A stretch of DNA of 64,000 nt. It comes from Sarcomyxa edulis. Lineage: Eukaryota > Basidiomycota > Agaricomycetes > Agaricales > Mycenaceae. Numbering within the stretch: position 1 is the first letter of the stretch; each line of letters begins with the position of its first letter. A program made the translations under genes and the position numbers. The notes under the pieces were generated by a model. The model searched no databases, was not told the origin of the DNA, and saw only the letters and a program-made list of their open reading frames with translations. The stretch covers positions 558,001 to 622,000 of the forward strand of contig QUOL01000017.1 in assembly GCA_009761415.1 (NCBI GenBank), in the 5' to 3' direction. Shown in pieces: positions 1 through 64,000 of this stretch.

Positions 1-1408
1 AGGGTCGATCAAAAACCAGTATGTTTCTCCATTATTTGTGGATGCGACGAATATACTGAGCTGAGTGAATAGTCACATTCCTGTGGCCAACCGTTCTGCC
101 TGTTGGGACAAGATTTTTGACAGTCCTACATTGGAAATTCCACCCAGTCCTGGTTTATTGTCCTTTATTGCGCCTGCTATCACGGTAGAAACCCCCGTTC
201 ACAATGTTTTGTCCCGACCAGATCCTTTAAGGATGCTCGACAAAACGCAGAGAAAGGTATGGACAGAGAACGAAAGAGGTAGAGCTGAGCAAGGTCTTGT
301 ACTAACCAAACTTGACGAACTGGAATCCAAGGTACTACACCATTACTCGGACTCTCAAAATGCTAATCTCATTTGCTTGTTCTGCTATAACAGATGAAAA
401 CACTTCATACGTCTGAGAATTCCCCTTCGTACATCAAAATCCCTTCGTCGGTCTGTTCTGGGTACGTGTATGTTGATTGTTGATGTCTACAGCTCATAGA
501 CCGTGTTCCTGGGCAGAAAAACCCTCCACATCAAAAGCAAGGATGGTGGTCTAGTTGCGTTGCTTCTCACCCACCTGAAAGACATCTTCCAGGAGAAAGT
601 CGATGCGTTCCCTGACATTCTCAACTCAGCAATGGGGGACGAACTCTATCCAGAGACTTCTTTGAGGAAAGAATATACATTCCATGCCTCTCATTTCGAA
701 CCGGCATATAATCGGTATTGTGAAAAGGTGGTGTTCCAGTTTATTATTCAGTTTTCTGCTCTAACGTATAGTCATAGGGAACGGGGGCCCCTAGAAATGT
801 CCATCCCAACTTGATCCAGCGCGAAGGAGTGAGCCGTGTTAATTTCAGTCAACGCACCCCCCATCCTTCCCGAGAAATCAATGAGGATCCAGGAGCGTTC
901 AAGGCTCTGTCCGATTACATCGCTGATTTCTGCAGGTTTGTGGAAGAGAATGTATGTTGTTTCGAAGCTTCTTTCACATGACCACCTGATTCATTTTTCT
1001 TAGCTTCGTCATTACCTTCCAGACACTTACGAACGACTCAAGGTGTATTGCGACATCTTACCATATTCCGAAGTCCCTGCGACATATCCATTTGCAGGAT
1101 TTGTCGTCAATCTGTGTGTATGCACAGATGGACACCGCGACTCCCAAGATGCCGAGGACATGTGTGTGGTGATGCAGTTCAGCAGAAATTGCAAAGGAGG
1201 GGGACTTTGTCTGTACGAAGCCGGCTTGGTTTTTGAGATGGAATCAGGAGACATCCTGATATTTCCTTCTTGTCTACTGACTCACTTTAACCTGCATTTT
1301 GAAGGGGTCAGAGCATCGTTGGTTCTTCATTCCGACAAGCATTGTAAAGATTGGATTGCTGATAGAAACGGGTGGGCTGGGGAAGGAGACTTTGGCATTT
1401 TGATATAA
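1..1408 (+). CDS. TET/JBP-like 2-oxoglutarate/Fe(II) dioxygenase, 5' end outside the window
   Basis: Partial gene. Exons after the left edge read ..331, 394-450, 500-727, 778-951 and 1004-1408, all phase 0; the exon containing 65-331 starts upstream or after an unseen splice. The last exon carries the signature of basidiomycete TET/JBP-type dioxygenases: a hydrophobic strand ending VVNL, then GHRDSQD (the HxD iron-binding pair), a GGGLCLYE strand, ESGDILIFPS, THFNLHF (distal His) and VRASLVLHSDK (2-oxoglutarate-binding Arg). Family members oxidise methyl or hydroxymethyl groups on DNA bases, and in Agaricomycetes they are expanded next to DNA transposons (established). The substrate here is unknown. 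The gene converges on the integrase group, so it is probably cargo of the same element (inference). Confidence 0.75.
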
Positions 1409-1484
1409 TAGATATCATATCTCGATATTTAGCCCTGGTCAAATCGATAGATAATAATTTACGACTAATGTATATTGGTTATAA

Positions 1485-3097
1485 CTAGACATCCATCATG
1501 GTTTTGAGTACCATCAACCATTTCTCCTTGGTACAAGTGATGGCGGCCATTTGACCAGGAAGCATAATGATGTTCCCTTCCGCAGATGGCAAGGGGATTC
1601 GTTCACCAACAAGCATTGCGGATAACATGTCTCTTGCCTCTTGTTGCTCGGAAGTAAGAACACAGCCATCTCGTCTCCTATTGAGCCGCTCCAGAACAAC
1701 GCGTGATTTGGCTACGTTCTTTCGTATGTTGCGAAACGATTCTGGTGCCGCACATTGTGTCCAGTTGACAATATCTGCTAGTTCGATACTGTGATTATCT
1801 GCTATAACAGGCTTGAATCCTCCGTGGCTAATAGGCCAGGTCATTTCTAGTACGTCGCATATTGAATGAATGGTTCGTTCAAGGAGGCAGTGCTTATATG
1901 CAGCTCCATAAGCGGACAACGAAGTTTTACTGATGTGAATTCGGAGTAAGGCCTCCTGCTGTGGGAAACAATTGCTGAGATACTGATGAATGGGCATGGT
2001 AGATAGACACGGTGGAATTGAAGGAAGTAATGTCGCATGAGGGGGCCTTCGATTGGGGTCCATTATCATAGTATCGTTATCCTCCTGAAAAAATGATGAG
2101 CTTTGAGTCGGCTAGCATAGAAAAGAAACAGCCAACCTCCATCCAGATATAAAGAGAATAGATAGGATCATCGTCGCTTAAGTCATGCAATATGACCACA
2201 TTTTTCCTAGCATCGGATACGATAGTGGGAGCTACTCTTGTTCCGTGTAGCTGTGTGGTAGAATCCGTCAGATCCCTCAACGGTCCTATCTCTTTAAAAC
2301 CCTTTGTGTAGTGGTCGTAACCTTGATCTTGAATATCTATGGGATATTTGGATGTGGCCACAAAAATGTCGTTGTCAGGCCACTTGGACAACGATCGCCC
2401 AACTGTAGAAGATGATGCCAATATGGTGGCAATGAGGTCATGGATCAAGGGAGATTTGGAGGAGACAGTAGTGGGAAGAAGGGCTGTACGTGTAATTTGG
2501 CGTCCTTTTAGACCGACAAAAATTGTTGCAGATATTTCCCGAGAAACAATTGAAGCAGGTTCAGACGTGGGTTCAGCCTGTACCGGTGTTTTGGTGAGTA
2601 GATTTAGATGATGTGGAAGGGGTGCAGAGGAGACAACGGGTTTGAATTTCTCCCCGGTCAGAGCAGCAATTTTCTGGAGCATAACTTGGAAAGCACCGTC
2701 ATCGAATGGGACGCTGGGTAAGGATCGAGGGCTTCTAAGACCTGGATGAACAAGATACTCAGACTTGGGGAAAAAAATGGTGCAACAAGGAGTCTGTGAG
2801 CGTACCTGGAGGGGAATTGATTATAGGGGCTTCCTCATCTTCGGCATCAGACTGAGATTGGCTGCCATAGACAGAGAGAACTTCTATCTCTCTTTCGTCG
2901 TTTGATTCTGAATCATTCTGAAGATGTTCATAGTTTTCACGATCTGCAGGGTGACTGTCATCCGAGATGGCCAGGCTGGTGTGACGACGGTGGCTAGGAT
3001 CAGTGAGGGGTATCACTGTGAGGTCTCGAACAGTGGTAGTGTGAGACCGGCGAGAGCGGCGTAAGGTAAGAAGAGCTCTGCCTGCCTCGGTGGACAT
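1485..3097 (-). CDS. Uncharacterised 498-aa protein of the mobile element
   Basis: Three exons (2806-3097, 2137-2741, 1485-2084) close exactly in frame. The first third is low-complexity and acidic, rich in Ser/Asp/Glu, with an Arg-rich N terminus (TLRRSRRSHTT). The middle and C-terminal parts are globular-looking, with mixed helices and several Cys/Trp, and no motif I recognise. It ends about 100 bp downstream of the dioxygenase stop (tail to tail) and its start lies about 100 bp downstream of the integrase stop on the same strand. This spacing and shared orientation suggest that it belongs to the same element. It could be a DNA-binding accessory factor, but nothing in the sequence proves that. 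Confidence 0.6.
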
Positions 3098-3195
3098 CGT
3101 GTACGATGGTCAGGAAAGAGAGGGAGTCGGTCCCTTGAAAAAACATTGCAAAGAGCCGGATAGAACCGAACGGAAGTAAATTTCATTGAGGGAGT

Positions 3196-4984
3196 TTATA
3201 TAGGGTGGTGAAATGTACGACAAAGTGCCAATGAATCCCTCCAGATAAGTTTACGAACCTGCATATCTCTGCTGAATCGGTCAGGACGTGCTTGTAGCAT
3301 GTTGTCGAGAAGCTGGAGTTGGGAAGGGGAAAGCATACAACCTGGTGAGTCACATATGACCTCCGCCATAGTTTCTGGCGATGCAAAGGTAGAAAAGGGG
3401 TTGGTGTCATCGTATTCCTCTGGATTGTTATGGCGTAGATGATTCATCAAGAGAGGATTGCGCTGCGCCTCCCAATCAATGCCATAATTCTCTGTATCAA
3501 CGATGTCCTCATCCCCCCGAGATATTAGATGCTCGACCCCGCGAGGACCTTGTTGAATTAGACCAAAGATGAACATGTCCCGAGGGCTACGATTGCGCTC
3601 TCCAGAAAGTTGCATCTTGTGGCAGTTCCAAGCATTGATCCACTCGACAGCCTCTTCATTGAGGGCAGAAAGAAAAAGGTGTTGGAGGAGCCAGATATGA
3701 GTGGGGTTGTCGTACGCGAGCCCATAATTGAATTCGAGGTCGTAATAAAAATTGTACCATTTCTCCCCCAAACCTCTTGTCCAATCGAACCACGTTCTCT
3801 CTGATCTGCAATTATGTACGGATCTATAATACCATAAATACATTACTTGGAAAAGAGAAAAAATAGACGCACCTGCCCCATATGTAAGAACCTCTTCCTA
3901 CGCCTCGAACTTCTTCCATCTTCTTTGCACAAAGAACGTTCTCGGTACCATGATCTCCTCTGAGCCTACTAGGCCAGCCATGAGTTGCGGTTGATTCCAT
4001 AAAAAGATCCAGAACAGTATCCGAACGATTGTTGTTGCTGACACGTAGGCCCACGATGAATCTTGACTTTCCATCTATGAAAGCATGGGTCACTTGTTTC
4101 CAGCGGATCAGACCTGAAAGGCATGTTAGTAAGAGAAAAAATCACAACTTGAAATTACATACCATGTTGACCGTCATGGTGCCAAAGTGAATTGACGCCA
4201 GGAACAGAGTAAACTCTTCTAATAATTCGCCGGTCGCCAAAGATAGCAGGGGATCCATGGACACGTCTGTAGGAAGCTTCTATACGATCCCGTGGCACTT
4301 TGTAGCCTCTGGCTTGAAGAACTCCACCTATCATGGCGCGGCCAAAGCGGGGAAAGAGCTCCAAAATTGCTGCAACTTCGAGATCCAATGCATCATAATC
4401 GTCGCTGATGCGTGAAATAGCTGGCGCGGATGAAGTCCATGTACGCTGTATCCGTCCATCAGGTAAGGAAGTGTCCTGATAGACTGGTGCACCCGGATTG
4501 ACTAGACCGTTCTCCAGTGCTCTTCTTCTGATAGTTCTGGGATGACATCCAATAACGGGTGCCAATCCTGTGGGTCCGCGTACTCCCAAGGCAAATGAAA
4601 GGAAGTGAGGCTCAATATGGACTCTTGGTCTACCTCGTTTGCCATTAGATCGCCGGTGAGATATTGATATAGCTGGTCCTTCAGAGGGGTCCGACGACAA
4701 TTCTTTTGCCCGATTCAGGCCATCGATCATAGTGGTGAGACTGGATTGAAGGACTGAATATTCAGCCGCTGGAAAGCAAGTTCTATGCTGCACAAGATAT
4801 GGATACATGAGACTGAATAGTGGTCAGGAAAACTCACCAGATCAGCGGCACTCATAAACACAACTACCTCTTCTTTTTGCTGTTCAAGTCTCTCTGCATC
4901 ACCTAATTGGGTCCTTAGAGCAATTCGAACTCTGTCTTGCAGAACTACATATGCCGAACGTAGATTGAGAAGTTGAACAGACAT
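3196..4984 (-). mobile_element. DDE integrase (retroviral-type integrase core) of a DNA transposon
   Basis: Four exons (4838-4984, 4163-4787, 3873-4113, 3196-3823) encode 546 aa. An N-terminal coiled segment is followed by a helix-turn-helix-like part (GRPRVHIEPHFL; GCHPRTIRRRALENG), then the integrase core. The catalytic triad is visible as WHHDGQHG (Asp about 254), RLRGDHGTEN (Asp about 311) and RSVHNCRSERTW (Glu about 346), giving 34 residues between the last two. FIDGKSRFIVGL and HIWLLQHLFL are hallmarks of a widespread family of integrase-core proteins in basidiomycetes and some animals. All three acidic residues are present and no frame is broken, so the enzyme may be active. Introns are 49-50 nt with clear branch sites. 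Confidence 0.85.
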
Positions 4985-5043
4985 GAGCGATTATTGAGAG
5001 AAGATAGTCTGATAAGATAAGATCATTGACGTCTGCTTCTTCA

Positions 5044-5090
5044 AGCGTGAGAAAAAAAGTTTGGGCAGCTAGAACTTTTTTTCTCACGCT
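5044..5090. repeat. Perfect 18-bp inverted repeat (hairpin)
   Basis: Left arm 5044-5061 begins agcgtgagaaaa. The right arm 5073-5090 is its exact reverse complement, around an 11-bp loop. It sits in the short gap between the HECT-like gene and the integrase start. It could be an RNA hairpin in the 3' region of the HECT-like gene, or two abutting terminal repeats. Confidence 0.7.
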
Positions 5091-5200
5091 AGAGAATTCT
5101 TCGCGTCAGTTTACTGTCTTTATCTGAACGCGTTGTGAGACCATGAAGACAGCATTAGTTTAATGCAAAGAAGTATTTACAGAGTAAAATCAATACAAGG

Positions 5201-8200
5201 TTAGGTCCTATTATAATTACCCCTCTGCATAACCATGACAGAGTGGAACCAAGTATCGAAGACTGTTACCGGTGAAGGATCGTCCAGGGAGCAAGGCTCC
5301 AATAACGCGTTCTTCAACCAAGAGTTGAATGAGATGTCGAATGCAAAGTCACAGAGGTGAAAATTTAGGCAAGGTTCTGGGAATTGAGTGTCGTCCTTCC
5401 CATTCAACTTTAGCTCAATCTGAAAGGATACACCATCAAAAAAACGTATCCAAACAACATGGAGGAGCGTACCCTAATTTTGAAGTCAGGATCGTTAGGG
5501 AGGAGATCCGTGTCGGACAAAGAAAAGAAAAGAAGACGGGCTCTCAAGACAGGATCCCATCGGTCTCGCTCGTAGTCATCCTTGCTGACGACCAGACCTC
5601 TCAGAGACCTAGGATGACCCATACCTGAAAGCCAGCGAAGAATTCGTAACTGAAGGATATTGAACCATAATGTAGATGTTCCCGATTCAAACTCGGTAGA
5701 GATGAATTGTAGGCGGTTCACTATTTGTTCAACTGTTTTGACCTGGCGGTTGTAAAGCCCTGCCATTAGAAGCCGAGCGTCGAAGGTAGGTGGAGAAAAG
5801 AACTTGGGAACATGTCAGTCAGGCTCAGCCATAATACGCAAAAATGTAGTACCTTTGTCATGCTCGTTGTGGAGGCGAGCTGTATATCAAATCCCCGAGA
5901 AAATGCTAGAAACTCGGGATGCGTCCATGGAGCAGCATGCCCTATAAGAACACAACATAACAAAGAAAGATGTATTAACCGGTGAGTTTTAGCAGAGCGA
6001 GGTCGAGAAAACATAGACGCCTGCAAAGAGCTATGAGCTACGTGAAAGATAGCCAGACTGGTATAGAAAACGTACTTGGAGTGACAGATAATGACTAGTC
6101 ATCTGTACGACAGGATGATGAAAATCCTGAGGAAATACAAGTATGATGTCTCGAGGGAAATCAAACCAAGGCCCTAGGAGAGTAGCTTTACAGGGATCCA
6201 GCGCTCGAATGAAATCTAGAGACAAATCCATGCCATTCCAATCTCTCTGTGTTGCGGCATAGACGATCCAAGGAGACATGGGTTCTGGACCCACTCCCAA
6301 GATGCCCATATGTAACGCAGCAAGTGCCCCATCGACATAGAAGGCGGTAGTACGGCTTTGCATTGTTTCACCTAACAAAGTAGTGAATATGGGCTGAGAA
6401 TATCCCCCATCCGTACGTTCGCTCCATCTGGTGTGATCCTCCAATCGGAGAGATATCGCCTCCCGAAAGACCGCTCTTTCAGGTCCAACTCCAATAGCAC
6501 CTACAGCACGATTGGACTGGTTGGGCATTCCAGATCGACTGGCAAGAATATCAGGTCAACGACAGTCTTTGGAGACAGATAAAAGTACGTACATTTCAAT
6601 ACGTCGAATAATATGGAAAAATGCTGACGTGGCTACCGGAGGACATTCTACACCTGGCTGAGGGTCGAAAGGCCCTGTTTCATCTGGTGAATTGAACGCA
6701 AGAAGATCTGCAATTGTTTGAGCTATGGCTCTGGGTGAAGGTCCTTCGATTGAGACATGGGCATCCTCAGGAGGATCCAACGCCTCCCGGGCTATGTGAG
6801 ACTGCCAAAGTAATATCGACATCTCCGATGCGCGGGGGATGTTGACCATATTATAAGGGGCAACGAGTGATGTGTGAGGCTCAGGAGGCTCGGGGCTTGG
6901 AGAGATATTCGATACGGGCAGTTGAGTTTGGAAATCGTTGGCTTCCAATTGAAAGAAATCCGGTGGAAGGGCTTGCTGAGAAGTGGCAAGATCCGACCAC
7001 ATGGAACCAGGACTTGGTGGATCGGGAGACGACTGTGAAGAAAGGAGAAATAGGGCCTCGTTATCTAGGCGCTGGCGTGTTTGACGAGTATAGAGTTCTG
7101 GTGAAGGAGACCGGGAGTGTCGTTTATGGGAGTTGGTCTAGATTGTTGATGAGTAGGGAACAGGACAAATAAGATACGACGTACAGGACAAAGACCTTCG
7201 AAGCAATCAACCACCTCCTCCAGATGCATATTGAGCCAATCGAGAGTCGAGAGAGCTCTGAATGGAAAACAAGCATGTGTGCCAGGGATATCGTCAGATA
7301 GAAATTGTGAAATGGGCCCCGTTATATTGCTATGTTTTGGAGCTAGATAAGGACATCATTGAGGACTGATATGGGCGACTGGGAAAGATAGAAAGTATAC
7401 CTAAAATCAACAGTCCGTCATCTGAAAGTGGGTTCTTGATGGTTTTGATGAGTGGTGCCAGACCGTCTATAGTGAAAGTGCGACCGTAGACCTCAGGTTC
7501 AGTCCAAGTCCTGGGAACGGTGGCATCCCCCCGTTTTGCGTATAAAAGAGACCAAGGAAGGTCGTCAAAATCATTAGCTGGCTTGAAGGCATCTTGAAAG
7601 TACAAAGAATATACGGCAAGATGAGACTTGAGCTCCTGGTGGAGGAGCTGCCATAATGGGCCTTCATGTGGGAGATCAACAGTGAAAGTGAACGTGAGGT
7701 GCGCATTGTCCAAAGCCTTCAGAAGAAGACTTGTTTGAGTGCTTTTGAATTTGTAGGCCGGCGACGGATTTCCTGGCAGCTCTCCAAGACCATGCTACAC
7801 AAGTGATAGACACCAGTTAGGAACACTGAAAGTATGTGACCAGGATTTGAAAGAATTTACCGTGAAAGGGAGGAGTGCCACTAAATATTGTTTTGTGGAG
7901 GTATCGTCATTTTGGTGTGCTGTCTCTACTCCTGGTGCTAGACCAAAGGGATAAGGGTTATGCTGAGAGCCCGAGGCATGACTATTGCCTGCGGGAGATG
8001 ACCTGGAGGTTGGAGGTTTGATAATAGACCCTTTTTGCTTGCGAAGGGCACCCCGACCCCGACCGCTGTGTTGAGGAAGATTCCGAGAAGCACTAGCCAT
8101 ACGCTGATTCTGGATAGTACCCCTGTCCGGAATGGGGAGGTCAAATGGAGCAATGGGTGGTGGGGGTGGATTAAAAGCCTGAAGAGGAGGCTTTGCTAAA

Positions 8201-8316
8201 GTATCGAGAGGCAAGATAGGAGCTGAAAGTGATTTGATAGTCGGAAAAAGGGAGGATGAAGAAGAAGTGAGACTGGCATCCTGTGCTGGTGGCTCTCTAG
8301 AAGAGGATTGGCTCAT
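5201..8316 (-). CDS. Large protein with HECT-like C-terminal region, element-associated
   Basis: A model of eight exons (7861-8316, 7401-7794, 7185-7342, 6593-7032, 6076-6538, 5853-6020, 5473-5802, 5201-5419) closes in frame at 875 aa from the ATG at 8316. The N-terminal third is Pro/Ser-rich and disordered. The C-terminal half holds RTTAFYVDGALAALHMGILG, GPEPMSPWIVYAAT, FIRALDPCKATLLGPWFDF, FNILQLRILRWLSGMGHPR and a Cys-containing segment FPEPCLNFHLC. I recognise this pattern from agaricomycete proteins annotated as HECT-like, where the late Cys would form the ubiquitin thioester. This assignment is from memory of the family and is tentative. The true start may lie farther upstream (see 8548-8937). 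Confidence 0.55.
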
Positions 8317-8547
8317 GGGAGAAAGTCTGAAGAGGCACAAAGACTTAGGATTCTCCGTCTAGAAAGGGAAAAAGTGTACGCACACTAAAGGAGGAAGATT
8401 GGAATGTCGAATCCAAGAAACACCACACAGACACAAAGATGTATGTGACCACACCAGATCACTCTGAGAAAGAAAAGGTCCAGAGGGAGGAAGCAACATT
8501 ATGTCTGTGAGAACGACGTACAGAGAAGAAACCACCACATTTTGTTG

Positions 8548-8937
8548 CTAAATGCCCTCCTCTCCAAAATTTGAGATTGGGATCATTGGACAATTGGGTG
8601 CCAGAGATGTTTTGAAACTGGTGATATATGTATCCATGGGTGCAGATACAAGTATCATTGGAGTTACGAGGATTCTGTATGAGGTCATAGAGTCAAGATG
8701 AACACATGGAAAATTGATGTCTGGACGTACAAACAAGGGGCCATCATAATCCGGATAGAAGAAACAAGATCCTCCACAGTCTTGACATCTGAGACAGGAT
8801 CCCCTCTGAGGGAGAGTAATATGTTGGGAAGAATGATGGTGGGACATGCAGGGAACAACAGAGGTTTGAAGACGCCGACAGTGACTGGGAGTGAGAGTCA
8901 AATTTAAGGTTTTGGAGGAGCAACGAATTAGGCCCAA
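8548..8937 (-). CDS. Probable 5' exon of the HECT-like gene with Cys/His-rich motif
   Basis: An open frame with no ATG at its left limit encodes a Cys/His-rich stretch (HCRRLQ, then LRCQDCGGSCFF, later FPCVHLD) consistent with a zinc-binding N-terminal module. It lies directly upstream of the HECT-like gene on the same strand. I could not fix the splice joining it to the exon at 8316, so it is listed separately. It may be a 5' exon or a degenerate remnant. Confidence 0.4.
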   Translation of the reverse strand: MGLIRCSSKTLNLTLTPSHCRRLQTSVVPCMSHHHSSQHITLPQRGSCLRCQDCGGSCFFYPDYDGPLFVRPDINFPCVHLDSMTSYRILVTPMILVSAPMDTYITSFKTSLAPNCPMIPISNFGEEGI

Positions 8938-8979
8938 ATCGAGAGGAAAATTAAAAGTAGGTGAAATCTATTATTCTGG

Positions 8980-9215
8980 TGCAAATAAAATTCAGATGGG
9001 AGATATTGTAGTGCAAGTCAGTGCACAATGAACCACGCGTAAACATCACGTGCATTTTATAAATACGGATTGTGGCAAAGTGGGCTAGTTCAAATCAATG
9101 TGGTACACAGTACAAAATGAATCTGGCTTGTGGTATGCACTACAATGAGTTGAGATGAACTGGTGCAAGCCAGGTCATACCAGTGCAAACCAGTATGCAC
9201 TGGTGCATACCAAAT
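8980..9215. repeat. Subterminal short repeats at presumed right end of the element
   Basis: This non-coding 240 bp holds many copies of a short motif in both orientations: ctggtgca, gtgcaagtcagtgcac, ccagtgcaaaccag, tgcactggtgca. Such clustered direct and inverted subterminal motifs are usual transposase-binding sites near DNA-transposon ends. No clear terminal inverted repeat can be assigned because the left end is outside the window. Confidence 0.45.
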
Positions 9216-9341
9216 CAAACTAAGAATTTGCTGATTATTGTCCAGTGAGGGCCACCATACACCATCTCTCACCATCTCATCGATCGAGTTCGAGTTCTGC
9301 AGTGCTAGCCATCTATCTCTAGCCAAGACAATCCTCTTGAT

Positions 9342-10561
9342 ATGCCCTATATACTACCTCATAAAGACAGATCTGCCTCCGTCGTTGACTGGGGGCACTG
9401 GCCTCCAGGGCACCCCATGCCCAGTACCGGAGCGCACCATCGTCGTTTATCGCAGCGTTTATCTCCGAGGTCCAGTGTCGACACTGCCGAGCTTATAATG
9501 GAACTTGAAACAGATGAGATTCGTATCGAAGACCCACAACGTCCGTCAGTGGATGTGGGTCGCTTTGCAGCCGCGACGAAGGGCAAAGCGACGTCCGGTA
9601 GATCTGACGTTCGAGTTGATGCGAACGGATCCCAGCATAACAAAGGTCCCATTGAGGTGAGTGCATGTTGTTGTCGTCCATAGCTCTGGCTCGATCTAAT
9701 GCCCAAATTCACCAGAATACTACTACCAAGACAGATGTGCAAGATGATCGTCTTCAGATTCCCCACACCACGTTGGGCGCTTACACTCAGATGGCTTCCA
9801 ACTCGCCTTCTAAATCTCGCACCACTCTTACTTGTACTCTGGCTCTCGCTCGTGCAGCCCATAAAACGGTGCTTGCAGAAGAGCAGGTTGCTCGATCGCG
9901 TCTTGAGGAAGCGGAACTTCTCGTTCAGATGTTACGAGCAGAGCTCGATGACGCCAAATTGAAGGTGACCCAGTCGGAATCACACGTCGCGAGCGTTCGT
10001 GATATGCTCAAAGAGGCGGGTATACCTGACTGTCCCTCTACCTCTGAGCTTGGGAACACGAATGAGGGTAACAGCGACGTTCGTGGTAATAGTAGGCTGC
10101 CGCGAGACTCTGGTCCTCAAATTCTTCCAGAAAGGACGACTTGTTCTAATGGGCGTCCTGTGATCCCTTCGTACAGTCCGACTGTACAGCTCTCGCGAAC
10201 TCCGGTTCCGAATCCGAGTTTTACTCCTGTCCCCGAGCGGTCTGACATACACGCGGGTCGTCCAAGCGTCAATGTCGTCCCTTCCTTTTATTCTAACTCG
10301 GCCATGCATCTTTCGCGTTCATCTGCGTCTTTTGCCCCACCGACTATCACTAGTCCCGCATCCGAGCGTTCTAACGCAAGGCCTGAATCACTTCATCTTG
10401 CTCCAGGTGTCGCACAGTATCGTCCCCGTCCCCGTTCCCGTTCCCGTTCCCGTTCTCGTTCCCGTTCTCGTTCCCGTTCTCGTTCCCGTTCGCGTTCGCG
10501 TTCTCGTTCGCGTTCCCCTCTCTTTCAAGCGCCTGTTTATCCCACTGGCTTCAGTATCTAG
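9342..10561 (+). CDS. Coiled-coil protein with C-terminal Arg-Ser (RS) repeat
   Basis: Two exons (9342-9656, 9716-10561; 59-nt intron) encode 386 aa. Residues about 145-210 form a heptad-rich coiled coil (AEEQVARSRLEEAELLVQMLRAELDDAK, quoted here only in part: VARSRLEEAELLVQMLRAEL). The middle is Ser/Pro-rich, and near the end lies an uninterrupted run of about 16 RS dipeptides encoded by cgttcc/cgttct hexamers. RS domains occur in splicing factors, but there is no RNA-recognition motif, so a splicing role is not supported. The coiled coil resembles that of the small proteins at 48.2-50.0 kb, suggesting a lineage-specific family. Confidence 0.7.
10425..10516 (+). repeat. Hexanucleotide repeat encoding RS dipeptides
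   Basis: About 15 tandem (cgttcN) hexamers, with synonymous variation (cgttcc, cgttct, cgttcg), encode the Arg-Ser run. Unequal exchange would change RS length without shifting frame. Confidence 0.85.
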
Positions 10562-11370
10562 TCACAGACAATACGTGCGACATTGAACTTGATTGAAGAG
10601 ATAGTTTCATCGCCTGACGTCTCTATTCCTTGCTACCCAACGGTCCACCTTGAGATACAAATATACGCTACTATGCCCTATGTTCTCTTGATCTTGTCGT
10701 GTCCTGTTTTCTGGTCTTCATGTAAACCTTACGAATGAATTGTTTTGTTGTGTCTAGTTCCTTTTCGACGTGCAGTTCTGCAGCTTGCTTCTTTCGCAGA
10801 GCTGCTAGGCTCCCGTCTTTCCACCTCGACATCATAGAGACGCGTTCATAGTCGAACTTGAAGAGTATCTTCAAGCAAGTAGTCTGTTGCCCAGTGCCGA
10901 AACGTTAGTTGTGATTCTTCGAAAGGGCGGAGAGGCCCGGAGACAACTCGACGACGCGTTCCTCAATGTCGAAGGAACTAGAAAGGCGCGTGTCAGTGAT
11001 AAATGTAGCCCGGAGAGACGCGGGAACGCACCTTAGATTTTTTATGCCTGTGATTGCGAGGAACAAGACGAATGTCTCCGACGTCGAGGGAAAGAAAATT
11101 GCAAACGACCACAGCCAATCACAATCCATGCGGGGTAGACGAGCCGATGAGCCGACACCCTACCTTTCGAGAATCGAGAGTCGAGATGGCCATGCAAGTT
11201 TAAAAGTTGGACGTTGTGCTTGCATACGGAATTTGAAAGCCTGAGGGATTATATATGTAATGTTGTATCGCGACGATACGGATATATGTACAACTCGCTT
11301 CGGATCGAATGGTTTCAATCCCCAAGTCAAGTATCGGTACCCACTCTGAACAAAACAAAAAGAATTTACT
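10562..11370. other. Intergenic stretch with unresolved minus-strand coding traces
   Basis: A minus-strand frame at 10671-10874 encodes a charged, helical, Lys/Arg-rich stretch (RWKDGSLAALRKKQAAELHV) that looks like the C terminus of a small protein. A plausible acceptor (cactgggcaacag) precedes it, preceded by a CTAAC. I could not build a complete gene with a start codon, so only traces are recorded. Confidence 0.3.
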
Positions 11371-12578
11371 CTACTCTGCGGCGAGTTCCAGCTTGATTTT
11401 TGCGATGGCGGCAGCTGGGTTGAGGCCCTTGGGGCATGTCTTGGAGCCTGTAAGGAGTGGAGAGCGTTAGTGAAGATAATGCAACGAGGATGATAAGAAT
11501 GATGCATGGAAGAGGCAAAGAGGATATGCCACTTATAAGAGGACCGAACTTACAGTTGAAGATTGTATGGCATCTGTAAAGACTCATCTCGTTCTGCAGT
11601 CTCTCTTTGCGTGCGTAGGAGTTGTTGTCCTGTGATCATATTTGGTTAGCGATTTGCACAGGAGATGAAGCAAAATGAGAGGGGCTCACCCTTGAATCAG
11701 CGATCCACCGGTAGGCCTGCATCAGCGTTGCAGGTCCGAGATATTCATCCTGATTCCACCAGTAAGATGGGCAGGAGGTAGAGCAGCAGGCGCAGAGGAT
11801 ACACTCGTAGAGACCGTCTAGGCGGCGGCGTTGTTCCTAGACGGGGATAACCGTGAGTTTGAGAAGCTGCGGGGGAAAATGGAACGTACGGGGCTCTGTA
11901 GATGCTCCCTGTGTGTGATATTGGGTGTGGTTGGGTTGGTGGGGTCGTCTGTGCTGGCGCTTGAGCTGGAGGTGGATGTGTGGGACTCAGGGGGCGAGTC
12001 GTTTTGGAGCCAGGGTTGAATGGATTTGTATTGCTTGTAGAAGAGGGTCAAGTCGGGGACGAGGTCTTTGACGATGTACACTGGAAGGAAAGTTTTAGTA
12101 GAGAAAGTGAGAGAGTTGAATTTAGACGTACTGTGAGGCAAGGGGTAAATCTTGGTATCCTTCGTTGGGGTGCGATCAATGCGACACAAACAAGCAAGGG
12201 TGTTCTGGCCGTCGATGTTCATAGCACAGCTTCCACAGATACCTTCGCGGCATGAACGACGGAATGTGAGAGTCGGATCTATTTCGTTTTTAATCTTGAT
12301 GAGAGCGTCGAGGATCATGGGGCCTGTTGCGTTTAGATCGATTGTGTAGGATTGAAGAGTAGGTTTTTTCGCTGGTTCATCAGGGTTCTGTGGGATCTCT
12401 ACGTCAAAAAGATATATATCTGTGGTGGTGGAAGGATACGGACCCAGCGATAAATCTTGAACTCCTTTGCGAGTACAGGTTTCTGAAGTGGTACAGCATG
12501 TTTCCTGATGGCGGAAGTGGTGAAGCCCCGAGATGATTTAGCCTGGGCAATGAGGGAAGATCTGAGGATGGAGTGCAT
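11371..12578 (-). CDS. SDHB: Succinate dehydrogenase [ubiquinone] iron-sulfur subunit, mitochondrial
   Basis: Six exons (12444-12578, 12132-12387, 11890-12080, 11690-11836, 11554-11629, 11371-11447) encode 293 aa. This is subunit B of complex II, passing electrons from succinate/FAD to ubiquinone at the inner mitochondrial membrane. An N-terminal basic, Ser-rich presequence ([11 protein letters not shown]) fits matrix import. The 2Fe-2S ligands are CREGICGSC plus Cys111. The 4Fe-4S and 3Fe-4S clusters use [13 protein letters not shown] and [13 protein letters not shown]; the His in RCHT, altered in carboxin-resistant fungi, is wild type. An extra Ser/Thr/Pro-rich insert of about 25 residues sits between PWLQ and REHLQSP, between the two ferredoxin-like halves. 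Start and end match the family well. Confidence 0.97.
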
Positions 12579-12881
12579 GGCTTTGTAGGTAGAAATTTTG
12601 AGATGGAAGGGGGGTACGAGGAGGAGAGGGGAAGGTCAGTTGCCCGCCAGTGATGTCGCGTGAATTCGGAATCGGGCTTCGGCTAGCTCCGCCTCCGCGC
12701 CAATCACAAGTCTGCCTTTTCCAAGCCGTCTCGACCCGCCGACCCCGCACTTCACGTGGTGTTACGCGTCACTCTATAGAAAAGGGCACGCGGTCACGCC
12801 GCAGCTCTTCGTCTCGTATCTTTCACATTCGTGCCACTCAACTTGAACAACTCGCTTCGCGCTCTAGATACGTGCGTACTC
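12579..12881. promoter_or_regulatory. Divergent promoter region between SDHB and the F-box gene
   Basis: A 303-bp gap separates two divergently transcribed starts. It holds a CCAAT box (gcgccaatcac, about 12697) and a TATA-like tctatagaaaa near 12771 facing the F-box gene. CCAAT boxes are common in fungal respiratory-gene promoters (HAP complex); this use is inferred. Confidence 0.45.
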
Positions 12882-14829
12882 ATGACTGCTTCCGAATCTC
12901 GGTATGTCTCGACAATCATCTGTCGTGCTTACTTGCTGATGCAAGACTTGCAGAGATGTGGCGACTCTCTGTGGTGTCGCTCAAAGTCTTCCAAGCACGG
13001 TTTTGTGCGCGCCGTCTATCACTGATGAAAATATGACCAGAAATGTGTCTCCCATCTTGGAAATGCCACACGAGTTGTTGACTCGCATCTTTCTGTCCTC
13101 TGTCAAAGGCGATGACGATCCACCCAAGATATCGACCATGCTCTTGCTCTGCCAAATCTGCTCACTCTGGAGAGGGATCGCTCTATCTCTTCCAGAACTG
13201 TGGTCGAACATTAGTTTATCGGTCGATCACTGGGACGATTCAGATGCCGTCTCATCCTTGCTCGCGCTTTGTCTGGATCGAGCACAGCAGGCGCCTGTCA
13301 GTCTTACTATAAAGGATCGAGGGATCGGGCACGTATGTTTCTTTGCGCCACTCGTGCCTCATCGCGACCACATCGTGAAACTCGACATCGCGTCCTCTGA
13401 TGGGATCCTGCGAGCCCTATTCCAACTCCCGTTGATCCCTTCGATGCTGCGCTTAGAGAATCTTACTCTGGATATTCTGGGTGGCAGTACGACTGCAGCA
13501 CCCTTCAGCCTGTGCACGTACACACCCCAGCTTCGACAAGTCAGGCTCGACGCGTCCTTCCAACCTTTCACATTCAGTGCTCTCAACCTCCCGTGGTCGC
13601 AGCTCACTGTTTTGACACTATCCGAAGTCGTGATGACGGCTACCACATGCGACGCCTTGCGACTCTGTCAAAACCTCCAAGTGCTCTCGTTCAGAAGTGT
13701 ACACATTCACAGGCGGATGGAGGATCATCAAGACAGTGCTCCTGACGACGACAACGAGATACCCTGCTTGCCAAAGTTGGAAAAACTCCACCTCATAGCG
13801 GAGGATACACACGGCGCCGGTCGGATCTTTGGTCTCATGACCCTTCCTAGTCTCACATCTCTCAGCTTGTCATACGATTTCCCCGGGATGCATTTCCCAC
13901 TGGCCCAATTCACTGCCTTTGCGAGTCGATCTCAAGTCAAGATGTCGGAGCTGATCTTCATGGACGTGATGTTCACCCCCGATGAACTCAAAGGAGCGAT
14001 GAAGACCAGTCCGTCACTCACGAAGCTCGTCTTGTTAGATGGCCGTTCGCAAGGCTGTCTCACCGACGAGCTGCTCGGGGTACTCACCGCCGCGCCTCAC
14101 CGTTCTCCTCAAGCTCTCCTTCCACGTCTCGAGACTCTACAGCATTTCGGGATCCCACGATTCACGGGTAAAGCGCTCGCCTCCATGCTCGAATCCCGGT
14201 CGTGGTCTGACTCAACGCGGAATGGTCACGGTGTTTCGCGGTTGAAGAAGATGACGATGGATAGTCTCGATTCGTCCGACTTGGTGCTCCAATGGGACGA
14301 TGCTGACGTGGACCGAATGGCCAAGTGCGTCGAGGAGGGATTGGGTTTCGAGGAGGTGGGGTATCCCAACGAGCATCGTTCGCCGCAGGCTCGGTTTGTG
14401 GCTTTTGCCCAGAGGACGGGACTTAAGCTTGAGAGTATGAGATTTGTGGATTTGCAATGTACCCCTGATGAATTTGAGGCGGTGCTAAGGCTACTTCCTT
14501 ACCTCAAAACCCTCGTCTTGCGAGACGTCGACGATGGGATTCTTGCGAAACTTACTTTGGCGACTGAGGATTCATCGCCGTTGCTCCCGAAACTCGAAGT
14601 CTTGCATTTGGAAGAGTCGTCGTCGTCGGTTCGGTATACGGGGAAGGCCCTGGTCGCCATGGTGGAATCGCGGTGGCGGATTGTGACGCCCGCTGCGGAG
14701 GATGGCGGTATCTCGCGGTTGAAGAAGCTTCGTATTTCGTCGCGTCCCTTGGATTTGGATGATGCTGATATGGATCGGATGGCCAGGTGGGCGAAGGAAG
14801 GGATGGATTTTGAGATCCCGGCGCAGTAA
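12882..14829 (+). CDS. F-box protein with leucine-rich region
   Basis: Two exons (12882-12901, 12954-14829; 52-nt intron) encode 631 aa starting MTASESRDVATL. The F-box lies near residues 35-75 (PILEMPHELLTRIFLSSV, then LCQICSLWRGIALSLPELWSN) and is typical of the very large basidiomycete F-box families. Downstream are irregular Leu-rich repeats (LPKLEKLHLIAEDTHG, LKTLVLRDVDDGIL, LPKLEVLHLEES). F-box proteins bind SKP1 and present substrates to SCF ubiquitin ligases (established); the substrate is unknown. A repeated unit (LESRSWSDSTRNG / VESRWRIVTPAAEDGG, each followed by SRLKK and DADxDRMA) shows an internal duplication in the C-terminal half. Confidence 0.88.
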
Positions 14830-15276
14830 GCCGCTTCGTCAGATGTGATATGTCTGTCTATCTTCCTTGTTTCTGTGGCTTTTTCACTCCAACATATGTT
14901 TTCCCCTCCTTCCCAAATTCTGGTTCTTCTCTCCTACTACCTTGATTCATTCCTCGCGCTAGTTGACAGTTATTTTGCGTTTGGCCTCCTTGACCTTGAT
15001 ATCATCAATAACTCTGCTATTCGAAGCTGGACTTTTTAAACGACTAGTTTGAATTCCTAGAGCAGTCTATACATTTCTCGTTTCTATACATCTTCAGGGT
15101 GTCCATGACATAATCCTTTGAAAGAGTACATCAACGAACCGAGACAACTGCCCTACGTCACCACGATACTAGAGACGGCTGAAACTCGAAGTGTCTTTTA
15201 ATCGCCCCTTGCCTCATTCCTTTGGCAAGAAGTTTGTAATCCTTGTCTTGCAGACTCGAAAGGTGGAGGTGTATGA
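14830..15276. other. Intergenic, nothing recognised
   Basis: T-rich stretch downstream of the F-box gene, probably its 3' UTR. No motif or coding region is supported. Confidence 0.4.
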
Positions 15277-16066
15277 CTATAGCGGCTTGATCCTGTGTCG
15301 TATTTTCCTCTCTCGCCAAGGCTCCAAGCCCTCCGAGGTAGAGTACAATCTGGTGGCCAACGTTGTCTCGAGGAATCGTTTCCATGTTCGATATTGGTAA
15401 AGCGGTTCGGAGAGGCGGATTTCATATGGTTCCGTCAGTCCCAGGGCTTGAGATTCTTTAGTTCGTGGGTCCTCATAGCCTAGACCTCGCACGTAGAGCA
15501 GGATGGAGTTCTCGTAGTTTTCTTGGAGAAGCGATCTGAGGAGATAAGGGTTTCCCTCATATGTAGCAAGGAGCAAGTTACAGTGGGAAAGCAAACAACA
15601 AGAGAGTGTCCCGGGCGGGGTGAGATTGTTTATTTGAAGATTCTCCTATCGTAGAATTCGGTGGATATCCTGCAAGATAAGAAGCAAGACGCACCTCGGG
15701 GTCTACCGTAGCCGTTATATGGTAACTCGCGAATCATGGTGAGTCCGGAAGTCGAGTTCATGTCTTGACGTCAGAGTAATATTGATATCCAATGATGGAT
15801 GCTTTGGAGATATCGTCCTTATTCATGCGAGTATTTCCAAGATTTACGCTCCAGTCAGTGGAATAGATGGCCGAGGACGAAGAGGGTCGCACAGGACGAG
15901 ACTGGCCGCCGAGGTCGAGAATGTCGTTTGTCAGTTGGACAGATGCAGTAGCTGGGAACAAGTAAGTATCCTTTGCCGTCCTAGATGAGGTATACCAGAG
16001 GAGTTCAGGAGAGACGCTGCTAGTGAGTACTGAGACCGTTTGCGAAGGAAAAGACAGCAAAGACAA
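15277..16066 (-). CDS. Possible uncharacterised gene, structure unresolved
   Basis: Two minus-strand open segments (15758-16066 and 15277-15594) read like coding sequence: PELLWYTSSRTAKDTYLFPA and LLRSLLQENYENSILLYVRG. I found no convincing start codon and could not fix the joining splice, although introns such as gtgcgtcttgctt..cag occur between them. No family is recognised. It may be a decayed gene. Confidence 0.3.
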
Positions 16067-16088
16067 AACAGAAAACTCACAAAAATCG

Positions 16089-16117
16089 ATCTAATCTAAT
16101 CTAATCTAATCTAATCT
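16089..16117. repeat. (ATCTA)n microsatellite
   Basis: Nearly six perfect tandem copies of the pentamer atcta. It is simple sequence; the unit does not match the common TTAGGG telomere repeat. Confidence 0.9.
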
Positions 16118-17016
16118 GTGGCGGTGATACATGAACTTCTGCTGGCTGGATTCGAGTTTGATTTCTCTCTCTGCTCTTATCTCGACCTAGCTCTGCAGAC
16201 GACTGTGGAGGAATACCTTTCATGTGCATCCCTTTAGGGACAGCCTCTAACCAGTCCGTGTCATGCAGTATCATAGTTCGAATTGACTCCCGTTGGAGTC
16301 GTAATCCCTGTCATTCTCCGATGAGCCTCCCAGGATCCGACGAATGATATCCGTTAATCATGTTCCACCCTGCCTTGCCACCATCAAAAATCATCTTGCG
16401 TTGGGGCCCGGGAAACACACCGTCTACACAGGACCGGGGGCATCCGAGGAGATATTCACCCGTCAGGCTGACCAGTGCAAGAAAGCGGGTGTGAAACATG
16501 GGTGAGTACTGTAAATTCTGTCGTGAATCGACATGTATATTGACTGTCCCGATTTTTGTTTCATTTGGACTGTGTATCTCTGAATCTAGTCTCATAAAAC
16601 ATGCATCTAATCCTCGAAATAGCGGACTGGGATCTTGTACGGATCGTCATACGTCGTGTACGTATAAAACACCTCTTACCATCAATATCCGAAGTCTCTA
16701 ATCCGAGTCTGTTTTGGCGCAGCGCGTTACAAGTAACTTGCAGTACAATTGGTCGGTCTTCCCCGAAAGGCGTACTGCGTAGGCTTCCTCCATGGACAGG
16801 CGCCAAATTCGGGAGACAGCACTCACTCCGATGCAAAGCTCCCTTCCGTTCCCGTCTTGCCATCAATTTTCTCGTCCGGCCGCCAGAACCAAGATATATA
16901 AAAACAAGTCAATCGATTAAGACTTGCATCAACCCACTTCACCAACAAATACTCTTCAGCTCAGCCTAGTCCTCTCAGAAATTCGAGACTACATTACGTC
17001 ACTCTTTAATTAAACA
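16118..17016. promoter_or_regulatory. Upstream region of the first SDR gene
   Basis: About 900 bp without a supported gene. A strong TATA box (tatataaaa, 16895-16903) lies 120 bp before the SDR ATG, followed by an AC-rich leader (caacccacttcaccaacaaa) typical of a fungal 5' UTR. The rest shows no recognised feature. Confidence 0.55.
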
Positions 17017-17968
17017 ATGCCCACAAACTTCTTTACCAGCAAACTCCAGGGAAAGCGCATTGTCATTATCGGAGGAACATCTGGCATCGGCTTCGCCGTC
17101 GCTCGTAAGTCCAGTCTCAAATTTGATCCTTCTTTCGGTATATTTATCCTTCGGTGATTCAGAGGGTTGCCTAGAATTCGGCGCTTCAGTCATCGTCGCC
17201 AGCTCCTCTCAGTCTCGCGTTGACCAGGCGAAAGTGCGTCTTAGGGAAAGCGCTGACACGTCGCGTATCTCAGGATACACTATCGACCTTCGCGGGGGAG
17301 AAGAAGGTATTCCAGGTATCGAATCCCGCATGTACAAGTTCCTCGTCGAGCAAGTGAAGGAGCCGTTCGATCATTTTGTCTTCACGGCTGGTGACAAGAT
17401 GCATCTTGCGACCATCGCTGAGGTCGATCTCGTCAAAGTCAGCGAAAACCAAGACGTGCGTTATTGGGCACCGTACGCTGCCATCAAGATTATGCAGAAG
17501 CACTCTTTGTTGAAGGAGGGTGGAAGTATCACACTTACTGGTGGCGTCAACGATATTCGTCCTCATCCCGGTTGGGCAGGTACCACCTCTGGTACGTTCA
17601 TTTCATTCAGGATTCTTACGAGTCAATAATCTCAATTTTCATGGGATAGCGGCCTTGTTCACCCTTGCAAAATTAGTGTCCGTCGAAATGGCACCACTCC
17701 GATGCAATGTCGTCGTCCCTGGTCCTGTCAAGACAGAGTTATGGGAACGCCTTCCTGGATCGACAGAAGCCTTCAAGGCGATCGAGAAGAAGACGACCAT
17801 CAAATGTATTCCAGGACCACATGAAACGTGAGTTTTTACTTGTATACCGATGTTGGATTGAAACGGAGCTGATTGTGGCCCAGGGCTGAAGCGTATCTAT
17901 ATTGCATGCGAGATAGGAGCTTCACCGGTCAAACTATCATCACCGAAGCGGGAACACTACTTGCGTAG
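17017..17968 (+). CDS. Atypical short-chain dehydrogenase/reductase (SDR), copy 1
   Basis: Four exons (17017-17104, 17163-17591, 17650-17827, 17884-17968) encode 259 aa. The N terminus has the Rossmann glycine motif IVIIGGTSGIGFAVA, so NAD(P) binding is expected. SITLTGG supplies the usual Ser strand and VVPGPVKTELW the conserved PG motif. The catalytic YxxxK expected about 12 residues after the Ser is absent (GWAGTTSAALFTLAK); a YAAIK occurs earlier, at the wrong position. This matches a known divergent SDR group. The substrate is unknown. Exon lengths (88, 429, 178, 85) are identical to the copy at 52.6 kb. Confidence 0.9.
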
Positions 17969-18416
17969 GGGCAGGGTAACGGGAGACCGTTCCCTCGCGC
18001 TGCTTACGAGACCCACCGCATCGTTTATACACATAGAACGACAAATCATGCAGTATGCAGAGCTAGACAATGGGCAGAACAGTAACCGTAAAATATCACG
18101 GACTTAAGTGGTATGATCACAGATAAGGGTCAGTTGAATTAGAACACGAGCCGTGCTGCTCATCTAGGAATTATCAGCATCTTCAAGTCAAATAGTCGTT
18201 ATTGAAGCATGCCGGACGATCGGATTTCCGTCTACAAATACTATCGCAGTTTACAGAAACTGCAACGCCTAAGTTCTGTGCTCGGGTGCTGAACGGATGG
18301 TAACATCACCAACCTGCAACAGCGACAAATACAGTTCTTGAAATAGAAGCCTGACAACTTTGGTTTTGCCTCCATCATTGGTCTGCACACAATCGCATAT
18401 TCTATCCTTTGCCAAC
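17969..18416. other. Intergenic between SDR and BTB genes
   Basis: 3' flank of the SDR gene and upstream region of the BTB gene; no feature recognised beyond the expected UTR-like AT content. Confidence 0.4.
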
Positions 18417-19411
18417 ATGGCAAAACGTACAGGCAAGAAATCGGTGGACCGTTCCTCCCCCGCATTGAAAGTCTCGGAACGATGTGAGCCAACTCCTCTT
18501 TCAGGATCTTCACCGATATTCATTCAAGTCGACGTCAACAGTTTGTTCAGAAGACGCAGATGTTATTTTCAGATCCAGCGATGAGGTTCTCTTCAAAATC
18601 CATCGAAATAACTTGGAAGTATGTACCGGAGGATTCGCCCCACCCGGAATTCCAACGATGGACGAGATTGTGCCGTTAACAGAATCGGAATCGACTTTGG
18701 AGCTCCTTTTCCAGTTCATATACCCTCAACGTCATCCAGATCTACTCAACCTTCCTTTTGATATCCTGGATTCTCTCGCGGAGGCTGTAGAGAAATACGA
18801 GGTCTATCCCGCTATGAACATCGCGACCGTCCGAATGCAGTCAGTTTCGTGTACTCCTATCCACAAATAAGACCACACTGACCCACCACCAACACTTCAG
18901 AGCTGCAGTCTACCTGCATCCGATTGAAGTCTTGAATTACGCCTATAAACACGGTTATCCAGATGTCGCCGACATGGCAGTTTCATCTGTGGCTGTGCTG
19001 GGGCTAGATGTCGTCGCTGATAAGATGATTCCGAACTTGATTCCGATTTGGGTACGAGATTTACGACTGAAACCATTACTCACGCTCAACTCTCTGACAA
19101 AATTGTTACAGCTGCGATACTATCAAAACTGGCTGATAGTTCTTGCTCGCTCCCATCAATGGGATCCGCAGGACACTGAACATGCTAGGATCTGTCCGAA
19201 AAAGCCCTGTCAAGATTGGGAATCCTGTCGCTGGAAAATCAGTATGAAACTCAGTGGGAGCGTGAAAAGTATCAGTATAGGAAACATATGGAACTTATTC
19301 AACGCAGTTCCACCCCCTGATTGTGGAGTGGTATCTCATACTGCGTGGAAGCAGTATATTGAGCGCGAAGTAGTTGCTATCCCGAAATTTAGCACAATGT
19401 ACTCACACTGA
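18417..19411 (+). CDS. BTB/POZ domain protein
   Basis: Four exons (18417-18483, 18542-18839, 18901-19051, 19112-19411) encode 271 aa and close in frame. The BTB fold begins CSEDADVIFRSSDEVLFKIHR, continues LTESESTLELLFQFIYPQRH and ends FDILDSLAEAVEKYEVYPAM, the standard layout of the large basidiomycete BTB family. A C-terminal helical extension follows. BTB domains mediate homodimerisation or cullin-3 binding (established); the partner is unknown. The third intron is 60 nt and in frame, so retention would lengthen the protein without a stop. Confidence 0.85.
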
Positions 19412-20188
19412 TTGTAATAGATATACATGGTTGCTACAATCAGACCTGGAAAACTCATAACAGCACGAGAAAATGATCACAAGTACACCCCGTTCAAAGA
19501 GTCCATGTGTACGCGCTGAGTGTGAGGTGCGAGAAATTTTGCGGATGCGCATATAGCTAACTGCATTTCGCAACATAAACTGTCGAACTACCTTAGGGAA
19601 CCTTCAACCACCCGAGACACAAACACGAAAAGACGAACGCGATCAAGAACGCGAGTTACGCGACTAACGCGACTTGAACCACGTGCTTTGTCACATGTTC
19701 ATCATACGACATCAAGGAATGCGTAGACCTGCATGCGAAGGCAGCTGTAAACGCCGTGCACGGCGCTGGGGTCGACGGAGTAGAGATCCAGAGTGCTAAT
19801 GGATATCTGGTGGACCAGTCCCTACAGGATGTGACTACTAGGAGTCATCAGATGTTTGTCGTTTACGCATGCTGGGCCCAAGCTGGGCCATCGGATTTTC
19901 GTCTCCACGGTCCACAAATGCTGCGAGTTATAGGGACTACAACGCCCTTGAGACAAGTGAGGACAACAAGTTAGAATGTTGGGCGAATAGTCCTCACCGA
20001 TGAGCAAAGGCATCAGCGACCTCATTCGCTGAAAACATTCTTTCCTACGCTATAGAGACATACCAAAACGACTGTATTCAAAGGAGACCTAAAGCAAACT
20101 GATTAACTACAGACTTCGGACGTAACAAAATTATGAAGCATGGTACCCATTAGCCACTAGCAATAAAAACAAAATGGGTATCACAAAA
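19412..20188. other. Gene-poor stretch around the OYE relic
   Basis: Apart from the relic at 19711-19853, the region holds a cgcgact/acgcgac-rich stretch near 19640-19675 and no supported gene. Confidence 0.4.
19711..19853 (+). pseudogene. Relic of an Old Yellow Enzyme (NADH:flavin oxidoreductase)
   Basis: A 45-codon frame reads IKECVDLHAKAAVNAVHGAG then VDGVEIQSANGYLVDQSLQD, matching the core OYE signature ([22 protein letters not shown] type). The catalytic His of HGANGY is Gln here, and flanking sequence has no recognisable FMN barrel. It is therefore a truncated, decayed copy, not a gene. Confidence 0.7.
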
Positions 20189-21799
20189 TCACGGCACAGA
20201 GGATATGATTGGGGAGGTTGTAGTAGTTGTAGTAGTTGTAGGCGTGGGCGTGGTAGTGATAGATGTAGTAGTAGTAGTAGTCGTAGTCGTCAAGGTAGTC
20301 GAAGTAGGGGTGGTCATTGTGGTGGTGGTGGTGGTGGTGGGGGTTGTCACTGTCGTCGTGGTCGTTGAGGTTAGAGTGGGTGTTGTGAGAATGGAAGTGG
20401 TGGTAGTCGAGATGGTTGTCGTGGTAGGACTCGTGGTGGTGGGTGTCGTTGTGGATGTGGTAGTGGGAGTAGTCGTCGGAATATTGCTAGTGGTCGTAGG
20501 AGTCGTCGAGGTTGTGGTAGAGGTGACGGTGGGGGTCGATAAAGTGGTGGAGGTGGTGGAGGTCGATGTTGTTGTGGTCATTGTGGAAACTGATGAAGAT
20601 GTGGTGGTGGTTGAGGTCAAGGTGATTGTAGGCGTTGTTGTAGTGCTCGTGGTTGTGGCGGTAGTGCTAGTCGAGGTGGAAGTCATAGAACCGCTGGTAG
20701 AGATCGTACTTTCCCCATTGTAAGTCGCCGCGAAGAAGAAGGTTCCTGACGAAGGAGTGGTCGCCCTACGATTTCCGGCAGCACCTTGACTGTCGAATTC
20801 CCAAGAGATCTGTGTATTGCATGACGGATCAACATCAAAGACGGCCGAGAATAGGACAATGAACATACCCTTCCGTCGCTTCCCAAACGGAAGAATTTGA
20901 ACTCGAAAGAAGTGCTGGCAGGGAGTGTAACAGTAATTTTCCAGGTGGGATAATCGGCCGCAGATAATAGGATCTACGACAATAAGGTAAGACCGACCGT
21001 CAACGCTAGATTGGACGTCTGACTCACAGCACGAGATGTATCCCAATTGCCAAGTGCATCGATACTACCAACAAGGTAGATATTCTGAAGGTTTTGACGT
21101 TTAGTCGCGATTATGAAGAGAGAAACAAGGAGCATAACGAACCTCCCCATAGTAAGTTGTGGCAAGGAGTGAGAAATTAGCCTCAATGGGCCCACCAGAG
21201 CCGGAGCCAGATCCGCCGCCCTGGTTGCTTTGGTTCACCGTGGTTGCACGATTATTGAAGGATGAAGAGACAGTTGCTGTTCCACTATAGCCTGTCGTGA
21301 ATACTCGATTAGGTAGGAGAGGATCGAATTCCCAGGTGACCTGAGCACAGGAGCATGTCAGAATGCCAAAACAATGAGAAAACATTTGAAGTGCTCACGC
21401 CGCCATCAGACCCTTTGCGGATGAACTTATACTCAAATCTCGTATTGCCGGGGATGGTAATATATGCATCCCAGTCCGGGTAGTTAGCTGGGCTCAGTTT
21501 GATCTGCAAATAATGTGAGATTAATACGAGTTTCAATTAGACATAGAGACAAGCACATACAGCATTGTCAGGCGACCAATTGCCTAGCTCAGATATTCCA
21601 CCAACGACAAAGATGTTCTTTATCGAATATAAGTACAGTCGTGTCGAACACAGGAGAAAGCGCGACTGACCTCGCCATAGTATGTCGAAGCTGTCTCGAT
21701 GAAGTGGACTGTGACCGAGTCTCTCGCGACAAGGTTTGCAACCGGTGATGCGATGATCGATAGAGCAAGAAGAGGGATGCAAGAGAAGAGCGATCTCAT
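20189..21799 (-). CDS. Secreted two-module CBM20 starch-binding protein (copy A)
   Basis: Seven exons (21671-21799, 21561-21617, 21399-21503, 21143-21340, 21028-21084, 20869-20973, 20189-20809), all joined in phase 0, encode 423 aa. A signal peptide (MRSLFSCIPLLALSIIASP) and short propeptide precede two CBM20 modules. Each module shows the granular-starch-binding layout: VTVHF, YYGENIFVVG, ELGNW, YPDWDAYITIPG, FEYKFIRKG and VTWEFDP. The aromatic residues in LGNW and YPxW and the Lys in FEYKF match known CBM20 ligand contacts. A Gly/Ser linker joins the modules, and a tail of about 150 residues is almost all Thr/Ser/Pro. No glycoside hydrolase or LPMO domain is present. Confidence 0.9.
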
Positions 21800-22430
21800 T
21801 TTGATGGAACGCTATTGATGATGGGGATGTCAACGAGTTCTGTCGAAATTAACAGTCCGACTTTATAGTGCATCGTAAAAAGGAGAGAAATGCGGTTGTA
21901 GAGGAGAATGTCACTCTGTAAAGGAGAAAAGGGTAAGGAGATGTTGAGGAGATGCGGATTGGATGCGGAGCCTCTTTGCACAGCCCAATGAGAAATAGGA
22001 GTATTGTGCTCTATTGCGTCCCCAGGCTAATACCGTCTTGGCAGTTGGTTGTTTGAAGTCTGCTCCGAATCGCAATCCGTCCTTGGAACGATTCAGTGGA
22101 AGACTCATTACCCAAGAGGTGCATGTTCCGGTGCTAGCGAGGTTGACTCGCTCAAGGATCAGGATCTTGAGGTGAACAGATGTTCTGGGTTTGATCATTT
22201 GCGCCTATCTTTGCCTTCTCCCTTGAGGCAAAGATAGGTGCGAGGCAATGGAACAAGTTTTCGAGTTTGTGCACCTTGAATGGACATTGAATACAATAAC
22301 ATGACATACAGCAATAAGGAAAAAGTCTGTGATTACATAGAAAGTCTGTGAAAGCAACTGTAAACTGTAAATCGACTACTTCAACCATCAATAGAAGTGA
22401 GTGAGAGCTACAATTACTAAAACAAACACA
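21800..22430. other. Intergenic between CBM20 copies A and B
   Basis: Contains a perfect 12-bp hairpin (left arm 22204-22215, right arm 22227-22238, cctatctttgcc stem). It otherwise probably serves as copy A promoter and copy B 3' flank. Confidence 0.5.
22204..22238. repeat. 12-bp inverted repeat (hairpin)
   Basis: cctatctttgcc and its exact reverse complement surround an 11-base loop. Function is unknown. Confidence 0.75.
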
Positions 22431-25068
22431 TTATCCCGGTATAGTGACGAAGGGAACTGTGGCAGTCGCTGTAACAGTAAGTAGTGGTGGTGTTCCTGTT
22501 GTTGTAGTTGTTCCAATTGTCGTTGTGACAGTGGTAGCAGCGGTTGTTGTAGTAGTAGATCCAACTGTGACGGTCACCGTGAGGAATGGAGGGGTCGCAG
22601 TGGTGGTAGGAGTGGTCACAGTGGTAGTAGGTGTTGTCGCGATTGTGGTGGTACCTGATCCGACTGTAACGGTCACCGTGAGGAATGGAGGGGTCGCAGT
22701 GGTAGTAGGTGTGGTAGTAGGTGTTGTCGCGATAGTGGTGGTACCTGATCCAACGGTAACGGTTACCGAGATGAATGGGGTTGTCGCAGTTGTAGTAGGA
22801 GTTCCAGAAATTGTCGTGGTAGTGGTCGAAGATGCGGTCGTGGTTACGACACTCGTTGAAGTGACGGTCACGGTCGTTGTCGAGGAATCTGTGGACCCTG
22901 GGGAACCCGTGTTCGTGGTCGAAGTGCCTAGGCCAGTCGTGGTGGAGCTAGCGGCGGATGTAGTGCTAGACGATCCGCTAATGACTGTAGTAGTCGAGGC
23001 CCCGGACGAGACACCAGACGTGACAGTGGAGGTCGCTGTGGAGGTTGCTGTGGAGGTTGCTGTGGACCCAATAGTGCTGGTGGATGCTGTGCCCACCCCA
23101 TTGAAGACAGCCGAGAAGGAGAAGACTCGTCCTGGTGAGGGTGTCGTTGCTTTACGATTTCCAGCCGCTCCTTGACCATCAAACTCGTAGGAAATCTGTG
23201 AATGGCAGGATAAGTATTGATCAGCGTACGGCAAAATATCAACATACGCTTCCATCACTTCCTTTACGGAAGAACTTGAACTCAAAGGGGGTGTTGGCAG
23301 GAAGTCGAACAGTTGCTTTCCAATAAGGATAGTCAGCCGACGATAAAAGGATCTACGACGCTACTGTCAGATTGATCCTGAGCACACGACAAAGATTAGA
23401 CTCACAGCACGATTGGGATCCCAGTTGCCGAGAGCGTCGAGGCTACCAATGAGGTAAATGCTCTGTGAAAGTTGGTCAGGTTATCAATGTTGAAAGACAA
23501 GAATGTTGAAATATATGACGCACCTCTCCCGGGTTTGTTGTAGCGAATACTGAGAAGTCAGCGTCGATGAACTCGCCATCGCCATCGCCCCCGCCAGTGC
23601 CAGTGCCTCCGCCATCGCCCCCACCAGTTCCACCGCCAGTTCCACCGCCAGTTCCACCACCAGTACCTCCGCCGTCACCTCCGCCATCACCACCACCAGT
23701 ACCTCCGCCGTCACCACCACCAGTACCGCCACCAGTACCACCGCCATCACCACCACCAGTACCACCGCCAGTACCTCCGCCGTCGCCGCCAGTGCCAGTG
23801 CCGTCGCCATCGCCGCCGCCGGTGCCACCGCCATCACCACCGCCAGTACCTCCGCCAGTACCTCCGCCGTCGCCGTCGCCGCTGCCGTCACCACCATTAC
23901 CACCACCATTACCACCGCCGGTGCCGCCGCCAGTTCCACTGCCAGTTCCACCACCAGAAATGGTGCCAACACCATTGAAAGTTGCTAAAAAGGCAAAGGC
24001 CCCCGTCGAAGACGTAGAGCCCCTACGATTCCCAGCAGCTCCCAGTCTGTCGAACTCCCAAGTGATCTGAGAAAAACAAAGTCAGCATCGCTAAGGACGA
24101 AAAAGTGTGTATACGTACACTTCCGTCAATTCCCTTGCGGAAGAATTTGAATTCGAAGGCTGTGTTGTCAGGAATGTCGACGGTAATCTTCCAAGTGGGG
24201 TAGTCGGCCGATGATAGAAGAAGCTACGATGAGAGGGAGGGTAAGATTGACTGTCGACGGCTAACGATAAAAAATTGTGAACTCACAGCTTTGGAGGTAT
24301 CCCAATTACCGAGAGCATCGATACTTCCAGTCAGGTAGATGTTCTGCAAGAAATGTCACATTAACGATCAAGCAGAAGCAGGGCAAAGAATGGGATATGT
24401 CGCACCTCTCCGTAGTACGTTGTGACAAGGACAGAAAAGTCAGCTTCGCCAGAAGCAGAATCTGTACCGGACACAGTGCCATTTCCGCTACTGATAGTAT
24501 CACGGACGTTGAAGATAGTGAGGATCTCCGCTGTGCCAGTGGCGGCGGTGGTGAATACACGATTGGGTAGAAGAGGATCGAATTCCCAGGTGACCTGAGC
24601 ACACAAGGATGTCAGGTTGAAACTACGATACGAGGAAGGATAGAAAAACACTCACTGCGCCATCGGCTGCTTTGCGGATAAACTTGTACTCAAATCTTGT
24701 ATTGCCAGGGATGCTGACGTAGGCGTCCCAGTCGGGGTACTCAGCTGGGCTTAGAGGTATCTAGAGAGTAGGGAACATCAATAATATTTTCGAAGATAAG
24801 ATTCGATTGAAGACGCACGGCATCATCAGGCGCCCAATTGCCCAACTCGGAAATGCTTCCGACGACGAATACGTTCTAGTATGTCAAATGTCAATATCGA
24901 ATATCTCACGTGCATGAATGGAACCTGACTGACCTCGCCATAAACAGTAGTAGCGTTATCGACGAAGTGAACCGTGACCGAATCCCTGCGGACAAGGCTG
25001 GAAAAAGGCGACGCGACGACCGACAAAGCGAGCAGAGGAATACAGGCGAAAAGCGACTTCATCTTCAT
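22431..25068 (-). CDS. Secreted three-module CBM20 protein with Gly-rich linker (copy B)
   Basis: Ten phase-0 exons (24934-25068, 24819-24875, 24656-24760, 24406-24594, 24287-24343, 24119-24223, 23524-24066, 23406-23462, 23248-23352, 22431-23195) encode 705 aa. The start may be the second ATG at 25062, which aligns with the paralogs. Signal peptide (MKSLFACIPLLALSVVASP) and dibasic propeptide (SLVRRDS) precede three CBM20 modules. The linker before module 3 is about 110 residues of GGGTGGGD-type repeats. The tail has Thr/Val-rich repeats around TPPFLTVTVTVG. No catalytic domain. A TATA-like element lies about 75 bp upstream (minus strand of 25141-25147). Confidence 0.9.
23567..23960 (-). repeat. 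Minisatellite encoding Gly-rich GGGTGGGD linker
   Basis: A run of 12-bp-like units (ggtggtactggc / ggtggtgatggc) inside the seventh exon of copy B. Codon use varies but the Gly/Thr/Asp pattern is kept, so it evolves as a repeat under protein-level constraint. Confidence 0.8.
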
Positions 25069-26760
25069 CTTTAGCTGGGAGCTTTTCGAGAGAAGATGAC
25101 GGGGGGAAATGTCAAGTGTTACACGGTACCAATGGTGCAATTTTATATGCCATTGGATTGGATTCGGCCGTCATAAGAGGAAGAGAAGGAAGTATATGGT
25201 GAGTGGAGAAAAAATAGGAGAACTCAATTATACGCGGGTGTGTTATGTTGCTGTATGTTGAATTTTGAGGACCCTGTGACCGATCGTTGCTACCCGCGAT
25301 CGCGTTTGAACGCGTGACTAAAATCCTCCCGCACAACTCCATCGAATTCTTGGCGAAGGATAGCGACAGACTACGGTCGAGCTGAAAGGAAGGATGGAGT
25401 TTATATGATGCATAGGGGAGGGGGCATCTTGGCGCCTCGCAATGAAGTACATGACGCGGAACCGGGGCCACGTGTCGGGTCATGTCGAGAGGCATCGTAC
25501 ACACCTGTAGAACCTTCGAATCCGCCCTTTAGACAGCTTATTGGATAGTCAGGGATGTCGACGTAGTCAGCCCGAGAAGGACTCTGTCAATCGACAGAGT
25601 TCGAAGGAAGAGATGCAAAATTGGGACCAGTCACCGAGATCCTACTAGAAAATTCATAGATTCAGGGATATAATGGACTTCTATACATTCGGAGCGCCCT
25701 ATAGATTAAAAACACATGCAGTTAGTTTTCAAATATCTGACATGGTCATTAAAAAATGACGAGGTTGAGTTGAGGTTTTCGAGGTTTTCGAGGTGAAAAA
25801 ACGCACCATGATAAAATGCACTTGCATGACTGATGATCTCCCTCCAATGACAGATTCTTGACATCATCCCTCATTCAAACGCAGCCTGTATAACTCTTCT
25901 TCCACTATCTGCTTGCCCGGGCGTGCAGGTTGTTTAGAAATTGATAGTACGCGCGTTGACCGTCCAATGTAGAAATTGTCAAGCTTCAAGCGCGATTCCA
26001 CAGGGCGACAACGAAGGATTGTTCAGCGAGTGAGAGAATTCGCCCTCGTTGCAATAAAGTGAGCTGCGAGTCAAAGTCCAGGTTGGGTAGATGAATGGAT
26101 AATGGGGCGACTGGCTCAGATTGAATGGATGGGTCCATCAGTGAGATCATGGATCTGTCCATTGCCTTTTGACGTTTATTCCATGAGTATGTGTAGAGCA
26201 TGGATAGTGTAGAGTAACAGCATACCTTGAAGAAATAGATATCATGACTGTTCTCCAACTGAGAAACGCAGAAAAGTCCAGGACGTCTAGTATCCACGAT
26301 AAGTACGTAGCCTGAACTGTATGCACAGATGAACTCAATAGTTCTATAGTGTGAGAACTGTCGTCCGCCTAACGGCGATGGGATTTTTGATATCAAGAAT
26401 GGCGTTATGTAGCAGAGTGACTCTACTCGATTTTGTCAGCCAACATATGGATACACTCGAGAGTCGAGAGTCGACGATGCAGTAGGAATCCAAAACTTTC
26501 TTCGATCGAATCTGCGCATACACATATCTGACTGTGCTGTACGTCGAAATAACATGTATATAATATGTCCAATATCCATTGTAATATGTCCAATATCCAT
26601 TGTAATATGTCCAATATCCATTGTAATATGTCCAATATCCATTGTAAAAAGTCTGTGAATACTATAGAACCAAGTCCATTAGTCCATCCATCCGGCCATC
26701 CGTCCACCAACAGCTCCTACATACTATAAAAGTAACGAAACACAACCCAGCTTGCGAACG
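25069..26760. other. Intergenic between CBM20 copies B and C
   Basis: Upstream region of copy B and 3' flank of copy C. It contains one minus-strand frame at 25986-26396 without recognisable homology or reliable splice context, and the 21-bp repeat noted separately. No gene is claimed. Confidence 0.4.
26561..26644. repeat. Four perfect copies of a 21-bp tandem repeat
   Basis: The unit taatatgtccaatatccatt plus g occurs four times without mismatch, implying recent expansion. It lies about 120 bp downstream of the copy C stop. Confidence 0.95.
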
Positions 26761-27034
26761 TTAACCTCCTGGGATACCAGTGTTGATAGTCGTGGTGGAT
26801 GTAGTCGTGGTCGTGGTCGTGGTCGTAGGTGTAGGAGTGGTAGTAATCGTGGTGGTTACGGTGGTACCGGTTGTAGTTGTAGTGGTGGTGGTGGTAGTCG
26901 GGGTGGTTCCGATGGTGGTGGTGGTGGTAGTGGTAGGTGTTGTTCCGATGGTGGTGGTGGTAGTGGTGGTAGTGGTAGTAGTGGGAGTTGTTCCGATGGT
27001 GGTGGTGGTGGTGGTAGTAGTAGTGGGAGTTGTT

Positions 27035-27065
<31 letters not shown>

Positions 27066-29464
27066 CAGTGGTAGTTGTTGTCGAAGTGGTCGAAGTGGTC
27101 GAAGTTGTGGAGGTTGTAGTACCAGTGGTTGTGGTAGTGGTACCGGTTCCAGAAATAGTGGTGGTGACTGTCGTCGTTCCAGTCGAAGTACCAGTACCAG
27201 TACCAGTACCAGTGGGGGTGGTGGAAGTCGTCGAAGTCGTCGAGGTTCCAGTGCCAGTGCCAGTGGTGGTGGTAGCAGTAGTCGTGGTAGATCCTGTCGT
27301 GGTAGTCGATCCTGCAGACGTAGTAGTAGTCGAGGTAGTGCCAGAAGTCGTCGTCGTCGATGTCGTTTGAGAGCTGTTAGGACCATTGGTGGTCGTAGTA
27401 CCCGATCCACCGGTGGTTGAAGTCGAGCTAGCACCGGATGTTGTACCTGACGAACCAGTAGTTGACGCGGTACCCGTAGCCGTGGTAGTGGTGCTTCCAG
27501 ACGAGCCGCCAGAAGTACTGGTGGACGAGATAGCAGTAGTGGTGGTAGATATCGTACCCACCTGGTTGAAAACCGCCGAGAAAGAGAAAACGCCTCCTAA
27601 CGAGGGTGTCGTTCCTCTACGATTTCCAGCCGCGCCTTGACTATCGAACTCGAAGGTAATCTGCAAAAATAAGATAAACATCAAAAAGGGTGGAGAGAAT
27701 GTAATGGAATGGACGTACGCTTCCGTCGCTACCCAACCGGAAGAACTTGAACTCGAAGAAGGTATTGGGAGGAAGATTGACAGTAATTTTCCATGTGGGG
27801 TAGTCAGCCGCCGATAGAAGAAGCTACAACGATGTGATTAGACGGATTATCCGCTATCAATATACGACCGTACTCACAGCACGAGAGGTGTCCCAATTAC
27901 CGAGAGCGTCGATGCTACCTACCAGATAGATGTTCTGAAAAGGGCAGACCGGCGATTAATAAGGTGCAGGAATGTGATGGTAGCGTGTATAAGACGCACC
28001 TCTCCGAAGTATGTCCTAGCAAAGAGCGAAAAGAATGCCGGAACAGTTGCTCCAGAGCCGCCTCCTGTGCCACCTCCAGTACCGCCCCCAGTGCCACCGC
28101 CTGTTCCACCACCAGTGCCACCACCAGTGCCTCCAGTGCCTCCACCCGTGCCTCCCCCGGTCCCGCCTGCAGTGCCTCCACCAGTGCCTCCACCAGTGCC
28201 TCCACCAGTGCCTCCTCCAGTGCCTCCTCCAGTGCCGCCACCAGTACCTCCTCCTGTACCTCCTCCAGTCCCACCCCCAGTGCCCCCGCCAGTGCTTCCT
28301 CCGGTCCCACCACCAGTGCCAGTGCTCCCAGCGCCCCCGCTAGCGCCACCACCAGAAATCGCATCAACTCCATCGAAAGTCGCGAAAAACAAAAGTGCAC
28401 CCGTCGAAGACGTAGTAGCCCTCCGGTTCCCAGCAGCCCCCTGTCTGTCGAATTCCCATGATATCTAAGGATACGCAAATCTCAATATCGTTCTCGTTTA
28501 ATACGAATAGAAAGGCATTCAACATACACTTCCATCAATTCCCAAACGGAAGAACTTGAATTCGAAGAAAGTGTTGGGTGGTATGTCGACGGTTATCCTC
28601 CATGTGGGATAGTCCGCTGATGATAGCAATAGCTAGAATGACAGAAAGAAATGATGAGATCCGCCATCAACGCCGAATTCGTTCGAATGGAGACTTACAG
28701 CACGAGATGTATCCCAATTACCCAAAGCGTCGATGCTGCCAGTGAGGTAAATGTTCTAGAACGGTTGTTTCAGCGGTGATAATGGGAGAGGGATGCAAGA
28801 CGAACCTCTCCATAATATGTCGTGACGAGGAGCGCAAAATCAGCTTCACCCGATGGAGTAGAACCAGAGCCAATATCGGTGCCATTCCCGCTACTGAGAG
28901 TTTCGCGATCGTTGAATGTAGTAGAAACTGTAGCTGTTCCTCTAGCGGCGGTGGTGAATACACGGTTGGGACCAAGGGGATCGAATTCCCAGGTTATCTG
29001 AGCGACATAGGTATGTCAAAATGCGGTCACAAGACAACAAATCAAAGGAAGTACTGACTCCGCCATCAGCCGCTTGACGGATGAACTTGTACTCAAACCT
29101 GGTATTTCCGGGGATACTGACGTAGGCGTCCCAGTCCGGGTACTCAGCTGGGCTCAGCGGAATCTAGGCGTAAAACGTCAAGACCATTGAGAAGAAGATA
29201 GGGACAGATCACGAACAGCATCATCAGGAGCCCAATTTCCCAACTCATAAATACTACCGACGACGTATATGTTCTGGGTATCGAATATCGATATCAGTCT
29301 ATTTCACACAGATCTGGTAGAGATCAACTGACTTCTCCATAAGCAGTGGGAGCATTATCAATAAAATGCACAGTGACCGAATCCCTGCTAACTAGAGCGG
29401 TGCTGCTGAAAGGCGATGCGATGGCCGATGCGAAGAACGGGATACAGGCGAAGACGGACTTCAT
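26761..29464 (-). CDS. Secreted three-module CBM20 protein (copy C)
   Basis: Ten phase-0 exons (29333-29464, 29217-29273, 29059-29163, 28806-28997, 28699-28755, 28528-28632, 28000-28464, 27878-27934, 27719-27823, 26761-27660) encode 724 aa. The signal peptide is MKSVFACIPFFASAIASP. Three CBM20 modules keep ELGNW/ALGNW, YPDWDAYV or YPTWxI, and FEYKF/FEFKFFR. The linker before module 3 is about 85 residues of GGGT repeats and lacks the Asp of copy B. The tail of about 260 residues is nearly pure Thr with GTTPTT and IGTTPTT periodicity. Same module order and exon sizes as copy B, so B and C are close duplicates. No catalytic domain. Confidence 0.9.
28055..28335 (-). repeat. Minisatellite encoding (GGGT)n linker
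   Basis: 12-bp units ggaggcactggt with synonymous variants encode the Gly-Thr linker of copy C. Confidence 0.8.
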
Positions 29465-31388
29465 TTTGCCTCGCAACATTTTGGGGGTCGGGGTCGATGA
29501 CGGGGGGAAATTGTTGATTTATGCGATATCTGAAAATATATCTCCAAGCGTAGTCGTCATAGAGGAGGCAGAAGCGGGTATATAATCGAGGCGAGATGAC
29601 ATAGGAGGGAAAACTACAGGGAGGTGAATTGAAATTGCGCGGATTCCAAGTACCTCCTGTGATTATAGCCGCGTATGACGTCCAGCGTTAGTCCCGCGAG
29701 ACGTCACCACTTGAGGGGAGATGATCTGAGAAGGCAGAGATACATGTGAGTCCCAGTCGGCGATACTACAAGAGCAAGAAAAACGACGATGATGGGTAAA
29801 AATGCACTTACATGGATGTACTTTTGCGCTCATCCTGGCTCAAACACAGAATATGAGCACCCTTTCTCATTCGAACGTACGTGCTCCAGTCCACCTCCAT
29901 TGTCTCCTTGCCCGCCATGGTTCGACGTCTACGGCGAACAGAAGGTGAATCGACGAAGGCCCGTTCTTGGCAGCGATTGCGGGTATCAATCTGAGTCGGT
30001 GGAACTCTGGGCTTGATAGGTAAATCGATAACAGGGTAACCGACTCAGAGCAGCTCGAATGGACAAACGGTCATCGTCTATCAAGTTCCCCCTCAATGTA
30101 TACCTGAGGAGGTGTAATATAGATTACGCAGAATATAACGACATACCATGTGTAACTCTCCGCTTGAAACTCAAACAATTTTCGAGAGACTATTCTTCGC
30201 TATGAAGCATTTCTGTTAGACGTGCATATGTCCAAGTGATCAATGGGATGAACGATGAGATGGTCATTCTGTCCTTGAAGATGATTTTGTGGGAAAGAGA
30301 TGATCGATGAGTCCGTATCGGGACGGTGGCTGTTCATCCCCATTCCCTTTCAAGGCTTTCATCTTCGACACGTCTCCGCGCTCGATACTTATCCGCGTTG
30401 TTGTTGCTCCGATAATCTCAGGTGAGTGCAACTGTATATCACGAAAGATCAACAGAATCAACATTATATACACAGGAGGCTCCTGCACTTCATGGGTACG
30501 TTTCAGAATCTCATCGAAAAATATCTGTCGAAGATCAAGACCTCTGAGGCTCTGACTGCTGTCCAGTATTCACTCGATACGCGAAGTCTGATGAATGCAT
30601 GTCATTCAGCCATCTTGTCATCCCCAGGATTGTGAAATTTACATACCCCTATCACAGAATCGCTGCCTTGGTGTTTCGAGTTGCTTAAACTCCCTGGACA
30701 TCTGGTCTAGGAACAGATCGACTGATACCAATATCACTGGCCAGACAGTAGGCATCATTCCACTTACCAATATGTTGTGTCTCTTCCGCTGAATTCGCGT
30801 CTACTGGCAGGTGGTCTGTCGTCGGAAAGGGCATGGACATCGTTGTGTCATCTATTGCGTCGCAGTGGCATCGTGAGACTTTCATTCGGACAAGTTCATT
30901 TCAAATCCACTGGCCAGAGCAAGAGTAACCGTTGGACTACAGCTCCGGGAACATATTGACCATGTCCCAGTCGAACTCCAGGTGGTAGGCCTTCTGTTGA
31001 TGCGCAGACGACGATACGTCTCCAGACAACGCCCTCATCTACTGGAGTACGTCCAGGTCTTCCGCCAAGCTCCTCATGCGGATGAGCGCAAAATTATGAC
31101 TGGTCATCTGGGTTCACAACATGCGATTCATGAGAAAACATTTAGCATTTGTGAGCTCATGGTGATGGAACTGATAATAGATGGCATTTACACTCCCAGA
31201 ACTTTGCAATCGCTTGTAACGGATGTCGTAGACTCTTCATTTGCGTACAAATCTGAACAGGAAACTAACTGTAAGGAGAACGTCCTCGCACAATGTACAA
31301 ACACGAATGATAACAACATCACGTGTCGTGACAAAGAGATCTGTTCTCCGGATACAAGCAATTTGTCACGGCTGTACAACATGAGTGA
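29465..31388. other. Gene-poor stretch between copy C and the calpain-like gene
   Basis: About 1.9 kb with no supported gene. A TATA-like ttatata (minus strand, about 29578) probably belongs to copy C. An intron-like segment (ctcag gtgagtgc...atacacag gagg at about 30418-30478, + strand) is flanked by short frames, but these have no recognisable product. A frame at 30982-31392 (+) is also unassigned. Confidence 0.4.
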
Positions 31389-33845
31389 TTAGAACAACAC
31401 GGCGTGTAAAGGAGGACCAAAGTCAAGTATCAAGGCCGAACTCACAGAGTCGTGCGTAAGTTGTCCAGCAAGGACCGCAGGAGAATCTTTCGCGGTATAG
31501 ACCTGTAGACCGACGACGACACAGTTAGAGTTCAATATATGACTAGGCGAGCTGTAATCCGGGCCCTTGCTATCCGGACGTGGTAATTTTGCTCTGATGT
31601 CCTTCTGCTGCAACGCATCGAGGTCGTGACCAGCGAGTAGATCCAGATCGATAGGAAGATGAGTCTGGGTACTGTGAGACAATATGAAAAGAATGGAAAT
31701 CAATGCTATTACTGACAGAACCAAGAGAAAATCTTACATTGAATGAGCTTTACAATCTGTGAGGATGAATTCATCAGATCAAGACGAAGGGTAGAGCCAT
31801 AGATGATACTTACTAGACGCGAGAGAATGGCACTTGGCTCGTTCTGTCAGGACTTTAGAGAGTTTGAGGAGGTCATGAGGATACGAATCATTGTGCGGCT
31901 CGATATAATCGTAGCTCTTGAAAGGGTACAAACGGACCTAATAGAAACCCACGATCAGCCTCCAAGCACAAATACACAGATATCAAACTTGCGTGCACTA
32001 CATAATCTCCGGCATCGAGGTCAGTCTCCAGAGTGGTATTCCTGGGGTATAATTTCGTGTTTGACGAGCCAAGTGATTCTGTTTGACCTTTCTTGAACAA
32101 AACAAAGTCAAGAGACCACTTGTATCTCCCTTCCAAGGCTTTGAAGTATCGTGTGTCGGGTTGCGAGAGGGCGATTAGGGTTCTAGAAGGTGATGGAAGA
32201 GAGATTGTAACTGATGTCGTATGGTACATGAACATCAAAAATGTGAACGAAAGTGAGTGTCACGTACATGATACATCTCCGTAGGACCGAGCCGAAGGAT
32301 AGGCACGAGGTGTGACACATAGCCAGTGAGAAGACACAGTCCATGTTGAGTCTATCAACAAGACGCGGTCTACGTAGTCCCAAGTCGAGAGGAAATCCTT
32401 GTCTAAACGTCAAAAGCTAGTCAATGAACCGGCGCTTCGATGCGCCGACTATACAATCACTTACATTGCATGATGAATTGACCATCGGCCGTGAAGTTAT
32501 GTCCCAACTCCGGCAAGCGCGCCAGCCATTCCGCAGTCCACTCTTTCGATCCATCCGACCAAGGCCCTGTCCACCGAGAATCGCCCAACGGGTCACGCAG
32601 AACCACAAATCGTTTCCCGTGACATTCAATGGCGCGCAAAATGGAATAACAATGATGTCCCCTAAGCCCACTGATTGTGGCTGCTTGACCACTTCGTATA
32701 CTGTCTAGTGTATTGAAGCTACAGATCAGGAGCCTACCGCGATTGGCGTGGATGAGCTCGTCGTTCCAGAATCGGTCCGCGTCGAAAACGTCCTGGATAA
32801 TAGTGAGCCTTGCTCGTGGGTGTGACATCGATGCATCGACATACCCTAATGTTTATATACGTTGAAACGCCGCTGCGACGCGGTACATGTTTAGGATCAT
32901 ATCAAGGAGCAGTAACTGTAGTAGATGTTCTCACCCAGTAAGGTCCTCGATAGCTTCTCGTGTGAATCCGACATTCAGCGATGCATAATCACCGTGCAGT
33001 TTAGCAAACGCCTTCTCAACTAAGGGCACCCATGTCTCATTTGGATTACTGGAGTTGGAAAAGTACAGACTTTTGCCTCCCTTTCGAGCAGACTGGTTGT
33101 ACTTGTCTTTATCATTGTGATAGAGTTGTCGCTCGTCCTCGTGGAGCTCTTCAAATTTAGGAATGTCGGTACATAAGAAACTGACAGTTCTGTTAATACA
33201 CAGTTTAGCGGAATAGGTAAAAATGACTCTACTCGTCGATGATGACCACGACCCATCCAGCATCACGATGAAAGACAAATCCGTAAACGCCTACTTCCTC
33301 GTCTCTCTGTAGAACAGAATCAAAACTGCAGACAAATATAGCGTAAATGCACTTGCCGCCACACAAAACGTCTCAAGAAGCGAGGCGGATGCGACAGAAG
33401 TCAAAGCAGAAAGAAACCACCAATGTGCCCATCTGCCTTGGGTTACGCCGTCAGACTGAGAATCTTTTAGAAAGAACTGAGGGTTATCGAATATCTGAGA
33501 GACTCGTTGCACGTCAGATGGCAGGAATCTATCGTTTTCGGGTGTTGAGAGGCCATGTAGGCATGCCTCGCGGTCGTCCTCGATATCAAATTCCGCGTCT
33601 CTTGTAAAATCAACAATAAAGACACGAACGATTCAATTCGATGCTCACCTAAACAGCCTGTTATTAGCTCTACACTCCTTGGAAATGCGAGCTACCTTGG
33701 ATTTGCACTCCTGGCGCGCTTTTTCAAGGTCGACGGCGAATAGACGCCCGGATAGATTAGTATCTTGGATAGAGCCTGTTTTCGCATCAAATGAGGTTTC
33801 AGTGCTTGTAGCCCACTTAAACACTTGATACAGATCGAAAGCCAT
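31389..33845 (-). CDS. Calpain-like protein with substituted catalytic Cys (pseudoprotease)
   Basis: Eleven exons (33649-33845, 33357-33600, 33233-33306, 32935-33189, 32845-32872, 32465-32792, 32268-32402, 31993-32210, 31814-31937, 31738-31756, 31389-31671) close at 634 aa. The calpain core is clear: VTQGRWAHWWFLSALTSVAS, GVYGFVFHRDAGWVVVIIDE, ETWVPLVEKAFAKLHGDYAS, DADRFWNDELI, GHHCYSILRA, LRDPLGDSRWTGPWSDGSKE. The active-site QGxxGDCWF has become QGRWAHWWF, so Cys is Trp (about residue 126). The His is present (about 313) and the Asn of RNPWG is Asp. Beta-sandwich domains follow (VSFTISLPSPSRTLIALSQP). Peptidase activity is not expected. Two introns use GC-AG borders (gcaagt donors). Confidence 0.85.
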
Positions 33846-34585
33846 AGAGGATACCGACAAGTTAGAGAGGTTGGGTCAAGGTGGAAGTAGACGCCGGGCG
33901 TCTGTCGGACTAGCGCGCGGCATGAGTTTTTGATGACTTGATGACTCCCATCCCACTAGTGTCTGATTGTCGTCATGAATGAGAAGCGGTACCGGTACAG
34001 CCATAGACTCATCGTGGGGTAGTATACGCAACGAGAAAAAGGTCCGCGACCTGAGAACAAAATTGCCAAGTCCATTTTCAGCACACAGTTGAACGTCAAT
34101 AAGTTCTGCTTAGAAGAGGAGACAATTGAGTCCCTCGTTCACAGATACACCAGTCCTGCAGATATGGTACAAACCGGCGCTAAACCCATCGAATCCTCGA
34201 CGAATCCAAGTTGTCCCGGGCACTAGTACTTGGTAGAGTATATAGCATGAGTGTCGCATTCCGTGGAGTCCGAATCTATCGCAAGACCAGTAACGAGCAA
34301 ATTGGAGAGTGCATGAACGTTGAAGCAGAACGGTGAACACGCTTGGAAGAAGTCACGGTGCAATTTGCGATCATTTCACCTTCTCCCGGTACTTCGTTCG
34401 CATTCAATGAGCCACTCATACATGCATGCCAAGGTCAAGGCCAACAGTATCATGATCAGTGTCTAAGATGTCGGGACTACCTACATATGGGTTTTATGGA
34501 TTTCATCAGGTGCGTTAGGCATATCTAAGACGCCTCCATACTCACCCAGCGATGCCTTTCCTTTCGAACCATCGTCTAAACCACC
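33846..34585. other. Intergenic, nothing recognised
   Basis: Upstream region of the calpain-like gene and sequence leading to the DUF4139 pseudogene; no supported feature. Confidence 0.4.
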
Positions 34586-35052
34586 ATGACCATCGTAGAC
34601 CTTGCTCCTGCATTCACAGGTTCCAATCCTGAATCTCGTCTCGGTCGACGACAGCAAGATCTCCAATGTCAGCTTACACTCGGAACGAACTGAGATCACT
34701 CGTCTGTTCAAAAGTGAAGGCGGGTCAGAATCAAGTCTGTATCACTGGACTTCCTGGATAGATCGAGATTTTTCCAGTTGAGCAGTAAGTCGTGTTGTCT
34801 CAAACACGGACCTACTCACAAATCATGTTATTTGCAGATTTGAAGGTCGGGGTGCCGCAAGGTCGCAAATGGCGTCGTGGCGCAATGGGATGCAGCACTG
34901 CAGCAGCAGATAATCCGAATGTTGACTTGAGATCGATCGGGAAAGGCGGGAAATTGAACTGGCTATGTTCCGTTCCTCCATAAAAGAAAATCAATCTTGT
35001 GTTGAAATAGGATGTCGTCGCTCCCGCGAGCGTGAACGTCAATGGTTTGTAG
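34586..35052 (+). pseudogene. Truncated, frameshifted copy of the DUF4139 protein gene
   Basis: N-terminal traces (MTIVDLAPAFTGSN, then after a frameshift VDDSKISNVSLHSERTEITR, then KVKAGQNQVCITGLPG followed by a stop) match the first exon of the intact gene at 42.3-44.4 kb. The sequence then jumps to its extreme C terminus (DNPNVDLRSIGKGGKLNWLC, later DVVAPASVNVNGL) with two internal stops. The whole middle is deleted. It is a dead duplicate in the opposite orientation to its parent. Confidence 0.88.
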
Positions 35053-35222
35053 TAGCGAATATGCTCGTGTACGTGTATCGTATCTATCTCTGACTTGTAT
35101 CTGTAAAGACTGTCGTTTCATTTATCGTAACAGAAGTCCCTTCGAGAGATCCCACCGTGTATCTTTTCGTCTTCATCCCTTGAAACCACAAATCGACCAA
35201 CTTACTTCTACACGTACGCAGT

Positions 35223-37148
35223 CTAGCTCACAGCAACCGTAGCACCCTGGAGAGTAACAGCAGTCTGCACCAACAACCCACCGACGACCGTCCCACCCAC
35301 ATCCACAGCCACAGACGTCTGCCCAAGTAAGATCCCAGTAAACAGAGATCCCGTGGCGAACGACGCAGTGTCACCGACAGCCCAGATGATATTAGCTGGT
35401 TGCGCGTTCCCGCTGAGTATGATGTGGGTGTTGGATTGTAATGAGAGTGTCCCAGCTATCTGGAAGATCCAAGCTATGGAGACGAAATAGTCAGCGTCGA
35501 TCGATAGGAAGGAAGTACTTGGATGCTAGGGGAGGTGCTTACTATCGTTAGCCCCTCCAGCCAGAGTGACATCATCTGTGATAACGAGGTCTGAACTCCA
35601 TGCATATAATCCAGGTGCCAGGGTGATACCACCGATTTGACCTTCAGCATAACATTAAAACCACCATCAATGTGAATGCTAGTACCTAGAGATACACGCA
35701 CCACCTCCCAATTCCGATTGGTCAGGATCCGGACGCCCAGTTGCATCAGTATACGCTTTTTCCATATCGACAATAGCCGTGGTGAGTTTATCAGGCGTAG
35801 GGCTCGTATAGGACGCAGCTTGAAGGTCTCCTACTACTTGTGCGGATGTTGAAAAGGTTCCGCTTGCATCGAGAACGAGTGAGAATCCCGTGATGAACGT
35901 CGCTGCTGCGGGACTGATCCCCACATCGCCAGCTATACGAACCGAGAAGTCAGAAGCCGTATTGATCAGATATGGAAAAGAGCTCACTTATGTCGGAGGG
36001 AGGATCTGTGGACACGGCAGTTTCTGCGAGTATGACATAGGCAGCAGCCGTTCCAAGATCAACAGCACCCGGTCCCAACGGAGCAGAAGGCGGTGGAGGA
36101 GGAGGAGGCGGAGGCCCAGTAGTATTCGTCGCGTTAGGCGCAAAGATCATAGACCCCTGTATAGTAACAGTGTTCTGCGACAAAAGCCTCCCATTCACCG
36201 TCGTATCCGTGATCAACGTGATAGCCGCCTCACAAAGCAATATCCCTTCAAAGTGTGATCCAGATCCCAAGATGGAAGTGCCTGAGACGATCCAGAATAC
36301 GTTTTCGGCGAGTGCGCCTCCGCTTAGGAGGACGCTTTGATTGGGGTCGATGGTAAATGCTCCGAAGATTTGGAATATCCATGCTATCAGGGGGATTAGA
36401 GTTATATGCGAATGGTGACGATGTGCTGATGCGTACTATCAGTGGCATTGCCTAAGAGGGTAACGTCGCTGCTGATACCCACTCCGCCAGTCCAATTGTA
36501 TAGTCCAGGGACCAAAGTATGACCCCCGAGTCCGCCTACGAATTTCTCGTCAGTTCATTTCATTGTGTATACAAGAAACAAGGCTGAAGTTCGAATGGAA
36601 AAGAAATATCTCACCTCCATTCAACTCCACAAAATCAGGCTGAAGCCTACTGGTACCATCAACAAACGCAGCACCCATATCATCCACAGCCTTCTCCACA
36701 GCTCCAGGCGTCGGATCAACATAGTCAGCTGCAAAGACACGCCCAGAAACCTGGGATGAAGTAGCGAATTGTCCAGACGAATCAAGCGTGAGGTTGAATC
36801 CCGTCAGAGATGTAGAGAATGCGGGACTTAGACCAACGTCTCCGGCTAAAGAATATATAATTAAGACAAGGCGTCAGTGAGTTCCAGAATTGATGAAGAT
36901 GACAAGGACAGGGAAGGGAAGGGAAGAAGGTGTGACGGACAGATAGAACAATCTGGGACGACAGAAATTCCAGTCCTAGCGAGGACCGCATAGTTCGCCG
37001 ATGTTCCGATATCGACGGTCTCCGGGGAAAGTGCGAAGACACTTCCTAGGAATATCTATGACAATCGTCGATCAATGCATAGACACACGAACGAAGACGA
37101 TCAAGTACGAACCGAAACACCGAATGCTCGTAATCTCCACATATTCAT
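35223..37148 (-). CDS. Two-domain secreted ice-binding protein (DUF3494, IBP-1 type)
   Basis: Eight exons (37113-37148, 36950-37055, 36615-36845, 36437-36535, 35988-36383, 35702-35932, 35543-35641, 35223-35473) encode 482 aa. A signal peptide ends near FALS. Two DUF3494 beta-helix domains follow (about residues 23-247 and 263-482), joined by a run of nine prolines. Hallmarks occur in both: VDIGTSANYAVLA / VDLGTAAAYVILA, GDVGLSPAF / GDVGISPAAATFITGFSL, FSTSAQVVGDLQAASYTSPT, DMEKAYTDATGR, LAPGLYAWSS, WIFQIAGTL. The repeated exon sizes 231 and 99 show internal gene duplication. Such proteins bind ice and limit recrystallisation (established); single-domain forms are the usual fungal type. Confidence 0.93.
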
Positions 37149-37666
37149 ATCCTAGAACGAGGGAATGATATGTAGATAGAAATCCACCGACACTTCCAAG
37201 GGATTAAATACTGTGTCGTATCCTGCGCTGATCATCTGAATCCGAGATCATAATTCATTAACCCAGAATACAAGGCTGGAGTTCATTAGCCCCGAGTCGG
37301 ATGACAGGTAAGTGTCATTGTAGTTTGAACGGAAGTAAAGTACTCCGTGTGTGAGATTGAACATGAACATGTCAACATTCCGGGGGGACGGAACTGCCAT
37401 AGCCGTTGATGTATGATGTAGGTTTCATGATGTAGGATGTATGATGTCGATCCGGGCTGGCGTCCTGGGTCTGAGATCTGGTACTGATTATACGCCCGAG
37501 CCGAGAGAAGAAGGATGAGGTGAGAGGCAGGCGGGAGACACACTCGAGAGTTACGCACCCCAGACCAGACTGTGTTAAAAATGGAATGACTATCGTTTGA
37601 CGAGGAATCTGCCACAGGATAATCAAAAGGTACGCAAGTAATTCCTAGTATACTTACATTCAATTG
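37149..37666. other. Upstream region of the ice-binding gene
   Basis: No coding region supported; presumably contains the promoter. A catgatgtaggatgtatgatg repeat-like stretch occurs near 37405-37450. Confidence 0.35.
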
Positions 37667-37852
37667 ATCACGATATCGATATCGACACCGACACCTGTCC
37701 CTGTCGTTTCAAAATGAAGTACAGTAGCCGTACCTGCACCCACACCCACATATCTAAGGACCCAATGCGCCGTCCCAGTCCCAAGGTGAATTATAAAATC
37801 GTACCATTGTGACGAAAAGAATGTCAATGCAATGAAGGAGAAAGCCGACTTC
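37667..37852 (-). CDS. Possible small secreted protein (61 aa)
   Basis: An uninterrupted ATG frame encodes MKSAFSFIALTFFSSQWYDF followed by a Gly/Val/Thr-rich stretch ending TGVGVDIDIVIN. The start resembles a signal peptide and resembles the MKS(F/L/V)F starts of the CBM20 proteins. There is no family match and the frame could be a decayed first exon. Confidence 0.3.
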
Positions 37853-39319
37853 ATTATATATGAATGTGACAGTTGGATGCATGGAGTGTTGAGCACGATC
37901 GATATCAGCGTTCCTGCCACCTGGTGGACCTAGTCTATTTGAACGACTTGGGATGATGCAGAATGACGTCGACGCACCTCGGGCTGTGCCTAACGCCAGC
38001 CAAGTGCCAGCGATCAGCATGTCACACGGGAGAATCTGATGCAGGTTAGACTCATCAGTAGAGAGAACCTGGCTGCTGGCATCTAATTCGAGCAAACTGT
38101 GTCTGATAGCTTGGAGGACGTCATAGTTCACCTTAAAGAAGAGGTGTAAGTAGATCGGGATTCGGGAATCGGATGACATACCACGAAGCCTTAGACAAAC
38201 ACATTGATATAACGATTGAATATTGAATGTTGAATGTCGACTGATCGTTAGCGGGCGGAAGTAACTTGGGACCGTGTCACCGGTTCGAAAGACATACATG
38301 TGCACCAATCAATCTTTCGTCCAAATCCAACGAGGCCCTAATTACAAAACACAGTACATTCAATTCGATCTGAAGCCACAAGAATCCAGATGCAGATAAC
38401 CAATCAGAGGCACCCAATAGGCACCAGCACCCGCATCGGTCTTGCCAGTGAGTCGCGGAGCAAGGAACAAGATCCTGAGGCAAAAAAAAAAAGATCAATC
38501 AGAAAGACCTGTTCGCGCGAGAACTCGGGACTCGGGACTCCGGAACAAGGGCCCAACAAGGCAAGTACTTACTCAATTTTTCGTGGCTAAACCAAAGCGA
38601 AGCGTACACGATTACGGTGCAGTCGGGGCAAAGTCGGGGTAATGGGAATGGGAGTGGTAGAGGTAATCAGTCGGGGTGGTGGTGGTGGTAGTGTTAGTCA
38701 AGGTCGTAATAGCTGTGTAAATAGTGGTGGTAGTCGAAGTGGTGTCGGTGGTGGTTGAAGTCGTCGTGAAGGTGGGTATTGTCAAAACAATGAGGTGGAG
38801 ATGAGACTTGTCGATGTCGTCGTCCCCGTAGTCGTAGCCGCAGTAGCAATCGACATCATTGTCTAAGTACACCACCATCAGGCCTTCAGGACCCACAAGA
38901 GCACAAGACTCCGAGTCTGAGCTGAACAGTTGAACGCGTCGTTGAATTTTAGCCTTCAGGGGTGTTCCAAATTGGGCGGGTGTTGTGGCTGGTTGTTGTG
39001 ACCTGCTGAACTTGGAGGGTCCACTGCCAGTTTTTCGATTCGACATCCGTGGTTCCAGACTGGGTTCCAGCGTTGATGTGCCGGACCCGTAGAGTCTGAT
39101 TCCAATAGACGATCACTCGGACTCGAGCTTGGATTCAAAGCGACAAAGGATTAAAAGCAATGAAAAAACAAATATATCATTATCATTATCATTATCATTA
39201 TCGTACGAATAAATTTGAACTACTGTCAACGATATAACGAATGAAGAATCACGAATCACGAATCACGAATCAAGCTATAAAAGTCCAAGTAACCCTTACA
39301 CCGAAACCAGATGACCAGA
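37853..39319. other. Gene-poor stretch with a Thr-rich minus-strand frame
   Basis: A minus-strand frame at 38612-39046 ends in a Thr-rich tract (TTTDTTSTTTTIYTAITTLT), resembling the tails of the CBM20 proteins. It has no CBM20 module and may be a remnant. Simple repeats occur at 39178-39203 (attatc units) and 39244-39272 (cacgaat units). Confidence 0.4.
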
Positions 39320-41359
39320 TTACGGCCCAACAACAGTCGTCACCGTAGGCGTAGTCGTACCCGTAGTCTCTGTGGTGGCGGTGATGGTAGGCTTGGGCGT
39401 GGTAGTGATAGTAGTAGTGACGGTGGTGGTAGGCGTTGTTTTGGGAGGATCCGTTGTGGTTGTGGTTGTGGTTGTGGTGTCGGTGGTTGTGGTGTCGGTA
39501 GTGGTGGGAGGTGTTTTAGGAGGAATAGTTCCAATTGTAGTGGTGGTGGTGGTGGTGGTGGTGGTGGTGATGGTGTCGGTAGGAGGTGTTTTGGGAGGAA
39601 TAGTAGTGGTGGTGGTGGTAGTGTCGGTAGTGGTGGGAGGTGTTTTAGGAGGAATGGTTCCAATTGTAGTGGTGGTGGTGGTGGTGGTGTCGGTAGTGGT
39701 GGGAGGTGTTTTAGGAGGAATGGTTCCAATTGTAGTGGTGGTGGTGGTGGTGGTGTCGGTAGTGGTGGGAGGTGTTTTAGGAGGAATGGTTCCAATTGTA
39801 GTGGTGGTGGTGGTGGTGGTGTCGGTGGTGGTAGGAGGTGTTTTGGGAGGGATAGTCGTCGTAGTGGTGGTAGTAGTGCTCCCTGAGGGGCTAGTCGTCG
39901 TAGTCGTCGTAGTCGAACCAACACCCGTAGTCGAAGTCGTAGATCCAGAAGTAGTGGAAGTAGTAGAAGTAGAGACACCCGAAGTCGTAGTCGAACCGGT
40001 ACCCGTGCTCGTCGTCGTAGTTGAAGCCGAAGAAGTCGTCGTCGTCGAACCTGTAGTCGAAGTAGAAGTACCAGTTGTAGACGTCACAGTACCAGTAGTA
40101 CTAGTAGAAACTGTGCCATCCCCATCGAACGCCGCCGCGAAGGAGAACGTTCCTGATGAGGGTGTTGTGCCTTTTCGATTGCCAGCTGCGCCTTGGCTGT
40201 CGAATTCCCATGTTATCTGTCGATGGAGATAGGATCAGTATTGGGTTTGTGTCAGGGTATGTGTTGAAAAGAAGGAGGGAAGTGATGTATGGGGGAAGAG
40301 ATGGGAGGAGAGATGGGAGGGAGGGAAGGAAGGAGGGATAAAAGGAGGGAGAGAAAATCAACATACACTTCCATCACTTCCCAAACGGAAGAACTTGAAT
40401 TCGAAAGATGTGCTAGCGGGAAGCTCGACGGTGATTTTCCAGACGGGGTAGTCTGCCGATGAGAGGAGGAGCTATGGCGGTGAAATAGGAAATATATATG
40501 GATGAGTGAGATTGCCATCGTTGAAGAATGGATGGATACTTACAGCACGAGAGGTATCCCAATTACCTAAAGCGTCAATACTACCAACGAGATATATGTT
40601 CTGCAAAATGATAATTAGCTCAAGACTCGATGCAAACGTGTAAGAAGACACACCTCTCCATAATAAGTCGTCGCACGGAGTGAGAACTCAGCTTCGACAG
40701 TACCGTCCGACCCACCCCCACCACTCCCGCCCGACCCGCCACCGTTGCCAGAACCAACCCCATTGCCGCTAGTCGTAGTCCCACGATTGTTAAACGAAGT
40801 ATTGATAGTCGCGGATCCGCTACCCGCACTCGTGAACACGCGGTTGGCGCCGAGGGGGTCGAATTCCCATGTTATCTAGGATATGCGGATCGTGGGGTTA
40901 GCACTAGATCAAGAATATAATATGGAAAGTGCACTCACCCCGCCATCAGATCCTTTCCGAATGAACTTATACTCGAACCTGGTGTTTGCGGGTACGCCGA
41001 CGAAGGCGTCCCAGTCAGGGTAATTTGCTGGGCTCAGAGGGATCTATGCAGTGTGATATTTGAACAGGGGACATGCGATGGGGAGGAAATAAGGACGTAC
41101 AGCATTATCAGGGGACCAATTTCCCAGCTCGTTGATACTACCAACAACGAATATATTCTGTATGGACACCACCATGCGTAAAACTATCAGTATGAGATAC
41201 AGTGCACACAGGGGAGAGACTAACCTCGCCATAATACGTAGTAGCTGTATCGATGAAATGAACCGTCACTTCAGCTCTCTTTACATTATTCAAGTTGGTC
41301 ACCGGCGATCCGACGACGGATAGAGCAAGGACGTGGAGGTAGGAGATAAAAGACCTCAT
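39320..41359 (-). CDS. Secreted two-module CBM20 protein (copy D)
   Basis: Seven phase-0 exons (41225-41359, 41101-41157, 40939-41043, 40654-40875, 40544-40600, 40367-40471, 39320-40216) encode 525 aa. The signal peptide is MRSFISYLHVLALSVVGSP, followed by a propeptide ending VKR. Two CBM20 modules keep NELGNWSPDNA, YPDWDAFVGVPA, FEYKFIRKG and ALGNWDTSRA, YPVWKITVELPA, FEFKFFRLG. The tail of about 250 residues holds several copies of a 22-residue unit built from PPKTPPTTTDTTTT and IGTI. The last intron (150 nt, gggagg-rich) is about three times the usual size. No catalytic domain. Confidence 0.9.
39510..39855 (-). repeat. 66-bp minisatellite in copy D tail
   Basis: About five near-identical 66-bp units encode Pro-Lys-Thr-Pro-Pro plus Thr runs. 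High identity between units indicates recent expansion or homogenisation. Confidence 0.8.
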
Positions 41360-42329
41360 TTTGAGGTGCTGGAGTTAACTAAAGATTACAGATCGAAAAG
41401 CTAGCACACGAGCCGAAAGCCCAGTGCGTTCTTATAACAGGATGAGCTATAGGGGAGAGTCCAAAGGATAACATGGCGATTACAGGGGAGTCTTGCAAAT
41501 TCCATTGGAATTGTACTCGTCGGGTGGGTGGGGCCTGCGTACAATCGAGGTCTCCTGTTGATGACGCGACGCGGTTGTGGCTTGGTACGTTGCAAAAAAA
41601 CATGGTGCGAGGTGCCTCTGACTGCAGTGAATCGTCCTAAGCTGACAGGGAAAGTAATGGTGACCTGGGATACCTCGAGCGCTAAGCTGATAAATGTGGA
41701 GAGCCGCAGTCGATCCAGATGCGACAGTCCAAGCTCGTCCAATTGCAACTTCAAGGCCAATTTGAGTGTTGTTGTGATGTATTGAACGCGGGGATCGAAT
41801 GACCGATCACTTGACCCGACTTGCCCGACGCGGTCGTCCTCTCTCGGCCTAGTGATTGTCCAAAACGACAGTCTGCAGGACCACTGTAGCCTCCGCTCAG
41901 TAACCCGTATGTTAAGAAACAAGATCGAGTTACGTCTTGCCCCGCGTTAGTAATCATAAGTAGCCACAAGTCAAAAAATGAATACAGCATACGCTGTGAT
42001 TGCACCAGTGACCCAAAAGTGACCCAAAAGTGACCAAGGACAGAAGGACAGAACTGGGTACGACACAGGAGATGTAACTGAGGTGATGGCGGTAATTGTG
42101 GGCATGGGTGTCGCTGTGATGGTCATGATCGCAGCCGTAGTCGTAGTCGTAGAAGAGGTTGTAGAATGTGGTAGGTGTTGTAGTTGCCGAATTGAACTCT
42201 TCCCAAGTGCTAGATCATATTCCTGGAGATCACGAACAAGTCCACCGTACGCGTACGCGTATCGACATGGTCAACATCCACAAATTACCTTTCGTAGCAC
42301 ACTGACATCAACACAAGGAAGTATCCGTT
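41360..42329. other. Intergenic, with simple repeats
   Basis: The promoter side of copy D. A tandem agtgacccaa repeat lies at 42008-42036. At about 42083-42180 a gtggt/gtcgta-rich stretch would encode Thr-rich sequence on the minus strand, like a decayed CBM20-gene tail. No gene is supported. Confidence 0.4.
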
Positions 42330-44440
42330 TTACAAACCAGCAACATTCACGCTCGCAGGCGCCACAACATCCCATCTCAACACAAGATTCACCTTCTCTT
42401 GTGCAGGAACGGAACACAACCAGTTCAATTTCCCGTCTTTCCCAATAGCCGACAAGTCAGCATTCGGATCATCTGCTCCATCCCATTGAGCTACGATGCC
42501 TTTCGCGATCAACAACGAATTCGGAGGCAATACGGGGCTTTTACCGTTGCCTCCGCCAGATGCAGATACAACCGCGGCAGTAGAAGGCAGACTCAACGCC
42601 GGAGTGAGGTACTTCACAACAATACCCGAATCTTGCGAAACGGGAAAACGATCAACGATCTTGAGGTTCTCAATAACTGTTGTCTTCGTGTTGTGGATGG
42701 TGATGTGTTGGGTGTAGCTGTGCGTCGTGGTTTTCTGGTACAAGCCAGATTGTGATGTTTTCTTGATCTGAGGAGGATAGGTGATGCGGATGGAAGGGTC
42801 CAGTCTGGAGGGATGGGGATATACATGAGAATGGACCGTTGATGGAGTTCACTTAACATGGAGGAACTTACCCGAGAGGACAATCGAAACTTTCTTGAGG
42901 GCTCACGGAAGGAACGCGTGATTTCGCGATGAAGCTACCATCGACATACACGCTTGCTGTTCCACTCAACAGAGTGTACTCTGACGCATTCTTGATCTTG
43001 GCCTGCATAACCAAGGAAGGTATCAGATTGGACAATACACTCTGCGGATCAGACAGGGTGACTCACACTTAGACGAGTCCTCGTGTCCAGGTTCGGGACA
43101 GCAATCCAGGATAATGACGCTTTGAGCTCCAATTGCACGATGGTAACGTTATGTGCGTGTCCGTCACTTGGGATAGTGATGAGACCGGGGACACTAAAGG
43201 TCGCGCTGACGGTGCCGTTGGAAGAGACGTCGAGACCTCGATATTCCATCTCTGCATATGGAATAGGCAGTCAGTCGATAACTTGAGAAAACTAGTTGCA
43301 GGCTTACCTGGTTCGGAAGATCCATGAAAAGTAGTCTCAGGACGATATGGCGCAAGATTTGCAGGTTGCGCTTCACTCTGGTTCACACCCAGATTCATCG
43401 GATACATCCTGGGTACATGAGGAACTGGCTCATACACAGACAAGCGCCATGGCTGAAGATCTGGGATTCCGACACCGAACGTAGGAGAAGCCGTTTCCAA
43501 TGTCAGAGGAACGTCGTTCCAGTCCTGTGTGTCAATCAATATTGTAATAGTGATAGAAGGCGGCATGAGGGCAAAAAAAACGAACCTCGCCAGTGGATTG
43601 CGTTATCGCTGCTTTGTAGATCAGCTTGACAGGCTTCTCCTTCGCCTGCATATCGACTATGATATCGTAACTGGCTCTCCAGGTGGGGTATTGCACCGCT
43701 ACACAGTCTTTTAGCCTGTATATGATTGAAAGATATCGATGAAGAGACTGACCATAGATCAGAGCAATTTCTATCTCCCCCTCCTTCTCCGAAAAAACCC
43801 CAACGACAACATGTACATTCGACGCATACGCATCATACATATCATAAGAGCTGGTCTTCGAATTCTCAACGTGAATCTGGCCCTGTAGGTTTCTCATCTC
43901 CTTTCGAAGATCAACAAGTCTTTCAGCTAGCTTCCCACCTTCGACTTCGTAACTCTCAAGGATGCCTGCAAGCTTAGACACGTCGACATGTTCGACGTTG
44001 AGAGTACGAAGGTAGGTCGCGATCGATTCTTGGGAGATTCTGCACCGATCTATTGCGGCTTCGAGAAGATCTTTTTTCTGGACTAGAGCATCACGATCGG
44101 CAGAGATCGGTGCATCTCGAGAGGGTATTGTATGTGAAACGGTAACATCGTGGATTGTGGCGGGACCGCGACCTTCAATTCTGTAGATAGAACGAATCGT
44201 CAGCGCATCCGTTTTCGCTAGATATACTGATTCTCACCTGAGAGATTCCTCGTCTATCGCACGAGGGAGGCCTGCGATACGGACTTGGTTTTGACCCATC
44301 TTCACCTTGATCTTGAACAGACGAGTGATCTCCGAGCGTCCTGAATAAAGGCTGACATTGACTATCTTGCTGTCTTCGACAGAGCTGAATTCCACGAGAT
44401 TAGAACCTTCAAAGGTAGGAGGGAGGTCGGCGAGTGACAT
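42330..44440 (-). CDS. DUF4140/DUF4139 domain protein (mucoidy inhibitor A-like)
   Basis: Seven exons (44238-44440, 43753-44180, 43586-43698, 43308-43524, 43067-43251, 42872-43002, 42330-42804) encode 583 aa. The N-terminal DUF4140 part is NVSLYSGRSEITRLFKIKVK with GQNQVRIAGLPRAIDEES. A coiled coil follows (ERLVDLRKEMRNLQGQIHVE). The DUF4139 beta-rich C-terminal half includes WRASYDIIVDMQ, KLIYKAAITQSTGEDWNDV, SGTASVYVDGSFIAKSRVPS and GKLNWLCSV. The family is widespread in fungi and bacteria, but its biochemical function is unknown. The typical bacterial name reflects an old mucoidy phenotype only. Complete and unbroken here. Confidence 0.88.
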
Positions 44441-45248
44441 TTCGGTACAAACGATGGTTCAGGAAGAGGAAGGGTCGTGTGAGTCGACCGAGCGCGCGTG
44501 CAAACCTAGGTATGCGACCAAATGGAGATACTATGCAATCTGAATAGAAAAATCCGCAGGTTCGTGGACTTTTAGACCGTGTAAAACGACGCAACAAGAA
44601 TCGACGGAGAACGATTTCACCAGACACATCCGCAGAAACCGAGTTTCAGAAACCAAGTACATTTGTGCGATATCGATCCCGAGATGATGTCCATTTGCGA
44701 AAAACATATTCGCCGTCCTTTACAGACATTATGAGAGCATTACGACAACATGACAAAAATCGAGCGCTGTAGCTGAGAATGAGAAACAGATGGGAGAGAG
44801 AGCAGAGACGGTCACGGTCGACTCGGTGAAAGAAGACACACTGCGGCCATCCCCGGCTCTCCCCGGCCGGCCGCTTGCCAAAAATGTCGACTCTTCGGCA
44901 AAGCCAGGCTGCAGCGCTGAAGCGCTGACCACTCCACTCGGAGTTTTATGCAAGATGTCTTTCTTTCACAATCTACGGCACATGTCAAGCTGGCCATACA
45001 TCATGCATCATTCCCCACAGTAAAACTCCCGCAACATCGTCTCATATACATACACTTAGAAACCACCACGTTCGCACCTCCCGTGAGTGTCATTTCGAGC
45101 TATTCGACCGGGGCTCTGACTCCTATTGAAGACATGCAGATCACTTTAATACGCAGTAAATGCTTTTTTGGAAGACGGTCAAGAATTTGGAAAGAACCCG
45201 TTTAAAAGTACCCGGCAGGGACTTCGGTTAACGTTGGTATAACTGACG
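44441..45248. other. Intergenic, nothing recognised
   Basis: Contains a GC-rich palindromic patch (ccccggccggccgc, about 44863-44876). No gene or other element is supported. Confidence 0.4.
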
Positions 45249-45821
45249 TTAATAACTCGGCTTCAATGATCCCGAAACCAGTCCTTTCGAGTCACCGTAA
45301 TCTAAGTAAAACCCATCGGCATCGACATCTGTCGCATCCTGCAGGAGATCTTGGTCAGCTTGTGTGTTAAGTATATCTCGGACGAAGCGTGTCACCTTGC
45401 GAACAGGGTAATTGTACGCATCGACATTGGTCGCGTCCTGCACAAAGTTCTAGTGGGTGTCAAACCTTCTTCCGATATCCAGATAGCTTACGACGATTTC
45501 GCGGACGGGGTAGTTGTAGGCGTCGACATCAGTAGTATCCTAGCAGCCGTGTATAGAGGTCAAGGTAAGCCTTTAACACTTTCTGCTCGACTTACCGTGC
45601 TTTTTCGGACAGGATAATTGTATGCGTCGACATTGGTACCGTCCTAGATGACGACAGATGGTCAGTATTTCGATCGTAACTTCATTCGTGACATAGCTTA
45701 CGACACTCTTTCGGACAGGGTAATTGTAGGCGTCAACGTCTGTCCCATCTGAGATTGTCAAGGGGGTAGCGATCGCCAAAGCCACGAGAACAAGAGACGA
45801 AAGGATGGCAGTGAACTTCAT
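45249..45821 (-). CDS. Secreted repeat-peptide precursor, candidate dikaritin/UstA-like RiPP
   Basis: Five phase-0 exons (45702-45821, 45596-45643, 45492-45539, 45396-45437, 45249-45338) encode 115 aa. A signal peptide (MKFTAILSSLVLVALAIATP) leads into four near-identical repeats: DGTDVDAYNYPVRKSV, DGTNVDAYNYPVRKST, DTTDVDAYNYPVREIV, DATNVDAYNYPVRK. A fifth degenerate repeat begins DATDVDADGFYLDYGD. Two exons are exactly 48 nt and hold one repeat each. Basic VRK sites could serve Kex2-like processing in the secretory pathway. The gene lies about 1 kb from, and is divergent to, a UstYa-family gene, the pairing found in fungal ustiloxin-type peptide pathways. The peptide product is inferred. 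A TATA-like tataag (minus strand, about 45886-45891) precedes the ATG. Confidence 0.75.
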
Positions 45822-46801
45822 GCTGAGCGACGGAATTTGACAGGCGATGGAATTTTTTTCCAAGACCATGACCGTGCTGATCCTTCTTATACCAGCTGTA
45901 TAGGTCTTATCACACCAATAGCCAACGGTTGAAGCTCCGAATTGTCCTTAACTCTCGTGCTGATACTCAAAGAGTCTCATCCTACAGCAATTGACTTAGT
46001 CTTCGAATGGAGGCGGAATAGTGTATCCTAACCATCCTGGCGCATCTACATCCAAACCGGGTGTCTCGAAGGACTCTATGAGAGCCGTATTCACCCATTT
46101 CTCGTGTCGAGTCTCCAAAACAGGTGAATGAATCTCATCACGCTTTCCCGAGACTCAGGATGGCATTCTAGTTCATCGAAGGTAACCCTCACACCACTCT
46201 TCCATAACTTTCTCAGCCTTTTTACTCAGCCTTAATACTGCTATCTAGAAGGGTTAGAAGTCCTGGATAGAGTGCAGCTAAGCCTTCAGAAAGGCGGAAT
46301 GCAGCCTTCTCGAGAATGCCTAGGAAGTCGAGCCTCACTTTTGGGGTGGTCATTTAGAATGGTGAGTCCTATTGGATGAATGGTCGATACAGCGAATGCC
46401 ACTGACATCATCGATTTCGAAATAGCTGATGTGCATTGGGGCTTCTATGACTCCGTCGTTCAGTCGCTCCGATCAGAGCCTCGTGCGGAGAAACTCGCTT
46501 GCTCAAACTTCGCTCAACCCTCCATATACGCTCAAGAGTCTCCTGATAGGATTGCGCAATGCATTTACTCCTGGCCTCGCGGACAGCCTCTAAAAACGGG
46601 TATCGCTTCACTAGGGATGTTTTCAAGAGTAATGGATGCATCGGAAATAGGACGTCGAGACCGAATGTCTCATACTCGAAAATTTGTCTAATACAAGAAT
46701 AGTGCCTTCTTGTTCTTCGTGACGGTACGGGAATTCCGTATAGTTATTTGTGCCTTTAAAGACGCGACCAGCGTGAACACTCCGGGACAGGCCTCGAGAA
46801 C
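45822..46801 (-). pseudogene. Unresolved minus-strand coding traces between precursor and UstYa gene
   Basis: Several minus-strand segments look coding: YPFLEAVREARSKCIAQSYQ (about 46510-46610), RLDFLGILEKAAFRLSEGLA (about 46250-46350), and a C terminus HEKWVNTALIESFETPGLDV ending in a stop near 46000. Frames shift between them and I found no consistent set of splices or start. It may be a multi-exon gene I failed to assemble or a decayed one. No family is recognised. Its position inside the candidate peptide locus makes it worth resolving. Confidence 0.35.
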
Positions 46802-47789
46802 ATGGCTCGACTTTCTGCGGGTTATCGCCCTCTTCCGGACGATTGTGACTTCCAAGCTCTCCCCAAATCCCGTTATGATCAGCAGAGTGATCAGCAGAGG
46901 ACCCCGTCTCCCTCCTCATCCAGATTGCTGAAAATCACCGCTGTATTCGAGAGCATGATCATCGTCGTTCTACTATATCTCTGGTATCACAATTCTTCTG
47001 ATATTCCCGAGTTCGCGAGCCCCAGTTGTCCTCGCGAACAACTATTATATTGTACGTCTTTGTGAAGTCTATGCATCATCCGCGTTAACCTGTTTGTCTA
47101 CATGTCAGCCCCGCTCCAGGATTTGATGGAATACAAAATTGTGAAGTTCAACGGTGGCTTTAGTCCTAATAGCTCCATCTATCAGGGGCCGCCTTCTGAT
47201 GCTGTCGATGCAGCGTGGGACGCGTTATATCAATGTATGGAGTATCTCTTCTTCAATGTCACTCGTTTTTCTCATTGCATCATATCACAGTTGGTATATC
47301 GAAAATTCCGAAGAGCGAGGCAGAGCGTCTGGTAAATAAGACGTATCCCATCTTGGGCGAAGACGATCAATATATCGTGGAGATTGACGTGTTCCACGAG
47401 TTGCATTGCCTTGTCAGCCTCCCGTCCTTTATCTTCGCCATCCTCCAATTTCACTCACAAATCATTACTAGAACCAAATCCGCAAAGCCATGAATCCGGC
47501 TTACTATCATCCTGCAGGATCTTCGCAGGTGACCGAGATTCTACTGGGAGAACATCACCTTAGTCACTGCCTCGATAGCATCCGACAGTCGCTGATGTGT
47601 TCGGCTGATATCAGCACTATCGTGTGGAAGTGGGATGAGGAGAATCAGATGGCGCGATCCAACTTCGATATCGTGCATTCCTGTCGTAACTTCGACAAGA
47701 TACGCGACTGGGCCATGGAGCATCATATCCAGTATAGCCCGGATTTGTCGGTTCATCTCGAAGATGATATAGTTATACCTGAGTTTTAG
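46802..47789 (+). CDS. UstYa-family oxidase (DUF3328)
   Basis: Four exons (46802-47051, 47109-47234, 47291-47412, 47472-47789) encode 271 aa, the usual family length. A Ser-rich cytosolic N terminus precedes one membrane segment (about 43-61, ITAVFESMIIVVLLYLW), so the enzyme should face the Golgi/ER lumen. Both family motifs are intact: HELHC (161-165) followed by LNQIRK, and HLSHC (195-199) in HHLSHCLDSIRQSLMCSADI; the C-terminal VWKWDEE is also typical. UstYa proteins catalyse oxidative cyclisation or dehydrogenation of ribosomal peptides such as ustiloxin, asperipin and cyclochlorotine (established). The adjacent repeat precursor with Tyr-rich cores is the likely substrate (inference). 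Confidence 0.92.
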
Positions 47790-48247
47790 TATCGTTTGGT
47801 CATATTTTCGAAACCAGTTTCATTCTCATTGCCTATACCTCAGCTAGAGATGACCGATGAGTTCTTGTCTATTCGAACAAGAAGTAGGCTTACCGAAAAG
47901 ACGCCTACCCAAGACTGATATAATAAGTAGCTAGCTGCATGTTAAAAATTTGTCCAAGCACGAGGAGCAGAGTGCGGCTTAAAGACGAAAGTCGATATAT
48001 TGGAGTCGAGAGTTTCATGAGTGTTCCATCGCTGGGAGAGTTTTCAGATTCCTAATGACATCAGCACTGAAATAGGAGGTTGTATTGGATACTAACATCT
48101 CAGACATAAGATACAAATACAGACTCCAAGTTGGAAGGGTAAGCTCGTTTCTGTCAGTACAGGCTTTGAAAAGGTCGAGGAATCGGGGAGAAGTCCCAAT
48201 ATCTAAAGTGCGCATCGAAGGGGTAAGATATGACATCATGATGAGTA
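47790..48247. other. Intergenic, with one short unassigned minus frame
   Basis: A 78-codon minus-strand frame (48015-48251) encodes LPTWSLYLYLMSEMLVSNTT among others. It has no recognised homology and no splice support. Confidence 0.3.
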
Positions 48248-49003
48248 TCATGGACGAGGGGAAGGAGGAGGGGTAGGGTCGAGCATTGTTATGTCGATGA
48301 TAATTGGATCTGGACGAGCACTCCTTGATGGAGGACGTCTATCGTCGTAGTGAGAGGAAAGGGCAGACTTGGGAGCGGCTGCGGTTCTCGTTTCGTGAGC
48401 GCTGGCACCGTGGGGTTCATGACGGTTTGCCTCGCTCTCAAAGACGACTTCATCCGTACTCAGCATCTCGCGAACCAAATCGATCTCGAGATCGTCCTCT
48501 TCGTCGAGTTTCCGTCGAGTCTCTTCCAAATTGCGACGTAGCTTCTTAACGGCTCTTTCGGCATCTACAAGACGCTGGCGAATTATTCGTTCCGAGTCTG
48601 ATAGACTGGTGGGAGCGACTCGAGGTGTGAAGGTCATCGGAAGAGATCTAACGGGTCTAGATGTTACCTGGGGCCTCTCTGAAGACTTTGGATTTGGAGG
48701 GGGAGGTATTGGGGGCTGCCGAGCTCTTTGTAACGCGCGGGCTTTGTGAAGGATTTCTCGAATCTGTCAGGATCAAAGGTGATACGTTGAGCATGAAAGT
48801 CTCGGAAAGTGTGCTACATCAAACAATATCCCACTTACCTTGCCGTATGACGGTCCTGAAGGGTCTCCAGCATCCAACGATCTGCGTTCAGCACGAGTTA
48901 ATCTGCCTCTTCGATGCGATGCAGTGCGAGCCTGTTCGAAAGTAGGAATGGGCTGAAGGGTTAGATGAGGTGGTGAATCTCTCGAGTTGGGTATCTTGGG
49001 CAT
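48248..49003 (-). CDS. Small coiled-coil protein, uncharacterised
   Basis: Two exons (48839-49003, 48248-48763; 75-nt intron) encode 226 aa from the ATG at 49003. In-frame coding-like sequence continues upstream to about 49138 (for example FVYGPFRTWSQDLIDIVPAH), so the real start may lie in an earlier exon. A Pro-rich segment precedes a charged coiled coil (LVDAERAVKKLRRNLEETRR) and an acidic LDEEDDLEIDLVREML stretch. The C terminus is Pro/Ser/Arg-rich. The arrangement resembles the RS-repeat protein at 9.3 kb and the gene just upstream. Function unknown. Confidence 0.5.
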
Positions 49004-49473
49004 CCTAAATCCAGAGACGTTTGGTAAAGGGAGTTTCGGGTCGATGATATGAGCGGGAACGATATCGATGAGATCTTGAGACCAAGTCCGAAAGGGGCCA
49101 TATACAAAGCACGTGCTCGTCGCGCGATCGAACGCGTCAAAAGCTCAGGGATTGGAAGTCAGGGTATGGATGGGGTTCAAGGTATAACTACTACTATTGA
49201 GATCATAGGGAAAGCGAGTGAAGCTTTTGGGTACCGAGAAATACGAATCAGAAAATAAAATAAATCGATTACATACTGAAACGGAATGATGATGTCTTAT
49301 CGAGCAAGCAAATGACAGGTACGGTCGTGGTCTCAAGAAGACAAAACAAGAGGTGAGACCATATCATGAGCTCACTATCCACGTCTGAGAGTGTTGACAG
49401 GTATCGTGCAAATCCCATGGATCGAATGACGAAGTGAATCTGGATGAAGGCGTTCAAACGTGTACCGCATTAT

Positions 49474-50003
49474 TCACGAATGAAAGCGATGAGAAGGTGC
49501 TTCATCGTGTGTAGAGCTGGCACCAATGACACTGTAAGTACAAGATTCAGCTTCGGAGGCAGTCGAGTTGTGACGCTCGCCGCCCTGATCGTCTTCATTC
49601 CGAGTCTCTGGAATACCTGAACTCGCCGAGATCAGCTTGTTGACTCTGCGTTCGGCATCTTTAAGATCGTCGCGTAACATAACAACGAGTGAATTAGCTT
49701 ACCTGAGGCGTCGTTGAGCCAATTCCTCCGTTTCTACCAGCGTATCGGAGCAACAATGGATATGGCAGCGATATTTTCCCTGGTATAATTTAATCGAGTC
49801 CTACATGACTTCAGAGCATCCTGGGAATTGAGAAGGACCTGATAGAGTCGAGAAGAACATGCAATCGTCCTTCCTGACAACTGGATGTCTGGTGTTTGGT
49901 CAGCGGGGAAGAGAGATACGAGCTCTGGACGGTCTGATTCGCGGTGTAAACCGAAACCAGATGAAGTGCGCGCGCTTGACCTGGAAACTCTGTTGAAGTT
50001 CAT
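49474..50003 (-). CDS. Possible coiled-coil paralog, structure unresolved
   Basis: An N-terminal frame (49734-50003, MNFNRVSRSSARTSSGFGLH) and a C-terminal frame (49474-49680) bracket a segment reading LVETEELAQRRLR then VNKLISASSG. LKDAERRVNKL recalls LVDAERAVKKL of the neighbouring gene. I could not settle the splices, so the model is only approximate. Confidence 0.35.
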
Positions 50004-50638
50004 TGCTAGACCATAGAGAATGTTTGAAGGTAGATTACAGGTCGATCTCGAACATTGATAGAGCCAACGGACTCGTTACTAGTGGATTACTGACAGGACG
50101 CGATGCAAACGCGATGAGGTATCGACGTGCGAGTTGGATCCGGGCGGATGTGCGGGTCGATTAATTGATTGGTCGCGTGCCGAGGTCCTTTTAAAATAGA
50201 ATAGGGCATATCGGGGAGAGTTTCTCAGGAGTCCCAAGCGTCACCAAGCGGAACGGAAGAGAAAAATGACGGTGCACACGATCAGTTGGCGTAGGCATTC
50301 ACAAATAACAAGGACAAATAGCACAGCCACATGATCTCATCCGATCTGATCCACGATCTTTTGCAGATCTTTTGACCAAATTGGCAGTTCCCGATGCCGG
50401 CCAAGACATCTCCGCCAACTCATCCGTCGACCTCAATGCACTCTGAATCAAAACCCTCCTATACTCATCCTGACTAAATGATTATACCGGGATCCTTCCG
50501 TTGCCTTTCTCATCATGTTCCCCCTGATCCGCGTTTCCTCCAGCTTTTGCATAAAGTTCAGTACTCGATGGTCTCAGAAAGTCGTTGACATTCATTGGCA
50601 CACCCCCGTCATCAGCTTTCCAAAAGTCGCAAGTCATC
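50004..50638. promoter_or_regulatory. Intergenic region upstream of CBM20 copy E
   Basis: No coding region is supported. It contains a local gatctgatcc/acgatctt-rich stretch at about 50340-50375 and presumably the copy E promoter; no clear TATA box was assigned. Confidence 0.35.
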
Positions 50639-52117
50639 ATGAAGTCGTTCTTCGCTTGCCTTCCTCTCCTCGCTCTGTCGGTCATCGCTACCCCGGTCAC
50701 CAACCTTGTCAAGCGAGAATCGGTCACAGTACACTTCATCGAGACAGCCACAACATACTTCGGCGAGGTCAGTCTATACTCTCCTATGTCACACGATCTC
50801 ATACTCATACCCATCTCCTCTCCCTATAGAACATCTTCGTCGTTGGAGGCATCAACGAGCTAGGAAACTGGAACACTGACAACGCTGTGCGTCTCTAATC
50901 TCATGGCTTTATCGCATTTAGTCCTTACTCTTTTTGTTTTTCCAGATTGCCCTAAGCCCATCCAACTACCCAGATTGGGACACCTACGTTAGCTTCCCTG
51001 CCAACACACGGTTTGAGTACAAGTTCATCCGTAAAGCACCCAACGGCGCTGTACGTCCCCTATTTCCTATATCCGTCAATGCATTCATTCTTATGTTCTT
51101 CCGTGTTCAGGTCACTTGGGAATTCGATCCCCTTGGTGCTAACCGAGTGTTCACCACTGGCTCCTCTGGCACAGCAACCGTCTCTTCTTCCTTCGACAAC
51201 CGTGGCACCACAGTCAGTCAAAGCAACGGCGGAGGAGGTGGCGGCTCTGACGGCACAGTCGAGGGCGACTTCTCCCTCCTTGCCACAACCTACTACGGAG
51301 AGGTACGTCTCTACCAGTTCTATCATCTTCTCCTATCTAATCACCTTCCCCTTCACAGAACATCTACTTGGCTGGTAGCATCGACGCACTCGGTAACTGG
51401 GACACCTCCCGTGCTGTGAGTTGACCTTGTCTTCGAGTGTCACTACGTTTCTCATCGCTTGTTATAGCTTCTCCTATCAGCAGCCGATTACCCTACATGG
51501 AAAATCTCCGTCGACCTCCCTGCTAGCACTTCTTTCGAGTTCAAGTTCTTCCGTCTAGGAAGCGATGGAAGTGTACGTCTATTTCTTATGCATTCAAGCA
51601 TCGATATTCATCATCATATCCTCCACAGATCACATGGGAATTCAACAGTCAAGGCGCCGCTGGTAACCGTAAAGCAACAACTCCTTCGTCAGGAACGTTC
51701 TTCTTCTCAGCGACTTTTAACGGAGAAGCGACAGTCTCCACCAGCACATCCATGTCGTCCACAACCACGACCACTATGTCGTCGACCACAACTTCGACTA
51801 CCACCTCCACCACTCCCACACTCACCTCGACTTCGACTACCACTTCTTCGACCACTACCTCCACGACCTCCACCACTCCCACCTCCACGACCACGTCGAC
51901 AACGCCCACCTCTACCTCCACTACCACCACGTCGACCACTTTGACAACTCCCACTGTCACCGTCACTTCGACCGTCACAACCCCTACTATTACAACTCCC
52001 TCTATCACCACCACGGTTACAACCCCCACTGTTACCGTCACCTCCACTATCACCTCCACGCCCACCACTACCTCCACCATTACCACGGTTACGGTAACGT
52101 CCACGGCCACGGTTTAG
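50639..52117 (+). CDS. Secreted two-module CBM20 protein (copy E)
   Basis: Seven phase-0 exons (50639-50767, 50830-50886, 50946-51050, 51111-51302, 51359-51415, 51468-51572, 51629-52117) encode 377 aa, the shortest copy. The signal peptide is MKSFFACLPLLALSVIATP with a propeptide ending VKR. Two CBM20 modules keep NELGNWNTDNA, YPDWDTYVSFPA, FEYKFIRKA, and ALGNWDTSRA, YPTWKISVDLPA, FEFKFFRLG. The Gly-rich linker (GGGGGGSDGT) is short, and the Thr/Val tail (TVTVTST repeats) is about 115 residues. It is the only copy on the + strand and lies about 460 bp upstream of the second SDR gene. No catalytic domain. Confidence 0.9.
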
Positions 52118-52576
52118 GTTGGTGCCATCTTGGTAGACATTGTATCAGTATTTTCCCGAACTCTTGTTATAATACAGACTTTATTTATATTCGTACCTTC
52201 ATATACTTTATAAATTGTACATTTTCGTTCAAAAGCCATTGCTTAGCAGTTTTAGTTAGCGCTGTTTCTTTTCAATAACAGTGTTCCATTTGCTGCCATC
52301 TAATCGCCCCTGAAACTCGCTACACTTTGGCTTATTCATCCTCGTCGAATTGCACCCGCGTCGAAATTCCTGGTACCCGCGCCACACATCTGGAACAAAT
52401 TTTTCCACCTCTCCATCATGCTCACTAATCCTAACGCTAGAATATGATTTCTCAGCCTGACTGAGCAGATTTCTCATCCAACTTGCAATTCTAGCTGAGT
52501 AAGTCAGAATTGCTCCTCCTTAAAATGCCAGAGTGGTACCGCTATAACCCTCAATTCAACAACCCTCAATCCAGCA
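52118..52576. other. Intergenic between CBM20 copy E and SDR copy 2
   Basis: Holds the copy E 3' flank and the SDR promoter; short ccctcaattcaacaaccctc-like leader immediately before the ATG. No other feature. Confidence 0.4.
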
Positions 52577-53548
52577 ATGCCTACCGACTTCTTCACCAGC
52601 AAACTTCAAGGAAAGCGCGTCGTTATCGTCGGAGGAACATCCGGGATTGGCTTCGCTGTCGCTCGTGAGTAGTATCTGCTAGATATTCATTTTTCCTTTC
52701 TGACAGATCGGCCTTTGTTCCCATTTCGATATATAGAGGGTTGCCTAGAGTTCGGCGCCTCAGTCATCATCGCCAGCTCCTCCCAATCCCACATCGACCA
52801 GGCTAAAGTCCGTCTCGCCGAAAGCGGCGACGCGTCGCGTATCGCGGGGTACTCCATCGATCTCCGTGGGGGAACCGAGGGTATCCCCGGTATCGAAGCC
52901 CGCATGACCAAGTTCCTCGTCGAGCAAGTGAAGGGACAGTTCGACCATTTCGTCTTCACGGCCGGCGACGACATCCATCTCGGACCTATCTCTGACGTCG
53001 ATCTCGTCAAAGTCAGCGAGAATCAGTACGTGCGCTATTGGGCACCGTATGCTGCCATCAGGGCTATACAGAAGTACAAGTTGTTGAGGGAAGGCGGGAG
53101 TATCACGCTTACCGGTGGCACCAACGATATTCGTCCTCATCCCGGTTGGGCGGGAACCTTCTCTGGTATGTTCATCCCATTTGAAAACGTGTGCACGCCG
53201 TTCATTATATTGACTTGTCTTGGATTTAGCGGCCTTGGTCACTCTTGCGAAGCTCACGTCCGTCGAGTTGGCACCACTCCGATGCAACGTTGTGTTCCCT
53301 GGTCCTGTCAAGACAGAGTTATGGGAACGCCTTCCAGGAGCGTTAGAAGGCTTGAACGCATTGATCGAAAAGACGACCATCAAACGTATTCCGGGACCGC
53401 AAGATACGTGAGTGTTTGTTTTCATACCGGGATCCGATCGCATTGAAGCTGACTATGGCGCAGGGCTGAAGCGTATTTGTATTGCATGCGGGATGTGAGC
53501 TTCACCGGTCAGACTGTCGTCACCGAGGCGGGAATGCTACTCATTTAG
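52577..53548 (+). CDS. Atypical short-chain dehydrogenase/reductase (SDR), copy 2
   Basis: Four exons (52577-52664, 52737-53165, 53230-53407, 53464-53548), identical in length to those of copy 1 at 17.0 kb, encode 259 aa. The Rossmann motif is VVIVGGTSGIGFAVA; SITLTGG and VVFPGPVKTELW are kept. The catalytic Tyr and Lys are missing at the same positions (GWAGTFSAALVTLAK). Most differences from copy 1 are conservative, indicating purifying selection after duplication. The substrate is unknown. Whether it works with the neighbouring starch-binding protein is speculative. Confidence 0.9.
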
Positions 53549-53995
53549 AGGGAGACTTGAAGAGGCCTGATTTACACCGCGCTTGTCGCTAGAGTATCCC
53601 GATTCGCGCTTTATACAGATAAACAGGGAACATAGGACATGATTTAACCTTATATGGCCACGCCATCTTGATGCAAACGTAGATGAGGCAGATTATCGAG
53701 ATCCAGTCGTCAGTGAACAGGTCGTCACAGATTGGTATTCCAGCTTGATCGTTGCGAAGATTCGAGAGTAGTCATGAGCGATCGTATGACATATCTCGGT
53801 CTAGATTGAGGATTGAAGCTTGCGAGGCTGAGGTCGGCCCCTTTTGCAAAAAAAAAACGGAATATTATTGCTGTTCAGCCCACGGCCCGAGCCCAAGTAA
53901 CGTAAAAGCTGCGAAGAAGAATCAGAAGTCTGAAAGATGGGGATGAAAGACACGAGCTCACATTTTCATCCTTGTAGGAAAGTATCAAACTAGAC
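53549..53995. other. Intergenic, nothing recognised
   Basis: Shared 3' flanks of two converging genes (SDR copy 2 and the FCP1-like gene). A short a-tract occurs near 53848. Confidence 0.4.
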
Positions 53996-55439
53996 TCAGT
54001 CCCCACCGTTTGGATTCCAAGTATCGATACCACTGGCGAGCTCGATATCTAACTCAGCCAACGCCTTTCTCCCCTTCTCGATCCAATACGACATCGTCTT
54101 CTCGTCTTCAAACCACATATCTCCTTTACCCGATTCACCAGCATCGGCGTGCCCTACATCTCCCTCAGCCTCCTTCCTCGGCTGTGACAGATCGCGCACG
54201 AGACCACCAGCCCTTATCCACGCCGCAACGTTACTCTGTGTTTTGACAGAATCGAGAATACCAATGACGGCCAGTAGAGTCTCGTCGTATCTTCCGATGT
54301 CAGTCGCAGGAGGGGGAGAAACGACTTCTAGATCTTCCTCATTCTCATTATCGATCTCGTGCCCATGACGTTTCTGCCTTCGCTTCTCCTTCTTCTTTTC
54401 TTTCCTCCGTTTCTTGGCCGCACTCTCTTCTCCGGCGGCACTTGAAAGTGATGCAAGCCCCGACGGATCTTCCAAGCTTTCTACGGGTACACCGAGCCAG
54501 ACGGCGTAATCCTTGCTTCGCTTCATTTTTTCATATTCCGGTATGCAAACGTGGTTCCAAGGCTGTAATCGTGCTTTCAGGGGAGAGTCGTCAAGAAGGA
54601 GGGTAGAAGATGCAGAGTGGGACAATGGTGCTGGGGAATTGGCTAGTCGAGTCCAAGGCGTGGATAAATCTTTCGTAGTTTGGAATTTTCGATCTAATAG
54701 CACATGAATATCCATCAAGAAGAATAGATAGATCAGTAAACTTACGATACTGTTCTGGCGTCAATCCCATATCCTCCCTCGTCCAAACGGCCACCAACGA
54801 CTGTTGTAATTCTCCAAAGGTCTTGTCCACCATATCTGACACACTCCTCGGCTGAGCAGAACTCCATACCATAGTATCGAGCCACGATCGCGTCTTTTCA
54901 TGGAACAGGTATTCGCGGAAAGAAGGAATGTACGGTCTCGGATAAACTGTACGAGTTTGTGGTCCTCCCTGTTCAGCAGGATTATATGGGAATACTTTAC
55001 GTCTTCGTGGAGGGCTTGCTGTTCGGAACAGTAATGTGCCATTTAGATCTAATATGAGGAGTTTGCGAGAGGCCGATGGAGATGAGAGGTGCTGGGATGG
55101 AACGAGACTCGCTTCGAGGTATTCTTCCGAAGCACCGACATCGATGTCGGCGGGAAGATCCATCAGCGGCGAGGATGGCCTTTCAAATTCTGATTTATGT
55201 GGGCGATGTCGATCCGCTATGATAGTCTTGTATTTGTACAACGGAACAGCAGTGGAATATGAACGAGATCCTGGAGGTGAATACGTCTCGAGTGGAGGAT
55301 CGTCGTACGCCGATTTATAGCGCGATGCAGGGTGGTCAGCGGGGGGGAAGTCTAGATCGCTGTAGTCGTAGGAGAGTTCTCGAGGCGAGTCACTTTTGTC
55401 GGGATCGTATGTTCCGTAGGACGGAGATCGTCGAGGCAT
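53996..55439 (-). CDS. FCP1-like (NIF) HAD-family protein
   Basis: Two exons (54746-55439, 53996-54693) encode 463 aa. The N-terminal 120 residues are Ser/Pro-rich. The FCP1 homology region starts at LLILDLNGTLLFR, then RPYIPSFREYLFHE, TMVWSSAQPRSVSDMV, VAVWTREDMGL, LSTPWTRL, LLLDDSPLKARLQPWN. Classical FCP1/SCP phosphatases have DxDGT; here the second Asp is Asn (DLNGT). This substitution recurs in a fungal subgroup as I recall it, and questions phosphatase activity. A Lys/Arg-rich stretch (KKRRKEKKKEKRRQKR) is a likely nuclear-localisation signal. The nucleophile Asp remains. Confidence 0.85.
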
Positions 55440-55873
55440 TGCAGAGAATCTGCAACGCCTACTGAGAAGAGATCTGATGAACAGCTTACTGCTGGTTTTG
55501 AGTACTGAAATACGTCGGTTATAATTGAAAAACACTCACAAAAATATATACAATGTCCTTTTGCACGCCTAAACCGAGAAAAGCCCAACAAAAGCGCCGC
55601 GTACGTCCGATCCGTATGTACAGTTGGGACAAGGATAAGTTTGGAAGAGAGCCTGGGATCTGGAGCGACGTCGACGCGAAGACGACTCTGAAGATCTGCA
55701 GAGACTGCCAGAGAGAACTTGAAAGCTGTAGAAAGCTGTGCTAGCGAGCCGCGACGGCATCGCCGTGAGAAACCTCGCTCAAAACGGCAAGTCATTTGCC
55801 AATTCGGAAGTCTCGCCGTTTCGCGTCAAAGTCCCTTCGGAAGGCCCTTCGTGTTATCTCTTGGTGATCAACC
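55440..55873. other. Divergent intergenic region
   Basis: Separates the FCP1-like gene (-) and the 635-aa gene (+). A 63-codon plus-strand frame at 55553-55744 (MSFCTPKPRKAQQKRRVRPI) has no homology that I recognise and is not called. Confidence 0.35.
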
Positions 55874-58013
55874 ATGTCCAGCTCACAAATACCCTCCGAA
55901 ATTCTCAAAGATTTATCCGCTAAAAACGAGCCCAAAGATTTTCTTGCACTTCTGCAAAAAGATGTTTTTCCCTTTCTTGATCGTCTTTCGGCAAAGGAAA
56001 AGTCCAAGCTAATCGAGTTACTGACAAAGACAGCAGAAGAAAACTTTGGTGTATCAGAGATCTCCTATGCTTCCACAGAGAAGAGTCTCAAAAGCGGAGT
56101 CGCTGCACTCAAGAGACACGTCAAATCAGACTGGAAAAACGGTTACGACGAACAGGTACGTTCATGACGACTCCGTCGCGCGATGGGATAGTCGACTGAT
56201 TCTGGATATTAGGCTGAGATGATGATAGAAATCTGTGGAGAGGTCGGTGACTGGCTCCAAGTACTGTGGACCGTCGGAATTGAGAAAGGTCGCGAACTCA
56301 AACTCGTGCACAAGAGTTTGAAGCTCTGCAAGACAACTATCGACGCGATTTCGAGTACAAACAGCCGGTAGGTCAACATAATATTGCTCAGGACGCGTCT
56401 CTAATCACGTTATGTATCCCATAAGCTCCGAGTTCAGTGACTTGGAGACCCCCGAAATCGTGATCAAGGACGCCAGTGGTAAAGTTGTGTATGAAGAGGA
56501 GTATGGAACAACTGAGAACGCGATACTCTGGGTCTGGCGCGAGCTCCTTCTTTCCACTGTCGTTCATGCTCCAACTCCACGACAACGGCTCACGCTTGCC
56601 AAAACCTTCATAGCAGATATCGAGAAACTCAAAATCGATGATGAGATCTTGAGTCGATTAGATGATGTTATCGCGCGTAAGTCCTCTATTACTCCTCCCA
56701 CAACCAAGCTGTCCTGAATATCAAGCCATTTCAGCACCACCAAAACCCACAGTGAAGGATAAGAAACCCGGAGAGTTCAACATGCGTGACTGGGACGCTG
56801 AAGAGAAAAATAGGCTACGCATGAACGCGCACTGGTCCCAAGAAACCCGTGCTGCTGTACCAGAGGTCAAAGCCCTCCTGGCATCCAGTCAAATAGCCGC
56901 ATTCGAGGGCAGGCCCAACTGCATCCAATACGACTCCCTCGTGGCCGCGAAACCGGACTGCAAAAATCGTCTCCTCGAAATAACCCGAGCTCATTTATTC
57001 ACTGCTCCATCTTCCAAAGGTGTCATCCTATCCGAGTTCGAAATGATACAAGGATTCCAAATCTTCCGCGCTGCAAATTCAGACAATGATCTTCTCACTT
57101 TACTCGACATCGCGATGAAAGGAGGAATTTGGAAATACGATCACAGTATTATAACTAGTCTCAAATACCTCGGTACTTGCGAGCCCACGATCCGATCTAA
57201 AGCAATCGTTCCCCTCAAAGCCGGCCTCTACAGCGCTTTAGGACCCATAAAGACAGCACTGCACACATCTTTCCTCAGTCTTGACACCGCCTGGGAATAC
57301 CTCGCCTCCCAACTCAAAGCAAAGAAAATCACCGCCCGCGCATCAGCTCGGGACGACCAGCCACCACCCTCCAAACGTCCCAAGTACGATAACGGTGGCC
57401 ATAGCTTGTGTGGGGCAAACGGTGTATATCCTCACATACCCGACGCGCAGCGTGATCCGGTATTGAAAGTATTCTGTGACAAGGCAGGGTGGTACGTGGA
57501 TGATGGAGACCATCCGTCAGAGGACGAGTTTAACAGGGGTTACGATTCGGACGGGAACTCGATCGAGTCTGATCAAGATATGGACCGCGATAGACCGGTG
57601 CCTGGAGAGATAGAGACGGAAGTTATCAGTGCCCTACAGAGATGGGTCGCGGTATTGAATGAGTGGCCTGATGCAGCTGAGCGCGATGCACTGAAGAAAG
57701 AAATCAGGGAGTCCTGGAGTCAGGATAAGGAGAGACTCTTTTTCACCGTAGATGGGGTCGCTGATGCATTGGCTCGTCGGTGAGTGTTATTCGCCCAACA
57801 TTCTAACTCGTCTTCGTCCTCGCTCACCTTATCTCCAGGTGCGACTTCGGCTCTAAACCTTGTCGACAAAAGTTGGGCAGGGGCCTCCGCGAGCTATATG
57901 TCTCTTTTGCAGAAGACGGACCGGAGGTAGAGAACGTCAAGTTCAATATGCCCCCCGACCTAGGTTTCCGCGTGGTCTCTGGGTGGTTTAGCCGTCAATA
58001 CATGCTGCACTGA
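55874..58013 (+). CDS. Uncharacterised 635-aa protein
   Basis: Five exons (55874-56155, 56213-56367, 56426-56676, 56735-57779, 57839-58013) close in frame. The N-terminal 200 residues are helical (DFLALLQKDVFPFLDRLSAK, LTKTAEENFGVSEISYASTE). The centre is mixed alpha/beta (RNWDAEEKNRLRM-like region, actually MRDWDAEEKNRLRMNAHWSQ; then SLKYLGTCEPTIRSKAIVPL). A basic PPSKRPKYD motif near residue 440 could be a nuclear signal. An acidic segment (DEFNRGYDSDGNSIESDQDM) follows. No catalytic motif or named domain is recognised. Coding quality and splice sites are good, so the gene is real. Confidence 0.75.
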
Positions 58014-59100
58014 CCGATATCCTCTTCCAAACATTCCATCCTTCAATTCGTGCGACGACAAAAACCCTGATTACTTTAGCATTTGCTCATGTTCTAATTT
58101 GTTCCAACTGACTCTTCGATTATACCAAGTCTGTCCTTGTATTTGTGTCCATTCTCAATTTTACGATTACTGTTTTGCTAGCGTTTGGCTTTGCATAAAT
58201 CCAAGATTATTGTGCTATGCGTACAAACGATGCGTTGATTCTCGAGCAATACAATAAGCAGCGCGAATGAATGGTATTTCGTTACGCGTTACCCCTGCCC
58301 CTACGCAAGTGGTATCAAAAAACATCCTTTTTCCTGTAGAAAGATAGTCAGAAACGGTTCTCCTTTCTTGTACGGGAAGTCCGGTTTCCCTCCCTCGTTG
58401 TCCTGCCGCTCAAGTAGATTGGATCGAAAAGGATTGTGGGTACATCGGTATAGTTTGACGTCACGCACCATCGCGTTCCTTCACAAGGAGCCAGGAGCCA
58501 GCAGACAGAGCCGAACCGACCGAGAGCGTGTTAGGCAAATAGCGAATTGCATGCGCATCGAGTGATCCAACCTCGCGAGTCTTCGATGTCAGAGCTGGGT
58601 GGGAGGCTGGGTCGTTATCCTCGGAAACGTGGCGCCTAGTCGAAAACCTAAACATCAAATACTTGAATGAGACTGACTGATCGACTGGAAAGGCAAGAAA
58701 CCACACACCGAGCGAGCCGTGTACTCTGAAGAACCCCGGATCTCTCGAGCTGTCCCGCCGAATGCCAGTGGGGGATACTACGTAACGTAATTGTGCATTC
58801 GACGACGGTAGACCGACATCTTGCTTGGTGCGAGTATTCTTCGCTGGTTACGTTACGGATGGGATCTGGGAATACGAGGACGGACAGAATATAGCGGATG
58901 ATGGTGATGGACATTACCTCCAGACTTCGGTTTTGGGCATGCATATGAGCGCGCAGATTTGAGAAGAACTTGATTCTGGCACAGAGTGTTGTAACGAGTG
59001 AATAGGTGTATTGGTATCGAATGTGTAAGATATGTATTGACGAGTGGGATGTACAGTTCACGCAGAGCGAAGATGGAAAGAGAGTTTGAAAGATACGTGA
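58014..59100. other. Gene-poor stretch
   Basis: 3' flank of the 635-aa gene followed by sequence with only short, unsupported frames on the minus strand (58461-59061). Nothing recognised. Confidence 0.4.
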
Positions 59101-59456
59101 CTATTGGTGTGGATCTAAGGCGTCGATGTTGATTGGAGTGGATCGACTAGACGTTGGCGGTCGGTTCGTGTAGAGTTTCTGGGAGTGAAAGTAATGTACT
59201 GTGAGTCGTTCCAGATCGTATACGGGAACGAGATATTGACTCACCTTGTTCTTGTTAGGAGACGCGCGCTTGACAATGTGTTCTGATGTCGCTACTATGT
59301 GATATTGAAAGTTAATGACGTGAAAAGAAGGACGAGGATGATTTGCGAGATTAGACCGATGCGATGCAGGATTTTCATACCATCGGGCTGCGAAATAAAA
59401 CCGAGATGAGACGCGTCAAATATCCGAGACCTAGCAGTGGTTCTGAGGTGAGGCAT
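59101..59456 (-). CDS. Small three-exon protein (67 aa), uncharacterised
   Basis: Exons 59381-59456, 59245-59294 and 59101-59178 close in frame with good GT-AG borders and branch sites (attaact, ctcac). The product starts MPHLRTTARSRIFDASHLGF, continues ATSEHIVKRASPNKNK and ends in a Pro/Ser/Arg-rich tail (LYTNRPPTSSRSTPINIDAL). It could have an additional upstream exon. Short basic proteins of this kind are often mitochondrial or nuclear, but no family is recognised. Confidence 0.45.
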
Positions 59457-60014
59457 AGATGATCGAATAGAGCTAGAGCGCAGTTGAAGCACAGATAGAG
59501 TGCTCCTCTGGTACGTGATCGCGAAAAGTCGGCGAAAGTCGACGAGATCAGGAAGATACCGCCTGTAGAGATGCGTCTAGATACGTACGCTATGTAAGTG
59601 GAGTGATTCGTCTGTGGGGTGTTGACAGTGTGCTTCGGACTCTGTAGTATTGGTGATAGTGAAAGAGTACGTTAAACTGGCGCAACGGGCAAGGCAGATG
59701 CCACTAGGTCGAGGACTACACTCTAAACACGTCAAATATTTCCGACCAATCAGCTATACGACTGGAAGCTGCAAGCCTCCAGAGTAGTACTAGCTGTGTG
59801 GCTGATGTTTGAAGTGTCTAAAGCGATGAGCTCGAGGATGCATCGATGATATCTATCTGTTCATCGAGCATGCCTAGCGACGGTGTCTCTTCACAGAAGC
59901 ACCAGCCATGATAGGGGCTATTTTGGGACACATTCGCACGGACCTCTGCTCAGCCACCCATTCTTCTTTCTCTCCTATACCACTACTACTACTACTACTA
60001 GTACTAGCACTAGC
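59457..60014. other. Intergenic
   Basis: Upstream region of the Ser/Pro-rich gene; ends in a (tac/act)n simple repeat at about 59984-60001. Nothing else recognised. Confidence 0.4.
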
Positions 60015-61303
60015 ATGACAGTCACCGATAACACTGACCTTAGACATATGACTTCGAATCACCCACTCGTACACAGAGATCGCAAAACTTCCTCTAGAGC
60101 AAGCCAGCATCTCCAACTATCCCCTCCTCCTCGCATAGGCTCTCTCTCCCCAAATTCAATCCCATCTTCGCCCACTTCTGTGTAAGAACCAGTACCATCT
60201 TATCCTATCATCGCTAACCCACTCGCGTCTGCAGACACTCATCCTCTTCAGCTATATTCGAACGTGACATCGAACCCATCGTATCCCCATCCCCACCCCA
60301 TCCCCACCACCCCACAAACCCCCATCGCATCCCACGCTCAAAAACCACTGAACAGCTCGATCAGAGCGTCCCTTCCGTACTCGATTCAGCCGCTTCCATC
60401 CTCGCAGGTCTACAAGATCAGGATCACATCGCTGTTGTTGCACCCGCTCTTGATCCCACCAGGAGTCGGAGCAGTGGCTTTGCTAGTCCCATCGGAAGTT
60501 TCAGGAGTCGCAGCCCAAGTCCTATCAGCAGTAGACCAGGGAATAGGACTAGTTTGCTTTTGAGCATTCCCCATCCACCGCCTATCGCTCAGTTCACGCC
60601 TGGTCCACGACCGGCTATACAGACCAATGTTTCGACGGAGAGTACCGTTAGCAGTACTAGTACCATCGATGCCAACGAGACGCCGTCAATCGTGACCCCT
60701 ACTAGCGCTTACTTCTCGACGACGTCGTCTGCTGAAAACTCGCCCACGACGACGACTCGTGAACACCCGTTGCAGGCTCTTCCCGCTGCACCTCCGCCTA
60801 GTGCTGTTTCCCCAACGGCCAACGCCATCACCAACTTCTCGCCTATCGCTTCCACTGCAAATTTCTCACCTACTGCTACAGGAAACTTCTCACCCACTGG
60901 TACCGTCCCAGCCAATTTCTCACCGGCCTCGACTACATCCCCCATGCCCACCACACCCCCCTCGCCAAATCAACCACCTACGAAACGTCTCTCGTTCATG
61001 TCCTACTCGGATCTATTAGCTTCCACACCAGCATCCACCCTCCCCTTATCGTCACTGACGACCTCGGCGTCGAGCTTTGAGCCGCCGCCTCATATTCCGG
61101 GTGTCACGGGCTTTGGAGGTCAGGGCGTGCATGGGCATGTGGGCAGTGGAGCACCGAGTTTCATGGCGGAGCCGGTGATGGGCGTGGGGAATAGGGATAG
61201 TATTGTTATGGTGGATGATGTTGGGGGGGAGTGGGAGAGGGAGGGGCTTGGGAGGGGGTTGGAGGAGAGGTTGGAGGCGTTGATGCCTGCGGCTAGGGGA
61301 TGA
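60015..61303 (+). CDS. Ser/Thr/Pro-rich protein, probably regulatory
   Basis: Two exons (60015-60181, 60235-61303; 53-nt intron) encode 411 aa. Most of the chain is disordered: SP and SPS motifs (RSRSPSPISSRPGNRTS), NFSPTATGNFSPTGTVPANF repeats, and a short conserved-looking block KRLSFMSYSDLLASTP near residue 330. A segment SVLDSAASILAGLQDQDHIA looks helical. The C terminus is acidic and ends RGLEERLEALMPAARG. I recall the RLSFMSYSDLLAS block from other basidiomycete hypothetical proteins; it looks like a phosphorylation or docking motif. No enzyme domain. Confidence 0.75.
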
Positions 61304-62890
61304 GGGCGAGGCGAACGAGATTGAGTGGGTGGGTGTAGTGGGTGCGAGTGTAGTGGGCGCTAGCTCGTCCTGGCTGTGGCATCCCCTCGAGAACGAAGCT
61401 GCGGTTGTACTCAAGATAACGACTTTCTGTGTCTGTCCCTGTCTCTGTTCTTTTCCTTGTAACGACTTTTCTTTCCATCCTTCTCATTTCCCTGTTAACT
61501 CTAGGTTCGAGTTTATATACTTACTGTTTGTGTCATGTGTCCCTACCCTTTTCTTCTTTCTCCTTGTTCACTTCCTTTGACTTGACTTGACTCGACCCGA
61601 CTTCTTTCTGTCCTCGTTCTCGTCCTCGTTCTTCCTTCCTCCCCAGATCTCAGTACCCTCCGAATAACCCCGTCGACTCTCGACTTTCGACTTTCGGATG
61701 GCTATCCTATTCTAACTTGTTTGTATTAATCCCAATCCCAATCCCAATCCCACTCTCAGTAACCCAATAACCCCAATCCCGATCCCGAATCCTCAATCGA
61801 GATTCCAAATAACACCAACGTCGTCGTCTCGGCGTTTCGTATCGTATCTTACCTCTTTCTCTATTCCGTATTCCGTATTCCGTATTCCCCACCCCAGCGT
61901 CTCGCTTCCGATATCGATTTCCCCCCTATACCACACCTCGTCTGTTTACTTGCCTTGCCCTCGTTTGCCCTCGTTTCCTTATACAATATGCCCTCACTCG
62001 CTCGCTCGCTCCCTCTGTTCTACTTACGCTTACTTCTATTTGAATGATTGATTGATTTATACTCTGAATGAATGATGATCCAGATGAAAGTCGGGTTATA
62101 TTGCGTAGAGATGATGAGATTACATTCATTGCATTGAAAACACTGCCACAGGTCAGAGCAAAAGAGGAGGACATGTTCCTTGATGGCACAATGGTTGCAC
62201 ATCGGGGGCGAGATGGTGTGAGTCGTCGTCGGTCGACACGATGATCGTGGGCGTCATTGTCTGTGTAGTGGGCGAAGATATGATACTTGCGTTTGTCAAA
62301 GTCGGTTGACGGTGAACATGACAATAGTCGGGGCTGTCGATGTTGAAACTGTGGACGGCGTCGTCATGATTAGGGAGTGAGTCGGCGAGGTAGATGTCAG
62401 AGTGGTAGGCGCGATGAAGCTGATGTCGGATGACCTGCCGATGTTGTTGTAGTGATACTTTGAGCGACAGTAAATAAATGCCTTATGGATGTGGGTGTCG
62501 CTGAACCAGGTGTTTGTTGATCGAGGTCCTGCATTATCTGTCGATTTTGGCATTAATACTGAGATCAGAATCGACTAAGAAGTAGATAGACTTACCTGTG
62601 CATCGATTGGTTAATAGATGAATTAGTTCGACGACAGATGCGTTAGCAAGGAGAGTCGCGGTGATTGTTCAAGCTGAACAACGGTTACCTACGAGGTCGA
62701 CAGATCAGTCTGAAGGAAATTGGACTCTCAACATCGGATCGGTCAAAGGTCAACGATCTGTCGAAGTAAAGTCTGGAAATGACTCGCAAAATGTGGAAGG
62801 AAACGAGATATATACACACCTATCCCTGAACGACACCGATGTGTTCGAAATGAGTCAAGGAAAATAACCATTGTCAGTGGCGAAACGAGA
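61304..62890. other. Gene-poor stretch with simple repeats
   Basis: T/C-rich 3' flank of the Ser/Pro-rich gene, (cccaat)n at about 61729-61752 and several short g/t-biased tracts. A minus-strand frame near 62021-62202 encodes a Cys-rich stretch (MCNHCAIKEHVLLFCSDLWQ, then CFQCNECNLI) that could be a small zinc-binding exon, but no gene structure could be built. Confidence 0.4.
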
Positions 62891-62891
62891 T

Positions 62892-63203
62892 TCAAGACGC
62901 GGCGATAAACATGGAGGAAGGAGTTTTGGCTGTATCATCGATGGCAGCGCGATATAAGTATACTCGCACCGGCCGTTTTAGTTCTAACTCTCGTTCGATC
63001 TCATTTCTCGACTTCTCAGCTATTTCGCGATTTTCAAGATCCATATACCGTCCTGACAAGCTACACCACGCTGACAACGACCGAAATTCCAAAGAGGATG
63101 CGACTGGTGTCCTGAGGCGTGGCTCTTGGATTTCGTAGAATGTACTGTAATTGTGTCTGTGAGTTGAATTGTCGGGGAAAGTGATGATAGCGTTGGTGAG
63201 CAA
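62892..63203 (-). CDS. Possible uncharacterised frame
   Basis: A continuous minus-strand frame of about 100 codons starts near an ATG (MLTNAIITFPDNS) and includes a charged helix (LENREIAEKSRNEIERELEL). No homology or splice support; it could be chance. Confidence 0.25.
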   Translation of the reverse strand: MLTNAIITFPDNSTHRHNYSTFYEIQEPRLRTPVASSLEFRSLSAWCSLSGRYMDLENREIAEKSRNEIERELELKRPVRVYLYRAAIDDTAKTPSSMFIAAS

Positions 63204-63258
63204 AGAACAGTGAGCGTTTCCGTGAATGCTATCGAACGTCAGTCAAGACGATAGGAAT

Positions 63259-63690
63259 ACAGTAGACTTGCTCATAATGCATACGCTCCGGACACCCCCC
63301 GAGGCTATGCATTATGGGGTTTATGCAACAGGGTATGTGTCACATCCAAGTGACACCGTGTTACTCCCGGCTAGGGCGTGACATAGTGGACGCATCAGGT
63401 AGCATTACTACGAAATAAGTCCTGATGCATCAATTGGCTGCATATATGGGCTTCTTTGGTCTAGGTTTTGTGAAAGAATGTCAAATATGTACCACTAATA
63501 TGTGCTCAAAACTAGCCAACATGCCTTCTCATAATGCATATCCCGCCAAAACCGGCCACCAGAGACCTATGCATTATGCGTTATGCATTTTGCAAGATTT
63601 TACCTGCGTCCCAACGTGGTTCCATGCAAAACCTTATGCACTATGAGATTTATGCAACATGACCGTATGCATTATGAGCAAGTCTACTGT
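63259..63690. mobile_element. MITE-like non-autonomous DNA transposon with TA target duplication
   Basis: The two ends carry perfect inverted repeats of 29 bp when the flanking TA is included (63257-63285 and 63664-63692). The ends read 5'-CAGTAGACTTGCTCATAATG and are flanked by TA on both sides, as expected for a TA duplication. CAGT-type ends with TA duplications are typical of Tc1/mariner and pogo/Fot1 elements. The 432-bp interior has no transposase and repeats the atgcattatg motif several times. It depends on an autonomous relative elsewhere. Confidence 0.88.
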
Positions 63691-63693
63691 ATG

Positions 63694-64000
63694 AAACGCA
63701 AACACGACATACTTGTCAGTTCAACTCGTTTCCAGAGCTCGGTTTTCGCTCGCGACGTGCTCGGATTGAATACAGCAGATGAACTAGTACTGTCGCATTG
63801 TAAAATGCATCGATTCCAGGTAGTCGTGCCAAAATATCAACGAGCACCCGTGTCTCGTGTCAGTAAAGAAGTCGTGGTCAGAATAGAATCGGGGAGATTC
63901 TGGTTTGCAAAGATTGGGGCACCTTGCCGGTACTCCCCCAGCTTTGAGACGATTTCCTGAACCTGGGACCGCTGTCCGTATCGATGCTGAAAGTCAGACT
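63694..64000. other. Right edge, unassigned
   Basis: A plus-strand frame runs to 63960 (FQSSVFARDVLGLNTADELV) without recognisable homology. It may be part of a gene continuing beyond the window. Confidence 0.25.

Follow-up and report, generated by a model that had tools for sequence, protein, structure and literature searches.

An exon-per-repeat precursor gene head-to-head with a UstYa-family gene in the agaric Sarcomyxa edulis: a candidate locus for an oxidatively modified ribosomal peptide

In a 64 kb window (the whole stretch of DNA analyzed here) of contig C9 of Sarcomyxa edulis, we identified two neighboring genes that probably direct the production of a ribosomal peptide that is both secreted and oxidatively modified. 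A repeat-precursor gene on the minus strand and a UstYa-family gene on the plus strand stand head-to-head, each repeat of the precursor lies on its own exon, and the pair recurs elsewhere in the genome as a duplicated module in which amino-acid change is low relative to silent change. The locus most likely follows the logic of a dikaritin pathway, its product being a ribosomal peptide modified by UstYa. New here, for a UstYa-linked repeat precursor, are the core, the exon-per-core plan, the duplicated two-gene module, and the agaric host. The features of the locus, in window coordinates, are as follows:

45249..45338, minus strand: precursor exon 5, 90 nt; degenerate repeat DATDVDADGFY..., C-terminus, and stop codon
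45396..45437, minus strand: precursor exon 4, 42 nt, phase 0; repeat 4, DATNVDAYNYPV-RK
45492..45539, minus strand: precursor exon 3, 48 nt, phase 0; repeat 3, DTTDVDAYNYPV-RE-IV, basic pair lost
45596..45643, minus strand: precursor exon 2, 48 nt, phase 0; repeat 2, DGTNVDAYNYPV-RK-ST
45702..45821, minus strand: precursor exon 1, 120 nt, phase 0; hydrophobic N-terminus (putative signal peptide) and repeat 1, DGTDVDAYNYPV-RK-SV
45822..46801, no strand: divergent intergenic region, 980 bp; the ~100 bp nearest the precursor are conserved in the copy on contig C13
46802..47051, plus strand: UstYa exon 1; by eye, holds the N-terminal tail and a membrane helix
47109..47234, plus strand: UstYa exon 2 (exon model)
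47291..47412, plus strand: UstYa exon 3; first motif HELHC, residues 161-165
47472..47789, plus strand: UstYa exon 4; second motif HLSHC, residues 195-199

The precursor runs on the minus strand from an ATG at 45821 to a stop codon ending at 45249, and its five exons (120, 48, 48, 42, and 90 nt) are separated by introns of 58, 56, 54, and 57 nt that are GT-AG and phase 0 throughout in the model built from the sequence, giving a spliced product of 115 aa. The original prediction described a secreted precursor with four near-identical repeats containing DVDAYNYPV, and the repeats are confirmed: four intact repeats of the form D-x-T-[D/N]-V-D-A-Y-N-Y-P-V are followed by a degenerate fifth, and the hydrophobic N-terminus, taken by eye as a signal peptide, suggests that the protein is probably secreted. 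The internal repeat exons measure 42-48 nt, and the four repeats occupy two different frames in the unspliced DNA, so that splicing alone reads the units as one protein. This exon-per-repeat anatomy, absent from the original prediction, is the oddest feature of the locus. We infer the five-exon splicing from the sequence and from a paralogue on contig C13, in which exon 1 has the same length (120 nt).

The genome searched comprises 35.6 Mb in 40 contigs. A degenerate DNA pattern coding for DAYNYP matched it 12 times, four times in the window precursor and eight times in the C13 paralogue, and the reversed control pattern gave 0 matches. By pattern and protein search, the exact DAYNYP code is confined to these two genes genome-wide, each ~1 kb from a UstYa gene. 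The pairing of a repeat precursor with UstYa that had been predicted is real and beyond chance; its divergent arrangement at about 1 kb is confirmed by the 980 bp between start codons, and its basidiomycete setting by a host in Agaricales. That placement comes from thymidylate synthase, spliced from contig C38: among the matches listed (120 of 622), the best was to Tetrapyrgos nigripes (87% over 93% of the query) and those with names were from Agaricomycetes, so a tremellomycete origin was rejected. A search of 5.8 billion proteins with the precursor, sensitive only to relatives that share exact 5-residue words and a similar length, gave 280 candidates, of which a single one matched within the limit of E 1. 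This protein, P0001, is an 82-aa fragment in which exon 1 is read through into intron 1, and by its sequence it is a third example of the precursor kind, besides the window and C13 copies. The core was predicted to be new, and it is indeed absent from every named protein found, and its letters from every paper of the open-access literature searched, preprints aside.

The C13 precursor carries eight repeats in eight exons of 120, 48, 48, 42, 42, 42, 42, and 54 nt, one repeat each and all in phase 0, and lies head-to-head with its own UstYa gene, with 1052 bp between start codons. When the whole window was compared by blastn with 29.7 kb around the C13 locus, all 12 rows of similarity fell in the two genes and their edges, extending at most ~100 bp beyond the precursor on its upstream side and ~43 bp beyond the stop codon of UstYa; because the similarity is limited in this way, the pair appears to have been copied or kept as a unit. 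Among the matches listed by tblastx, those elsewhere were short and weak (<30 bits) and were left uncounted. The duplicated two-gene module, as read from the sequences, strengthens the evidence for pairing well beyond the original prediction, and the apparent co-conservation of precursor and UstYa rests on these paralogues within one genome together with the fragment P0001.

The two UstYa proteins are identical at 227 of 267 aligned residues (dN 0.086, dS 1.06), and exons 1-4 of the two precursors give dN 0.11 and dS 0.62. Both genes thus look constrained, with amino-acid changes far fewer than silent ones, a pairwise dN/dS ratio being a property of the two copies together that assigns constraint to neither the window copy nor the C13 copy. 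Across the 66 pairs formed by the 12 intact repeats (the degenerate exon 5 of the window was dropped), pS is 0.75 and pN 0.056; VDAYNYP is identical in all 12, both tyrosines included. Amino acids kept while silent sites approach saturation indicate that the repeats are old. Introns 1-4 of the window and C13 precursors pair position by position (z 5.9, 10.4, 9.2, and 5.7; best off-diagonal 4.1), which implies that the exon-per-repeat plan predates the duplication of the module, at least for the first exons. Some of the C13 introns are also alike among themselves (4-6, z 6.3; 1-6, z 5.6; 5-6, z 4.6), a hint that an exon and its intron were copied jointly. Copy number differs between the loci, four intact repeats and one degenerate in the window versus eight on C13, as gain or loss of phase-0 exons would give.

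The UstYa gene (46802-47789, plus strand, four exons, 271 aa) encodes a protein whose only Pfam match is to UstYa (PF11807; 186.6 bits, E 7.5e-55, cut-off 25 bits), a family that we take to be the same as DUF3328. It had been described as intact with both HxxHC motifs, and it is: in an alignment of 43 sequences (the query and 42 of its 89 matches), H161, H164, C165, H195, and H198 are invariant and C199 is conserved in at least 90%. These 89 matches passed E 0.001 out of 405 candidates, with identities of 31 to 56% over the aligned part, and those with names come mostly from Agaricomycetes and some from ascomycetes. A sequence search up to E 1 found no relative in the PDB. Among DUF3328 enzymes, CctR is reported to have a cyclic peptide as its substrate and to be a binuclear copper enzyme: each monomer binds two copper ions through the motif, and the reaction uses oxygen and an electron source (PMC12435403). 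The window protein shares with CctR the HxxHC(x)nHxxHC motif, a membrane helix, and the protein family; CctR hydroxylates cyclochlorotine, whereas the reaction of the window UstYa is putative only. The UstYa neighbor is likely a copper enzyme, with copper binding as its predicted property.

Among 11 neighboring open frames, a Pfam scan found no peptidase, tyrosinase, methyltransferase, or transporter; the matches were to DUF4139/4140, SDR, NIF phosphatase, and ice-binding families. No S41 peptidase match lies near the C9 or C13 locus, the one match in the genome being below cut-off and on another contig, and a tyrosinase search of the genome gave no match anywhere, its controls being silent too. 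Downstream of the precursor, at 42333-44440 (minus strand), lies a DUF4140/DUF4139 protein gene for which blastn finds no counterpart at the C13 locus, and 35953-36435 (minus strand) is an exon whose product resembles ice-binding proteins (PF11999, E 4.2e-24). Three Ser/Thr- or Gly-rich frames at 27919-28464 (minus), 39320-40234 (minus), and 51527-52117 (plus) share an I(S/T)WEF(D/N)xQGAAGNR-like stretch and look like a small family, for which one may guess at a putative starch-binding-type end; the two of these three that were scanned gave no Pfam match.

The pathway we propose would begin with splicing of the precursor, each exon adding one unit, and entry of the product into the secretory pathway. 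There, the membrane-bound and presumably copper-dependent UstYa enzyme would modify the Y-N-Y-P-V stretch, after which proteases would cleave the chain at the R-K pairs or close to them and trim the pieces, freeing several copies of one short peptide. Since all precursor introns are in phase 0, gain, loss, or skipping of an exon would alter only the core copy number. By analogy, the reaction is most likely a tyrosine cross-link, with hydroxylation or something similar as the alternative; cross-linking of the YNY core is nonetheless a guess, since hydroxylation, halogenation, and isomerization have also been linked to DUF3328 enzymes (PMC12435403). For the unmodified peptides, the computed [M+H]+ values are 1342.580 for DATDVDAYNYPV, 1328.564 for DGTDVDAYNYPV, 1055.468 for DVDAYNYPV, 726.346 for AYNYPV, and 655.309 for YNYPV. 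Each ring would change these masses by minus 2.016, and a hydroxyl adds 15.995 each.

Cleavage is the weak step of this pathway. The VRK sites of the original prediction are present in three of the four window repeats, the third reading VRE, and the C13 paralogue has RK after seven of its eight cores and RR after the other. Arg thus follows the core in 12/12 repeats and a basic pair in 11/12 (10 RK, 1 RR, 1 RE), and the canonical Kex2 sites KR, RR, and KK are absent from all four intact repeats of the window precursor. Published cleavage sites of dikaritins and Kex2 repeat proteins (KEPs) are KR, RR, and less often KK (PMC9769878, PMC6339444). A study of agarics counted RK as a cleavage site in one of its screens, reported products ending at a single Arg or Lys after expression in Pichia, and noted that Coprinopsis cinerea, like other agaricomycetes, has three kex2 genes (PMC9769878). 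In the present genome, an exon-by-exon search found at least one kexin-type P-domain.

Set against known classes, the locus has the multi-copy core precursor (signal peptide by eye) and the UstYa gene of a dikaritin and lacks KR/RR/KK sites; likewise, inspection finds the signal peptide and repeats of a KEP in the window precursor without KR/RR/KK between the repeats. The UstYa protein exceeds the curated PF11807 cut-off and carries both HxxHC motifs. As the canonical Kex2 site is missing and the cross-link is putative, we do not file the locus as a dikaritin; of the original dikaritin assignment, the repeat precursor and UstYa stand, and the RK/RE sites do not fit it. Like ustiloxin, phomopsin, asperipin, and victorin, the locus has a secreted multi-copy precursor (here predicted), short cores, and a clustered UstYa-family enzyme, and the cores of the first three contain Tyr, as does the window core. 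It differs from the dikaritins in having RK/RE for KR/RR/KK, one core per exon, a new core, an agaric host, a putative product, and one UstYa with no recognized peptidase or tyrosinase nearby. With the basidiomycete KEPs (Le Marquer 2019; Umemura 2020; Vogt 2022), it has in common a signal peptide, short repeats with basic residues, and basidiomycete hosts, some of those KEPs also lying beside DUF3328 genes; the surveys that described them worked from sets of predicted or annotated proteins.

The precursor might instead give short linear secreted peptides with a signaling or environmental role, as several agaric repeat proteins have been shown to do, while its UstYa neighbor acts on something else. 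Such a reading would agree with reports that KEP peptides detected in agarics carry few modifications or none and are linear (PMC9769878) and that only 103 of 1680 basidiomycete KEPs lie near DUF3328 (PMC7329392). We consider it unlikely, since the pair is the only blastn-shared content of two otherwise different loci, both of its genes look constrained, and two further precursors in the genome are also head-to-head with UstYa.

An uncut secreted structural or surface repeat protein, an alternative that the original prediction had itself named, is less probable still: non-canonical RK/RE sites would suit it, as would a modeled precursor on contig C16 without any dibasic sites, but a precursor of 115 aa is short, it has a UstYa partner, and the Arg after every core, the basic pair after all but one, and the identity of VDAYNYP in 12/12 repeats speak against such a protein. 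We give very little weight to the idea that the window copy is a decaying relic of the C13 copy, despite its spoiled fifth repeat and the basic pair lost to RE in repeat 3, because dN is far below dS in both genes, the frames are open, and the splice signals are intact. A secreted peptide modified by UstYa is our preferred reading of the pair.

Genome-wide, 18 PF11807 matches resolve, by our own grouping, into ten genes at nine loci. Repeat precursors occur at four of the nine loci, which hold five of the ten genes (C9, C13, C36 near 1.005 Mb, and C16), and all four precursors are head-to-head with UstYa, with 980 (C9), 1052 (C13), 934 (C36), and 1241 bp (C16) between start codons. Those of C36 and C16 are split by introns and unrelated in sequence to the window precursor:

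C36:1006059-1004956, minus strand: precursor adjoining a tandem UstYa pair at C36:1006994 and ~1009.9k (plus strand)
C16:204307-203256, minus strand: precursor with UstYa from C16:205549 (plus strand)

One unit per exon is found in three of the four precursors. The C36 precursor has 15 IQSNYG units, with KR after 10 and RR after 2, grouped 3, 3, 4, 4, and 1 by introns (read by eye); by sequence, this locus is closer to a canonical dikaritin than that of the window. In the C16 precursor, each of six exons carries one HHVH unit, the introns are phase 1, and the modeled protein has no dibasic sites; as a guess, these units could bind metal. Di-histidine repeat-protein types beside DUF3328 have been described (Umemura 2020; PMC7329392), and C16 resembles types G-3 and G-8 in its HHVH unit beside a UstYa gene, a likeness drawn from their description rather than from the type sequences; it differs from them in its one unit per exon, phase 1 introns, and lack of dibasic sites.

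At the other five loci, with the remaining five genes, a repeat-word scan of the surrounding DNA revealed no repeat precursor, which implies that UstYa in this genome also does other things or has precursors of another type. The UstYa gene at C36:1519688-1520313 (minus strand) resembles that of the window more than those of other unpaired loci do, sharing a CSADI...IVW(Q/K)W stretch, and a closer look around it found only two-copy words and the start of a non-repetitive hydrophobic open frame, with no repeat precursor. Two UstYa genes 39 kb apart (C12:654.6k and C12:615.3k) have the word RVTxP recurring nearby at the same spacing (188 and 64 nt) and are probably paralogous loci. Of eight control stretches, which were five window stretches and three flanks rather than a random sample, one (C36:1012401-1019000) was positive for words repeated at least 4 times in several frames, and another showed just one word of this kind, in one frame only. 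Dense minisatellite-like repeats at C36:1016230-1017350 mimic precursors in six-frame scans and are a source of false positives. Strand does not separate the positive loci from the false positive, as both score on both strands.

Published surveys place these loci in context. Of 7878 repeat proteins, taken from annotated proteins, 1758 were near DUF3328 genes, and in Basidiomycota 103 of 1680 (Umemura 2020; PMC7329392); in Pleurotus, 16 UstYa-like genes were considered 'probably involved in dikaritin production' (PMC8893723). The statement that such pathways are hardly described in basidiomycetes therefore holds, as far as found, for chemistry, the open-access literature (preprints and subscription papers lying outside it) having yielded no chemically confirmed basidiomycete dikaritin, but not for genes, given the count reported in 2020. 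An arrangement with one core per exon is nowhere mentioned in the available text of the open-access literature searched, including PMC7329392, PMC6339444, PMC9769878, PMC12435403, PMC9233826, PMC12048977, PMC8893723, and PMC9258550; in the KEP papers (Le Marquer 2019; Umemura 2020; Vogt 2022), the word 'exon' is absent and 'intron' appears once, about cDNA.

We tentatively suggest, as a possibility rather than an expectation, that there exists in agarics a class of ribosomal peptide precursors built from exon modules, each core on a phase-symmetric mini-exon of its own and the gene head-to-head with one for a copper UstYa enzyme, in which the number and perhaps the choice of cores shift by exon duplication, loss, or skipping. 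Because exons of 42-48 nt are hard to predict, protein-based surveys would miss such precursors, and the low count of UstYa-linked peptides in basidiomycetes may be partly an annotation artefact; surveys of annotated proteins would easily miss genes like the window precursor, which suggests a concrete reason why they hold few mushroom precursors. An all-frame DNA scan near UstYa genes for repeated mini-exons should reveal more of them; in this one genome, the repeat scan gave precursors at 4/9 loci against 1/8 false-positive controls. If our reading is right, the locus is a basidiomycete route, open to testing, to peptides that have a new core and are modified by UstYa, and one exon, one core would be a simple genetic means of changing both the dose of the cores and their set.
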